52,640 bases of DNA, from NCBI GenBank assembly GCA_020832285.1, contig JAFIFB010000084.1:1-52640 (forward strand). Reading direction: 5' to 3'. Both the position numbers and the translations under genes were made by a program. How positions within the stretch are numbered: the stretch's first letter is position 1; every line of letters begins with the position of its first letter. The DNA is from Balneolaceae bacterium (GTDB lineage Bacteria; Bacteroidota; Rhodothermia; Balneolales; Balneolaceae). The notes below the pieces were generated by a model. That model was not told the DNA's origin and did no database searches. It was given only the letters and a program-made list of their open reading frames with translations. Shown piece by piece: positions 1-52,640 of this stretch.

Positions 1-21
1 TCACCTTGCCAGGGCCAGTTC

Positions 22-729
22 TCAACCATCAGCTCTGATTGCAGACCAAAAACATCCATCGCTATATATCCACACTGAAAATCGACAGAAAAAATTTGGA
101 TTTTTCTTAAAAAGAAGGTGTTTTCTTAAAGACACTACATAGTCAAATGTTATCCGCCTGTCAAACAAGTCGAAATCAAGCCCTGTAATGAATCCTCCCG
201 CATGCCCAATAACAGTTCCGGCTGTAACAGGAATATTGACTCTTGTCCCACAAGCTTCTACAGTTTCTGATTCAGTTGAATAGATTTCACATTCAGAGTC
301 AGCTAAATATTCTTCAAGATCGGGTATAAGCTGATCTATGTGCTCATAATTCCCGAATATGACACGGCAATCAGGAATTTCAAAGGAAATGGTGTAATCA
401 GTATGCCCTTCCCGAAATGGGGAACTGAGCCAACGTGTACTTTCCACAAATACAATATTAATATCACCAACTGCATATACTGGTGTCAGTTCATTTCTCT
501 TAAGCTGCAACCCTGTTTGACCACGCGGAAAAATATCCCCCGGTATCCCAAACTGACCTAATACAAGGAAATAGTCTATTTGCTCTTCATCCACAGGCAG
601 ATGAGTAAAATAGGGCCCCGGCTCGCAAACTCCGAAATCTTCTTCATCATTGTGAACTGGATTGTCGCTGCAAGCTAACATGCACACAAAAAGAAGTAGT
701 ATGGTTGATAGTATGAGTTTTGTTTTCAT
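22..729 (-). CDS. Predicted lipoprotein of unknown function
   Basis: A 235-residue protein that I do not recognise. The N-terminus has a lysine pair, a hydrophobic stretch and a lipobox-like LAC-S with Cys at about residue 20, so it is probably exported and lipid-anchored. The mature part begins with an acidic linker and contains several cysteines (near residues 35, 122, 147 and 159) but no motif I can name. It is the first of four consecutive minus-strand genes that all encode predicted lipoproteins, which suggests a surface or periplasmic accessory cluster. The stop codon lies 21 bases from the window edge, so what follows it downstream is not visible. The export prediction is fairly firm; the function is unknown. 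Confidence 0.75.
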   Translation of the reverse strand: MKTKLILSTILLLFVCMLACSDNPVHNDEEDFGVCEPGPYFTHLPVDEEQIDYFLVLGQFGIPGDIFPRGQTGLQLKRNELTPVYAVGDINIVFVESTRWLSSPFREGHTDYTISFEIPDCRVIFGNYEHIDQLIPDLEEYLADSECEIYSTESETVEACGTRVNIPVTAGTVIGHAGGFITGLDFDLFDRRITFDYVVSLRKHLLFKKNPNFFCRFSVWIYSDGCFWSAIRADG

Positions 730-809
730 GTTATTTTATTCTTTAGTTTCCAAAAAAAAATTGGAATGTCACTTTTCTCCATTCATTTTTATTCAATACA
801 CGAGGATAG

Positions 810-1718
810 TTAATCGGACAGGCCAAAGTACTCTCGAACCTGCTCGTAATCTTTCCAAAATGAATCCATTACTTTCAGAGAAGTGCCCCCGGGAATCAGC
901 ACATAGCGCACATGTGTAATCCAGTCAGCGTCAACTTCTGATCCATCCGTAGATCTTGCCACCAATACAATAGTGCCCGGATAAGCAAAAAACCTGTACG
1001 AATGAACCATCTCAACAAATGGAAGTGCAAAAATCTGTGGACCGACATCCCTTACATACATCAATATGATACCCGATTCCAGCAGCTCTTCCGTTACAGC
1101 CGGTTCATCTATGGACATCTGTTTCCAGTTGGGGTTATCCAGTGAATTCCATTCTATCTCGAGCCAGCCTGAATAAAAAACGTTAGCAGTACCCGGTGGG
1201 CCTTGCAGGTCTAATGGTGCTCCCCAGCCGCTTTCTGTTTTAGGCCCGTAGAGATGATAGTTATCTCTGTCAAGGTAATAATCTCCTACCTCGCCCAGGC
1301 TGTTTACCGGCGCACCATCTCCTGCATAAATCTGGCTGCCATCTTTTCCATCAAATCCATCCGCACCATCCTGTCCATCTTCTCCATCCTGCCCATCTTG
1401 CCCATCCTCTCCCTGGGAACCCTTCAAATTGAGTGGCTCTCCCCAGCCTTCATCCGCTTTTGGCCCGTACAGATTGCCTGAAGTCAGGTCCAGATAAAAA
1501 TCTCCCGTTCCTCCTGTGTTTTGGGATGGTACTCCCTCTCCGGCTAACATTACTGTACCTCCGGCTCCGGCCGGACCAACCGGGCCTTGCGGACCTTCAG
1601 GGCCTGTTTCACCTTGCGGACCTGCCGGGCCTTCACAAGAAATACCAACTATTGCCACAGCAACAATGAATGGAATTATCAGAATAAAACGTGTTTTTAT
1701 TTCATTTATACCCATCAT
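810..1718 (-). CDS. Collagen-like repeat lipoprotein
   Basis: A 302-residue predicted lipoprotein with Cys28 after a hydrophobic signal segment (GISC). Two Gly-X-Y collagen-like stretches lie at about residues 30-54 (Pro-rich) and 100-128 (Asp/Gln-rich). Each is followed by a copy of a ~43-residue module containing a GD-F/Y-YLD...LYGPK...GWG-P-L core (about 57-99 and 130-173), so the front half is a tandem duplication. The remaining ~125 residues form a separate C-terminal domain that I do not recognise. Collagen-like triplets with this intervening module are widespread in bacterial surface proteins and can form stalk-like trimers; here that is inference. It sits within the lipoprotein cluster at the left edge of the window. 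Confidence 0.8.
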   Translation of the reverse strand: MMGINEIKTRFILIIPFIVAVAIVGISCEGPAGPQGETGPEGPQGPVGPAGAGGTVMLAGEGVPSQNTGGTGDFYLDLTSGNLYGPKADEGWGEPLNLKGSQGEDGQDGQDGEDGQDGADGFDGKDGSQIYAGDGAPVNSLGEVGDYYLDRDNYHLYGPKTESGWGAPLDLQGPPGTANVFYSGWLEIEWNSLDNPNWKQMSIDEPAVTEELLESGIILMYVRDVGPQIFALPFVEMVHSYRFFAYPGTIVLVARSTDGSEVDADWITHVRYVLIPGGTSLKVMDSFWKDYEQVREYFGLSD

Positions 1719-1910
1719 ATAGATCTTTAAATTGAGATTTCATTCAGACAATGCCAGCATCTCTTATTGGAGCATTCCCTCTCTCTTTTTAATACGTAAT
1801 CCAGGGATCGAACCGGAAATATGGCTTCATTTGTCATATAATTTTAATGCCCTGAATCCTCACTCCTTTGTAGTTCTCAAAACTCAGGACTTAATAATTA
1901 TATCTAATAA

Positions 1911-2504
1911 TTATTCCAGCTCCATCACCATCAGAAAAACCAGGTCGTGAATTCCGGTGCCGATAGTAAGCGGCCTCCAGCCGGGTTCGTTGGGACGTGC
2001 ATCGAAATATGCTTCGCCTCCAGTGTACGAATCGCCCGTCGGGGCACGACTCATACCGCATGAACCGGTCTCATTTTTCAGTACAAATGATAGTTGCTGA
2101 CCAGCAGTAACCGAAACTTCCGGAAAACGGAGACGCTCAAAAACACCAACTCCCGACCTGATGTCATCTGCTACAAACGAATTTTCGGCAAGCAGTGTGG
2201 AGCCGGGAATGTCGTCTTCAACATTGCGGATTTCTATTTCAAGTGTGCCATCAGAGCAGCCAATCGGGAGATAAACCCCGGCCAGGTTTCCATCCCTTTC
2301 AACCGTAAAGGTTTGGGCAAGCATTTGCTCGCTGCTCCCGCCAATAGCTTGGGTTGGTGAATCAGCATCAAAAACAGGTTGAATTGGTTCCAGAATGATG
2401 CCCGTAATTTCATCATCTGGTATATCGCAGGATGTAGTTATCCATCCGAAGGTGAGAAAAACCATCATCACCCAACATACTGAGAAGCCTGGTGTTGGTT
2501 TCAT
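1911..2504 (-). CDS. Predicted lipoprotein, beta-rich, unknown function
   Basis: A 197-residue protein with a hydrophobic N-terminus ending in TTSC (Cys about residue 26), consistent with a lipoprotein signal. The mature region reads like a beta-sandwich: a segment with AQTFTV...GNLAGVYLP, then an EIEIRNV...PGSTLLAENSF segment, then a conserved-looking end with GGEAYF and W-P. This layout resembles the carbohydrate-binding-like or jelly-roll domains attached to many secreted Bacteroidota proteins, but I cannot name a family. Two cysteines in the mature part (near residues 83 and 148) could pair. It lies between the collagen-like lipoprotein and the DUF285 repeat lipoprotein on the same strand. 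Confidence 0.7.
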   Translation of the reverse strand: MKPTPGFSVCWVMMVFLTFGWITTSCDIPDDEITGIILEPIQPVFDADSPTQAIGGSSEQMLAQTFTVERDGNLAGVYLPIGCSDGTLEIEIRNVEDDIPGSTLLAENSFVADDIRSGVGVFERLRFPEVSVTAGQQLSFVLKNETGSCGMSRAPTGDSYTGGEAYFDARPNEPGWRPLTIGTGIHDLVFLMVMELE

Positions 2505-2636
2505 GGCAAGTGTGGTTGGTTATCGGCAAGAAAAGCTCTGTAAATAAATAAACACAAAAAACAGATCGAATGAAATACTTAAAATTCCAATCACACTTCG
2601 TTTCAAAGCATGATTGGAATTTATTTGGAATTACAA

Positions 2637-4853
2637 CTATTGTGGTGTCCGGGCAGTAACTCTCAATTCCCTTCCGTTACTTAAGCCGATCGTTGCCGTT
2701 GATGATTCAAAATCATTTTCAGAAGCCAACCCAAAAAAGTAACTGGTTTCGCCATCTGTTCGGCCTCTGCCCGGACAAACTCCCTGACCTTCAAATGTAA
2801 ATGTAATCAAACTTCCTTCCTGTTCAGCACTTTCCGGTACTACCGAACCAAGGCCTCCTTCTGTTCCTACAAATACATGATCCAGAGTACCATCTCCATT
2901 ATAATCCAGTTGTTCAACCGGCCCAAAATCAACACTGAGGGTTTTTACACAGATAGCCCTTCCTCTTACGGTTGTTAAATCTACCCTGTAGAGATAGGCA
3001 TAAAGGCCTTCTCCGAGCGCATCCGATACCCCTTGTGGAAAGTTTCGGCTTTGCAAAAATCCTCCGGGACTGTATCCTGGCGGTTGAATGGCATCCGTAA
3101 AATCATCAACGATAATGGTACATGAGGGATCGAAAAAACAATTAATCTGCGGAAATGATACTTCCACAATTCTCAATGATGTGTCGACGGTACCGCAACC
3201 TTCTGCAATGGAATCACCTGAAATCTGCCAGTCGTTATTATCAATCAGAGACTGCCGGGCTGTCGCTCCATCACAATATTCCAGGCCCTGTGCTCCCAAT
3301 TCCACATCGCTTTGAACTATCTGATTCTCCCAGCCAATGAGTGTTGCATCGTAATTTTCAACGGACAATGCTGTACCGTCCAGCATTCCGGCCATATCAA
3401 TAACATTGCTGATAATCCATCCGCCCAGGTCCTGATTAAAATCAAAAGCATTTTTGAACATTTCGGCCATATCCGTTACTGATGAAACATCCCAGCCGCC
3501 AATATCCTGGTTGAATGAAGAAGCACTTCGAAACATTGCAATCATATTTATAACATTGCTGACATTCCACCCCGAGATATCTTGGTTAAATTGATCGGCT
3601 ATGTTGAACATCAATTCCATGTCTATTGCACTGGAAACATCCCAACCGCCAATATCCCGGTTAAATATACTTGCGCTCTCGAACATTCGCCTGAAGTCAG
3701 TCACCAAACCAACATCCCAGTCACCCAAATCCTGATTAAATTCGAAAGCAACTTGGAACATTTCGGACATATCCGTTACTGATGAAACATCCCAGCCACC
3801 GATATCCTGATTGAATGAAATTGCCGCAGCATACATACCAGACATATTTGTAACGCTGCTTACATCCCAGCCACCAATATCCCGGTTAAATTGTTGGGCA
3901 TTCCTGAACATCATTGCCATATCTAATGCACTGGAAACGTCCCAGCTGCCTATATCCTGGTTGAATGAAACTGCATTCACGAACATGCCTCTGAAATTTG
4001 TAACCGAACTAACATCCCAGCCACCAATATCCTGGTTAAATACACTTGCGCTCTGAAACATAAATCCCATGTTCGTTACATTTGAAACATCCCAACTGCC
4101 GATATCCCGGTTAAATGAATGTGCCCCGGTAAACATATTTCGCATTTCAGTTACATTCGATACATCCCAGTTATCAATATTGCCATTGAAGGATGAGGCA
4201 TCTGTAAATAACTCACTCATATCTTCAATACCTGATACATCCCAGTGATCAAAATCACTGTTTAATGAAGAAGCCTCTCTGAACATGCCGTATAACGATG
4301 TTACACCGGATAAATCAGGCGCATCCACCGCTTCCACAATAAGATTGGATGCTCCATAAAATGCCAACTGCATGGATGTCCACTCAATAGCTCCCCACTG
4401 CTGGACAGAAAGAATTTTTTGAGCTTCTTCGATATTAGCAAGGGTGAATAAAATACGGGGAAACGTTCCTGTAATCTCCAACCGGTAGGTACCGGGTGCG
4501 GGAAATGTAATGGTGGTTTCACCTGTCTGTTCAGCCAATGTATTGTTGATGGTTTCATCCGAAACATCTTCCCAATAAATATCATAGAGGTAGGTTTCAT
4601 TCGGGTCAACGGGAATGGTTACCTGGTCCGGGTTTGAATTTCCCGGATTGTCTGACTTCCAGATTGTTACAAATGCACCTTCATTTTTAAAATCATCAGG
4701 ATTGAAGAAAAATTCCTGGTTCATCACTATACTTTCCGGCTTTTGATGTTGTTGATAATCAACCAAGGTTGTTTCCTGGCATCCTGTTGCTGCAAATGCG
4801 ATCATACAAACAATAAAATATCTCGCTGCTTTAAAAGTTCTTGATTTAATCAT
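2637..4853 (-). CDS. BspA/DUF285-type repeat surface lipoprotein
   Basis: A 738-residue predicted lipoprotein (lipobox ATGC, Cys25). About residues 187-487 consist of twelve 25-residue repeats with the pattern MF-x-A-x-x-F-N-x-D-I-x-x-W-D-V-S-x-V-x-x-M, the signature of the DUF285/BspA-like leucine-rich-repeat-type family. That family is known from surface proteins involved in adhesion and contact. Before the repeats is a ~130-residue beta-rich region with a bacterial surface-domain feel; after them comes a ~200-residue C-terminal domain with an EF-hand-like DYNGDGTLD loop (about residue 640). The closing W and NQDIGGWDVSS core are almost invariant between units. The family assignment is secure; the ligand or partner is unknown. 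Confidence 0.9.
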   Translation of the reverse strand: MIKSRTFKAARYFIVCMIAFAATGCQETTLVDYQQHQKPESIVMNQEFFFNPDDFKNEGAFVTIWKSDNPGNSNPDQVTIPVDPNETYLYDIYWEDVSDETINNTLAEQTGETTITFPAPGTYRLEITGTFPRILFTLANIEEAQKILSVQQWGAIEWTSMQLAFYGASNLIVEAVDAPDLSGVTSLYGMFREASSLNSDFDHWDVSGIEDMSELFTDASSFNGNIDNWDVSNVTEMRNMFTGAHSFNRDIGSWDVSNVTNMGFMFQSASVFNQDIGGWDVSSVTNFRGMFVNAVSFNQDIGSWDVSSALDMAMMFRNAQQFNRDIGGWDVSSVTNMSGMYAAAISFNQDIGGWDVSSVTDMSEMFQVAFEFNQDLGDWDVGLVTDFRRMFESASIFNRDIGGWDVSSAIDMELMFNIADQFNQDISGWNVSNVINMIAMFRSASSFNQDIGGWDVSSVTDMAEMFKNAFDFNQDLGGWIISNVIDMAGMLDGTALSVENYDATLIGWENQIVQSDVELGAQGLEYCDGATARQSLIDNNDWQISGDSIAEGCGTVDTSLRIVEVSFPQINCFFDPSCTIIVDDFTDAIQPPGYSPGGFLQSRNFPQGVSDALGEGLYAYLYRVDLTTVRGRAICVKTLSVDFGPVEQLDYNGDGTLDHVFVGTEGGLGSVVPESAEQEGSLITFTFEGQGVCPGRGRTDGETSYFFGLASENDFESSTATIGLSNGRELRVTARTPQ
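3393..4295 (-). repeat. Twelve 75-bp tandem coding repeats (DUF285 units)
   Basis: Within the DUF285 lipoprotein the DNA repeats with a 75-bp period for about 900 bp, recognisable on the plus strand by the recurring word for the WDVSS segment (ACATCCCAGCC...CCAATATCC). Units differ mostly at the variable positions between the conserved W, F and M residues. Such arrays can change copy number by recombination. Confidence 0.85.
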
Positions 4854-5512
4854 AATTATATAATTTTTTTATTCTTACCTGATTATAACCCAGGATCAAA
4901 CAACCGATTTAGCATAATTACGAATCACTGTAATTATTAAATCTTGCTGATATTCCAGATCCAAAGGTTTCTGCTTATACTTGAATACGTAATACAGACA
5001 GATTCCCGGAAAGGCAGGCGATAAGTTTATAATCCGACATTAAATCAATCGAATCGAGCCAGATGTGCAGGCTGTTCAGTTTCTATTGGCCTGATTGGTT
5101 TGTCAGGGCCAGGTTAAATTCAAACTTCAGATTTGTATTGGCCGAATTGAATCATTGACATTAAAAGAAAGCAGATCGGGATAGCGGTGGCAACTGTTTT
5201 TTTAACGTGAGTTCGTAATAATTTCTTTAAATTTGGCAACCAGTAAGTCCCCTCCTTTTCTACATAGTGATCCCTCGGGGCAAGAAGGGCAGACTTTTTT
5301 TCAAATTCATAGATCGAACTCAAATTTTTCAAGTTTCTTTGAATTTAATCGATCGGACCTGTACCAGTTGCTAATATCGTAAATTTTTTTTGCTCCCTTG
5401 CTTATAATCCACCCTCTGCAAATCCACTTCTGTCACAATTCAATCATAAACAAACTTTTTTGTCTGAGCAGAAAAAAGCTCTTGTCGGCAGAATGTGCAC
5501 TTCAGGTTTTGA
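4854..5512. other. 659-bp spacer with no supported gene
   Basis: This lies between the DUF285 lipoprotein and the end of asnS. The only open frame of note is 70 codons on the minus strand (5120-5332); it has no signal peptide, recognisable motif or Shine-Dalgarno sequence, and I do not call it. The piece around 5235-5300 has a pyrimidine-rich CCCCTCCTT stretch loosely like the hairpin repeats at 7186-7222, but too degenerate to assign. Confidence 0.5.
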
Positions 5513-7006
5513 TCAGGGCCGTAATCTCCCCAGCATTCGGGGGAATGGTATGGTTTCTCTCACGTGTGTAAGACCGCAAATCCACGCCACTGTTCTTTCG
5601 AGGCCCAGGCCATAGCCGGAATGGGGTACAGAACCGTACCTGCGAAGATCCAGATACCACTCAAAAACCTCTTTCTCAAGTCCCTCTTCTTTAATCCGTT
5701 TTTCGAGAGTTGCCAAATCATCTTCCCGCTGGCTGCCGCCCACAATTTCGCCATACCCTTCCGGTGCAAGAATATCCATTCCCAAAACCAATTTATCGGT
5801 CTCATCCCTCTTCATATAAAAAGCCTTTATTTCAGCCGGCCAATGGGTTACAATGAGCGGCACATCAAACTGCATCATCAAAACAGTTTCGTCACTTCCG
5901 CCAAAATCGTTGCCCCACTGAAAGTTACGAGCTGACTCCTTCCATGACGGAATATTTCTGAGGTCTTCTTCAATCTGATCAATTCGAACAGAAATCTCTT
6001 TAATACGCTGGTCTATTTGAGTCTTTCGCCACTTTTTCGCAGAACCATGTTCTTTTTTAATCTCTTCACTCTCATTTGTAATATCTTTCAGCTCCAGCTT
6101 ACGGTCTTCGGCCATTTGGTCAAGCATAGAGGCGGTTTCATCACTAATAAGTTTTTCGACAGCCTGGGAGTAGGTCATTCGCTCAAACGGCTGTACTGCT
6201 ACTTTTTCCAATACAGAAGTATCGCGTTCAAGTATCTCGAGTTCATCATCACACTTTTCAAGTACGGTTTTTACGATTGCTTTGATCATATCTTCTGCCA
6301 GGTCCATATTCATTTTCAGATCGTAATAGGCCATTTCAGGCTCAATCATCCAGAACTCGGTAAGGTGGCGCCTGGTTTTCGATTTCTCTGCTCGGAATGT
6401 GGGACCAAAGGTATAAATCAACCCGTGTGCCATTGCCATCGCCTCACCGTAAAGCTGCCCGGTTTGTGCAAGATAGGCTTTCTCTTCGAAATAGTCCGTT
6501 TCAAAAAGAGTCGTGCTTCCTTCAGCAGCATTTCCTGTAAATATCGGAGAATCCAACTGCATAAAACCTCTCCCCTGAAAAAAGGTGTGAATGGCAAAAA
6601 CAATTTCATTCCGAACCCGCATAGCGGCCCATTGTCGCCGGCTTCGCAGCCAGAGATGGCGGTTATTCATTAAAAATTCGACACCATGTTCTTTCGGTGT
6701 AATCGGATAATTCTCAGCAATCTGAACAATCTTCAGATCGGTTGCATGCAGTTCATATCCACCGATACTTCTGTCATCTTTCACCACCTTTCCGGTAATT
6801 TCGAGCGAGCTCTCCTGTTTTAATGTACCGGCTGCTTCAAATACTTCATCAGAAACATCATCCGCCGCAACAATAGCCTGGCACAGGCCGCTTCCGTCTC
6901 GAACTTCCAGAAAATGAATCGCTTTACTGCTGCGGATATTATAGAGCCAGCCTTTCAGGGTTACAATTTCATCTTGATGATCAGAAAGTTGTTTGATTGT
7001 GGTCAT
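5513..7006 (-). CDS. asnS: Asparagine--tRNA ligase
   Basis: This 497-residue cytoplasmic enzyme charges tRNA-Asn with asparagine. The N-terminal ~110 residues form an OB-fold anticodon-binding domain (IHFLEVRDGSG at about 30-40). Class II motif 2 is FRAEKSKTRRHLTEF (204-218), and motif 3 is GYGLGLERTVAW (464-475). The protein ends in PFPRMLGRLRP, typical of this enzyme and AspRS. It is about 30 residues longer than the E. coli enzyme. The extra length lies in a highly charged, probably coiled-coil insertion at about residues 293-360, just before the WGNDFGGSDE segment. It is followed downstream only by a long spacer. The assignment is secure. Confidence 0.97.
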   Translation of the reverse strand: MTTIKQLSDHQDEIVTLKGWLYNIRSSKAIHFLEVRDGSGLCQAIVAADDVSDEVFEAAGTLKQESSLEITGKVVKDDRSIGGYELHATDLKIVQIAENYPITPKEHGVEFLMNNRHLWLRSRRQWAAMRVRNEIVFAIHTFFQGRGFMQLDSPIFTGNAAEGSTTLFETDYFEEKAYLAQTGQLYGEAMAMAHGLIYTFGPTFRAEKSKTRRHLTEFWMIEPEMAYYDLKMNMDLAEDMIKAIVKTVLEKCDDELEILERDTSVLEKVAVQPFERMTYSQAVEKLISDETASMLDQMAEDRKLELKDITNESEEIKKEHGSAKKWRKTQIDQRIKEISVRIDQIEEDLRNIPSWKESARNFQWGNDFGGSDETVLMMQFDVPLIVTHWPAEIKAFYMKRDETDKLVLGMDILAPEGYGEIVGGSQREDDLATLEKRIKEEGLEKEVFEWYLDLRRYGSVPHSGYGLGLERTVAWICGLTHVRETIPFPRMLGRLRP

Positions 7007-7376
7007 AAGTGGAATTTACTATTGAAATTTTGAGTATCGGTTCTTGAAACCGAATATCTGATAGTGTCATGTCATCGATCTGGTATCGGGTGATTAGAAA
7101 AGTGAGGCTGTCCAAAAAGACAAAATCATTTAAAACCTGCCTAAATTATTTAGGAATTAACAAGTCCCGGTCTTTTCTGACCCATCCCCTCCCTCCGGCG
7201 AAAAACACGCCGCAAGGAGGGGTGCTCTTTTTCAACACCTTGACAAACTCAAAAATTTTAGGTTCTGAGATCTTGAAACTCACTTCTTGGACAGCCTCAG
7301 AATCTTTAGTTCACATAAACCCCAAAACTTTAAACTTGACACGACACTAGATTTCAGTACTTGTGCAACGTACTTT
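7007..7376. repeat. Spacer holding nested inverted repeats, MITE-like
   Basis: This 370-bp gene-free spacer lies between M16 protease and asnS. An outer inverted repeat pairs TAGTGTCATGTCA (7062-7074) with TGACACGACACTA (7337-7349), 12 of 13 matching. An inner one pairs a 17-mer starting TGAGGCTGTCC (7103-7119) with its complement at 7283-7299, 16 of 17 matching. Inside is a GC-rich hairpin with arms 7186-7200 and 7208-7222 (13 of 15 matching). No transposase is encoded and no clear target-site duplication is visible. The layout fits a small non-autonomous element nested in another, but could also be independent structured repeats. Confidence 0.65.
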
Positions 7377-8633
7377 TTACACTTTTTCTGGTATCAGTAG
7401 TGTTTCGGAAAAAACCTTTGGATTAAAAAACTCTTCGGAAAAACGAAGCAGATCTTCCCGGGATACCGCATCAATATTTTCAACCAATTCATCCAGGGTA
7501 ACAAACCGGTTGAAATAGAGTTCACTCTTGGCGAGGCGGGTCATCCGGTTGCTGGTATTTTCCTGGGATAGAAGCAGCTTTCCCTTCAACTGCGCCTTGG
7601 CTTCACTCAGCTCTTTTTCCCCTACTTTTTCGGATTGAATCCGCTCGAACTCTTTGGTGATCAGTTCGCGCACGTGCGGCACATATTCTCTGTCGGTGCC
7701 AATGTACACTCCAAAAAGGCCTGAATCCACATACGACTGATTAAACGGACCAATGGAGTAACAGTATCCATATTTTTCACGAATATTCTGGTGGAGGCGA
7801 GAACTCATTCCCCCTCCTAAAATAGTATTGGCCAGCAGCAGCAGATATTTATCAGGATGATTGTAATTGAGTGCACGGCGGCCCAAAATCATGTGGGTCT
7901 GCTCAATCGGCTTGGTCACCTCTTTTTGCGTTACTTCATAACCAGGCAGTGGTTGTTCAGGATTTACCGTTTTTTTGGAGCCGTTGTGATTCAGCAGTTC
8001 GCCCACCAGGTCAATCACCCGGTCGTGTTCAACATGACCTGCCACTGCAACAAGTAGATTATCGGGCTGATAACGGTCGGCCATGTAATCAAAAAGCTGT
8101 TGCCTTTTAAATTCTGAAACCGTCTCTTCGTGACCAATGACCGGCCTGCCGATGGGATGATTCTGAAACACCTGACCGCTGAATTCTTCAAAAATAACAT
8201 CATCCGGGCTGTCCCGATACATCTTCATCTCTTCGAGCACCACCTTTTTCTCTTTTTCAAGTTCTTCTTCGGGAAACTGTGAATAGCGCACCATATCACT
8301 CAGCACATCCAGTGCTTTCTCCAGCTTGGTATCGAGACATCGGGAATAGTAGCAGGTGTACTCAGTGGAAGTAAAAGCATTCAGGTAACCGCCCACAGAT
8401 TCCATGCTCTGGGCAATATCATAAGAAGTGCGTTTTTCAGTTCCCTTGAAAAGCATGTGTTCCAGGAAGTGTGTGATTCCTGCTTGTTCATCAGTTTCGT
8501 TACGGCTGCCGGTTTTCACCCAGATTCCAACAGATACACTTTTCACACTGTCGATCTTTTCGGTGGCAACTTTTAGTCCGCTGGGGAGTTCTGTCTTTTT
8601 AATATCTTTATCGGTCTCGATTGTTGTGAGCAT
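7377..8633 (-). CDS. M16-family zinc metallopeptidase
   Basis: A 418-residue insulinase/pitrilysin-family protease, similar in layout to mitochondrial-processing-peptidase-like enzymes of bacteria (PqqL/YmxG type). The inverted zinc motif HFLEH is at 55-59, and the downstream acidic helix (VVLEEMKMY, near 131-138) supplies the third ligand. The C-terminal half has the usual non-catalytic M16 domain, with a GYCYSIGPF segment. There is no signal peptide, so it is probably cytoplasmic. It lies 103 bp downstream of purU on the same strand and may be cotranscribed with it. Substrate unknown. The start at 8633 is the only good ATG ahead of the conserved LPSGLKV strand. Confidence 0.92.
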   Translation of the reverse strand: MLTTIETDKDIKKTELPSGLKVATEKIDSVKSVSVGIWVKTGSRNETDEQAGITHFLEHMLFKGTEKRTSYDIAQSMESVGGYLNAFTSTEYTCYYSRCLDTKLEKALDVLSDMVRYSQFPEEELEKEKKVVLEEMKMYRDSPDDVIFEEFSGQVFQNHPIGRPVIGHEETVSEFKRQQLFDYMADRYQPDNLLVAVAGHVEHDRVIDLVGELLNHNGSKKTVNPEQPLPGYEVTQKEVTKPIEQTHMILGRRALNYNHPDKYLLLLANTILGGGMSSRLHQNIREKYGYCYSIGPFNQSYVDSGLFGVYIGTDREYVPHVRELITKEFERIQSEKVGEKELSEAKAQLKGKLLLSQENTSNRMTRLAKSELYFNRFVTLDELVENIDAVSREDLLRFSEEFFNPKVFSETLLIPEKV

Positions 8634-8736
8634 TAATGTGATGATTCAGTTTTTCAAGTAAGTTTGTAAAAAAACGGAAGCATAAAATACGAATATCTTC
8701 CGCAAAGATTTTATCATTCCGGGAAGGTATAGCGGT

Positions 8737-9573
8737 TTATTCAAAAACTACTGTTTTATCTTCGAAAATAAACACGCGCTCTTCCAGAACAAGTTTTAAT
8801 GCTTTCGCCAGAACATTGGTTTCCACATCACGCCCCGCACTTGCCATATCTTCAGCCGTGTAGGTATGATTTACAGGAATCACGTCTTGCGATATTATCG
8901 GCCCCTGATCCAGTTTTTCAGTCACAAAATGTGATGTTGCACCGATTATCTTCACCCCTCTGTTATACGCCTGCTGATAAGGGGAAGCCCCGATAAACGC
9001 CGGTAAAAAGGAGTGGTGAATATTGATGATCCGGTTCGGATAGTTTCGAACCATTTTCGGGCTAAAAATGCGCATATATTTGGCAAGAACCAGATATTCG
9101 GGAGTGTACTTCCTGATAAATTGGTCTACTTTTCGTTCATGATCTTCCCGGCTCAGCACCCCCACCGGCACATGATGATAAGGAATCCCAAACGACTCCA
9201 CCAAGCTTTGAAGGTGGGTATGATTGCTGATCACAGCTTTTATATCACAGGGCAGTTCACCGTAGGTATTTCGAAGAAGAAGATCTCCAAGACAATGAGG
9301 TTCTTTGGTGGCCAGAATCACCACCGGGCGTTTTTTTATAACCGTAAGCCGGATATTGGCTTCATCCGGTAATACATCCACAAGTTGCTGCTTGAATTCG
9401 GCATCCAGAGAATTCCCGTCTATCACCGTTCTCATGAAGAAATGGTTGGCAGCCGTATCCACAAACTCCTGGTTGCTGATGATATTCAGATCCCGGCTGT
9501 ACACAAGCTTTGTAATGTTATACACCAGCCCTTTTCTGTCGGGACAGTCGATCAATAAAATCTGATTGTTCAT
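8737..9573 (-). CDS. purU: Formyltetrahydrofolate deformylase
   Basis: Hydrolyses 10-formyltetrahydrofolate to formate and tetrahydrofolate, balancing one-carbon pools and supplying formate for purine synthesis. From the chosen start the protein has 278 residues: an N-terminal ACT domain (about 1-80, ILLIDCPDRKG) and a formyltransferase-fold catalytic domain with Asn184, His186 and Asp222 (NIHHSFLP and LDQGP). I start it at the internal Met reading MNNQILLID. The longer frame, beginning at 9612, would start inside the intrinsic terminator of acnA and adds 13 residues that do not fit the family. It is preceded by that terminator, so it probably has its own promoter or relies on readthrough. 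Confidence 0.95.
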   Translation of the reverse strand: MNNQILLIDCPDRKGLVYNITKLVYSRDLNIISNQEFVDTAANHFFMRTVIDGNSLDAEFKQQLVDVLPDEANIRLTVIKKRPVVILATKEPHCLGDLLLRNTYGELPCDIKAVISNHTHLQSLVESFGIPYHHVPVGVLSREDHERKVDQFIRKYTPEYLVLAKYMRIFSPKMVRNYPNRIINIHHSFLPAFIGASPYQQAYNRGVKIIGATSHFVTEKLDQGPIISQDVIPVNHTYTAEDMASAGRDVETNVLAKALKLVLEERVFIFEDKTVVFE

Positions 9574-9593
9574 TGTTTCTGCTTTGTTTCTCC

Positions 9594-9632
9594 ACAATAA
9601 AAAACCCGGCATTGAACCGGGTTAAAAAAAAA
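9594..9632 (-). terminator. Second intrinsic terminator after acnA
   Basis: A perfect 7-bp stem AACCCGG/CCGGGTT (9603-9609 with 9617-9623) has a 7-base loop. Read on the minus strand it is followed by TTTTATT. It lies directly beyond the first acnA hairpin. Confidence 0.8.
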
Positions 9633-9663
9633 TTCGCGGCATGCCTGTACAGCCTGCCGCGAA
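9624..9663 (-). terminator. First intrinsic terminator after acnA
   Basis: A perfect 9-bp GC-rich stem TTCGCGGCA/TGCCGCGAA (9633-9641 with 9655-9663) is followed, in the minus-strand direction, by nine T residues (9624-9632). It sits 16 bases beyond the acnA stop. Together with the next hairpin it forms a tandem terminator that isolates acnA from purU. Confidence 0.9.
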
Positions 9664-9678
9664 ATTTAGAAATAGAAA

Positions 9679-12399
<2,721 letters not shown>

Positions 12400-12634
12400 A
12401 AATCTTTCCTCTGTTGGATTTTCAGTTTAAAAACTTTTTTTATTCAGCTTTGAAAAATAAGGCTTTTTTCGGGAAATATCTTTTGAATTTGAGCCTATTC
12501 TCTCTGATTATTACTATTCTTGCTCAATAAATCGCTTCAGAAGGATAAAGAATCTGTTTTTAATATTGCAATCCATAATATTTCCCCTTATTTTTTTCGA
12601 CTTATCAATTTTGCAGAATTAAACAAAGAGATCC

Positions 12635-13078
12635 GTGAATACGATTAGTAATAAAACATACAATGCAACACCATCCACTGTTGACAAAAAGTGGGTTCTG
12701 ATTGATGCTGAAGACAAGCCATTGGGTAGGCTGAGCAGTGAAGTTGCATCCATTATAAGAGGAAAACGCAAACCGGAATTTACTCCTCATATCGATGCCG
12801 GCGACAATGTAATTGTGATCAACGCAGAAAAGGTGGCTTTATCGGGTAAGAAAATGACCGACAAGCTCTATTTCCGCCACACCGGTTACCCCGGTGGTGA
12901 GAAGTTTACCTCAGCCGCAGACATGCTGGCCAAGGATCCTACTTCGCTGGTTACCCGTGCCGTTCGGGGCATGCTCCCCAAAAACAGGCTTGGCAGAAAG
13001 CTATTAACAAACCTTCGCGTTTATGCCGGCCCGGTACATCCCCACACAGCACAACAACCTGAAATTAAAGAGATTTAA
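12635..13078 (+). CDS. rplM: 50S ribosomal protein L13
   Basis: This 147-residue large-subunit protein is first in the plus-strand translation block. It starts with GTG at 12635. The family core is visible as [14 protein letters not shown] (20-33), [11 protein letters not shown] and [14 protein letters not shown]. The C-terminus ends [10 protein letters not shown], as expected. rpsI follows after 9 bases, the universally common rplM-rpsI pair. The spacer to divergent acnA must contain its promoter, though I could not pick convincing -33/-7 boxes there. Confidence 0.97.
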
Positions 13079-13087
13079 ACGTCAGTC

Positions 13088-13474
13088 ATGGCACAAGAAA
13101 ATTATATCGGTCGACGAAAAACCTCCACAGCACGTTTGTACATTAAAAATGGAAGCGGCAGCTTTATTGTAAACGGAAAGCAGATTGAAGATCACTTCAA
13201 TACAAAAGCAAGGCTCAACATTGCCAAACTTCCGCTTACCGTCACCGATCTTGATGGAAATTACGACATTAAAGTTACCGTTCGCGGCGGCGGTGTTACC
13301 GGCCAGGCCGGAGCCGTCTCTCTTGCACTTGCACGTGCTTTAGATGATCTCAACGAAGACAAGCACTCTGTTCTGAAAGAACACGGACTTCTTACGAGAG
13401 ACGATCGCATGGTTGAACGTAAAAAATACGGACAGCCCAAAGCCCGCAAGAGATTCCAGTTCTCCAAGCGGTAA
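13088..13474 (+). CDS. rpsI: 30S ribosomal protein S9
   Basis: A 128-residue small-subunit protein. The N-terminus has the family YIGRRKTSTARLY segment, the middle the glycine-rich VRGGGVTGQAGA loop, and the C-terminal tail KKYGQPKARKRFQFSKR reaches into the ribosomal P site. It is cotranscribed with rplM and is separated by 176 bp from rpsB, a spacer that may fold. Confidence 0.97.
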   Translation: MAQENYIGRRKTSTARLYIKNGSGSFIVNGKQIEDHFNTKARLNIAKLPLTVTDLDGNYDIKVTVRGGGVTGQAGAVSLALARALDDLNEDKHSVLKEHGLLTRDDRMVERKKYGQPKARKRFQFSKR

Positions 13475-13540
13475 TTTTTATTTATGGTTGTTTCTGTTAG
13501 TAAATAACCATTACACGAATCACAAAACTCAATCACACAT

Positions 13541-13616
13541 ACACAGCGACTCTTCGTTGGGTGTTCCGATATTAAATATATACATATCGGGATTGGCGCA
13601 AGGGAATGACCTGTGT
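13541..13616 (+). promoter_or_regulatory. Possible structured leader upstream of rpsB
   Basis: In the 176-bp gap between rpsI and rpsB, a 7-bp hairpin CCGATAT/ATATCGG (13566-13572 with 13584-13590) and a second hairpin at 13541-13564 (stem AGCGA/TCGTT with a G-U pair) can form. ACACAG (13541-13546) can instead pair with CTGTGT (13611-13616) to enclose the region. Autoregulatory leaders binding S2 are known for rpsB-tsf in proteobacteria. Whether this is one is inference; no known family was matched. Confidence 0.35.
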
Positions 13617-13650
13617 AGAGGACAAACTCAAACATACACATATCTGAATT

Positions 13651-14604
13651 ATGCCTAAAGCTGCATCAGTAGAAGAACTACTAAAGTCCGGTGCCCATTT
13701 TGGTCACCTTACCCGCCGATGGAACCCAAAGATGAAAGAATTCATCTTTATGGCCCGCAATGGGATCCACATTATCGATCTCAAAAAAACCGAACAGTAC
13801 CTCACAGAAGCTCTTGAAGAGGTTGCAAAACTTTCCCGCTCCGGCAAAACCATTCTTTTTGTAGGAACCAAAAAACAGGCTCAGGAGATCATCAAAACCG
13901 AGGCAATTCGCTGTGGAATGCCTTTTGTTACACACCGCTGGCTGGGCGGAATGCTCACGAATTTCAGTACCGTCCGCAAAAGTATTTCGCGAATGGAAGA
14001 GATCGAAAAAATGAAACAAGACGGAACGTTCGATGAACTCACCAAAAAAGAGGGACTGATGCTCGAACGCGAACGTATTAAGCTGGAGCAGACTCTCGGC
14101 GGTATCGCTAACATGACACGACTGCCCGGTGCTGTTTTCGTTGTAGATACTATTAAGGAACATATTGCCATCAATGAAGCTGTAAAATTGAATATCCCGA
14201 TTATTGCGATGGTGGATACCAACAGCGATCCGGACATACCCGATTACATTGTACCCGCTAATGACGACTCAGCCCGAACTATTCAGCTTGTTACTTCGCT
14301 GGTTGCCGATGCCATCATTGAAGGAAATGCCGAGCGAGAAGCAATGAAAGAAGAAGAACTGATGGAACAGGCCGCAGAAGAAGCCAAGGTATCATCAGAC
14401 GAAAGCAAGGGTCAAAAGTCTGAAGATGACGTAACTGTGAAAGTAAAACGCAGAAAACGCCGCAGAAAAAAATCTGATGATGAATCTGGCGATTCAGACC
14501 AGGAACAAGAAGCTTCTTCGGATGATTCGCAAAGCGACGAGAAGAAAGAGGCTAAACCAGCCGAAAAAGCAGAAAAAACAGAAGACGATTCCGAGAAAGA
14601 ATAA
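13651..14604 (+). CDS. rpsB: 30S ribosomal protein S2 with charged C-terminal extension
   Basis: A 317-residue S2 protein, needed with S1 for a functional small subunit. The first ~230 residues are typical: [22 protein letters not shown] at the start, [12 protein letters not shown], and a [15 protein letters not shown] segment. After about residue 230 comes a ~85-residue tail unlike E. coli S2 (241 residues). It has a Glu-rich helix, a very basic patch ([11 protein letters not shown], about 267-277), then an Asp/Ser/Glu/Lys-rich disordered end. Similar low-complexity S2 tails are known in several Bacteroidota and Actinobacteria. tsf follows after 34 bases. Confidence 0.97.
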
Positions 14605-14638
14605 TCTGCAAACCCATAATTGACAAACTATTTTAGAT

Positions 14639-15469
14639 ATGAGTATCAGCGCAAAAGATGTTATGAAACTACGCGAGGCTACTGGCGCAGGCATGATGGA
14701 TTGCAAAAAAGCCCTCACCGAAGCCGACGGTGATTTTGACAAAGCGGTTGAAATTCTCCGTAAAAAAGGCCAGAAAGTTTCCGAAAAACGGGCTGACCGT
14801 GAAGCTAATCAGGGCCTGATTCTGATTAAACTGAGTGATGACCGCTCAAAAGCTTCAGCGATCGAACTAAACTGTGAAACTGACTTTGTAGCGCGTAATG
14901 ATGATTTCCAGGCTAAAGCCCAGGCATTTCTGAAAACGGCTTTCGATAATGAGGCCGGCTCAATCTCTGAACTTCAAAATATCGAAATTGACGGCCTTTC
15001 TATTGAAAAGCATCTTGAAGAGATGGTTGGAAAAATAGGTGAGAAGATCGAAATCAGCAAAGTGGTTTACATAAATACCACCGGCACACTGGTTGATTAC
15101 ATCCACCCCGGCAACCAGCTTGGTGTAATTGTAGAGTTCGAAAGCAGCATTGATGATGAAACGATTGCAAAAGATGTAGCAATGCAGATTGCAGCGATGA
15201 ACCCGATTGCCGTTACCCGTGATGGTGTGGATGCTACCGTCGTAGAAAAAGAACTCGAGATTGCAAAAGAGCAGCTCATTAATGAGGGCAAACCTGCAGA
15301 TATCGCAGAAAAGGCCGCCAAAGGCAAGCTTCGCCGGTTCTATGAAGAACGGGTGCTTCTCGAACAAAAATTCGTAAAAGACAACGGTATTTCTGTTCAG
15401 GACTACCTGAAACAGAACAACGCCCCCACAGTGAGGTCGTTCCACCGTATTCAACTTGGTGAATCTTAA
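14639..15469 (+). CDS. tsf: Elongation factor Ts
   Basis: The 276-residue nucleotide exchange factor for EF-Tu. The N-terminal UBA-like domain carries KLREATGAGMMDCKKAL (11-27), and the core contains the invariant TDFVARN signature (about 80-86). Two core subdomains follow, and the C-terminus FHRIQLGES is close to the family end. It follows rpsB as in most bacteria and is followed by an intrinsic terminator, so the rplM-to-tsf run may end here. Start ATG at 14639. Confidence 0.97.
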   Translation: MSISAKDVMKLREATGAGMMDCKKALTEADGDFDKAVEILRKKGQKVSEKRADREANQGLILIKLSDDRSKASAIELNCETDFVARNDDFQAKAQAFLKTAFDNEAGSISELQNIEIDGLSIEKHLEEMVGKIGEKIEISKVVYINTTGTLVDYIHPGNQLGVIVEFESSIDDETIAKDVAMQIAAMNPIAVTRDGVDATVVEKELEIAKEQLINEGKPADIAEKAAKGKLRRFYEERVLLEQKFVKDNGISVQDYLKQNNAPTVRSFHRIQLGES

Positions 15470-15487
15470 ATTCATTTTCTCAAAAAA

Positions 15488-15515
15488 AGCTGCCTGTTCA
15501 GGTGGCTTTTTTTTT
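15488..15515 (+). terminator. Intrinsic terminator after tsf
   Basis: A 9-bp stem AGCTGCCTG/CAGGTGGCT with two G-U pairs and a TTCA loop (15488-15507) is followed by an unbroken T run. It lies 19 bases beyond the tsf stop, ahead of pyrH. Confidence 0.85.
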
Positions 15516-15624
15516 GGCTTTATTTTGCCAGCTTCGTTTTTACATGGTTTATGAAACGAAAGGTTGATACCTTTGAGCAAACTTTTTCAAAACAGTTCTT
15601 TTAACCCATTAAACTTCTATCATT

Positions 15625-16350
15625 TTGGCTGACCATTATAAGCGAATTTTATTGAAACTGAGCGGCGAGGCTCTTCTCGGTGAACAGGGGCACGGAATTG
15701 ATGCAAAGATGCTTTCGCATTACGCAAATGAAATCAAATCTCTCCAGCACATGGGCATTGAAGTTTCTATTGTTATTGGCGGAGGGAATATTTTCAGGGG
15801 GGTTCGGGGAGCGACAGAAGGCATGGACCGTGTACAAGGAGACTATATGGGAATGCTTGCTACCATGATAAACAGTATGGCCCTGCAGGATGCTCTCGAA
15901 CGAAAAGGGGTGCATACCCGGCTGATGAGTGCCATCCGAATGGAAGAGATTGCCGAGCCATACATCCGGCGACGCGCAATTCGCCATCTCGAAAAAGGCC
16001 GTGTAATAATTTTCGGAGCAGGAACCGGTAATCCGTACTTTACTACCGATACCGCAGCTTCACTCAGAGCCATAGAAATTGAATCGGAAGTTATTCTGAA
16101 GGGAACACGTGTGGACGGGATTTACGATTCTGACCCTGAAAAAAACGATAATGCAGAGAAGTTCGATATCATTGATGGCGACGAAGTTCTCAACCGAAGG
16201 CTTGATGTGATGGACCTTACTGCTTTTACACTTTGCCGTGACAATAAAACACCTATTATTGTTTTCAACATGAACGAAGAGGGCAACCTGATAAAAGTAG
16301 TAAACAAAGACACTTCGGTAGGCACAACAGTTGTTTGGGATAAAATGTAG
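15625..16350 (+). CDS. pyrH: UMP kinase
   Basis: This 241-residue hexameric bacterial UMP kinase phosphorylates UMP to UDP in pyrimidine synthesis. It begins with TTG at 15625; no ATG precedes the conserved [13 protein letters not shown] (7-19). IGGGNIFRG, the nucleotide-binding [20 protein letters not shown] segment and [11 protein letters not shown] are all present. The C-terminus GTTVVWDKM is typical. It stands between the tsf terminator and frr; the tsf-pyrH-frr order is conserved in many bacteria. Confidence 0.96.
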
Positions 16351-16431
16351 TTTTGTTAAATTTGATGTTGCCGATGGCTATTATTCATCGATCCGTATTC
16401 TGGAACTAAAACTTAAAAATATTCTAAACTT

Positions 16432-17001
16432 ATGATTCCCGAAGAATTACAACTCATCATCGACGCGGCCGGTGAAAGTATGGCCGAGGCTGTCGCCTTT
16501 TGCAAAAATGAATTTGCCGTAATCCGCGCCGGGAAAGCAAACCCATCACTTCTCAACCAGGTGAAAGTGGATTATTACGGTTCTCAAACCCCGCTTAACC
16601 AGCTTGCTACTGTAGCGGCACCAGAACCCCGGCTTCTCACCGTCCAGCCCTACGACAAATCTGTAATGGAAGATATTGAAAAAGCGATTATGTCGGCCGG
16701 ACTGGGACTGAATCCCAATAACGACGGTTCAATTATTCGTATCCCTTTACCAATGCTTTCAGAAGAGAGGCGGAAAGAACTGGTAAAACATGCCAAAGAT
16801 GTTGCTGAGAAGGCACGTATCAGTATCAGAAACAACCGCAGGGATGCCAATGACGAAATAAAAAAAACCGTTCAGAGTGAATCGCTCCCTGAAGACAGCC
16901 GCTATGAAGGTGAAGAAGAAGTTCAAAAACTGACCGATAAATACATCAGTAAAGTAGACGAATTGCTTGAAGCCAAGGAAAGTGAAATTATGACGGTTTA
17001 A
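16432..17001 (+). CDS. frr: Ribosome recycling factor
   Basis: This 189-residue protein, acting with EF-G, splits post-termination ribosomes. The family features are visible: FAVIRAGKANPSLL (about 29-42), the VKVDYYGSQTPLNQLATV domain II entry, the LTVQPYDKS strand and the RRKELVKHAKDVAE helix, with a closing KYISKVDELLEAKESEIM helix. Length is normal. It is 81 bp after pyrH on the same strand and precedes smc by 193 bp. Confidence 0.97.
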   Translation: MIPEELQLIIDAAGESMAEAVAFCKNEFAVIRAGKANPSLLNQVKVDYYGSQTPLNQLATVAAPEPRLLTVQPYDKSVMEDIEKAIMSAGLGLNPNNDGSIIRIPLPMLSEERRKELVKHAKDVAEKARISIRNNRRDANDEIKKTVQSESLPEDSRYEGEEEVQKLTDKYISKVDELLEAKESEIMTV

Positions 17002-17045
17002 ATCCTTTTTGCCACTTAGTCTTTTTTAAAGAACTTTTAACTGAG

Positions 17046-17107
17046 CTGAATTATTCACAATTTCAACTTCGTCTTGACTACAAAATATTCATTGGTGAAT
17101 AATTCAG
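17046..17107. repeat. 13-bp perfect inverted repeat in the frr-smc spacer
   Basis: CTGAATTATTCAC (17046-17058) is the exact complement of GTGAATAATTCAG (17095-17107), with 36 bases between. The arm is one instance of a motif that recurs elsewhere (22726-22744, 23193-23210, 30882-30898, 38713-38731, 51512-51529, 51618-51636). It may act as a long-loop terminator for frr, or be the ends of a tiny element. Confidence 0.7.
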
Positions 17108-17194
17108 ATTAAAACTGATGGATGATATCATCGCATTACATGTGAGGCAAAACAATTGAATTACTGCAGCCTTTTTACAGCAACCTGATCTTTC

Positions 17195-20100
17195 ATGTAC
17201 ATTTCTGAACTCGAATTACACGGCTTTAAAAGTTTTGCCCATAAAACACATGTAAAATTTGATGACGGCATCACTGCAATCGTTGGCCCGAACGGATGTG
17301 GTAAATCGAACATTGTAGATGCCCTGCGATGGGTTCTCGGCGAACAGCGACCCACTCTGCTTCGATCCAGCTCGATGAGCAATGTTATCTTTAACGGAAC
17401 AGCGAAGAAAAAGGCTTTGGGCATGGCTGATGTATCTCTCACCTTCGTGAACGACAAAGGCATACTTCCGGTCGAATATAGCGAGCTGACCATCACTCGG
17501 AGGCTCTATCGTTCGGGTGACAGCGAATATCTCATCAACAACACATCCTGCAGACTCAAAGATATAATGGATTTGTTTATGGACACAGGGATGAGTTCAG
17601 ACGCCTATTCCGTAATTGAGCTGAAAATGGTTGAAGAGATCCTGAATGACCGAAACAATGACCGCCGCCGTCTATTTGAAGAAGCCGCCGGAGTTACCCG
17701 TTACAAAGAGAATCGGAGACAAACTATCCGGAAGCTGGATGAAACCCTGAAAGACCTTCAGCGGCTGGAAGATATCCTGGTGGAAATTCGAAAAAAAACA
17801 CGCTCCCTCGAAATACAGGCAGAGAAAGCTGCAAAAGCCAAAAAGTTCAGGGCTGAACTGGAACAACTCGACAAGGCGTATACTCTTCACGAATATAACA
17901 CCATTAAAGTGGAACTGGAGCCGCTTGAAGCCCGCATCAAAAACGCTGAAAAAGAGAAAAAAGAGGTAGGCGAACGAGTAAATGAACTGGAAGAAGCCGA
18001 AGAGAAAGCCCGTGCCAGATTGCTCGAAAAAGAACGGAACGAAGCCGAAGCTAACCGCCGTGTTAGCCAGCTCCATTCCACCATCAGAGAAATGGAAACA
18101 TCGCTTAAAATTAACCGGGAAAAAATTGTAAATGAAGAAGGTGTCATCAATCAGCATCAGTCAGACATCGAACAGAGCAACATCGACCTTGACGAACTCG
18201 AAGTATTAAAAGCGGCCAGTATTAAAAAACTGGAAGGATTCTCGGATGAAATTGAAACGTCGAAAAAGAGCCTGAGTGAATCTAAAAGTACATTCTCCGA
18301 AGTTCAGCAGAAGTTTACAAGGGTGCGCCACGAACTTTATGAACGGGAAATTGCCATCAGTGATGCCAACAAAAAACTCACCGGACTCCAGACAAGCCGC
18401 ATCAAGCTGGAATCGAAACTGGAGAGCAGTGAAGATGATGAACTGCGAATAGCCCGCGACATCGAAAATTTTGAAGATGAAATTCTGAATGCCCAGGGGG
18501 AACTGAAACTTGTCAAAGAGAAGGCTGACAACATAAACATCAGAATAGAAGGACAGGAACAACTGCTGAAACAAGCGAGCGATAAACGCACCGAACTCGA
18601 AAACCATCGGGAATCATTGCGTGATTCCATCCGAAGTCTCAAGAGCAGCAGGGATGCCGTTCAGTCTGAAATCACTCTTTTAAACAGTATTGCCGAATCG
18701 AATGAAGCGATGCCATCATCGGTGGCTTACCTGATAGATAATCACTCTGAAGCTTTTGAGCTTTTGATACCTGTCGGTGAAATATTACAGACCCGTGAAG
18801 AGTACACCGCAGCTTTGGAAGCGGCACTGGGCGATGCAGTCAACTATCTTGTCACCGGCTCGATGGCAGATGCCAGACACGCTTCTGATATCCTTAGGGA
18901 GAACAAAAAAGGTCGGGCAACTTTCATTCCTCTGCACGAATTGAAAGAAACGTACCCGGCTGAGACCGCATCCATTTTGCAGTATGTTCAGTTTGATATG
19001 CCGTTTAAAAAGGTAGCAGAACTTCTTCTGGGGCAGGTTTTACTGGCTGACAACCTTGATGAAGCAGGAGCACTTTTGCAAAGCGGAGGTTCATCGGCGG
19101 TTACATCAGAAGGTGATCTAATCACCTCCGAACGGATTCTGAAAAGCGGCAGCCGTAACCAGCAGGCTGGTATTCGTCTTGGACTGAAAGACAAACTTGA
19201 AAAACTGGGTAAACAGCTTGCCGAAATTGAGAAGTCTCTTCAAAAAGAAGTACAGAACCTTGAGAAAAATAGTGAAAAGCTAAAAGAGATAGACCAGGAA
19301 TCGATCCGAAAGGAGATCCGTGATTTGCAAAAATCTGCACGGGAACTTGAACAGAAAATGAGCCGCTATCAGTCAAGTATTCAGGTGTACGAGAAAAACA
19401 TTGCCGAACTGAATACCCGGAAAGAGTCAATGGCGGGCAGTCGCGACCTGGCTGAAGAGGAGCTTGAAAACCTCCAACCGCAGCAGAAAGAGCTTCAACA
19501 AAAAATTTCGGGCCTGGGACGGCAGCAAGAAGAGAAAAAGAAAACTCTTCAAAAACTTGAAGAACAGCGCGCCATTGCCCAAAATCGCTACAACGACGCT
19601 CAGCTTAAACACCAGGATCTGAAGAACAAAACTGACAACCTTGGCCGCGATGTTGAACGGGCAGAGTCGGGCATTGCCAATATGAAACAGCGGCTGGAAA
19701 CCCGCAGTGAACTGCTCGGCAAGAGCCGTGATAAAATTACTGCGTACAAAAAAGAAATTGAAGAAACCGAAAAAGAGCTTGAAACAACACGGCTACAAAA
19801 AGCCGCGGCAGACACCAAACTGGAAGAAGCGAGAGAAGAGAGCAGCCGTATGCGTGGTCAGATCAACGAAATTGAGAAGGAGCTGAAAGAGCTGAGACGG
19901 CGGAAAGAGGTGAACCTGGAGCTGGTTCATCACCTCACGATGGCTAAAGAAAAATTCGAAATTCAGGCTCAGTCTCTCTCCGACCACATCTGGGAAACCT
20001 ACGGTATTTTGATGGACCAGGTAAAAGAGAAACTACCCGAAGATCTTGAACCGGATGAAGCCAAAGCCAGAATTGGCAAACTCCGGCAAAAACTGAACCG

Positions 20101-20716
20101 AATCGGGGATGTTAATCCGCTGGCCATAGAAGAGTTCAAAGAAGAGAAAGAGCGGCTGGAATTTTATGAAAACCAGATTGATGATCTCCATCAGGCAGAA
20201 AAAGAGATGCGGGAGACGATCCGTGAGATTAATCAAACCGCAACTGAACGTTTTAATGAAACATTTGAGAAGATCCGGCAAAACTTTCAAAGTGTATTTC
20301 ACACGCTTTTTCACGAGGATGATTATTGTGACCTGTTGATTGAACAGGATGCCGAAGATCCCCTGGAGGCAAAAATTGAAATTAAAGCCAATCCGAAAGG
20401 GAAGCGGCCCTCGAGTATCAATCAGCTTTCCGGAGGGGAAAAAACGCTGACAGCCATCGCACTGCTTTTTGCAATCTATCTTGTAAAGCCATCCCCTTTC
20501 TGCGTTCTGGACGAGGTGGACGCCCCTCTGGATGACGCCAATATCGAACGATTTTCACAAATGCTGAAAAAATTCAGCCAGGAAACTCAGTTCATCATCA
20601 TCACACATAATAAAAAAACCATGTCGAAAGCGGAGATGATGTATGGCGTTACCATGCCCGAAACCGGTGTAAGCCGCCTTGTGGGTGTGAAACTTGACGA
20701 GGTAGCAGCGGTTTAA
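17195..20716 (+). CDS. smc: Chromosome segregation protein SMC
   Basis: A 1173-residue SMC ATPase, which forms a ring with ScpA/ScpB to organise and segregate chromosomes. Walker A is GPNGCGKSN at 31-39. A very long coiled coil (about 160-500 and 660-1000) flanks the hinge at about 510-660. The ABC signature LSGGEKTLTA is at 1078-1087, followed by Walker B CVLDEVDAPLDD. Both coiled arms are rich in Glu, Lys, Leu and Arg as expected. Length is full. scpA and scpB are not adjacent. Start ATG at 17195, where MYISELELHGFKSFA matches the family N-terminus. Confidence 0.97.
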   Translation: MYISELELHGFKSFAHKTHVKFDDGITAIVGPNGCGKSNIVDALRWVLGEQRPTLLRSSSMSNVIFNGTAKKKALGMADVSLTFVNDKGILPVEYSELTITRRLYRSGDSEYLINNTSCRLKDIMDLFMDTGMSSDAYSVIELKMVEEILNDRNNDRRRLFEEAAGVTRYKENRRQTIRKLDETLKDLQRLEDILVEIRKKTRSLEIQAEKAAKAKKFRAELEQLDKAYTLHEYNTIKVELEPLEARIKNAEKEKKEVGERVNELEEAEEKARARLLEKERNEAEANRRVSQLHSTIREMETSLKINREKIVNEEGVINQHQSDIEQSNIDLDELEVLKAASIKKLEGFSDEIETSKKSLSESKSTFSEVQQKFTRVRHELYEREIAISDANKKLTGLQTSRIKLESKLESSEDDELRIARDIENFEDEILNAQGELKLVKEKADNINIRIEGQEQLLKQASDKRTELENHRESLRDSIRSLKSSRDAVQSEITLLNSIAESNEAMPSSVAYLIDNHSEAFELLIPVGEILQTREEYTAALEAALGDAVNYLVTGSMADARHASDILRENKKGRATFIPLHELKETYPAETASILQYVQFDMPFKKVAELLLGQVLLADNLDEAGALLQSGGSSAVTSEGDLITSERILKSGSRNQQAGIRLGLKDKLEKLGKQLAEIEKSLQKEVQNLEKNSEKLKEIDQESIRKEIRDLQKSARELEQKMSRYQSSIQVYEKNIAELNTRKESMAGSRDLAEEELENLQPQQKELQQKISGLGRQQEEKKKTLQKLEEQRAIAQNRYNDAQLKHQDLKNKTDNLGRDVERAESGIANMKQRLETRSELLGKSRDKITAYKKEIEETEKELETTRLQKAAADTKLEEAREESSRMRGQINEIEKELKELRRRKEVNLELVHHLTMAKEKFEIQAQSLSDHIWETYGILMDQVKEKLPEDLEPDEAKARIGKLRQKLNRIGDVNPLAIEEFKEEKERLEFYENQIDDLHQAEKEMRETIREINQTATERFNETFEKIRQNFQSVFHTLFHEDDYCDLLIEQDAEDPLEAKIEIKANPKGKRPSSINQLSGGEKTLTAIALLFAIYLVKPSPFCVLDEVDAPLDDANIERFSQMLKKFSQETQFIIITHNKKTMSKAEMMYGVTMPETGVSRLVGVKLDEVAAV

Positions 20717-20800
20717 TAGTACCAGCCCTTCTTTCGTTTTTCAGGCTTTTAAACCAGCCTTAAATTTTTTATTTCCATACTAACCTGATTTCTTGTCATC

Positions 20801-20838
20801 TGTAAAAGTGTTAGAGTCATCGATTTATCTTTGAGTCA
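20801..20838 (+). repeat. Short copy of TATCTTTG-ended hairpin repeat
   Basis: This reads TGTAAAAGTGTTAGAGTCAT, then CGATTTATCTTTGAG. It has the left end of the 52517 copy and the right end of the 22872 copy but lacks the ~75-bp middle, as if internally deleted. AAAAGTGTT and AACACTTTT flank it as a hairpin. Confidence 0.55.
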
Positions 20839-20927
20839 ACACTTTTTTTTGTTTCAGAAAAAATATCACTTAACCTTAAAGGAGATTTTTTGACTGCGGT
20901 TACTTTGAGATTTCTGAACCTGATATT

Positions 20928-21041
20928 CTCATCTCGGTGTTCTGTTCTGAAACGGGTTATGGTTTGATTGCTTTTATGTGTGGTTATGTGCAGTGGAGCA
21001 GCAATATAGAACGTTACACAGCAGAGCAGTGCAACAAGAAT
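20928..21041 (+). repeat. Interspersed ~115-bp repeat, copy 1
   Basis: Runs from CTCATCTCGGTG through ACGGGTTATGGTTTG to GAACGTTACACAGCAGAGCA. It matches 23222-23340 in the same order, including GTGCAG-GGAGCAGCA and the CGTTACACAGCAGAGCAGTG word. Function unknown. Confidence 0.7.
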
Positions 21042-21284
21042 AAATTGATCAGTGTTTGATTATCAAATACACAATGATACCAATCTGTTTTATAACCCTT
21101 CATTAAGATCAGAAAATCTCATCTGTGAATACTACAGATATATAATTGTTTTAAGATCAGTCAAAAAACTTCCAGAAAATTTATACATTCTCATCAATCA
21201 ATTCTTTTAACTTTTTTCTGATTTAAGGATCTTGAGGCAATTCACAATCCGGCTTTTTATTTAAAAAAAGCAAAGCCAGCCCTC

Positions 21285-22169
21285 ATGAAATATCATTACT
21301 TCGATAACCTGCCGGCAATAAAACTTCCAAAACAATCTACTACACTGAATCAGAAGGTCTGGCACTACATACCCGAAACCGTTCCTGAAAAACTGTTCAT
21401 TGGTAAAATCTGGAAAACCTGCGGAGCATCGGATGTTACACGGCTAGAGACGGTACTGCCTAAAGGAACGGTCGAAATTGTTTTCAACTTTTCGGATGGT
21501 ATCACCTTCAGAAAGTTCGGGAAAAAAACCTCAAGCCCACTCCCGTCTGTATTTGTTAACGGTTTAAATTTTTCTCCGGTTCATGTATCCCTTCCAAAAG
21601 GCCAGCACTATTTTGGCTTGCAGCTTCACCCCTGTGCACTCCCTTCTCTTTTTGACCTTACTTTGGAGGAGTGCAATAATAAGATACTGGGAAAGGAAGT
21701 TCTCTGTAAATCTCTGAATAAACTTGCCGAACAGCTCTCTGAAACTCAACCCTTTATGATGCAGGTAAACCTGGTTCTGAACTGGTTAGACAAAAAACTT
21801 TCCGAATGTTACCTCGATATGGATATTTACAGGAGAATACTGTCTCTCCATCTCAATCAAAATATCATTCACCTGTCAGTACGAAAACTCGGAGAAGATT
21901 ATTCTTTGTCTGAACGACACCTCAGAAGACTTTGCAGACATTTTTTAGGCCTCTCTCCAGAAAAACTTATTCTCTACAAAAAGTATCTGGCAGCACTTAA
22001 CCGCCTGCATTACTCTGATCAAAATCTTACTACCGTGGGGCTTGAATGCGGTTTTTATGATCAGTCTCACTTTATCCGGACATTCAAGCTGTTCACCGGA
22101 ATGACACCAGGCAACTACATCTCAAAGAAAGGGATAATTCCCGGCCATATTTTTGAAATTCCACACTGA
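21285..22169 (+). CDS. AraC-family transcriptional regulator
   Basis: A 294-residue protein with a C-terminal AraC/XylS double helix-turn-helix at about residues 195-285. The first HTH is around LSVRKLGEDYSLSERHLRRLC; the second, with the family signature, is GLECGFYDQSHFIRTFKLFTGMTPGNY. The N-terminal ~130 residues (LETVLPKGTVEIVFNF..., FVNGLNFSPV) match the sensor domain common in Bacteroidota AraC-type proteins (DUF6597-like), whose ligand is not known. It is followed 78 bp later by a small membrane protein on the same strand, a plausible target or partner. Start ATG at 21285. Confidence 0.9.
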   Translation: MKYHYFDNLPAIKLPKQSTTLNQKVWHYIPETVPEKLFIGKIWKTCGASDVTRLETVLPKGTVEIVFNFSDGITFRKFGKKTSSPLPSVFVNGLNFSPVHVSLPKGQHYFGLQLHPCALPSLFDLTLEECNNKILGKEVLCKSLNKLAEQLSETQPFMMQVNLVLNWLDKKLSECYLDMDIYRRILSLHLNQNIIHLSVRKLGEDYSLSERHLRRLCRHFLGLSPEKLILYKKYLAALNRLHYSDQNLTTVGLECGFYDQSHFIRTFKLFTGMTPGNYISKKGIIPGHIFEIPH

Positions 22170-22247
22170 TGTCCGACTCATACAATTTTTTTATTTCGGT
22201 CACAGACAACTTATCCTGGGTATAAACCATCCATACCTTAATTCGCT

Positions 22248-22730
22248 ATGAATCTAAAAAATCTGATTTATGTCCTGACCTGTTTATTCTTCACAATGAT
22301 TTCCGGTGCTGCCCTTTACGAGCATATAGCTGTGGTTCCTCAATGGAGTGCAGCTCCACCGGCTTCACTGAGTATGTTCCAGGGTGAATATGGAATCAAT
22401 CCGGAGTCCTTTTGGATGATGATACATCCCGTTACCCTGTTGTTTATGATCACCACTCTCATTTTATGCTGGAAATCAGCACAACGGAAATACCTGCTGA
22501 TCACATTTTCGGGGTATATATTGATTCTGATTTCAACGGCAATCTATTTTGTACCAGAATTGATCGCCCTTACCACCATTGAGTTTAGCGAAACCGCTGA
22601 TGCTGAACTCACCGATCGTGCCGGTTTATGGGAAATAATGAGTATTATTCGCATGATCATTATAATGGGACTGGCTGTTGTCTTATTTTTCGGGTTGACC
22701 AAAAGTGATGAGAGACTGAAATCCGTTTAG
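22248..22730 (+). CDS. Small four-helix integral membrane protein (DUF1772-like)
   Basis: A 160-residue protein with about four hydrophobic segments (about 5-25, 57-77, 84-105, 133-153). A loop after the first helix carries YEHIAVVPQWSAAPPASL. This layout resembles DUF1772 proteins, a family of small membrane proteins often next to AraC- or TetR-type regulators; that match is from memory and moderate. It follows the AraC-type gene on the same strand. Its stop codon overlaps the edge of a GTGAATAATGCAGG-type repeat motif (22726-22744). Confidence 0.75.
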   Translation: MNLKNLIYVLTCLFFTMISGAALYEHIAVVPQWSAAPPASLSMFQGEYGINPESFWMMIHPVTLLFMITTLILCWKSAQRKYLLITFSGYILILISTAIYFVPELIALTTIEFSETADAELTDRAGLWEIMSIIRMIIIMGLAVVLFFGLTKSDERLKSV

Positions 22731-22871
22731 CCTGCATTATTCACATAAAATAGTTGACCGGCTTTATCACTATGTCCTTCAGTAAGAACCATCAAATAAT
22801 AATTATTTTATATAAAGTTTTGTCACACAAAGCGTACCGGGTGTTATATAATACCAGGCAGTGATCTCTGT

Positions 22872-22973
22872 GAGAGTCATCTGACGAGTCGATCCGGGAT
22901 TATCCCAATCATCTGAATTATCACATTATTCGAAAAACTCGTTTGATGACTTATCCGTCGATTTATCTTTGAT
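22872..22973 (+). repeat. ~100-bp hairpin repeat with TATCTTTG end
   Basis: The arms GTCATCTGACGAGT (22876-22889) and ACTCGTTTGATGAC (22937-22950) pair with two mismatches. Between them is GATCCGGGATTATCCCAATCATCTGAATTA, and the unit ends in CGATTTATCTTTGATT. TATCTTTG (22964-22971) matches the Bacteroidota -7 consensus TAnnTTTG, with TTTG (22942-22945) 18 bases upstream. Other copies: 31556-31634 and 52517-52633, plus a short copy at 20801. Confidence 0.75.
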
Positions 22974-23062
22974 TGTTTAGCCCGGACTTCTCACAGTAAG
23001 TATACTAAACGAAGTGAAAATTATTGATATATCGTATTTTATAATCCAAATTTTGAAACTTC

Positions 23063-23210
23063 AAATGAAGCACCCTGCTTTTCTGCGACATTTTCCCCTC
23101 AGCTTCGTTGAATCTAAAATAGCGTGCTCAACGTACTCAGGTACGTTTCCGCCGCTATTTTAACTTCGCCTTGCTGAGAAAAAAATCTCTTGGTGAGAAA
23201 TCCGGGTTAG
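23063..23210 (+). repeat. Repeat unit containing an ~80-bp hairpin
   Basis: AAATGAAGCACCCTG (23063-23077) and TCTTGGTGAGAAATCCGGGTTAG (23188-23210) are joined directly at 51512-51549 on the opposite strand. Here they are separated by 110 bp forming a big imperfect hairpin: CTCAGC/GCTGAG ends (23098, 23178), AAAATAGCG/CGCTATTTT, and a central ACGTA/TACGT. Confidence 0.7.
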
Positions 23211-23221
23211 TACTTGTTTTA

Positions 23222-23340
23222 CTCATCTCGATGCATGGCTCCGAGACGGGCTGTGGTTGCTTAATTGTTTTTTATGGTAATGTGCAGCGGAGCAGCATCA
23301 AAGAACGTTACACAGCAGAGCAGTGTAACGAGAGCAGAGC
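23222..23340 (+). repeat. Interspersed ~115-bp repeat, copy 2
   Basis: Homologous in order to 20928-21041. It contains a perfect 8-bp hairpin CGTTACAC/GTGTAACG (23306-23313 with 23323-23330) and is followed by extra GAGCAGAGTAACGAG copies up to 23352. Confidence 0.7.
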
Positions 23341-23446
23341 AGAGTAACGAGGATCAGTATATTTTAAAAATGCCTGCTGTTGGCTAATAATAGTAAACTG
23401 CTTCTGTGGCTGTCTCACGGAATTCAACTGCTTAACACAGAATAAC

Positions 23447-24400
23447 TCACTGAAGACGCGCCAGCTCCGCCTCTGCGGCGATGAATCCGAAAGAAGGCCA
23501 CTGGCCGGAATCGTAAACCAATTGCCAGATCTCCACGGCCCTCTCCTCTCTTCCGTTGATGTAGTGCCAGTTCCCAATTCCGTATCCCAGGGTCGCATTT
23601 TGAAGGGCATCTTCGCCAGACTCCAATAAACGATTGGTGTCAAAAACACCGTTAAAAACGAGAATCAGGTTCAGGTATACATCATTTTCCAGTAATTCGA
23701 TATCTGGCTGAATGTCGGCTATGGCCCGGCCCGCCTCTGTATCTTTGCCCATCCGCTTCAGTGCCATGTAATACCAGTAGAGCGTGGCAATTCGCATGTC
23801 ATCGGTCAGTTCAAGTTCCAAGGCCTTTTCGTATGCATCGGCGGCGTTTTGAAAATCACCTTTGGCGTAATAGGCCAGCCCCATGTGGTACCACACATTC
23901 GATTTGAGCGTACTTGTGGGAATTCCGGCGGGATTGGGCAGGCCGTCCGGCTCAACCTGGTCTTCCCGGTTTCGCATCAGGCTTTCTGCATTTTCTAAAT
24001 CACGGATGGCCATATCGAACATTCGCAGTGTAAGATAACGGTGCCCTCTGTGCCGGTACATACGCGGGTCTTCGGGATGTTTGAAAATTCCTTCGGTAAA
24101 AATTCTCACCGCTTCACGATATTCTCCCAGGTAGGCAGTTCGTCTTCCCAGCCAGATAATTACTTCGGGGTCTTCGGGGTCAACACGATAATCCATCACA
24201 GCCTGAAGGAGGTTGGTATTCTGTTCATCATAGGTTTGAGAATCTATTTCCGGGGTTCTGAGAGTATCGCCCAGCAGAGAATAGCCCTGTACTCCCGATG
24301 GAACCGGCGGCAGCTCGTGTGTCTCCTGGCAAGCCAGTAGAGAAAATGCAATAACTGTGATGGTACCGATAATTTTAAAGGAAACTGACTTGGTTTTCAT
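23447..24400 (-). CDS. TPR-repeat lipoprotein
   Basis: A 317-residue predicted lipoprotein (LLAC lipobox, Cys24 from the chosen Met), so probably anchored in a membrane facing the periplasm. From about residue 70 onward it carries tetratricopeptide-type helical pairs: PEVIIWLGRRTAYLGEYREAVRIF, PRMYRHRGHRYLTLRMFDMAI, and VWYHMGLAYYAKGDFQNAADAYEKAL. The frame could begin eight codons earlier at 24424. I prefer 24400 because MKTKSVSFKI gives a normal signal length; neither start has a clear Shine-Dalgarno sequence. Function beyond a likely protein-protein interaction is unknown. The M28 peptidase lies on the same strand 140 bp upstream. Confidence 0.85.
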   Translation of the reverse strand: MKTKSVSFKIIGTITVIAFSLLACQETHELPPVPSGVQGYSLLGDTLRTPEIDSQTYDEQNTNLLQAVMDYRVDPEDPEVIIWLGRRTAYLGEYREAVRIFTEGIFKHPEDPRMYRHRGHRYLTLRMFDMAIRDLENAESLMRNREDQVEPDGLPNPAGIPTSTLKSNVWYHMGLAYYAKGDFQNAADAYEKALELELTDDMRIATLYWYYMALKRMGKDTEAGRAIADIQPDIELLENDVYLNLILVFNGVFDTNRLLESGEDALQNATLGYGIGNWHYINGREERAVEIWQLVYDSGQWPSFGFIAAEAELARLQ

Positions 24401-24539
24401 ATCAATGTTTTGTTTTCTATTCATCTGACATCTCTCATAATGTGATTTAAACTACAGAGTGGGTTTGTTTGTATATTATTTATTGTTACTAAAGATAATA
24501 TTATAATGGCCCTTAAGCCCCTCTTGCCTGTATCGCTTC

Positions 24540-25796
24540 TCAAAAAACGACTGTCAGTTCAATTTCTTCTTCTCCGCGGAGTATTCGGACAGTCATTTCA
24601 TCCCCTTCTTCCACATCGCTCATCAGGTCCATATAATCATAAATATCGCTGATTTCCCGGTCTTCCATGCGGATGATGATGTCACCATCGATTATTCCGG
24701 CTTCCTCTGCGGAGTTTCCTTCCCGAACGGTTTCTATCCTGAACCCGTTACCAGACCATGTATAATCCGGAATCACGCCCAGACCAACGCCATCACGCCG
24801 CATCGTTACACCTCTCGGGTCGGTCGATTCTCTGAATTCGATCTCTTCCGGTGCTTTTTCATCCAGCAGCCGGATTGCCTGTTCCACATGCGCCAGCACC
24901 CATTCCATACCTTTGTAATTGATTTTATCGGCCGTGTCGGTGGCGCGATGATAATCGTCGTGTGTGCCAGTGTAATAGTGCAGTACAGGAATGTCCGCTT
25001 CATAAAAAGCGGCGTGATCACTGCTGCCCATTCCGCCGGGTGTACGTGTAATTTCCAGGGAATCTGCTGGCACTTCATCCAGTAGGTCATCCCATATATT
25101 GGCCGTTCCGGTTCCGAATATATTCAGCTCACCATTGCTCAGCCGCCCAATCATGTCCATATTGATCATAGCCATTACAGAATCCTTCGGCATCTCCATC
25201 TCTTCCACATAATGGCGGGCACCAAGCAATCCGAGCTCTTCACCGGAAAAAGCAACAAAAATGAGTGTATTTTTTGCCGGATTCTCTGCAAAACGACTGG
25301 CAAGCCACAAAAGCCCCGCGGTTCCCGAAGCATTATCATCGGCCGAGTTGTGAATAGCCGGTTCTCCTCCCGAATCCATCGAAATAAGTCCGCCCATACC
25401 CTGCCCGTCGTAATGCGCACCAATGATAATGTATCGCTCAGGATGTACCCGCCCGGGCACACCACCCACAATATTACGTGAGATGTGGTTTTCCACTTCC
25501 ATCAGCTGAGTAATCGGGCCGGTCAGTTCGAACTGCTGAACATAGGTCTCCATATTTACCATCGGCAGCAATCCGTAAAAAGAAAAACGGTCGGAAATAT
25601 AATTAGCTGTTTCGGCCTCCTGTATGGTTCCGGCCAGGCGTCCCTTCCTGGCATCATCTGCCAGCCACTCCACATGCTCTTTTAAAAATTCAGAGGTTGA
25701 TACTTCTGTGGCTTCCTTCTGGCATCCGGTCAGATAAACAACTGTTGCAAGTATTAGTAAACAGAGAGTTATACCGGAATTTCTGTATAAAAACAT
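24540..25796 (-). CDS. M28-family metallopeptidase with C-terminal PDZ domain, lipoprotein
   Basis: A 418-residue predicted lipoprotein (LTGC, Cys25). The M28 aminopeptidase-type dizinc site is laid out as IIIGAHYDG (His), NSADDNASG (Asp), FSGEELGLLG (Glu-Glu), INMDMIG (Asp) and the late GTHDDYHRATDT (His). The last ~90 residues form a PDZ domain (GFRIETVREGNSAEEAGIIDGDIIIRMEDREI). It probably degrades peptides in the periplasm or at the outer membrane. It is transcribed away from the thiamine-riboswitch gene, with a short shared promoter region between 25797 and 25861. Confidence 0.93.
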   Translation of the reverse strand: MFLYRNSGITLCLLILATVVYLTGCQKEATEVSTSEFLKEHVEWLADDARKGRLAGTIQEAETANYISDRFSFYGLLPMVNMETYVQQFELTGPITQLMEVENHISRNIVGGVPGRVHPERYIIIGAHYDGQGMGGLISMDSGGEPAIHNSADDNASGTAGLLWLASRFAENPAKNTLIFVAFSGEELGLLGARHYVEEMEMPKDSVMAMINMDMIGRLSNGELNIFGTGTANIWDDLLDEVPADSLEITRTPGGMGSSDHAAFYEADIPVLHYYTGTHDDYHRATDTADKINYKGMEWVLAHVEQAIRLLDEKAPEEIEFRESTDPRGVTMRRDGVGLGVIPDYTWSGNGFRIETVREGNSAEEAGIIDGDIIIRMEDREISDIYDYMDLMSDVEEGDEMTVRILRGEEEIELTVVF

Positions 25797-25861
25797 TGTT
25801 GATCTTTTTCTTGAAGCATACGGCTTTCCTGCCTATTTTTAAACAACTAAACCAATCAAAA

Positions 25862-25943
25862 GGTTGGGGGTGTCTCTGTTCATTGCAGAGGCTGAGATCA
25901 TACCCTGTGAACCTGAACCGGGTCATACCGGCGGAGGGAAACC
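25862..25943 (+). ncRNA. TPP riboswitch (THI element)
   Basis: The aptamer is recognisable by its conserved words in order: GGGGTGTC, GAGGCTGAGATCATACCC, GTGAACCTGAACCGGGTCATACCGGCGGAGGGAA. P1 closes with GGTT (25862-25865) against AACC (25940-25943). The CTGAGA and ACCTGA-type core needed for pyrimidine and pyrophosphate binding is intact. It lies ~80 bp before the start of a TonB-dependent receptor, which it should turn down when thiamine diphosphate is abundant. Confidence 0.95.
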
Positions 25944-25952
25944 GATCTGAAG

Positions 25953-25980
25953 CAGATGCGGGTTGCACGCATATCTGTTT
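25953..25980 (+). promoter_or_regulatory. Hairpin with short U-tract after the riboswitch
   Basis: CAGATGCG pairs with CGCATATCTG (two extra bases), followed by TTTTA. It could be a weak intrinsic terminator controlled by the TPP aptamer, or simply part of the switching region. The T run is only four long, so termination is uncertain. Confidence 0.4.
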
Positions 25981-25985
25981 TACCC

Positions 25986-26018
25986 CCTCCTTCAATCGCA
26001 GCACTTATTGAAAGGAGG
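25986..26018 (+). promoter_or_regulatory. Shine-Dalgarno-sequestering hairpin
   Basis: CCTCCTTCAAT (25986-25996) pairs with ATTGAAAGGAGG (26007-26018) with a one-base bulge, burying the strong Shine-Dalgarno AAGGAGG that sits four bases before the ATG at 26023. This is a textbook translational expression platform for the TPP riboswitch. Confidence 0.8.
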
Positions 26019-26022
26019 CATT

Positions 26023-28494
26023 ATGCTTAGACAAACAACAATTCTTTTCTTTTTTATCCCGTTTCTGGCGGGATTTTTCAGCCATTCTTACGCACAAACA
26101 ATCGAAGGCCGTGTAATAGATGCATCCACCGGACAATCTCTCGAGGGAGCATCTATTTTGGAAAGCGGCACCACCAACGGCACATCGGCCGGGACCGACG
26201 GCACATTTTCTCTTACGCTGATTTCTGATAGTAACGAGCTCACGGTCAGTTTTGTGGGATACCAGGCAAAAACCATCACAGTGACCGGTCCTGAAGATTT
26301 TATCGACATTACGCTTGAAGAGCAGATTTATCTTTCCGGCGAAGTATTTGTAAGCGCCCTTCGGGTAGATGATTCCACCCCGATCGCTTACAGCAATATT
26401 AGCCGGGAGGAGATCGAATCGAGAAATCTTGGCCAGGATATTCCGTTTTTGATCAGCTCAACACCTTCGGTGGTTTCCACTTCGGATGCCGGGGCAGGTA
26501 TCGGATACACCGGTGTTACAATTCGGGGTGTGGACTCCGGGCGTATCAATGTAACCATCAACGGAATCCCGCTGAATGATGCCGAATCACACGGTGTGTT
26601 TTGGGTAAATATGCCCGACCTGGCTTCCTCCACACAGAATATTCAGATACAGCGTGGTGTGGGCACATCCACTCACGGCGCGGGTGCTTTCGGAGCCACA
26701 ATGAACCTTCAGACCGCCATCATGAACCCTGATGCGTATGGAGAACTGAATACCGGCTTTGGCTCATACGGAACACGAAAAGCCAATGTTCAGCTTGGCT
26801 CTGGTATCCTGGAGAACGGATGGCAGGTGGAAGGGCGCCTCTCCAAAATTGATTCCGACGGCTACATCGACCGGGCTAGTTCCGATCTGCGTTCATTTTA
26901 TCTCTCCGGTGCGCGCCATGGTGACAGAAGCCTGCTGAAAGCCGATCTCTTTTCCGGCCAGGAAGTGACCTATCAGGCCTGGAACGGTGTACCCGAACCG
27001 ATTCTGAAAAACGACTCTTCCCAGCTTGAACATTACATTGCGCAACTCTGGCTGGGTGAAGAAGACGCAGCACACTGGCGCGAAAATATCGGCAACCGGC
27101 GTTTTAATGAGTTTACCTACGACAACCAGGTGGACAACTACCAGCAGGATCATTACCAGCTTCATTACTCCTATCAGGTAACCGACAGCTGGACCGCCAA
27201 CACCTCACTCCATTACACTTATGGACGAGGTTATTTTGAGCAGTTCCGTCAGAATGACCGGCTCTCAACTTACAACATCAGCCCGGTGGAAATTGGCGGT
27301 GAAGTAGTTGACCGGAGTGACCTTGTACGCAGGCGATGGCTGGACAATCATTTTTATGGTGGTGTTTTCTCAACCGAAATCAAACGCCCTGATGAATGGA
27401 ACCTCACATTCGGAGGAGGCTACAACGAATACGATGGCGACCATTTCGGTGAGGTGATCTGGGCACGTTTTGCCGGAGACAGCGAACTGGGTGACCGCTA
27501 CTACGACAACAACGGCTTCAAAACCGACTTCAATGTCTATGGCAAGCTCAATTACTACTTGAGTCCGTCACTCAACACTTACCTGGATTTGCAGCACCGA
27601 ACGGTCACCTACCGGTTTGTGGGGCTTCGCATCGACGGGATTACCGGAGAAGTTTCAGATGTATCACAGCGCGATCGTATCAACTTTTTTAATCCTAAAG
27701 CCGGATTGGTATACCGCTTTGGCGACGGGCACCGCACTTTTGCCTCGGTAAGCGTGGGCGGCAAAGAACCCACCCGGCGCGATTATGTGGAATCGACCGA
27801 AGAGAGCCGCCCTGATCCCGAGCGCCTTTATGATTTTGAATTTGGATACCAGGGTTCCTTTAATCGTTTTGAAGCGGGGCTGAACCTCTACTACATGCTC
27901 TACAAAGATCAGCTCATCAACACCGGGGAGGTAAACGATGTCGGCAATATTGTTCGTGAAAACGTACCCGACAGTTATCGGGCTGGTATAGAGCTGCAAC
28001 TGGGTGCCAGAATTCTGCCGCAGCTTCACTGGAACGGCAATGCCACGTTCAGCCAGAACCGAATTCGTGAATATGAGCATTTCCTGGATGATTTTGACCA
28101 GGGTGGCCAGCAGTCAGAAATCTACGATGATGTGGAAATCGCCTTCTCCCCTTCAGTCATTGCCAATTCCATATTGGCTTACCGCACCGGTTCTGTCACT
28201 ACCGAATGGATTTCGCAATACGTATCCAGACAATTCCTCGACAACACCGGAAACAGTGATCGTGCCATCGATCCATACTGGGTGAATAACCTTCGCTTCA
28301 GTTATGAATACGACCGTTTTCCGTACCTGAGAACGATTATTGCCTCCGTTCAGGTGAACAATCTGTTTGACAGAAAATACGTTTCCAACGGTTATACCTT
28401 CGGATGGATTTCCGGCGGTGAGGAGCAGTTTTTCAACTATTACTACCCTCAGGCCGGGCGTAATCTTCTGGTGAATGTAAAATTTGGGTTTTGA
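26023..28494 (+). CDS. TonB-dependent outer-membrane receptor, thiamine-regulated
   Basis: An 823-residue outer-membrane receptor. A signal peptide ends at SYAQ (about residue 25). Then come a carboxypeptidase-regulatory-like domain (26-100, GRVIDASTGQSLEGASI), a plug domain (about 115-235, VTIRGVDSGRINVTINGIPLND) and a beta-barrel ending in aromatic-terminated VKFGF. The start is the Met preceded by AAAGGAGG; a longer frame from 25963 would run through the riboswitch region. The TPP riboswitch upstream indicates uptake of thiamine or a related compound. Such Bacteroidota receptors (called OMR1 in comparative work) usually accompany inner-membrane PnuT-type importers, which are not adjacent here. 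Substrate assignment rests on the switch. Confidence 0.93.
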   Translation: MLRQTTILFFFIPFLAGFFSHSYAQTIEGRVIDASTGQSLEGASILESGTTNGTSAGTDGTFSLTLISDSNELTVSFVGYQAKTITVTGPEDFIDITLEEQIYLSGEVFVSALRVDDSTPIAYSNISREEIESRNLGQDIPFLISSTPSVVSTSDAGAGIGYTGVTIRGVDSGRINVTINGIPLNDAESHGVFWVNMPDLASSTQNIQIQRGVGTSTHGAGAFGATMNLQTAIMNPDAYGELNTGFGSYGTRKANVQLGSGILENGWQVEGRLSKIDSDGYIDRASSDLRSFYLSGARHGDRSLLKADLFSGQEVTYQAWNGVPEPILKNDSSQLEHYIAQLWLGEEDAAHWRENIGNRRFNEFTYDNQVDNYQQDHYQLHYSYQVTDSWTANTSLHYTYGRGYFEQFRQNDRLSTYNISPVEIGGEVVDRSDLVRRRWLDNHFYGGVFSTEIKRPDEWNLTFGGGYNEYDGDHFGEVIWARFAGDSELGDRYYDNNGFKTDFNVYGKLNYYLSPSLNTYLDLQHRTVTYRFVGLRIDGITGEVSDVSQRDRINFFNPKAGLVYRFGDGHRTFASVSVGGKEPTRRDYVESTEESRPDPERLYDFEFGYQGSFNRFEAGLNLYYMLYKDQLINTGEVNDVGNIVRENVPDSYRAGIELQLGARILPQLHWNGNATFSQNRIREYEHFLDDFDQGGQQSEIYDDVEIAFSPSVIANSILAYRTGSVTTEWISQYVSRQFLDNTGNSDRAIDPYWVNNLRFSYEYDRFPYLRTIIASVQVNNLFDRKYVSNGYTFGWISGGEEQFFNYYYPQAGRNLLVNVKFGF

Positions 28495-28515
28495 TCGCTG
28501 ACCTCAATATTATTC

Positions 28516-28554
28516 AAAAAAGTGCGGATTTTGTAATTCAGCCCGCACTTTTTC
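28516..28554 (+). terminator. Intrinsic terminator after the TonB receptor
   Basis: AAAAAAGTGCGG pairs with CCCGCACTTTTT around a ~14-base loop, giving a strong stem with a U-tract 22 bases after the stop. The symmetrical A/T flanks allow it to act on both strands. Confidence 0.85.
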
Positions 28555-28711
28555 GGCTTGATTTTCTTTCACTGAAATTAAACTGTCTTCTTTATTCTGC
28601 CTGCAGAAAATTTTCCACATCACACAATAAAAAATAGTTTATACTCTTATTTATGCAACTTTGAATTTTCAGTAACTTAGCTCATCCAAAAAATGTCTTC
28701 GCTGGAGTAAA

Positions 28712-29578
28712 ATGAAAACTTTGTTTGTCACTTTGTTCGTCTCGTCCTGCCTATTTTTTCCTGTTATTCTTTTTGCTCAAATCACCCCGGCCGATGTGGT
28801 AGTTGATTCAAATAAAACCGTTGAAATAACACTTGCCGACCGTTCAACACTCATCGGAAATATCATTTCAGTGGATGATAATGAACTGGAATTACGCAAA
28901 GATGCCACGAGGATTTTTGTGCAGCTGAGCCAAATCCGATCGATCCGTGAAGTTGATCTGACGCGAAAGGGAGCCCTCTGGTTTGAAAACCCCAATAACA
29001 GCCGCCTGTTTTTCTCGCCTACAGCACGGCCTCTAAAAAAAGGGGATGGATATTATCAGAATATATACGTGTTCTTTAACAACTTTGCCTACGCCGCCAC
29101 GGACAATATCGCAGTCACGGCTGGATTCACTCTATTACCTACAGTACGGCTTACAGAACAGCTCTATTTCCTGACAGGGAAATTTGGAATGGAGGTATCC
29201 CCCAACAATTATCTTGGCGGCGGCCTTGGGCTTGCCACCGCAGGAGGTGCTGATGAAGGCCTGGTAATCGGCTATGCTAACTACACACGCAGTTTTCACC
29301 GTGCAAGCCTCACTGGCGGTGTGGCCGGTTTTACTTTAAGCGATTCAGATGCCGGAACATACGCTTTCTACTTTGGCGGAGATTATCGAGTTTCACAAAG
29401 AGTGGCCCTGGTCACAGAAAATTTTATTTTCCCTGAATCTCCGGATCCATTCGGTATCTCCTACGGCGTAAGGCTGATGGGACAGCGTATGAGTTTTGAC
29501 CTCGCCTACTTCCAGCCCGGGCTGGGATCCGATGTAGGCTTTGGTATACCCTACGTGGATGTAGTCATCAATTTCTGA
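28712..29578 (+). CDS. Putative outer-membrane beta-barrel protein
   Basis: A 288-residue protein that I do not assign to a named family. A signal peptide ends near FAQ (about residue 24). Residues ~30-80 look like an Sm/SH3-like strand set (VEITLADRSTLIGNIISVDDNELEL) seen in some secreted Bacteroidota proteins. The rest (about 110-288) alternates hydrophobic and polar residues with glycines and ends in VDVVINF, consistent with a small outer-membrane barrel. It follows the TonB receptor but is separated from it by a terminator, so it is probably transcribed alone. The gene ends ten bases from the converging DUF2911 gene. Confidence 0.75.
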   Translation: MKTLFVTLFVSSCLFFPVILFAQITPADVVVDSNKTVEITLADRSTLIGNIISVDDNELELRKDATRIFVQLSQIRSIREVDLTRKGALWFENPNNSRLFFSPTARPLKKGDGYYQNIYVFFNNFAYAATDNIAVTAGFTLLPTVRLTEQLYFLTGKFGMEVSPNNYLGGGLGLATAGGADEGLVIGYANYTRSFHRASLTGGVAGFTLSDSDAGTYAFYFGGDYRVSQRVALVTENFIFPESPDPFGISYGVRLMGQRMSFDLAYFQPGLGSDVGFGIPYVDVVINF

Positions 29579-29588
29579 AAAAAATTTC

Positions 29589-30137
29589 TTACTCTTCCAC
29601 TGCAGGCACTTCGATGCGAACCGGAACTTTCACCGTATCCCAATGCAGCACGAGATAACCGGTGGTTTCGGTCACGTTTTCGAAGTAAAACATCATCTGT
29701 TCCATGGAATATGACTCTTCGGGCTGAACCGTAACGCGCAGTACATCTTCGGATTCATCATATTGGGTACCCCAGGAAAGCTTGTTGTTTATAATGATCA
29801 CCCACTCATTTGCTCCGGGTATAGTATATAGCGAGTAAGTACCGGCAGAAACTGCTTCACCCTCAATATATACATCATCAGAAAAAACAATGGCGGTCGC
29901 TTCGTTGGCGCCGGTTCTCCATACTTCATGGTGAGGCACCAGGCCGCCAAAAATTTCACGGTCGCGGACACCCGGCCTTCCGTAAGTAAGATAAACTTCG
30001 GTCAGCCCGATGGTTTGGGCTACGGACGCATTGGGACTTGCCCAGACACGGTCGGTCGTACGCTCCTGTGCAGCAGCATTTTGAGTGAGAAAAATTCCGG
30101 TAAATAGCAGTAAAATAGCAGTTAGCAGGGTTTTCAT
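29589..30137 (-). CDS. DUF2911 domain protein, secreted
   Basis: A 182-residue protein with a signal peptide (cleavage after QNAAAQ, about residue 24). The mature part matches DUF2911: WASPNASVAQTIGLTEVYLTYGRPGVRDREIFGGLVP, HHEVWRTGANEAT and TYSLYTIPG, ending in a strand-rich domain. The family is common in secreted Bacteroidota/Balneolota proteins and has no established biochemical role. It converges with the barrel gene (10 bp apart) and lies downstream of msrA on the same strand, though 100 bp apart. Family match is confident; function unknown. Confidence 0.88.
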   Translation of the reverse strand: MKTLLTAILLLFTGIFLTQNAAAQERTTDRVWASPNASVAQTIGLTEVYLTYGRPGVRDREIFGGLVPHHEVWRTGANEATAIVFSDDVYIEGEAVSAGTYSLYTIPGANEWVIIINNKLSWGTQYDESEDVLRVTVQPEESYSMEQMMFYFENVTETTGYLVLHWDTVKVPVRIEVPAVEE

Positions 30138-30237
30138 AAGCTTTTGTAAAATTAAGACCTCATGTTGATGTTTGTTCGTTGCAGGATCAAAAGAGACTGG
30201 AAATTATCACCGGTCAACTCTTCAGACCTGCTGCCTA

Positions 30238-30846
30238 TTATAATGACTCTTGAAGTAAATGTGGAAAATCTTTTTTGAATTTGGCTAATTTAGGTGCAAT
30301 TACAACTGAACAATACCCCGCATTCGGGTTATTATTGAAATAGTTCTGGTGATAATTCTCTGCACGGCTGTAGTTTGTAAGCTCGGTGATTTCCGTTACG
30401 ATAGGGTCATCCCACAAATCGGATGCATCGGTTTTCTTCAGTGATTTTTCCGCAATTGCTTTCTGTTCTTCGTTTTTATAGAAAATAGCCGAACGATATT
30501 GCGGACCTACATCATTGCCCTGGCGGTTCAGGGTGGTTGGATCGTGTGTATGCCAGAAAACTTCAAGCAACTCTTCGAACGAGATCACATCGGGGTTAAA
30601 TTCCACGCGTGCAACTTCAGCATGTCCGGTTCTCCCCGTGATTACCTGTTCATAAGTGGGATTAACCACATGGCCGCCGGCATAACCCGACTCCACAGCC
30701 GTAACACCGTTCACGCGCTGGTAAATCGCTTCAACACACCAAAAACAGCCCGCTCCAAACACAGCTACTTCGGTTTTTGGTTCTGATAATTTATCTGATT
30801 CTGGCATAACTGAGAAAAGAGAGGTTAAAATAATTAGCAAATTCAT
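30238..30846 (-). CDS. msrA: Peptide methionine-(S)-S-oxide reductase
   Basis: A 202-residue repair enzyme that reduces the S-epimer of methionine sulfoxide. The catalytic GAGCFWC motif carries Cys34 (with Cys37), followed by GYAGGHVVNPTYEQV and a FWHTHDPTTLNRQGNDVGPQYRS segment, both diagnostic. The first 13 residues (MNLLIILTSLFSV) are hydrophobic but short. The true start may be the next Met at 30807, giving the usual cytoplasmic form; neither start shows a Shine-Dalgarno sequence. No msrB is nearby. Confidence 0.94.
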   Translation of the reverse strand: MNLLIILTSLFSVMPESDKLSEPKTEVAVFGAGCFWCVEAIYQRVNGVTAVESGYAGGHVVNPTYEQVITGRTGHAEVARVEFNPDVISFEELLEVFWHTHDPTTLNRQGNDVGPQYRSAIFYKNEEQKAIAEKSLKKTDASDLWDDPIVTEITELTNYSRAENYHQNYFNNNPNAGYCSVVIAPKLAKFKKDFPHLLQESL

Positions 30847-30870
30847 GGCTGTACAAGTTTAGTTACTTAA

Positions 30871-30898
30871 CCTGCACTATTGTGAATAATGCAGGTAA
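30871..30898. repeat. Palindromic copy of the GTGAATAATNCRGGTTA motif
   Basis: CCTGCACTATT (30871-30881) pairs with AATAATGCAGG across GTG with one mismatch, giving a tight hairpin just upstream of msrA. Confidence 0.6.
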
Positions 30899-31118
30899 TC
30901 AGTGAAGAAACGCAAATCACAGTAGAAACGTGCCGGTCGATGCAGTTTTTATTGAACAGAAAAAAGACGCTTACCGTATAATATAAAATCAGTAACAAAT
31001 CTGCTATAATCACAAAGTTTCCATGTATCATGTCAACGATAGAGTGATTATAAGGTTCCCTCCGTTGCGCCTCTTCGCGACCTTTTGCGGTTTTCTCCCC
31101 TGTATCATCCCCTCCACC

Positions 31119-31287
31119 GTTTTCCTTCCCGGGTTTCAACAACATCCCCTCGAAACTGTCTGTTGCTTTTTCAAAACGACTCGGGGTGTATTTTTGTCCC
31201 AATTGACCCCAGGGCGACGTTCGCGATGCCTGCCATCCGAAGCTTTAGCGTAGGCTGGCTCACTCTGCCCCGGCCTGCTCTTCGAAG
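31119..31287 (+). repeat. Decayed ~170-bp repeat, copy 1
   Basis: Shares with 52360-52494, in order: TTTTCCTT-CC-GG-TTTCAA, AACA-CCCC-CGAAACT, GCTTTTTCAAAA, then GCCTGCTCTTCGAAG at the end. The middle differs. Copy 1 holds a CCGAAGCTTTAGCGTAGG stretch. Confidence 0.6.
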
Positions 31288-31555
31288 CATTACTGCGTTC
31301 GGAAAGCTTTGAAATAAGGACTTCGCGTAGTAGAGGCTGTGTTATGGCGCCCTTTCAGGGCTTGGATTCGTTCCATTAAATTGAATACGTTGCATAAAAC
31401 AGTGAAGATTTATTTTTTGTGTGGGATAGAAATAGAGGAGATGCCAGAGTTGGCAACCAGTATTTTTCCTGGCCGAGACCATTTCGGAACGAAGCGATGA
31501 TCCTGGGAAAGCCCGGTTTTAGAGCTCACTACAGCCTCTCCTTCATTAATGATGG

Positions 31556-31634
31556 AAGAGCATCTGACAAGCCGAGCCGGGATCATCACAATCATCTGAA
31601 TTAACTCATTTTGCGAAAAATATGACCGATGACT
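31556..31634 (+). repeat. Degraded copy of the ~100-bp hairpin repeat
   Basis: AGCATCTGACAAGCCGAGCC, then GGGATCATCACAATCATCTGAATTA and GACCGATGACTTAAC match the 22872 and 52517 copies. The TATCTTTG end is missing, so the promoter-like box is lost here. Confidence 0.65.
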
Positions 31635-31647
31635 TAACTTAATCAGA

Positions 31648-32853
31648 TCACCTGTCAAACAGCGGCAAAATCCGGATTGAAAGAAGTCCGCAAAGAATAC
31701 TCGAAACGATTGCCAGCATCAGGATAGAGTTCATCGTAAAGGCCGCATCGAGCATCCAGCCCACAAGGAACGGGCTCATGGCAGTGCTGAACACCATTAC
31801 AGTGGCAAACATGCTCTGCACCGTCCCGATCAGCCGGGTCCCGTACATTTCGGCAAAAAGAGCCGATTTGATCGTACTGCCGATTCCCATCGTCACTCCG
31901 ATGAGTCCCATGTAGACGAATGCCGCCCATGAAGCTGAAAAAAGATAAGCGATAAATAGCCCGCCAATCATCGGAACCAGTAAAAACGGAAACAGCGCCT
32001 TTGCAGAAAATCGATCGATAAGAGGACCGGTAAATATGCCTGCGATAATTCTCGTCACCGCAAATGCCACAAATGCAGAGGCGATCAGTGCGGCAGTCCA
32101 GCCGAGAGCTTCGGCAGCAGCCACCTGGTAGAGAAAAAGTCCGGTCACCCAAAAAGGCGGAATGAGTGTAGCGGGCAATACATAAAAAATGCGGTGATCA
32201 CTCAGAATCGTTTTGTAATTTTCTTTGGCGGTTCCGATTTCTCCCTCCTCATCGGGCTCATCTTCCACAATATGTTTCTCCCTGCGAATAAGCAGCCAAA
32301 GCACAGGAATAAAAACCAGTGCAATAACTGCCGCAATGATTCCCCAAGTGGTTCGCCAGTGAAAAACCACCAGCATAGCAGCGATCATTGACGGAAGCAG
32401 TGCTTCACCCAGCGGGTAACCCAGTGAAGAAATACTAAGAGCTTTTCCGCGCTGTCCGTCGTAGTATCTGGCCATGGTAGCCTGTGCAGTATGACTGCTA
32501 AGCCCCTGCCCGGAAAGCCTGAGAAGAATCAGACTAACAAATAACATGGCGATGTGCCAGGAAATGGCCATCATCGCGCTGGCAAACAGTAAACCGGCGG
32601 CAACATACATACTGTACTGGCGCAGCGGGATGCGATCGATCCACTGTCCAAGCCACGGCAGAGCAATTGCGCCGGTGAGTGTGGCAGCGGAGTAAAGTAC
32701 TCCGAATGAGGCGTTGCTCATATCAAACGCCACGAGGAAATAGGGCACAAACAGTGAAATTAAAAAGGTTTGCCCAAAACTTGAGAAAAATGTAAAGGAT
32801 ACTGCAAAAGAAAGAAGTCGTCTCTCTTTCAATGCAAACGTCAGGTAAGACAT
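31648..32853 (-). CDS. Major facilitator superfamily transporter
   Basis: A 401-residue inner-membrane carrier with about twelve hydrophobic helices in two halves separated by a charged cytoplasmic loop (about 195-215, REKHIVEDEPDEEGEIG). Typical MFS elements are visible: a loop 2-3 motif near WLGQWIDRIPLRQYS and an equivalent GPLIDRFSAKALFPF in the second half. The substrate cannot be read from the sequence; the overall pattern (RYYDGQRGKALSISSLGYPLGEA) resembles MFS members of the monocarboxylate/nitrate-like branches, which is only a loose hint. It is a single gene, transcribed divergently from pyrG. Confidence 0.92.
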   Translation of the reverse strand: MSYLTFALKERRLLSFAVSFTFFSSFGQTFLISLFVPYFLVAFDMSNASFGVLYSAATLTGAIALPWLGQWIDRIPLRQYSMYVAAGLLFASAMMAISWHIAMLFVSLILLRLSGQGLSSHTAQATMARYYDGQRGKALSISSLGYPLGEALLPSMIAAMLVVFHWRTTWGIIAAVIALVFIPVLWLLIRREKHIVEDEPDEEGEIGTAKENYKTILSDHRIFYVLPATLIPPFWVTGLFLYQVAAAEALGWTAALIASAFVAFAVTRIIAGIFTGPLIDRFSAKALFPFLLVPMIGGLFIAYLFSASWAAFVYMGLIGVTMGIGSTIKSALFAEMYGTRLIGTVQSMFATVMVFSTAMSPFLVGWMLDAAFTMNSILMLAIVSSILCGLLSIRILPLFDR

Positions 32854-33041
32854 AACTAATACTGGTAGTTCAGGTCGTTTTAAAAATTCACCTTAAAAAT
32901 ACCAAAAAAACGCCTCAATTGTTCCAGAACCAATTGTTTTTTGGCAATTTTTACCCGAAGCGCTTCCACTTTTATTTAAATAAAATAACTCTTGAACATG
33001 ATTTTTTTTAAAGATTTCAGTTTTGGTTTGAATGGTACTGA

Positions 33042-34730
<1,689 letters not shown>

Positions 34731-34731
34731 T

Positions 34732-35205
34732 TTGAAAGATTCGATCTACAAAAATAAGTTACGAGTTCGGACAGGGGCAATCATCATCAGCAATGAGTGG
34801 CTCTTGCTGGTTAAACAGAATGCCCCTACCCGAAAAAAGCCTATCTGGATGCCCCCCGGAGGTGGTGTTGAATTCGGAGAAACCACAGAAAAAGCCCTGG
34901 TACGTGAAGTAAAAGAGGAGACCGGGCTGGTCGTTACCCCGGAACGCCTTTTATGGGTACATGAATTTTTGGAAAAACCGTTCCATGCCATCGAATTTTA
35001 CTACGAATGTTCTATTTCCGGGGGAACTTTAAAACTCGGTGCTGATCCGGAACACAACCCTGATCAGCAAATTTTGATGGCACTGAAATTTGTTCCTTTC
35101 AGCGAGCTGGTTTCACTCGATTTATACCCCGACTTTATAAAACAGTCCTGCATAGATAATGGAAAACTACCCGAACATGTTACTCATCTCAACTATATCT
35201 CATGA
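34732..35205 (+). CDS. Nudix hydrolase
   Basis: A 157-residue protein with a complete Nudix box, G44-x5-E50-x7-R58-E59-V-x-E62-E63-x-G65, preceded by PIWMPPGGG. It hydrolyses a nucleoside diphosphate linked to another moiety; the exact substrate is not evident. It begins with TTG one base after pyrG, and the frame has no nearby ATG. Coupling to CTP synthase hints at nucleotide housekeeping, which is inference. Confidence 0.93.
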   Translation: MKDSIYKNKLRVRTGAIIISNEWLLLVKQNAPTRKKPIWMPPGGGVEFGETTEKALVREVKEETGLVVTPERLLWVHEFLEKPFHAIEFYYECSISGGTLKLGADPEHNPDQQILMALKFVPFSELVSLDLYPDFIKQSCIDNGKLPEHVTHLNYIS

Positions 35206-35283
35206 TCAGACAGTGGCTCTAACATTCTTGCAGAATGAATGTCCGCAGTTCATTTCTTATTTTTGTATCAAAACAGACTGTTA

Positions 35284-36954
35284 ATGTTCACACGAATATT
35301 ACTTTACATTATCCCTTTCCTCATTACCACTTATGCCTGCTCTCCTGACTTTGAAGAAGGCTTTATTTACGATAATGTGAACGGATATACTCTCAACCAG
35401 AACGGAGAACTTATCGAATTTGAGGCAATAGCTGTCCGCGACGGAAAAGTACTTGGCACCGGCACTTCTATCGATATAGTTACCGAATATCCAAACCTTG
35501 AACGGATTGACGGAGAAGGAAATACTCTTCTGCCCGGATTGATTGACGCACATGCCCATGTGATGGGGCTCGGAATCCGTGAACTGGATGTAAATGTAGC
35601 CGGTATCCGCTCTCTTGAGGAAACCCTTGAAACCGTGCGGCAATTTGCCGAAGAAAATCCCGGCCGTGAATGGATCACCGGCCGGGGATGGAACCAGGTG
35701 CTCTGGGAAGAGAATGAATTTCCTACGGCCGAAGATCTCGACCGTGTGGTGCCCGGCCGTCCTGTGTACCTCACCAGGGTTGATGGCCACGCCGCCTGGG
35801 CCAACACCCTTGCAATGGAGATGGCCGGTATCAATCGCGATACTCCAGATCTGCAGGGCGGTGTTATATTACGGAATGATGACGGAGAAGCGACCGGTAT
35901 TTTCGTAGATGCCACCATGCAGTATCTCCGAGAAGTGATTCCCGAACGAACCGAAGAAGATTATGAGCAGGCCCTTGAACTCGCTCTTGAAAAAATGGCG
36001 CGATACGGCATCACCTCGGTGCATGATGCCAGCACCGGCAGTTACGAATGGGCACTCTATCAGAGGTTTGCCGATGAAGGGAAACTCACCACCCGTATTT
36101 ATGCCATGATTGCCGGAACCGGAGACACGTTTGATGACATGTCTGCTGATGGCCCTGTATACAGCTATGCAGATGACCTCCTCTCCCTTCGCAGTGTAAA
36201 AATATCGGCTGATGGAGCACTTGGCAGCAGAGGCGCGGCCCTGCTCGAAGATTATCACGATGACCCGGGGAACAAAGGCTTGCTTTTTTACTCTCAGGAT
36301 GAGTTAAACCAGATGCTTTTAAAAGGAGCATCCGCAGGATTTCAAATGAATATCCACGCCATTGGAGATGCCGCAAACCGGCAGGTGCTCGATGCCTTCG
36401 AATTTATTTATGATGAACTTGACAACCAGCAGGAGCTTCGGCACCGGGTTGAACACGCACAGGTGGTAGCCCTGAACGATATATCTCGCTTTGCAACGTT
36501 AGACATTATCGCCTCGATGCAGCCTACTCACGCCACCAGTGATATGAATATGGCCGAAGACCGTGTAGGCTCCGAACGGATTGCCGGAGCGTATGCATGG
36601 CAAAAATTTTTGGAACAGGGCACTGTCATTGCCGGCGGATCTGATTTTCCGGTGGAAGATGTAAATCCCTTCTATGGCCTCTACTCAGCCGTTACCCGTC
36701 AGGATCATCACGGTATGCCTCCCGAAGGTTGGTACAGCGAACAGCGAATGAGCCGGACTGACGCGCTTCGGGCCTTCACACTCGATGCAGCTTTCTCAGC
36801 TCACCAGGATGATGTGACCGGAACCCTGAAGCCCGGAAAACATGCTGACTTTATCCTGATTGACCGAGACTATTTTGAAGTCCCCACTTCCGAAATCTGG
36901 CAGATCGAAGTACTGGAAACCTGGCTTTCGGGAAATAACGTTTATCAACAATAA
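35284..36954 (+). CDS. Amidohydrolase family 3 protein, probable lipoprotein
   Basis: A 556-residue metal-dependent hydrolase of the YtcJ-like amidohydrolase-3 family. The metal-binding H-x-H is HAH at 90-92 (LPGLIDAHAHVMG), with a later HAIGD and RVEHAQV, and the family DFPVEDVNPF near the end. From the chosen Met the N-terminus is a signal ending TYAC, a plausible lipobox, suggesting export. The frame could open 15 codons earlier at 35239, but that adds a second hydrophobic stretch. nadE follows after two bases, so the two probably share a transcript. Substrate unknown. Confidence 0.9.
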   Translation: MFTRILLYIIPFLITTYACSPDFEEGFIYDNVNGYTLNQNGELIEFEAIAVRDGKVLGTGTSIDIVTEYPNLERIDGEGNTLLPGLIDAHAHVMGLGIRELDVNVAGIRSLEETLETVRQFAEENPGREWITGRGWNQVLWEENEFPTAEDLDRVVPGRPVYLTRVDGHAAWANTLAMEMAGINRDTPDLQGGVILRNDDGEATGIFVDATMQYLREVIPERTEEDYEQALELALEKMARYGITSVHDASTGSYEWALYQRFADEGKLTTRIYAMIAGTGDTFDDMSADGPVYSYADDLLSLRSVKISADGALGSRGAALLEDYHDDPGNKGLLFYSQDELNQMLLKGASAGFQMNIHAIGDAANRQVLDAFEFIYDELDNQQELRHRVEHAQVVALNDISRFATLDIIASMQPTHATSDMNMAEDRVGSERIAGAYAWQKFLEQGTVIAGGSDFPVEDVNPFYGLYSAVTRQDHHGMPPEGWYSEQRMSRTDALRAFTLDAAFSAHQDDVTGTLKPGKHADFILIDRDYFEVPTSEIWQIEVLETWLSGNNVYQQ

Positions 36955-36956
36955 GT

Positions 36957-38642
36957 ATGAAGATTCGAATTGAGCAATTAAACCCCACTATCGGTGACAT
37001 TGCAGGGAACCGTGATCTGATTTCAGATGCGCTACACCGGGCTGAATCCGCACAGATCGACCTGCTCATTCTCCCCGAAATGGTGGTTACCGGATATCCC
37101 CCGCTGGACCTGTTGGAAAATAGCTATTTCCGCGAGGCCTGTTACGATTCCAATCAAAAAATAATCAGCCAAACCCGAAAAACCGCCCTTCTATTTGGCA
37201 CCATCACCCCCAACCAAAGCGGCCCAGGCAGGAAAATGTTTAACTCCGCACTTCTTGCCAAACAAGGAAAGCTGACAGGCACCACTCATAAAACTCTTCT
37301 GCCAACTTACGATGTATTTGATGATTTTCGATATTTTGAACCGAATAAAGAATTTTCCTGCCTCAAACTTGACGGTGTAAAACTTGGCGTAACCATTTGT
37401 GAAGATATCTGGTACAATCAAAACGAAGTGCAGTACCACACCTATCAAACCGATCCGGCCAGGATTTTGAGAGAGAAAGGCGCAGATCTCATTATTAATA
37501 TTTCAGCATCTCCATATACAAAATCGAAGCATGAAAACCGTATGGAGATGCTTCTAAATCATGCCAGAAAGATGAAACTGCCTGTTTTGTACAGCAATCA
37601 GGCAGGTGCACACACCGACATACTGTTTGACGGAGATTCGATGGCGGTCTCGGCCGGGGCTGAAGTGATTGCGAACACTGACCCTTTCGGGCCGTCTCGC
37701 ACAGATGTTATTTTTCAACCCGAGACTGGAGATCTCAATCCGGTGAAAGACGGCAGCCTTTACCCCTACCCTGCCAAAGGGTCCGAACGCCAGTTTAAGG
37801 CGATTCAATCCGGCCTGAAGGATTACCTGGAGAAAACCGGCATCACAAATGAAGTAATACTCGGTCTCAGCGGTGGTATTGACTCAGCCATTGTTTGTGT
37901 AATTGCCGCAGAAACTCTTGGAGCGGAGAACGTGAAGGCGGTCACCATGCCCGGCACGTTTTCCAGTGAAGGCAGCGTAACCGATTCCCAGAAACTTGCT
38001 AAAAACCTGGGAATTGAGCTGTTAGAGCTGCCCATTCAATCCATTTTTGACACTTTTGAAGAAACGCTTAAACCGGTATTTAAAGGAACCGGTTTTGGTG
38101 TAGCCGAGGAAAATCTGCAAAGCCGGATCCGCGGCACCCTGCTGATGGCATATGCCAACAAATTTGGTCATTTTCTGCTGCCAACCGGTAATAAATCGGA
38201 GTATGCGGTAGGGTACGCCACTCTCTATGGCGACATGAACGGGGCGCTGGGTATTATCGGTGATTTGTACAAAACCGAGGTGTATGACCTGGCAAGATGG
38301 CTTAACGATACCTATTACGGTAAAGAGATTCTACCGGAAGCGATCATAACAAAGGCACCCAGTGCCGAGCTCCGTCCAGACCAGAAAGACAGCGACAGCC
38401 TTCCTGAATATGAGGTGTTGGATAACATTCTTTATCGTTATATTGAACTTCAAGAGGAGCCGAAACAAATTGTCTCGGCAGGCTATCAACCCGATGTAGT
38501 TATGAAAGTACTTCGTTTGGTTGATTATAATGAATTCAAACGGTACCAGGCGGCACCTATCCTGAAACTCAGTTCCAAATCTTTTGGGATTGGGCGAAGA
38601 TGGCCGATTGTGCAGCGATGGACTACAAATCATAAAGTTTAA
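36957..38642 (+). CDS. nadE: Glutamine-dependent NAD(+) synthetase
   Basis: A 561-residue two-domain enzyme for the last step of NAD synthesis. The N-terminal nitrilase-like glutaminase has its triad as Glu41 (LILPEM), Lys112 (THKTLLP) and Cys148 (VTICEDIW). The C-terminal synthetase carries the ATP-pyrophosphatase P-loop SGGIDS (305-310) and the later KSEYAVGYATLYGDMNG segment. The domain order and length match the bacterial glutamine-dependent form. It overlaps in spacing with the amidohydrolase (two-base gap) and is followed by 160 bp containing a GTGAAAAATTCAGGTTAAA repeat motif. Confidence 0.97.
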   Translation: MKIRIEQLNPTIGDIAGNRDLISDALHRAESAQIDLLILPEMVVTGYPPLDLLENSYFREACYDSNQKIISQTRKTALLFGTITPNQSGPGRKMFNSALLAKQGKLTGTTHKTLLPTYDVFDDFRYFEPNKEFSCLKLDGVKLGVTICEDIWYNQNEVQYHTYQTDPARILREKGADLIINISASPYTKSKHENRMEMLLNHARKMKLPVLYSNQAGAHTDILFDGDSMAVSAGAEVIANTDPFGPSRTDVIFQPETGDLNPVKDGSLYPYPAKGSERQFKAIQSGLKDYLEKTGITNEVILGLSGGIDSAIVCVIAAETLGAENVKAVTMPGTFSSEGSVTDSQKLAKNLGIELLELPIQSIFDTFEETLKPVFKGTGFGVAEENLQSRIRGTLLMAYANKFGHFLLPTGNKSEYAVGYATLYGDMNGALGIIGDLYKTEVYDLARWLNDTYYGKEILPEAIITKAPSAELRPDQKDSDSLPEYEVLDNILYRYIELQEEPKQIVSAGYQPDVVMKVLRLVDYNEFKRYQAAPILKLSSKSFGIGRRWPIVQRWTTNHKV

Positions 38643-38712
38643 AAACAGCGTGAAATTTGTATTTTGTGTGGTGTTATTTGTAACCTGCTTTAATCTCTAA
38701 GAAGTTACTTTA

Positions 38713-38731
38713 GTGAAAAATTCAGGTTAAA
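38713..38731 (+). repeat. GTGAAAAATTCAGGTTAAA motif copy
   Basis: One of about eight near-identical 17-19-bp words in spacers of this window, here alone between nadE and the transglycosylase. Confidence 0.5.
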
Positions 38732-38802
38732 CTTTATAATTACCATCAGCCATTTGAAAACAGCAAACTAAATCAATCTATTATTTCATAATACGCTTAT
38801 CC

Positions 38803-40812
38803 ATGAAACTATTACTGCTTCTACTCTCATTTTGCTTGATTGGAACATCAGCTCTTGCTCAGCAAAATCAACCAAAACCGGCAGAAGTGGACTTGCCCCC
38901 CAAATTGCTCCCCTACTCCAACCCGTTAACCGATACTCGCGATGAACTTCAGATCGTTGAACAACCGCGAACGAGCCCTGAAATTGACACTGAAGTTCTC
39001 CGGCGTATTTCCAATGTTTACAGGCAGCAAGTACTCGCAATTGATGCCCAGGTTCAAGGCGATTTGGTACAGGCCGAAAATTACATTAACGAAGCGTTTG
39101 CTTCCATTCAGTCGCTCATGGACGACTATCCCGAAATTCAAAACAGCCGGCGTTTTGCCGAGCTTTACCGTTCAGTGATGACCGAACACAGTGAATTTTA
39201 CGGCATCACCGAAATGCGAAGTGAAAGTGAAGGCGATATTTTTGATATACGCGCCGAACTCTTCTCCGAACAAGATGACTGGATGACCGAAGGGTTCGTG
39301 ATGCCCGAAAACCTCACCATAAATCAGACTGATGTACCTCTCATTCAGAACCAGCATGTAAACCGGCATTTGATGTACTACACACTTCGCCGCCCCGATG
39401 TAATGGAGCGATGGCTGGAGCGGTCTGAAACCTATTTCCCGATGATGCGTGAAATTTTTGAAGATGAGGGTGTGCCTACTGAACTCATACATCTCTCAAT
39501 GATTGAAAGCGGACTTGTGCCAACTGCAAGAAGCTGGGCCGCTGCTGTGGGCCTTTGGCAGTTTATGCGCGCAACGGGCGCTGTTTATGGGCTGGAAGTT
39601 AACTGGTGGGTTGATGAACGCAGAGACCCGATCAAATCTACCCGTGCAGCCGCACAACACCTGCGAGATTTATACGAAGTATGGGATGACTGGCACCTTG
39701 CCCTGGCAAATTATAATTTGAGTCCAAGAGGCTTGCGCCGTGCTATCAATGCAGCAGGCGGCGTGGAAGATTACTGGGAAGCTTTTCCATACCTGCCAAG
39801 AGAAACACGAGGTTATGTACCCGGCTATATTGCAGCCACCATGATCGCCATGAATCCCGAAGAGTTCGGATTTGAGCGAGAATATGGCGGACAGGCCTAC
39901 AATTTTGATGTGGTGGAAGTTGACGGGCTGATGCCTCTTGAAGACCTTGCCGACGCTGCTGGAATTACCGTACAGGAGCTGAGAAATTACAACCCCGAAC
40001 TGCTTAGATGGGCAACACCGCCCGGTGGTAAATATCCGCTGAAACTGCCACAGGGCATTCAGGATGAATTTATTGCAGCCTACCAGGAAATTCCCAAAGA
40101 AAACCGCGCGCAGGAAATTGCCGAACATGTTGTTAGCAGTGGTGAATCACTTGGTTTTATCGCTCAGCGTTACGGAACATCCGTCCGTGCACTGTATGAT
40201 TCGAATGAAGGCCTGACCAGCACAATCCACCCTGGTCAGAGAATTGTGGTTCCGGTGGCTGCCGGATCGACCGGGCAGATTGCTGCCGACCGGCCTTCAA
40301 ACCAATCATCATCTTCCTCATCATCATCTTCTTCTTCAGGATCCCAGCAACAGCAGAGCCAGCAGACTCAAGCTCCTGCCAATACTCAATCGGTAACATA
40401 CACTGTAAAAAGCGGTGACACTATCGGCCATATCGCCGAGTGGTATGATGTGCGTGCATGGCAAATCCGCCAGTGGAACAACATCGGCAATACCATCCGC
40501 GCAGGGCAGCGGCTGACGATCCACGTACCATCCAACCGGCATGATTTTTATACACAGATTAACGATCTGAGCTTTTCACAGAAACAGGAACTGCAGCGGC
40601 GGCAAAGAGCCGGTGAAAATATCTACAGTATCCGGTTTGACGGATCATCCACCAGCCCGTCTGACACGATTACTTACACTGTAAGGAGAAATGATACGTT
40701 AGCTGTTATAGCCCGAAATCATGGCGTTTCGGTTTCCGACATTCAGAATGAAAACAATCTGAACGGAACCCGTATTTATGCCGGTCAGACACTGACCATT
40801 CGAAGGAGATAA
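38803..40812 (+). CDS. MltD-like lytic transglycosylase with three LysM domains
   Basis: A 669-residue exported cell-wall enzyme (signal ending SALAQ, about residue 20). The family 1 SLT domain (about 215-330) has catalytic Glu235 in HLSMIESGL and GLWQFM, ALANYN. LysM 1 is at about 446-490. A low-complexity Ser/Gln linker follows (about 500-530, a run of serines then glutamines), then LysM 2 (about 535-578) and LysM 3 (about 622-668). It cleaves peptidoglycan glycan strands, held by the LysM modules. The CtpA-type protease starts nine bases later, so they are probably cotranscribed. The Ser run is encoded by TCA/TCT/TCC codons. Confidence 0.95.
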   Translation: MKLLLLLLSFCLIGTSALAQQNQPKPAEVDLPPKLLPYSNPLTDTRDELQIVEQPRTSPEIDTEVLRRISNVYRQQVLAIDAQVQGDLVQAENYINEAFASIQSLMDDYPEIQNSRRFAELYRSVMTEHSEFYGITEMRSESEGDIFDIRAELFSEQDDWMTEGFVMPENLTINQTDVPLIQNQHVNRHLMYYTLRRPDVMERWLERSETYFPMMREIFEDEGVPTELIHLSMIESGLVPTARSWAAAVGLWQFMRATGAVYGLEVNWWVDERRDPIKSTRAAAQHLRDLYEVWDDWHLALANYNLSPRGLRRAINAAGGVEDYWEAFPYLPRETRGYVPGYIAATMIAMNPEEFGFEREYGGQAYNFDVVEVDGLMPLEDLADAAGITVQELRNYNPELLRWATPPGGKYPLKLPQGIQDEFIAAYQEIPKENRAQEIAEHVVSSGESLGFIAQRYGTSVRALYDSNEGLTSTIHPGQRIVVPVAAGSTGQIAADRPSNQSSSSSSSSSSSGSQQQQSQQTQAPANTQSVTYTVKSGDTIGHIAEWYDVRAWQIRQWNNIGNTIRAGQRLTIHVPSNRHDFYTQINDLSFSQKQELQRRQRAGENIYSIRFDGSSTSPSDTITYTVRRNDTLAVIARNHGVSVSDIQNENNLNGTRIYAGQTLTIRRR

Positions 40813-40821
40813 TACTTTTTT

Positions 40822-42471
40822 ATGAAACATACCGGTAAAATTACCATATCGCTGCTTCTTGTTCTGTTACTACTCGTTTCAGCAGCATTTGTAAGAAGCG
40901 GCGATCTTTTCTTTCAAATCAAGAAGCAGCTCACCATTTTCAGTGATGTCTACAAAGAAGTTGCCACTCAGTATGTAGACGATATTGGCCCCGAAGAGTT
41001 AATGAAACGCAGTGTCAATGCAATGCTCGAAGGGCTTGATCCATATACTGAATTTATAGACGAGGGCGAACAGCAGCAGATAGAAATTCTTTCCTCAGGC
41101 ACCTATGGAGGAATTGGAATTGAAGCCGGCTATCGCGGAGATCATATCGTCATCATTGCACCGATGGAGGGTTATCCCGGTCACCGTGCAGGCCTGCGTG
41201 CAGGTGATATCATCGAAGAAGTAAACGGAACAAGTGTACGGGGTATGTCGCCAGAAGAAGTCCAGAGGCTTACGGTGGGTGATGCCGGAACATCAGTCTC
41301 CCTAAAAATACGCCGTCCCGGAATTGACGAAAGTATCACGTTTGACCTTGAACGGGAACGAATTGAAGTCAAGAATATTAATTATGCATCCCGTGTGGGT
41401 GAAAACGAAGAGTTCGGGTACATTCAGCTTGCTCGATTCGGCCAGCAAACCGCAGAAGAAGTACGCATGGAACTGCTTGAAATGAAAGATGCAGGAAATT
41501 TTGAAGGATTGGTACTGGATCTCAGGAACAATCCGGGCGGCCTTCTGAACGAAGCTGTAAAACTAATCGACAAATTTGTTGAACCTGGAGTCACCATTGT
41601 TGAAACCCGCGGACGCCTCGATGATCACAACAGCACAATGGCAACAAGTGAACCCGCTATTTTCGAAGACCTGCCGCTGATTGTCCTGATCAATTACGGC
41701 AGTGCCAGTGCATCGGAGATTGTAGCCGGAGCTTTTCAGGATCTCGACCGTGCCGTGATCATTGGAGAAAACAGCTTTGGAAAAGGCCTGGTTCAAACCA
41801 TCCGCCCTCTTTCATACAACACCTCTCTCAAAATCACCATTGCGCGATACTATATTCCAAGCGGGCGCAGTATTCAGTCAATTGACTACTCAGGATACGA
41901 CTCCTCGCTCGATCAGGCTGTACCCGATTCACTCAGGCAGGCTTTCGAAACCAAAAATGGACGGGTTGTTTTCGATGGACAGGGTATTGAACCGGATATT
42001 ACCGTTCAGGATTATGGTTCATCATTGATTGACCTTGCCCTGCAGAGAAACAACAGCTATTTCTTTTTCATCAGTGACTTTATCGCTTCTGAAAGTCCGT
42101 CAGAAGGAAGTGAACTTCCCGAGAACATATTCGACCGTTTTGCAAATTACCTGATTGAAGAGAATTTCACCTTTGAAACACCAGTAGACCGTCATCTTGA
42201 AGAGATTGACAGAAACATTGAAAATTTCGGTCAGGAATCATCCGCACAAGAGAACCTCGATGAGCTGAAAGCTTTGCTTAAAGATTATAAAATCTCACAG
42301 ATTCACGACAACCGGGAAACGATAGAACGAAATCTGCATACGGAATGGATTTCTCAAATCATGGGTGAACGTGAACGACACGGCGCGATGCTGAAAATAG
42401 ATGAAAGTGTGCTCCGGGCCATCGAAATTTTGGGTGATTCTCACGAATATCAAATTGTACTAAGACCATAA
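40822..42471 (+). CDS. S41-family C-terminal processing protease (CtpA type)
   Basis: A 549-residue periplasmic protease with one N-terminal membrane anchor or signal (about 8-24). A PDZ domain occupies about 95-185 (GGIGIEAGYRGDHIVII, AGLRAGDIIEEVNG). The catalytic serine-lysine pair is Ser296 (GSASASE) and Lys321 (SFGKGLVQ), the expected spacing of 25. The C-terminal ~110 residues form a helical extension beyond the catalytic core. It follows the LysM transglycosylase by nine bases; tail-specific proteases often control cell-wall hydrolases, so the pair is functionally sensible. The PHP gene follows after two bases. Confidence 0.95.
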   Translation: MKHTGKITISLLLVLLLLVSAAFVRSGDLFFQIKKQLTIFSDVYKEVATQYVDDIGPEELMKRSVNAMLEGLDPYTEFIDEGEQQQIEILSSGTYGGIGIEAGYRGDHIVIIAPMEGYPGHRAGLRAGDIIEEVNGTSVRGMSPEEVQRLTVGDAGTSVSLKIRRPGIDESITFDLERERIEVKNINYASRVGENEEFGYIQLARFGQQTAEEVRMELLEMKDAGNFEGLVLDLRNNPGGLLNEAVKLIDKFVEPGVTIVETRGRLDDHNSTMATSEPAIFEDLPLIVLINYGSASASEIVAGAFQDLDRAVIIGENSFGKGLVQTIRPLSYNTSLKITIARYYIPSGRSIQSIDYSGYDSSLDQAVPDSLRQAFETKNGRVVFDGQGIEPDITVQDYGSSLIDLALQRNNSYFFFISDFIASESPSEGSELPENIFDRFANYLIEENFTFETPVDRHLEEIDRNIENFGQESSAQENLDELKALLKDYKISQIHDNRETIERNLHTEWISQIMGERERHGAMLKIDESVLRAIEILGDSHEYQIVLRP

Positions 42472-42473
42472 AT

Positions 42474-43325
42474 TTGGGTAAAGCCGATCTACATATTCAT
42501 TCCAGTGCATCAGACGGGCAATTAAACCCCGCTGAACTGCTCAGGAAAGTAAAATCAAAAAATATCTCTACCGTTTCCATTACCGACCACGACACCATCA
42601 AAGGCTATCTTGAAGCAAAAAAAATTGCCCCTGAACTGGGTATTGAGCTCATTCCGGGTGTGGAAATTACCTCACTCTGGAATGGACGGGAGATACACCT
42701 GCTTGCCTACAACTTCCGTGATGATGATGAAGATTTTCTGTTACTTCTGAACCGTCACAAAGTTGCCCGGCGGAAACGAATGCACTCCATAGTAGATCAG
42801 TTAAATAAAAATGGAGTGGATATTGATTATGATGAAATCCGGGCAGAATCGAGATCGGGAAACATCGGGCGTCCGCATGCAGCAACCGTTTTAATTAATA
42901 AAGGATATGTGGCAAGTGTACCTGAGGCATTTATACGTTATCTTTCAGCAGAAAAGATTGCAACCATAAAAACCAATTATGCCGGAATTGATGAGGTTGT
43001 GGCAGCTACAAAAAGCGCAGGAGGAATTATTTCACTGGCACATCCCGGCCCTTTATATTCTGATGATGACCTGGATCAATTACTTTCATTCGGACTGGAT
43101 GGAATTGAATGCATTCATCCGAGCCACAGATTTGCAGTACAAAAGAAATTTACCAGTCTGGCGAAAACCAGGAATTTATTGATTACCGGGGGCAGTGACT
43201 ATCACGGCACAGGAAAATCGGAGTATGATCCTTTTTTGGGAATTGTTACCGTAAGTCTTCGCCATGTCGATGCACTAAAACGGACATCACTCAATCGGAA
43301 AAAAACGATAAAAAGCTTAAACTAA
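42474..43325 (+). CDS. PHP-domain phosphoesterase (TrpH/RNase AM type)
   Basis: A 283-residue metal-dependent phosphoesterase. The PHP metal ligands are visible: His7 and His9 (ADLHIHSSASDG), Asp14, Asp38/His39 (ITDHDT), Glu64 (GVEIT), His75, and later HPGP and GSDYHG. The family includes YciV (RNase AM), an exoribonuclease and 3',5'-nucleotide phosphatase. It starts with TTG two bases after ctpA, so it is translationally coupled, and ribH follows seven bases later. The exact substrate is inferred, not shown. Confidence 0.9.
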   Translation: MGKADLHIHSSASDGQLNPAELLRKVKSKNISTVSITDHDTIKGYLEAKKIAPELGIELIPGVEITSLWNGREIHLLAYNFRDDDEDFLLLLNRHKVARRKRMHSIVDQLNKNGVDIDYDEIRAESRSGNIGRPHAATVLINKGYVASVPEAFIRYLSAEKIATIKTNYAGIDEVVAATKSAGGIISLAHPGPLYSDDDLDQLLSFGLDGIECIHPSHRFAVQKKFTSLAKTRNLLITGGSDYHGTGKSEYDPFLGIVTVSLRHVDALKRTSLNRKKTIKSLN

Positions 43326-43332
43326 ATGATCT

Positions 43333-43806
43333 ATGGCTGATAGAAAGGATTCTTTGACAGATTGGAGTACCAAAAAAGTGGCTATTGTGGCGGCCAACTG
43401 GAATTCGTTTATTACCGATGAGATGCTTGAAGCTGCTGAATATACACTGAAACGGAAAGGCATACCGGAAGAAAATATATACGTAAGCCGATGCCCCGGA
43501 TCGTTTGAACTGCCCCTGGCCTGCAAATGGTGCCTGGAACATCTTGATGTTGATGGTGTAGCAGCAATTGGAGCTGTAATACGGGGCGGAACCCCACATT
43601 TTGATTATGTCTGTGATGCTGTTACACGCGGTATTGCAGACCTGAATTTGCAAACCGGAAAACCGGTGGCCTTTGGAGTATTGACCACCGATACGGTTGA
43701 ACAAGCTACTGAACGCGCAAGTGTTGAAAAAGGAAACAAGGGAGCCGAAGCAGCACTGGCTCTTTGTGAAATGATAGAACTGAAGAACTCTTTGAAAAGC
43801 ATTTAA
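43333..43806 (+). CDS. ribH: 6,7-dimethyl-8-ribityllumazine synthase
   Basis: A 157-residue enzyme for the penultimate step of riboflavin synthesis, joining the pyrimidine and dihydroxybutanone phosphate. The fold signatures are VAIVAANWNSFITDEM (16-31), PGSFELPLA, and GAVIRGGTPHFDYV with catalytic His89, then FGVLTTDT. It normally assembles into a 60-subunit shell or pentamers. It is the only riboflavin gene visible here and is last in the transglycosylase-ctpA-PHP run; no FMN riboswitch is present ahead of it. Confidence 0.97.
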   Translation: MADRKDSLTDWSTKKVAIVAANWNSFITDEMLEAAEYTLKRKGIPEENIYVSRCPGSFELPLACKWCLEHLDVDGVAAIGAVIRGGTPHFDYVCDAVTRGIADLNLQTGKPVAFGVLTTDTVEQATERASVEKGNKGAEAALALCEMIELKNSLKSI

Positions 43807-43860
43807 GAGTAAAAAAATGTAGTAACTCCCCAGGAAATAAAGCTTGAATTCCGTCAATAA

Positions 43861-43881
43861 TAGCTCTAATATATAGAGCTA
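43861..43881 (+). promoter_or_regulatory. 8-bp hairpin upstream of uppS
   Basis: TAGCTCTA/TAGAGCTA with a five-base loop lies between ribH and uppS, 16 bases before the uppS ATG. It could be a weak terminator without U-tract or an operator; the role is unknown. Confidence 0.4.
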
Positions 43882-43897
43882 CAAAGTTTTCTAAAAA

Positions 43898-44731
43898 ATG
43901 GCACTAAAACCTTTATCAATTACCGATAACGACCAATCAGAAGAGGATAAAAAGCTTCAGGAAAAGGTTAAAGCCTCCGGGGCAATTCCCACTCATATTG
44001 CCATTATTATGGACGGGAACGGACGCTGGGCACAGCAAAAGGGAAATATCCGGCTTTTCGGGCACAAGGCAGGGGTTGAATCGGTAAGAGATATTACCGA
44101 ATCATGCGCACAACTGGGTGTACAGCATTTGACACTCTACGCTTTTTCTACCGAAAACTGGAGCCGCCCATCTTCTGAAATCAACGGTTTAATGGGCTTG
44201 CTGGTTCAATCGCTCCGAAAAGAAGCAGAACGGCTTCGCAGAAATGATATTAAACTGGTAACGATCGGTCAGACAGGACGCCTTCCCAAAAGATGCCAGA
44301 AGGAGCTCGGTGAAGTGATTGAGATTACGAAAGATAACAAGCGCATGCAGTTGTGCCTCGCACTCAGCTATTCGGGACGCTGGGATATCACCGAAGCAGT
44401 TAAAGAGATTTCCAGAGATGTTCAAAAAGGCAGTATAAATCCTGACGACGTGAATGATCAGCTCATCAGCTCTTATCTCTCAACTGCTGCAATACCCGAC
44501 CCTGACCTGATCATCCGGACAAGCGGGGAATATCGAATCAGTAACTTTTTACTTTGGCAACTCGCGTACTCCGAACTTTACATTACAAAAACGTTTTGGC
44601 CGGATTTCAGGAGGGATGAGCTGTACAGGGCAATATTTTCTTTTCAAAAGCGTGAACGAAGGTATGGAAAAGTAAAAAACGGACATAACAAAACGGTACC
44701 TTCATCAGTTATTAATCAAATTAGATCTTAA
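43898..44731 (+). CDS. uppS: Isoprenyl (undecaprenyl) diphosphate synthase
   Basis: A 277-residue cis-prenyltransferase that elongates farnesyl diphosphate to undecaprenyl diphosphate, the lipid carrier for cell-wall and O-antigen units. The catalytic aspartate Asp39 lies in IIMDGNGRWA, followed by GHKAGVESVRDI, YAFSTENW and the RTSGEYRISNFLLWQLAYSE motif. It carries ~30 extra polar residues at the N-terminus compared with E. coli UppS. bamA begins 26 bases downstream, a linkage of uppS with bamA and skp seen in many genomes. Confidence 0.96.
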   Translation: MALKPLSITDNDQSEEDKKLQEKVKASGAIPTHIAIIMDGNGRWAQQKGNIRLFGHKAGVESVRDITESCAQLGVQHLTLYAFSTENWSRPSSEINGLMGLLVQSLRKEAERLRRNDIKLVTIGQTGRLPKRCQKELGEVIEITKDNKRMQLCLALSYSGRWDITEAVKEISRDVQKGSINPDDVNDQLISSYLSTAAIPDPDLIIRTSGEYRISNFLLWQLAYSELYITKTFWPDFRRDELYRAIFSFQKRERRYGKVKNGHNKTVPSSVINQIRS

Positions 44732-44757
44732 AACAGTAGGATAGAATTTAGCTACAC

Positions 44758-47262
44758 GTGTTTAGAAAAAAGCGATACTTCATCTACACTTTTATATTGG
44801 TATTCGGGTTGTTGTTTCAAGATGTTACAGCCCAGGATAAGGAAAAAATCCAAATACAGGATCCCACCACATTCTCAAACAGGCAGTTTGAAATCCGCAA
44901 TATCACCGTAAGCGGGCTGGTAACTGCCAGGGAAACTTATCTTCTGAGCAGCAGCGGCCTGCGCCAGGGAGACAGAATCCAGATTCCGGGTGAAGAGATC
45001 TCCAACGCCATACGCCAGCTTCACCGTACCGGGCTTTTTTCGGATGTGCAGATTTTACACGACCGTGTTGGAGGAAATTATGTGGATATTGAAATTAAAG
45101 TGCAGGAACAGCCCCGGCTCCAGCGCTATGAACTTGTTGGACCAAGGCGTTCTCACCGGCGCGATTTACGAGAACAATTAAACCTTCTCTCCGGCTTTGC
45201 GGTTACAACCTCCGTTCTTGAACAGGCCAAGCGAACTATCCACCGCTATTACAGAGAGCGAGGCCACTGGGATACGCAAATAAATATTGTGCAAGAGCCC
45301 TCCACAACTGGAGAAAACCGCGTTAACCTGACTTTTGAAATTGAACCCGGAGAACGCATTAAGGTTCGCGAAATCAATTTCCACGGCAATGAGCAGTTTT
45401 CCGACCGGAGGCTGAGAAAAGAATTTTCAGAAATTAAGCAGGACAGATGGTGGAGAATTTTCAGGCGCCATGTCTTTACCCAGGATGATTATGATGAGGG
45501 TATCAACAATGTATTGCAATACTACCGCGACCAGGGCTTTATGGATGTTCGTGTAATGCAGGACTCTGTTTATGTGGATGACTGGAGAAGAAAACAAGGT
45601 GTTCACTTTGACATTCATCTGCAAGAAGGGCCACAATATCGTATCCGAAACATCGAATGGGACGGTAACTCGGTTTACTCCGATGAAGAGTTAACTATGT
45701 TCTTCGGTTTTGAAAAAGGAGATGTATTTAATGAAACCAGGTTTTATCAAAACCTGGAGTATAATCCCGATGAGAGTGACATCACCAGCTTACATCAAAA
45801 TATCGGGTATCTCTTTTTCCAGATACAACCTAATATTCAGCATGTAGACGGGGATTCACTGGATGTTCGTTTTGATATCGTTGAAGATGAAATTGCTACA
45901 GTAAGGCGTGTTTCATTCACCGGAAATACAAAAACACACGATGACGTTGTACGCCGGACGATCCGTACTTCACCCGGTCAAACGTACAGCCGTTCCAACA
46001 TTGTACGCTCAATCCGTGAACTTGGTCAGCTTGGTTACTTCAACCCCGAAGGCATTCAACCCGATTTGCAGCCAGATTTTGAAGAAAAAACAGTGGACAT
46101 AATTTACGATCTGGATGAAACCCAGGGAACCGATAATTTTGAGTTCTCAGGTGGTTTTGGCGGAAGGCAGATTGGTGTTATCCTGGCTGCACGTGTGAAC
46201 TTTAACAATTTCTCCATTCGTCGAATGTTTGAACCGGGCGGCTGGGCACCCATTCCATCGGGAGACGGCCAGAGGCTCTCTCTTGGTGTTCAGGTAACCG
46301 GCCGGGGCTATCAAAGCTACAACTTCAGCTTTACCGAACCATGGCTGCGCGGCCGGCCAACGTCCCTTGGCGTGAGTCTTTCGTACGACTTTTTAAATTA
46401 CTCACAGAGAGGTTTTGGCGGAATTCAGCAGCCAGACAGAAGAAACGAACTCTTCTCGGCCAGTACAAGTATTGGCCGCAGGCTGCAATGGCCCGATGAT
46501 TATTTCACCCAGCGCTTTGTATTAACTTATAACCGTTTTAACGTTCTCGGTTTCAGTAACATTTTTGATGACGGTCGGGCTGATCTGCTTACATTGCGGC
46601 ATGTATTAGAAAGAAATTCAGTAGACAATCCGATTTCTCCGCGACAAGGTTCCAAGTTCAGTGTATCAGGCGAGTTTGCAGTCCCGGTTCCCGGATTCGC
46701 TCAATTTTACAAACTCAAATCAGAGTACCAGCACCATCATAATATCGTTAGCAGGCTGGTATTGAGCGGAACTGCCGAATATGGATACATGGGCTACTTC
46801 AGTGATGCCAATCAGAGTAATTTCCAGCGATTTTATCTTGGCGGTACGCAAATTCAGCAGCGCCAGAACTTCCTGAACGATAATATCGATATGCGTGGTT
46901 TCCCCGGCGGTTTCAGTGGAGTTATTTCTCCCGTAGATGATAGTCAATCACAAATTGGCGGTCGGGTATATAATAAATACACCCTTGAGTTGCGTTACCC
47001 CGCTGTAAGCTCAGAACAGATTCAGTTGATTCCTTATGCATTTATGGACGCCGGTAATGCGTTCCACGGCTTAAGTGAATTTGATCCGTTTGATGTGAAG
47101 CGAGCCGTTGGTTTCGGTGCAAGAATTTTCCTGCCCATTCTCGGACTTGTGGATATCAGTTATGGTTACAGGCTCGACGGTGTTGCACCCCATACCGACA
47201 ACCAGCAGGGATTGCAACCGGGTGAATGGGAGTTCCTTTTTAATATCGGGGCGCCATTTTAA
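44758..47262 (+). CDS. bamA: Outer-membrane protein assembly factor BamA
   Basis: An 834-residue Omp85 protein that inserts beta-barrels into the outer membrane. It starts with GTG, then a signal peptide (cleavage near VTAQ, about 26). About five POTRA domains run from ~40 to ~440 (including VREINFHGNEQFSDRRL and VRRVSFTGNTKTHDDVVRR), followed by the 16-strand barrel with FSGGFGGRQ at its entry and FLGGTQIQQRQNFLND, RGFPGG near the late strands. The C-terminal Phe (LFNIGAPF) is the usual insertion signal. Three Skp/OmpH-like genes follow, so chaperone and assembly machine are made together. Confidence 0.97.
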   Translation: MFRKKRYFIYTFILVFGLLFQDVTAQDKEKIQIQDPTTFSNRQFEIRNITVSGLVTARETYLLSSSGLRQGDRIQIPGEEISNAIRQLHRTGLFSDVQILHDRVGGNYVDIEIKVQEQPRLQRYELVGPRRSHRRDLREQLNLLSGFAVTTSVLEQAKRTIHRYYRERGHWDTQINIVQEPSTTGENRVNLTFEIEPGERIKVREINFHGNEQFSDRRLRKEFSEIKQDRWWRIFRRHVFTQDDYDEGINNVLQYYRDQGFMDVRVMQDSVYVDDWRRKQGVHFDIHLQEGPQYRIRNIEWDGNSVYSDEELTMFFGFEKGDVFNETRFYQNLEYNPDESDITSLHQNIGYLFFQIQPNIQHVDGDSLDVRFDIVEDEIATVRRVSFTGNTKTHDDVVRRTIRTSPGQTYSRSNIVRSIRELGQLGYFNPEGIQPDLQPDFEEKTVDIIYDLDETQGTDNFEFSGGFGGRQIGVILAARVNFNNFSIRRMFEPGGWAPIPSGDGQRLSLGVQVTGRGYQSYNFSFTEPWLRGRPTSLGVSLSYDFLNYSQRGFGGIQQPDRRNELFSASTSIGRRLQWPDDYFTQRFVLTYNRFNVLGFSNIFDDGRADLLTLRHVLERNSVDNPISPRQGSKFSVSGEFAVPVPGFAQFYKLKSEYQHHHNIVSRLVLSGTAEYGYMGYFSDANQSNFQRFYLGGTQIQQRQNFLNDNIDMRGFPGGFSGVISPVDDSQSQIGGRVYNKYTLELRYPAVSSEQIQLIPYAFMDAGNAFHGLSEFDPFDVKRAVGFGARIFLPILGLVDISYGYRLDGVAPHTDNQQGLQPGEWEFLFNIGAPF

Positions 47263-47322
47263 TTACAGGAGTGCTACGGGATGCACTCCATTACATTACA
47301 TGGCTAAATACTCTTAAAAATA

Positions 47323-47859
47323 GTGAACGTTAAGAAATTTCTTTTCGCTATTGCATGTACCCTGTTTTGGGTAGGGTCAGGTTTTGCCCAGAATCAGAAA
47401 ATCGGATTTATTGATTCTGATGAAATCATGCAGCAGATGCCTGAATATTCTGGTATTGAGCAGCGACTGAGCCTTCTCAGTGAGGGATGGCGTCAGGAAA
47501 TTGAAGAAATGGAACGGGAAATCGAAGAGATGGAACGGGACTTCGAAGCACGTGAAATTTTATTTACTGATGAAATACGCGAACAGCGGTTGAATGAAAT
47601 TGCCCAAAAACGGGATGAACTGGAACAGTTTGTGGAAGAAAAATTCGGCCCCCGAGGTGACTATTTTACGCGTCAAAAAGAATTACTTGAACCTATACAA
47701 AGATTGATATTTGATGCATTAACACGTGTAGCATCTCGTGAAAACTTCGATTTTGTGTTTGACAGAGCCGAAGATACCCGGTTTTTATATACCCGCCAGG
47801 AGTGGAACTTAACGGCAGAGGTAATGTTAGAGCTGGGATTAGACGTTGCAGGGAATTAA
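47323..47859 (+). CDS. OmpH/Skp-like periplasmic chaperone, copy 1
   Basis: A 178-residue protein starting with GTG at 47323. A signal peptide ends at GFAQ (about residue 22). The mature part opens with QKIGFIDSDEIMQQMPEY, the OmpH family start, then two long charged helices (REIEEMERDFEAREILF) that form the tentacles of the chaperone, and closes with ASRENFDFVFDRAED. Skp family proteins hold unfolded outer-membrane proteins on the way to BamA, whose gene is 60 bp upstream. It is one of three tandem paralogues. Confidence 0.9.
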   Translation: MNVKKFLFAIACTLFWVGSGFAQNQKIGFIDSDEIMQQMPEYSGIEQRLSLLSEGWRQEIEEMEREIEEMERDFEAREILFTDEIREQRLNEIAQKRDELEQFVEEKFGPRGDYFTRQKELLEPIQRLIFDALTRVASRENFDFVFDRAEDTRFLYTRQEWNLTAEVMLELGLDVAGN

Positions 47860-47903
47860 CAGATATAAATCTTAAATTTGGTGCCTTTAACACAGAACTA
47901 CTT

Positions 47904-48428
47904 ATGAAACGAATACTCATTATATCTATACTGCTTTTATCGATACCTGTTTTGGCATCGGCCCAGCTGAAAGTGGGAATTATGGACCCGGATCAGGTTT
48001 TAGATGCCATGCCTGAAGCTACACAGGTTCAAAACGAACTTGAACAGTATATTGAACGAAGGCAGGCCTCATTTCAGCAGCGTTACCAGGAGTGGATGGA
48101 AGAATTAACAGACTACGCCGAAAGAGACGAAGCCGGCACCCTGAGCGATCAGGACCGTCAAGAAGCTGAAGAACGGCTCTCTGAAATGCAACAAGAACTC
48201 AACTCTCTGCAGATGAGAATGGAACAGCAGATTGAGCAACGACAAACAGAGCTTTTTAACCCGTTGCTTGTTAAAGTAGAAGAGGCAATGGCAGAAGTTT
48301 CCCAGGAATTAGGGCTGGATTTTGTAATCAATAAAACATCTAACACGGGCGACCCAATCGTTTATTATGCTTCTGAACGAGCTGCTGATATTACCCAGCG
48401 AGTCATCCAAAAACTCAATGAAAATTAA
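47904..48428 (+). CDS. OmpH/Skp-like periplasmic chaperone, copy 2
   Basis: A 174-residue protein starting at the ATG at 47904 (signal ending ASAQ, about 20); the longer frame from 47802 overlaps copy 1 and lacks a signal, so I reject it. LKVGIMDPDQVLDAMPEATQVQ is the family start and a Glu/Gln-rich helical hairpin follows (about 50-120), with LGLDFVINKTSNTGDPIVYYA at the end. It shares its C-terminal end with copy 3 more than with copy 1. Gap to copy 1 is 44 bases. Confidence 0.92.
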   Translation: MKRILIISILLLSIPVLASAQLKVGIMDPDQVLDAMPEATQVQNELEQYIERRQASFQQRYQEWMEELTDYAERDEAGTLSDQDRQEAEERLSEMQQELNSLQMRMEQQIEQRQTELFNPLLVKVEEAMAEVSQELGLDFVINKTSNTGDPIVYYASERAADITQRVIQKLNEN

Positions 48429-48453
48429 TTTGATCCATAACACGAATACTATC

Positions 48454-49002
48454 ATGAAAAAATTAAGCATATTAAGTTTCGTCTTTCTCATCGCTATTAC
48501 TGCACTGATGGCCGCACCTGCAACAGCCACAGCCCAGGACATGAGAATTGGTTTTGTAGAACCAAGAGCTATTCTTGAGCGTATGCCTGAAATGCGTGCT
48601 GTTCAGCAACGCCTGCAGAACTTTGCCGAAAGAAAGCAATCTGAACTTGCTGAGAAAGAGCGTGAACTTCAGACTGAAATTGAATTCTACCAGCAAAGAG
48701 TTAGTGTTATCTCCGAATCTGCCCGGCAAACCGAAGAGGAACGACTCACTGAACTGGATATGGAATTCAGACAGCTTCAAACACGGGCGCAACAGGAAAT
48801 GCAGCAACAGCGTCAGCGTTTGATGGCCCCGCTGCTTGAGCAGATCCAGGAGTCGATCAACAATGTAGCTGCACGTAAAGGGCTTGATTACGTTCTGAAT
48901 ACGACCACCTCCACCGGTGATGTGATTATACTCTACGTATCTCCCGAAGTTCAGGCCGAATACGATATCACATCTGATGTAATGGACGATCTGGATATTT
49001 AA
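48454..49002 (+). CDS. OmpH/Skp-like periplasmic chaperone, copy 3
   Basis: A 182-residue protein starting at ATG 48454, 25 bases after copy 2; its signal ends near TATAQ (about 28). The family start is MRIGFVEPRAILERMPEMRAVQ and the helices are rich in Glu, Gln and Arg (QTEEERLTELD, RAQQEMQQQRQ). The C-terminus GLDYVLNTTTSTGDVIILY parallels copy 2. A strong terminator follows, ending the uppS-bamA-OmpH run. Three consecutive paralogues suggest duplication and possibly mixed oligomers; this is inference. Confidence 0.92.
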   Translation: MKKLSILSFVFLIAITALMAAPATATAQDMRIGFVEPRAILERMPEMRAVQQRLQNFAERKQSELAEKERELQTEIEFYQQRVSVISESARQTEEERLTELDMEFRQLQTRAQQEMQQQRQRLMAPLLEQIQESINNVAARKGLDYVLNTTTSTGDVIILYVSPEVQAEYDITSDVMDDLDI

Positions 49003-49040
49003 ATGACTTAGGCTTCAAGCCAATCAGCCTATCAGAAATT

Positions 49041-49076
49041 AAAAAGCGGATTGCAATTAAGTAATCCGCTTTTTTT
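49041..49076 (+). terminator. Intrinsic terminator after the third OmpH-like gene
   Basis: AAAAAGCGGATT pairs perfectly with AATCCGCTTTTT around a ten-base loop and runs into a T tract, 38 bases after the stop. Confidence 0.92.
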
Positions 49077-49162
49077 ATGCCATGTTTTTTCGGGCACTTT
49101 GCGTATCAATGCAGATCAATCTGCACAACTCTGCCCCACCATGCCTTTGACAAGAGAAACCT

Positions 49163-49198
49163 CCTTCCTTGTGCCGTGCATTTGCGGCATAGGGAAGG
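49163..49198. repeat. GC-rich hairpin repeat, second copy (opposite orientation)
   Basis: The arms CCTTCCTTGTGCCG (49163-49176) and CGGCATAGGGAAGG (49185-49198) pair with two G-U pairs. Read on the minus strand, GACCCATCCCC followed by the stem resembles 7179-7222 on the plus strand. Confidence 0.65.
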
Positions 49199-49283
49199 GG
49201 CCGGGGGATGGGTCCGAGTGGATGGGGCCAACTGCCAGCAGCAGAATTCAAAATTCTCACCAATAGCTTATAATATCAGGTGA

Positions 49284-49348
49284 GACCTGACAGGTTTTGT
49301 TCCATATATCATACTTAAACAGCATATTTTATTGAAACCTGTCAGGTC
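49284..49348. repeat. 14-bp perfect inverted repeat GACCTGACAGGTTT
   Basis: GACCTGACAGGTTT (49284-49297) and AAACCTGTCAGGTC (49335-49348). Each arm is itself nearly palindromic. Words of this kind recur in spacers of many Bacteroidota; it may also end transcription of the converging gene pair. Confidence 0.75.
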
Positions 49349-49378
49349 TTTACCCGACAATTTAGAGTTGAATTAATA

Positions 49379-50053
49379 CTAAGTATCTTTTGTAAGAATT
49401 GCAGAGATAACAAAATAGTAGACAGGATAATAGAGAGATGAAAGGCTGAGCCAGAGCGGAGTTTCTTCAAGCAGATACAGCATTGCAAAAATCATGAATG
49501 TATAAGGCACACTCAGCAGCAGAGTAGTTTTTTGAAGTTTTTTTGTTCTGCTGGGATACACAAATTTCAGGGGGGCAAACACCAGCACTGAACACAGCAA
49601 TAAAATGGCCGACGAAGTAAATGTCCCGAAATTAAAAAGAAAAAAGTAGAAGATCAGAAAGTTCCAGTATGACGGGAATCCCCTGAAATAATGGTCGCTC
49701 GTTTTGGCATGCGCATGACTGAATCCAAAGAGGCTTGTGATCAGTACAATGCCACATACAAGAAAAGAGATATCAAGAAAGCTCCAGGCCCAGAACACCG
49801 GGGCCAATACCCAGGTTACATAATCCACAAGATTATCAAGTAGCCCGCCGTCGATTGCGGGAAGGTGCTCCTTTACTCCCGCTTTTCTTGCGAGAGTACC
49901 ATCAAAAAAATCGATAATAGCTGCAAAAGCCAGAACTCGAATGGCGGCACCCGCTTCTCCCTGTACAATGAGAAGAAGTCCCCAAAACCCAAGTATAATT
50001 CCTGATGCTGTGAGCAGGTGTATTGCAGCCGCGATGCTTTTTCTGTACATCAA
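49379..50053 (-). CDS. CDP-alcohol phosphatidyltransferase, phosphatidylcholine synthase-like
   Basis: A 224-residue inner-membrane enzyme with about seven hydrophobic helices. The CDP-alcohol phosphotransferase motif D-x2-D-G-x2-A-R...G-x3-D-x3-D reads DFFDGTLAR and later GGLLDNLVD. The stretch around it, GVKEHLPAIDGGLLDNLVDYVTWVLAPVF, is characteristic of the phosphatidylcholine synthase (Pcs) branch, which condenses CDP-diacylglycerol with choline. Length is close to Pcs. I am confident of the superfamily and fairly so of the branch; the alcohol used is not proven. It is transcribed toward the bamA run. Confidence 0.85.
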   Translation of the reverse strand: MMYRKSIAAAIHLLTASGIILGFWGLLLIVQGEAGAAIRVLAFAAIIDFFDGTLARKAGVKEHLPAIDGGLLDNLVDYVTWVLAPVFWAWSFLDISFLVCGIVLITSLFGFSHAHAKTSDHYFRGFPSYWNFLIFYFFLFNFGTFTSSAILLLCSVLVFAPLKFVYPSRTKKLQKTTLLLSVPYTFMIFAMLYLLEETPLWLSLSSLYYPVYYFVISAILTKDT

Positions 50054-50290
50054 AAATAGTGTTTTATCAACGATGAATCCGCAAGATGTTCATGTTCATA
50101 CTACCCTGTTTGAAAGAGTCCGACAATTACAGAAAGGAAACTTTGCCCCAGCGGGATTCCTTTGGCACGGGTTTCGTAAGAATCTTTAACCTTTACTCCT
50201 CAATTGTTACTGTTCACAATATTTTGCACAATGTACGTATGCTTTCTTCAAGATGCAGATTCAATTTTCATTCTGTTAAAAATAGAAGTT

Positions 50291-51403
50291 TTACCTCACA
50301 TTGCGAATTCGATTTTTGATATAATCGTGAAAGATATATCCGCCTAAATCATTGAGGGAAGCAAAATAGGCACGCCCCTTGTTCGCTTCAGTCAGCTCTC
50401 TGACAAAATTTTGCAGGTAGGGATCACGGGCAATCATAAATGTGGTGATATCGATATTTTCTTTTCTGCAGACCAATGCTTCATCCAGTACTTTATTGAT
50501 GATCTTCCGATCCAGGCCGAAACTGTTTTTATATATCCGTCCTCTTTCAAACATGCAGGATGGTTTCCCGTCGGTAATCATGAAAATCTGCTTGTTCGAA
50601 TATTTCTTTCGCTGCAAAATATGCCGTGCCATTTGCAGGCCGTGTAATGTATTTGTGTGGTAAGGCCCGACCTGCAAATACGGGAGATCTTTCACCTCTA
50701 TTTCCCACGCCTCATTGCCAAAAGCTACAATATCGAGCGAATCTTTGGCATAATTGTTCATAATCAATTCCGAAAGGGCCATTGCTACTTTTTTTGCCGG
50801 GGTGATTCGGTCTTCGCCATACAAAATCATCGAGTGGCTCAGGTCAATTAACAAAACCGTGGATACCGATGTATAATGGTCGGTATTGTACACCTGCAGA
50901 TCATCCTCATGCAAGCTGAACTGATCGATGGAACTGTGTTTAAGCATATTCATGATCGTGCCGGTACTGTCGATATGGGAGATATCATCGCCCGGTTTCC
51001 ACTTCCGGGTTTCGGGCTGTCGCTCCAGGCCCCTGCCGGTATGAACAGTTTTATGATTGCCCGGACCTCCCTTTCGCAGCTTACTAAAGATTTCCTCAAG
51101 TGCACTCCGCCGAATACTCCGGTCGGTTTTTGCAGTTGGCACCATCACCGTCTTCTCCTCATCAAAACGGATGTAACCACGCTCTTTCAGCTCTTCAATA
51201 AAATCGCCCATGCCGTATCCGTCCTCAAACTGATCTGTAATTTTGTGCTCTTCATCAATCTGGTTCAGCCATCTCAATGCCTGGGATACATCCCCGCCGG
51301 CGATGGTAAGCAGTTCGCGAAAAAGGTCCCAAAGTGTATCAAACGGAGATTTGGCTCCCTTTTTTCTGAATCGTTCGTTCCATTCGGAGTAGATAAAATG
51401 CAT
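50291..51403 (-). CDS. VWA-domain protein
   Basis: A 370-residue, probably cytoplasmic protein. The C-terminal half is a von Willebrand A domain with an intact MIDAS motif Asp187-x-Ser189-x-Ser191 (DLSHS) and a later MITDGKPS; a metal ion there could bind an acidic partner. The N-terminal ~130 residues are helical and charged (FDTLWDLFRELL, IRFDEEKTVMVP), followed by a basic GRGLERQPETRKWKPGDD segment. VWA proteins of this build commonly act with MoxR-type AAA ATPases as chaperone or metal-insertion pairs. No MoxR gene is adjacent in this window, so the partner is unknown. Confidence 0.88.
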   Translation of the reverse strand: MHFIYSEWNERFRKKGAKSPFDTLWDLFRELLTIAGGDVSQALRWLNQIDEEHKITDQFEDGYGMGDFIEELKERGYIRFDEEKTVMVPTAKTDRSIRRSALEEIFSKLRKGGPGNHKTVHTGRGLERQPETRKWKPGDDISHIDSTGTIMNMLKHSSIDQFSLHEDDLQVYNTDHYTSVSTVLLIDLSHSMILYGEDRITPAKKVAMALSELIMNNYAKDSLDIVAFGNEAWEIEVKDLPYLQVGPYHTNTLHGLQMARHILQRKKYSNKQIFMITDGKPSCMFERGRIYKNSFGLDRKIINKVLDEALVCRKENIDITTFMIARDPYLQNFVRELTEANKGRAYFASLNDLGGYIFHDYIKNRIRNVR

Positions 51404-51511
51404 GTTATAAAAATCTGCGTGAAAAGTCTATTCTTTATAACTTCAATTTTCTTCAAATCATTGCATTTGCAATTGGTTTGGGTATAAAGTAAACATTGAA
51501 TTGCAGACAGG

Positions 51512-51549
51512 CTAACCCGGTTTTCTCACCAAGACAGGGTGTTTCATTT
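51512..51549 (-). repeat. Repeat unit without the large hairpin (opposite strand)
   Basis: Read on the minus strand: AAATGAAACACCCTG, then TCTTGGTGAGAAAACCGGGTTAG. This matches the two ends of 23063-23210 without its 110-bp middle. A further GTGAGAAATCCGGGATAAA motif lies at 51618-51636, just before rnhB. Confidence 0.7.
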
Positions 51550-51617
51550 AAAGATCCCTAACTTGGATTATAAAGTATGTTATATCAAAAATTTACACTT
51601 CTTTTAGTATATTTAAT

Positions 51618-51636
51618 GTGAGAAATCCGGGATAAA
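51618..51636 (+). repeat. GTGAGAAATCCGGGATAAA motif copy before rnhB
   Basis: One of the recurring 17-19-bp words, here ending five bases before the rnhB ATG at 51642, so it overlaps the place a ribosome binding site would lie. Confidence 0.5.
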
Positions 51637-51641
51637 ATTTT

Positions 51642-52259
51642 ATGGACCGATACCACTACGAACATACATTGTGGAAGCAGGGCTACACACGCATTATGGG
51701 GCTTGACGAGGTGGGTCGTGGCTGTCTGAGCGGACCGGTCGTAGCAGCCGGTGTGATTATTAAACCAGAAAGCCACCTCAATGAAAAAATTGCCGACAGC
51801 AAATCTATCGGGTTGAATGAACGGGAGTTTCTGGCAGAAGAGATAAAAAAAACCGCTCTTTTCTGGTCTGTACATGAATGTCCCCCTCGTGTGATTGATG
51901 AAATCAATATACTGAAAGCATCCATCCGTGCGATGCTGAACTGCACCGAAGCCGATGGCGCCAATCCCGATTATCTGCTTGTTGATGGAAACCGGTTCAC
52001 ATCAACTGTTGTGCCGTATAGCTGCATCATCAAGGGTGATGATAAATCGGTATCCATCGCCGCGGCATCCATCCTTGCAAAAGTTCATCGGGACCGTTTG
52101 ATGAAAAAGCTCCACAAAGAGTATCCCGTTTATGGCTGGGACAGCAATGTAGGCTATCCCACAAAAACACATTTTGATGGCCTGAACAAATATGGCTACA
52201 CCAAACATCACCGCAAAAGCTTTAAGCTGAGAACGGAAAAAAAATTCGATGGTTTGTAA
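51642..52259 (+). CDS. rnhB: Ribonuclease HII
   Basis: This 205-residue enzyme cleaves the RNA strand of RNA-DNA hybrids and removes misincorporated ribonucleotides. Acidic residues Asp22 and Glu23 (GLDEVGRGCLSGP) and Asp115 (LLVDGN) are in place, and the SVSIAAASILAKVHRDR helix and GYPTKTH region are typical. Length and motifs match the family. Start ATG at 51642. It stands alone on the plus strand, divergent from the VWA gene. Confidence 0.96.
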   Translation: MDRYHYEHTLWKQGYTRIMGLDEVGRGCLSGPVVAAGVIIKPESHLNEKIADSKSIGLNEREFLAEEIKKTALFWSVHECPPRVIDEINILKASIRAMLNCTEADGANPDYLLVDGNRFTSTVVPYSCIIKGDDKSVSIAAASILAKVHRDRLMKKLHKEYPVYGWDSNVGYPTKTHFDGLNKYGYTKHHRKSFKLRTEKKFDGL

Positions 52260-52359
52260 ATGAACATTTACAACTTATCGGTTCTGCGGGAATTGTTGCG
52301 GTAAATTGATATGATTGCCCCTGCAGTCCCCTTTTGCCTGTTCCGACCAATTCGGGGCG

Positions 52360-52494
52360 GTTTTCCTTTCCGGATTTCAATAACAACCCCGCGAAACTTT
52401 GTGATGCTTTTTCAAAATCCTCATTTTAACTGTAATATGAGAGTAGTGTCTTGGCATGCTCCTAATCTTGCTCAAAAGCCTGCTCTTCGAAGTT
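52360..52494 (+). repeat. Decayed ~170-bp repeat, copy 2
   Basis: Same order of words as 31119-31287: TTTTCCTTTCCGGATTTCAA, AACAACCCCGCGAAACTT, GCTTTTTCAAAA and the end GCCTGCTCTTCGAAG. The middle is shorter and different. Confidence 0.6.
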
Positions 52495-52516
52495 TTAACG
52501 TAGTGTCGTGTCAACT

Positions 52517-52633
52517 GTAAAAGTGTGAGAGAGTCATCAGACGAGTCGTTCCGGGATCATCCCAATCATCTACATTGGTATATTTTTTGAAAAACTCGTC
52601 AGATGACTTAACCCGACGTTTTATCTTTGACAT
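52517..52633 (+). repeat. ~100-bp hairpin repeat with TATCTTTG end, full copy
   Basis: The arms GTCATCAGACGAGT (52533-52546) and ACTCGTCAGATGAC (52594-52607) match at 13 of 14 positions. In between are CCGGGATCATCCCAATCATCT and TATTTTTTGA. The unit ends ACGTTTTATCTTTGACAT, again with TATCTTTG. It is preceded by ACTGTAAAAGTGTGAGAG as in the short copy at 20801. Confidence 0.75.
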
Positions 52634-52640
52634 AACAGTA

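Follow-up and report, generated by a model that had tools for sequence, protein, structure and literature searches.

A TPP riboswitch that probably controls translation of a predicted outer-membrane thiamine receptor in Balneolaceae

What does a TPP riboswitch control when the only gene behind it encodes an outer-membrane receptor, and what would such a receptor carry? The question is raised by a 52,640-nucleotide stretch of DNA (hereafter the window; contig JAFIFB010000084.1) from a Balneolaceae genome of 5.33 Mb that is 99% complete. We consider it probable, judging from sequence comparison and predicted folds, that the element turns off translation when its ligand is present and thereby governs the level of an outer-membrane thiamine receptor, as part of an uptake route that would continue through a sodium:solute symporter (SSF) and thiamine pyrophosphokinase (TPK).

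The aptamer lies on the forward strand at 25856-25956. A cmscan search matched it to RF00059 over model positions 1-105 of 105, with a score of 66.8 bits against a gathering score of 54.3 (E 5.2e-11), and in the whole 52.6-kb window this is the sole Rfam match above the gathering score. Its core helices include P1, formed by GGUU (25862-25865) with AACC (25940-25943), and CUGAGA and the other conserved TPP elements are present. The covariance-model check therefore bears out the original prediction of a complete TPP aptamer, and we infer from this match that the ligand is TPP. The gene that follows on the same strand (26023-28494, ATG at 26023-26025) encodes a protein of 823 amino acids in which Pfam recognises an N-terminal CarboxypepD_reg-like domain (PF13715) and the two domains expected of a TonB-dependent receptor, the Plug (PF07715) and the TonB beta-barrel (PF00593), each above cut-off. 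Its closest named relatives are from Balneolaceae, with 79% identity to a protein of one metagenome-assembled genome and 72-73% to those of the cultured strains Rhodohalobacter sulfatireducens and R. halophilus. All NCBIfam TonB subfamilies scored below cut-off for this receptor, its PDB relatives (E <= 0.001) comprise two distinct sequences that match the N-terminal domain only and so do not inform on cargo, and a search of viral contigs found none that matched.

The receptor had been described as standing alone, with no gene for thiamine synthesis or inner-membrane import beside it and hence regulated on its own, and a Pfam scan of its neighbours agrees: none of the 12 neighbouring ORFs between 17195 and 36954 matched a thiamine family, and two of the neighbouring ORFs (22248-22730 and 28712-29578) had no Pfam match of any kind. 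One neighbour, an MFS gene at 31648-32853, was considered as an importer and rejected, as there is no TPP match 5' of the gene and no specific NCBIfam family reaches its cut-off; among 80 receptor loci (the best 80 of 591 receptor homologues), six have a relative of this gene in the vicinity.

We then asked how the switch and the receptor are associated elsewhere. Across the family, 24 of the 30 best TPP switch loci adjoin relatives of this receptor, some of which are only 30-36% identical to the receptor of the window; of the remaining six, the three that were scanned (L084, L089 and L093) have a hydroxyethylthiazole kinase gene next to the switch. The window genome itself holds only three Rfam TPP matches, and the second of these, at C28, reads into an operon encoding a methyltransferase, ThiL-like and ThiE-like proteins and Trm112. 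TPP switches are thus linked to genes of thiamine synthesis or uptake across genomes. A YfcC-like transporter gene beside the C28 element was also considered as an importer and was rejected, as it is divergent from the switch and the operon lies on the other strand. Separately, a variant group of TPP switches was seen to adjoin stress-type genes, an observation that counts against the linkage to thiamine genes. Some TPP-like elements were also noted that are free-standing.

A TPP-type match lies 5' of the receptor gene, at most about 410 bases away, in 80 of 80 loci (the best 80 of 591 homologues), 63 of the matches scoring at least 47 bits and 17 being weak (30.5-39.4 bits); the model used for these upstream matches (R1) was built from the switches of the window and other Balneolaceae, whose genomes may overlap the 80. 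In 6 of these best 80 loci, mostly from Pedobacter, a gene of a ThiE-type cluster lies 3' of the receptor, as the next gene in five, and the three members of the cluster that were scanned are all TMP-TENI proteins. The receptor was also detected (E <1e-150) in 12 of 13 genomes of the genus, the window genome included, and was missing from one genome that is 62% complete. Together, the 80 upstream matches and the 12 genomes lend support to the predicted uptake of thiamine or a precursor across the outer membrane.

The thiamine gene content of these 13 genomes helps to distinguish between thiamine and its precursors. TPK is encoded in all of them, while ThiC was found in none, ThiG in none above cut-off (with four weaker matches) and the PnuC/PnuT family in none. 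Most of the genus thus appears to be capable of nothing beyond thiamine uptake and diphosphorylation, and we therefore favour thiamine itself as the cargo. It is unlikely, in our estimation, that the receptor imports a precursor (HMP or thiazole) or a phosphate ester instead. Such a cargo would fit the window genome (G000) and G019, the only two of the 13 with a full-length ThiE match, which retain ThiE-like genes and, in the TPP-switched operon, ThiL-like genes; it would also fit four other genomes of the genus with partial TMP-TENI matches above the Pfam cut-off. However, beyond these two genomes the TMP-TENI matches are only partial in 10 (about 107-180 of 180 positions) and absent from one, and yet the receptor and TPK are kept. 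Moreover, one partial match in the window genome, to which this identification applies, is HisF (His_biosynth 273.8 bits versus TMP-TENI 38.3 bits), and the sole ThiD-family match in that genome is a PfkB sugar kinase.

If thiamine is the cargo, an inner-membrane step must follow, and here the genus offers a candidate. In all nine genus loci that were fetched from the 13 genomes, a sodium:solute symporter gene comes after the TPK gene, and for three of these symporters a scan gave PF00474 scores of 86-89 bits. Among 20 PnuC-family loci from the family's other genera, eight have TPK within 1.5 kb, which looks like one importer replacing another. ThiV-type sodium:solute symporters for thiamine or its precursors are known from comparative genomics, in which an SSF transporter lies beside a thiamine gene, and the symporter described here resembles them in gene context, as an SSF-family transporter adjoining a thiamine gene. 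From this gene content we infer that the symporter is likely to be the inner-membrane thiamine importer. A search for a PnuT importer with a TPP switch of its own, which had been suggested as a check, gave a negative answer: the PnuC family is absent from the 13 genomes, and no TPP match was found in the nine symporter loci, nor in the 1.5-kb flanks of 30 PnuC-family loci. As there are three TPP matches genome-wide and none at the symporter, it is the outer-membrane step and the second, C28 operon that would answer to TPP.

This arrangement can be compared with that of Bacteroides thetaiotaomicron, in which PMC5613172, the sole paper on a TPP-switched TonB receptor that we recognised, describes OMthi (BT2390) as a TonB-dependent thiamine transporter under a TPP riboswitch. 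In that account, by Costliow and Degnan, Bacteroides OMthi, PnuT and Tnr3 are under TPP switches and OMthi is sometimes split off; single deletions of OMthi or pnuT left growth unchanged. Like OMthi of the related Bacteroidetes, the receptor of the window is TonB-dependent, follows a TPP riboswitch, is predicted to import thiamine, and can be encoded away from the transporter that would serve the inner membrane, and the upstream switch recurs in all of the best 80 of 591 homologues, if weakly in 17. Unlike in the OMthi system, the neighbour of TPK is a sodium:solute symporter and there is no PnuT, the PnuC family being found in 0 of 13 genus genomes. One locus (L219) has the OMthi layout, with a TPP match, a receptor, TPK and a PnuC-family gene in one operon, and its receptor, taken as a stand-in for BT2390, is 26% identical to the receptor of the window over 788 amino acids and lacks the N-terminal CarboxypepD_reg-like domain that the latter possesses. 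The two would therefore seem to be one kind of system with different receptor subfamilies, and the receptor of the window apparently belongs to a subfamily distinct from that of OMthi, as judged via L219 rather than BT2390. The TPP-switched TonB thiamine receptor is an already known type, of which this locus is a well-supported further example.

How, then, would the switch act? PMC5613172 calls the mode of action of Bacteroidetes TPP switches uncertain and reports transport operons without significant transcript change. In the window, the 5' arm CCTCCTTCAAT (25986-25996) pairs with the 3' arm ATTGAAAGGAGG (26007-26018), which contains the Shine-Dalgarno (SD) sequence AAGGAGG (26012-26018), and when this platform is folded alone the unpaired fraction of the SD is 0.002. 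When the leader of the window was shuffled with its dinucleotides kept, none of 40 shuffles closed the SD as well.

To extend this comparison, 45 Balneolota leaders were gathered, comprising the window, 20 named loci and 24 further genomes. Forty of these were analysed, with L020, L013, L087 and L091 (no GGAGG-ATG by pattern) and one duplicate left out. The 40 are related by descent and hence are not independent samples, and five of them (L085, L100, L102, L104 and L110) precede receptors only 30-36% identical to that of the window. When the aptamer is left out of the fold, 38 of the 40 have a closed SD (unpaired fraction <0.1), with a median of 0.002 over all leaders, and it is less open than the shuffled median in every one of them. 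In 28 leaders at most 2 of 40 shuffles were as closed; in the other 12, the number was 3 to 17 of 40. The arms themselves vary: as delimited by the fold there are 27 distinct arm pairs among the 40 leaders, some of which differ in length alone. Parts of the stem covary by clade (UUCAAU/AUUGA, AUUAAU/AUUAA, CUUAU/AUAAG and UCAAAUU/AAUUU), and the CCUCC/GGAGG core is near-constant. The SD-hiding helix is thus conserved with compensatory change, and the hairpin that had been proposed to bury AAGGAGG proves exact in its coordinates and recurs with both arms covarying. We consider the SD sequestor to be well supported.

An OFF switch of this kind also needs a strand that holds the anti-SD arm when the ligand is absent, a half of the mechanism that did not form part of the original prediction. 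The aptamer itself is likely to supply this anti-sequestor, in its 5' strand. In the window this P1/P2 strand, AAGGUUGGGGGU (25860-25871), is complementary to ACCCCCUCCUU (25982-25992), a strand that overlaps the anti-SD arm, with which it pairs in the longer free fold (duplex -16.9 kcal/mol). On the basis of the folds and the leader comparison, ACCCCCUCCUUCAAU (25982-25996) would then be a shared switching strand, containing the anti-SD arm as well as the stretch to which the aptamer 5' strand pairs. The more conventional partner, as in simpler sequestor designs, would be the 3' end of the aptamer, and in the window GGAGGG (25933-25938) is indeed complementary to CCCUCC (25985-25990), with a duplex of -13.8 kcal/mol. 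We find this quite improbable, as most of the Balneolaceae aptamers examined have GUAGGG or GAAGGG at that site, and the 5' strand is the stronger platform partner in 37 of 40 leaders (mean -19.0 versus -10.3 kcal/mol for the 3' strand).

Further folds are consistent with the aptamer 5' strand as the anti-sequestor, to different degrees in different leaders. The median SD-free fraction was 0.002 in folds with a closed aptamer and rose to 0.229 when the anti-sequestor arm was held, against 0.002 when a control block of equal length was held instead (the block could be fitted in all but 5 of the 40 leaders). In all leaders except L015 and L108 (38 of 40), three or more of the partners of the SD fall within the anti-sequestor arm; when this arm was held, the SD became more than 0.5 open in 4 of 40 and gained more than 0.3 in 11 of 40. 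The 23 leaders with a GGGUGC 5' strand paired better with their own strand (-20.2) than with strands of the other type (-14.3), whereas the 17 leaders without GGGUGC were unspecific for their own strand (-17.5, versus -19.5 for the other type). Measured against shuffled platforms, the complementarity of the 5' strand has a mean z of -1.6, falling below -2 in 13 of 40 leaders and standing at -0.4 in the window, modest values that arise because any C-rich platform pairs with a G-run. The SD of the window is only 0.055 open in the free fold, in which the first part of the coding sequence pairs with it and so keeps it closed. In a fold that ends at 26040, the pairing of GGGGGU (25866-25871) with ACCCCC (25982-25987) and the sequestor form together. 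In L004 no switch was seen in the fold, and the values run in the wrong direction (SD 0.160 open when free versus 0.192 with the aptamer closed). The register of the pairing differs in other clades, where GCAAG..ACCUCC pairs with GGGGGUGCUUGC, AAGCACCUCC with GGGGGUGCUU and GUACAGCGCC with GGUGCUUGUAC. The AAGCACCUCC arm was assigned to L011 and L016; L013 reads GACACCUCC instead.

Finally, the original prediction also placed a further hairpin with a short T run between aptamer and sequestor, and this part stands as a feature of the window, where a hairpin at about 25953-25977 is followed by TTTT (25953-25981 in all); its reading as an intrinsic terminator through which TPP would stop transcription before the gene is very improbable, since the run has only four T, the one terminator-like site in the window lies within the chance range (shuffle mean 0.6), T4 precedes the arm in only 2 of 40 leaders, so that no conserved stable hairpin with a T run is found, and the conserved element is instead the SD hairpin. 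Translational control is the better reading.

Under translational control, the switch would work as follows. At low TPP, the P1/P2 5' strand of the aptamer (25860-25871) would pair with its target at 25982-25992 and so keep the anti-SD arm off AAGGAGG, allowing ribosomes to start. With enough TPP, the aptamer would close P1 and P2 and free the arm at 25986-25996, which would fold onto the SD strand (26007-26018) so that receptor synthesis stops. The receptor would carry thiamine across the outer membrane, the sodium:solute symporter encoded beside TPK elsewhere in the genome probably takes it across the inner membrane, and TPK would convert it to TPP.

Such a design has partial precedents. The E. 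coli thiM riboswitch, as described in PMC3280964, shares the TPP aptamer and the ligand-induced sequestration of the SD. According to that description, TPP-free thiM has P2 and P3 in place but a mispaired P1, whereas the ligand-free pairing proposed here would draw on the 5' strand of P1 and that of P2, with P3 also contributing its 5' strand in other clades. In the outline given by Barrick and Breaker (2007, PMC2258182), OFF riboswitches that act by sequestering the ribosome-binding site have mutually exclusive antisequestor and sequestor pairings; this mutual exclusion is common to both, and here the proposed antisequestor would be the 5' half of the aptamer.

A wider generalisation can be offered tentatively, and with slightly more doubt than confidence: in the thiamine receptors of Balneolota, the ligand-free state may take apart the aptamer's 5' half (the P1 and P2 5' strands, joined in some clades by that of P3), which would hold the anti-SD arm in a clade-specific register (ACCCCCUCCUU, GCAAG..ACCUCC, GUACAGCGCC or AAGCACCUCC), combined with a PnuT-free salvage by symporter and TPK in an auxotrophic genus. 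The conserved SD sequestor of Balneolota would explain the transcript silence of Bacteroides, if the switches of Bacteroides are also translational. For the organism, the locus points to a complete thiamine-salvage route made up of a TonB receptor, an SSF symporter and TPK, in a genus without ThiC, or ThiG above cut-off, across 13 genomes. Bacteria of this genus seem unable to make vitamin B1 themselves, and their B1-sensing switch most likely shuts off translation of the receptor when B1 is sufficient.

The genome to which the window belongs (G000) encodes a second TPP switch, located on contig C28 (26341-26445; locus L114, 6298-9446, minus strand). The operon behind it encodes a methyltransferase, divergent ThiL-like and ThiE-like proteins and a Trm112-like protein, all of which score under the NCBIfam cut-offs, and no ThiC or ThiG matches were found in this genome. 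Operons that read like this one were present at three other loci (L127, L129 and L130). At L117 (genome G052, contig C39), from position 5001 onward, a TPP switch precedes thiD, tenA and a gene for a YkoE-type permease (Pfam); the same genome also bears the TPP-switched receptor (L118).

A TPP-like variant occurs at 2833-2954 of contig C56 in the window's genome (L115 and L156) and at L119, L120, L122, L128, L131 and L157-L162. Its P1 stem is lengthened to about 12 pairs and covaries, ACUUGA replaces ACCUGA in most copies, and (GAA/GUA)AGGAAA lies close to the 3' end; the RF00059 cut-off was attained at 7 of 12 loci. The genes found near individual copies encode a cpn60 chaperonin and a P-type ATPase (L115), a phosphoribosyltransferase (L119), a DksA/TraR zinc finger protein (L122) and citrate synthase (L128), with thiamine genes absent among these named neighbours. 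The next ORF (minimum length 70 aa) is on the opposite strand in 8 of 12 loci. Of 14 elements inspected, namely the more ordinary one at L164 in genome G015 and all but one of the 14 best matches to model R2, 7 are accompanied within about 60 nt by a strong hairpin and T run. These variants may act as small RNAs that sense TPP and stand free of any gene, or as switches with a long leader.

The leaders at L102 and L104 closely resemble that of the window (CCCCCTCCTTCAATCG...), whereas their receptors share only 32-36% identity with the window's receptor over the part available, as if leader and receptor had different histories. At L116 (genome G020, contig C9), two TPP switches about 6 kb apart, at 4037 (+) and 10007 (-), are each followed by a separate TonB receptor, the second of which is 27.6% identical to that of the window. 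Successive TPP-type matches ahead of a receptor were also seen, two at L068 and L078 and three at L026. Two weak matches in succession occur at L032, L049, L056, L060, L066, L070 and L083, all from Pedobacter, Pelobium or Sphingobacteriaceae; such weak matches are possibly tandem, degenerate switches.

Finally, a sodium:solute symporter gene directly follows that for thiamine pyrophosphokinase at all nine loci fetched (L182, 7264-9281, on contig C102 of the window's genome; L142-L145; L183-L186), making this symporter a candidate thiamine importer in place of PnuT in the window's genus.
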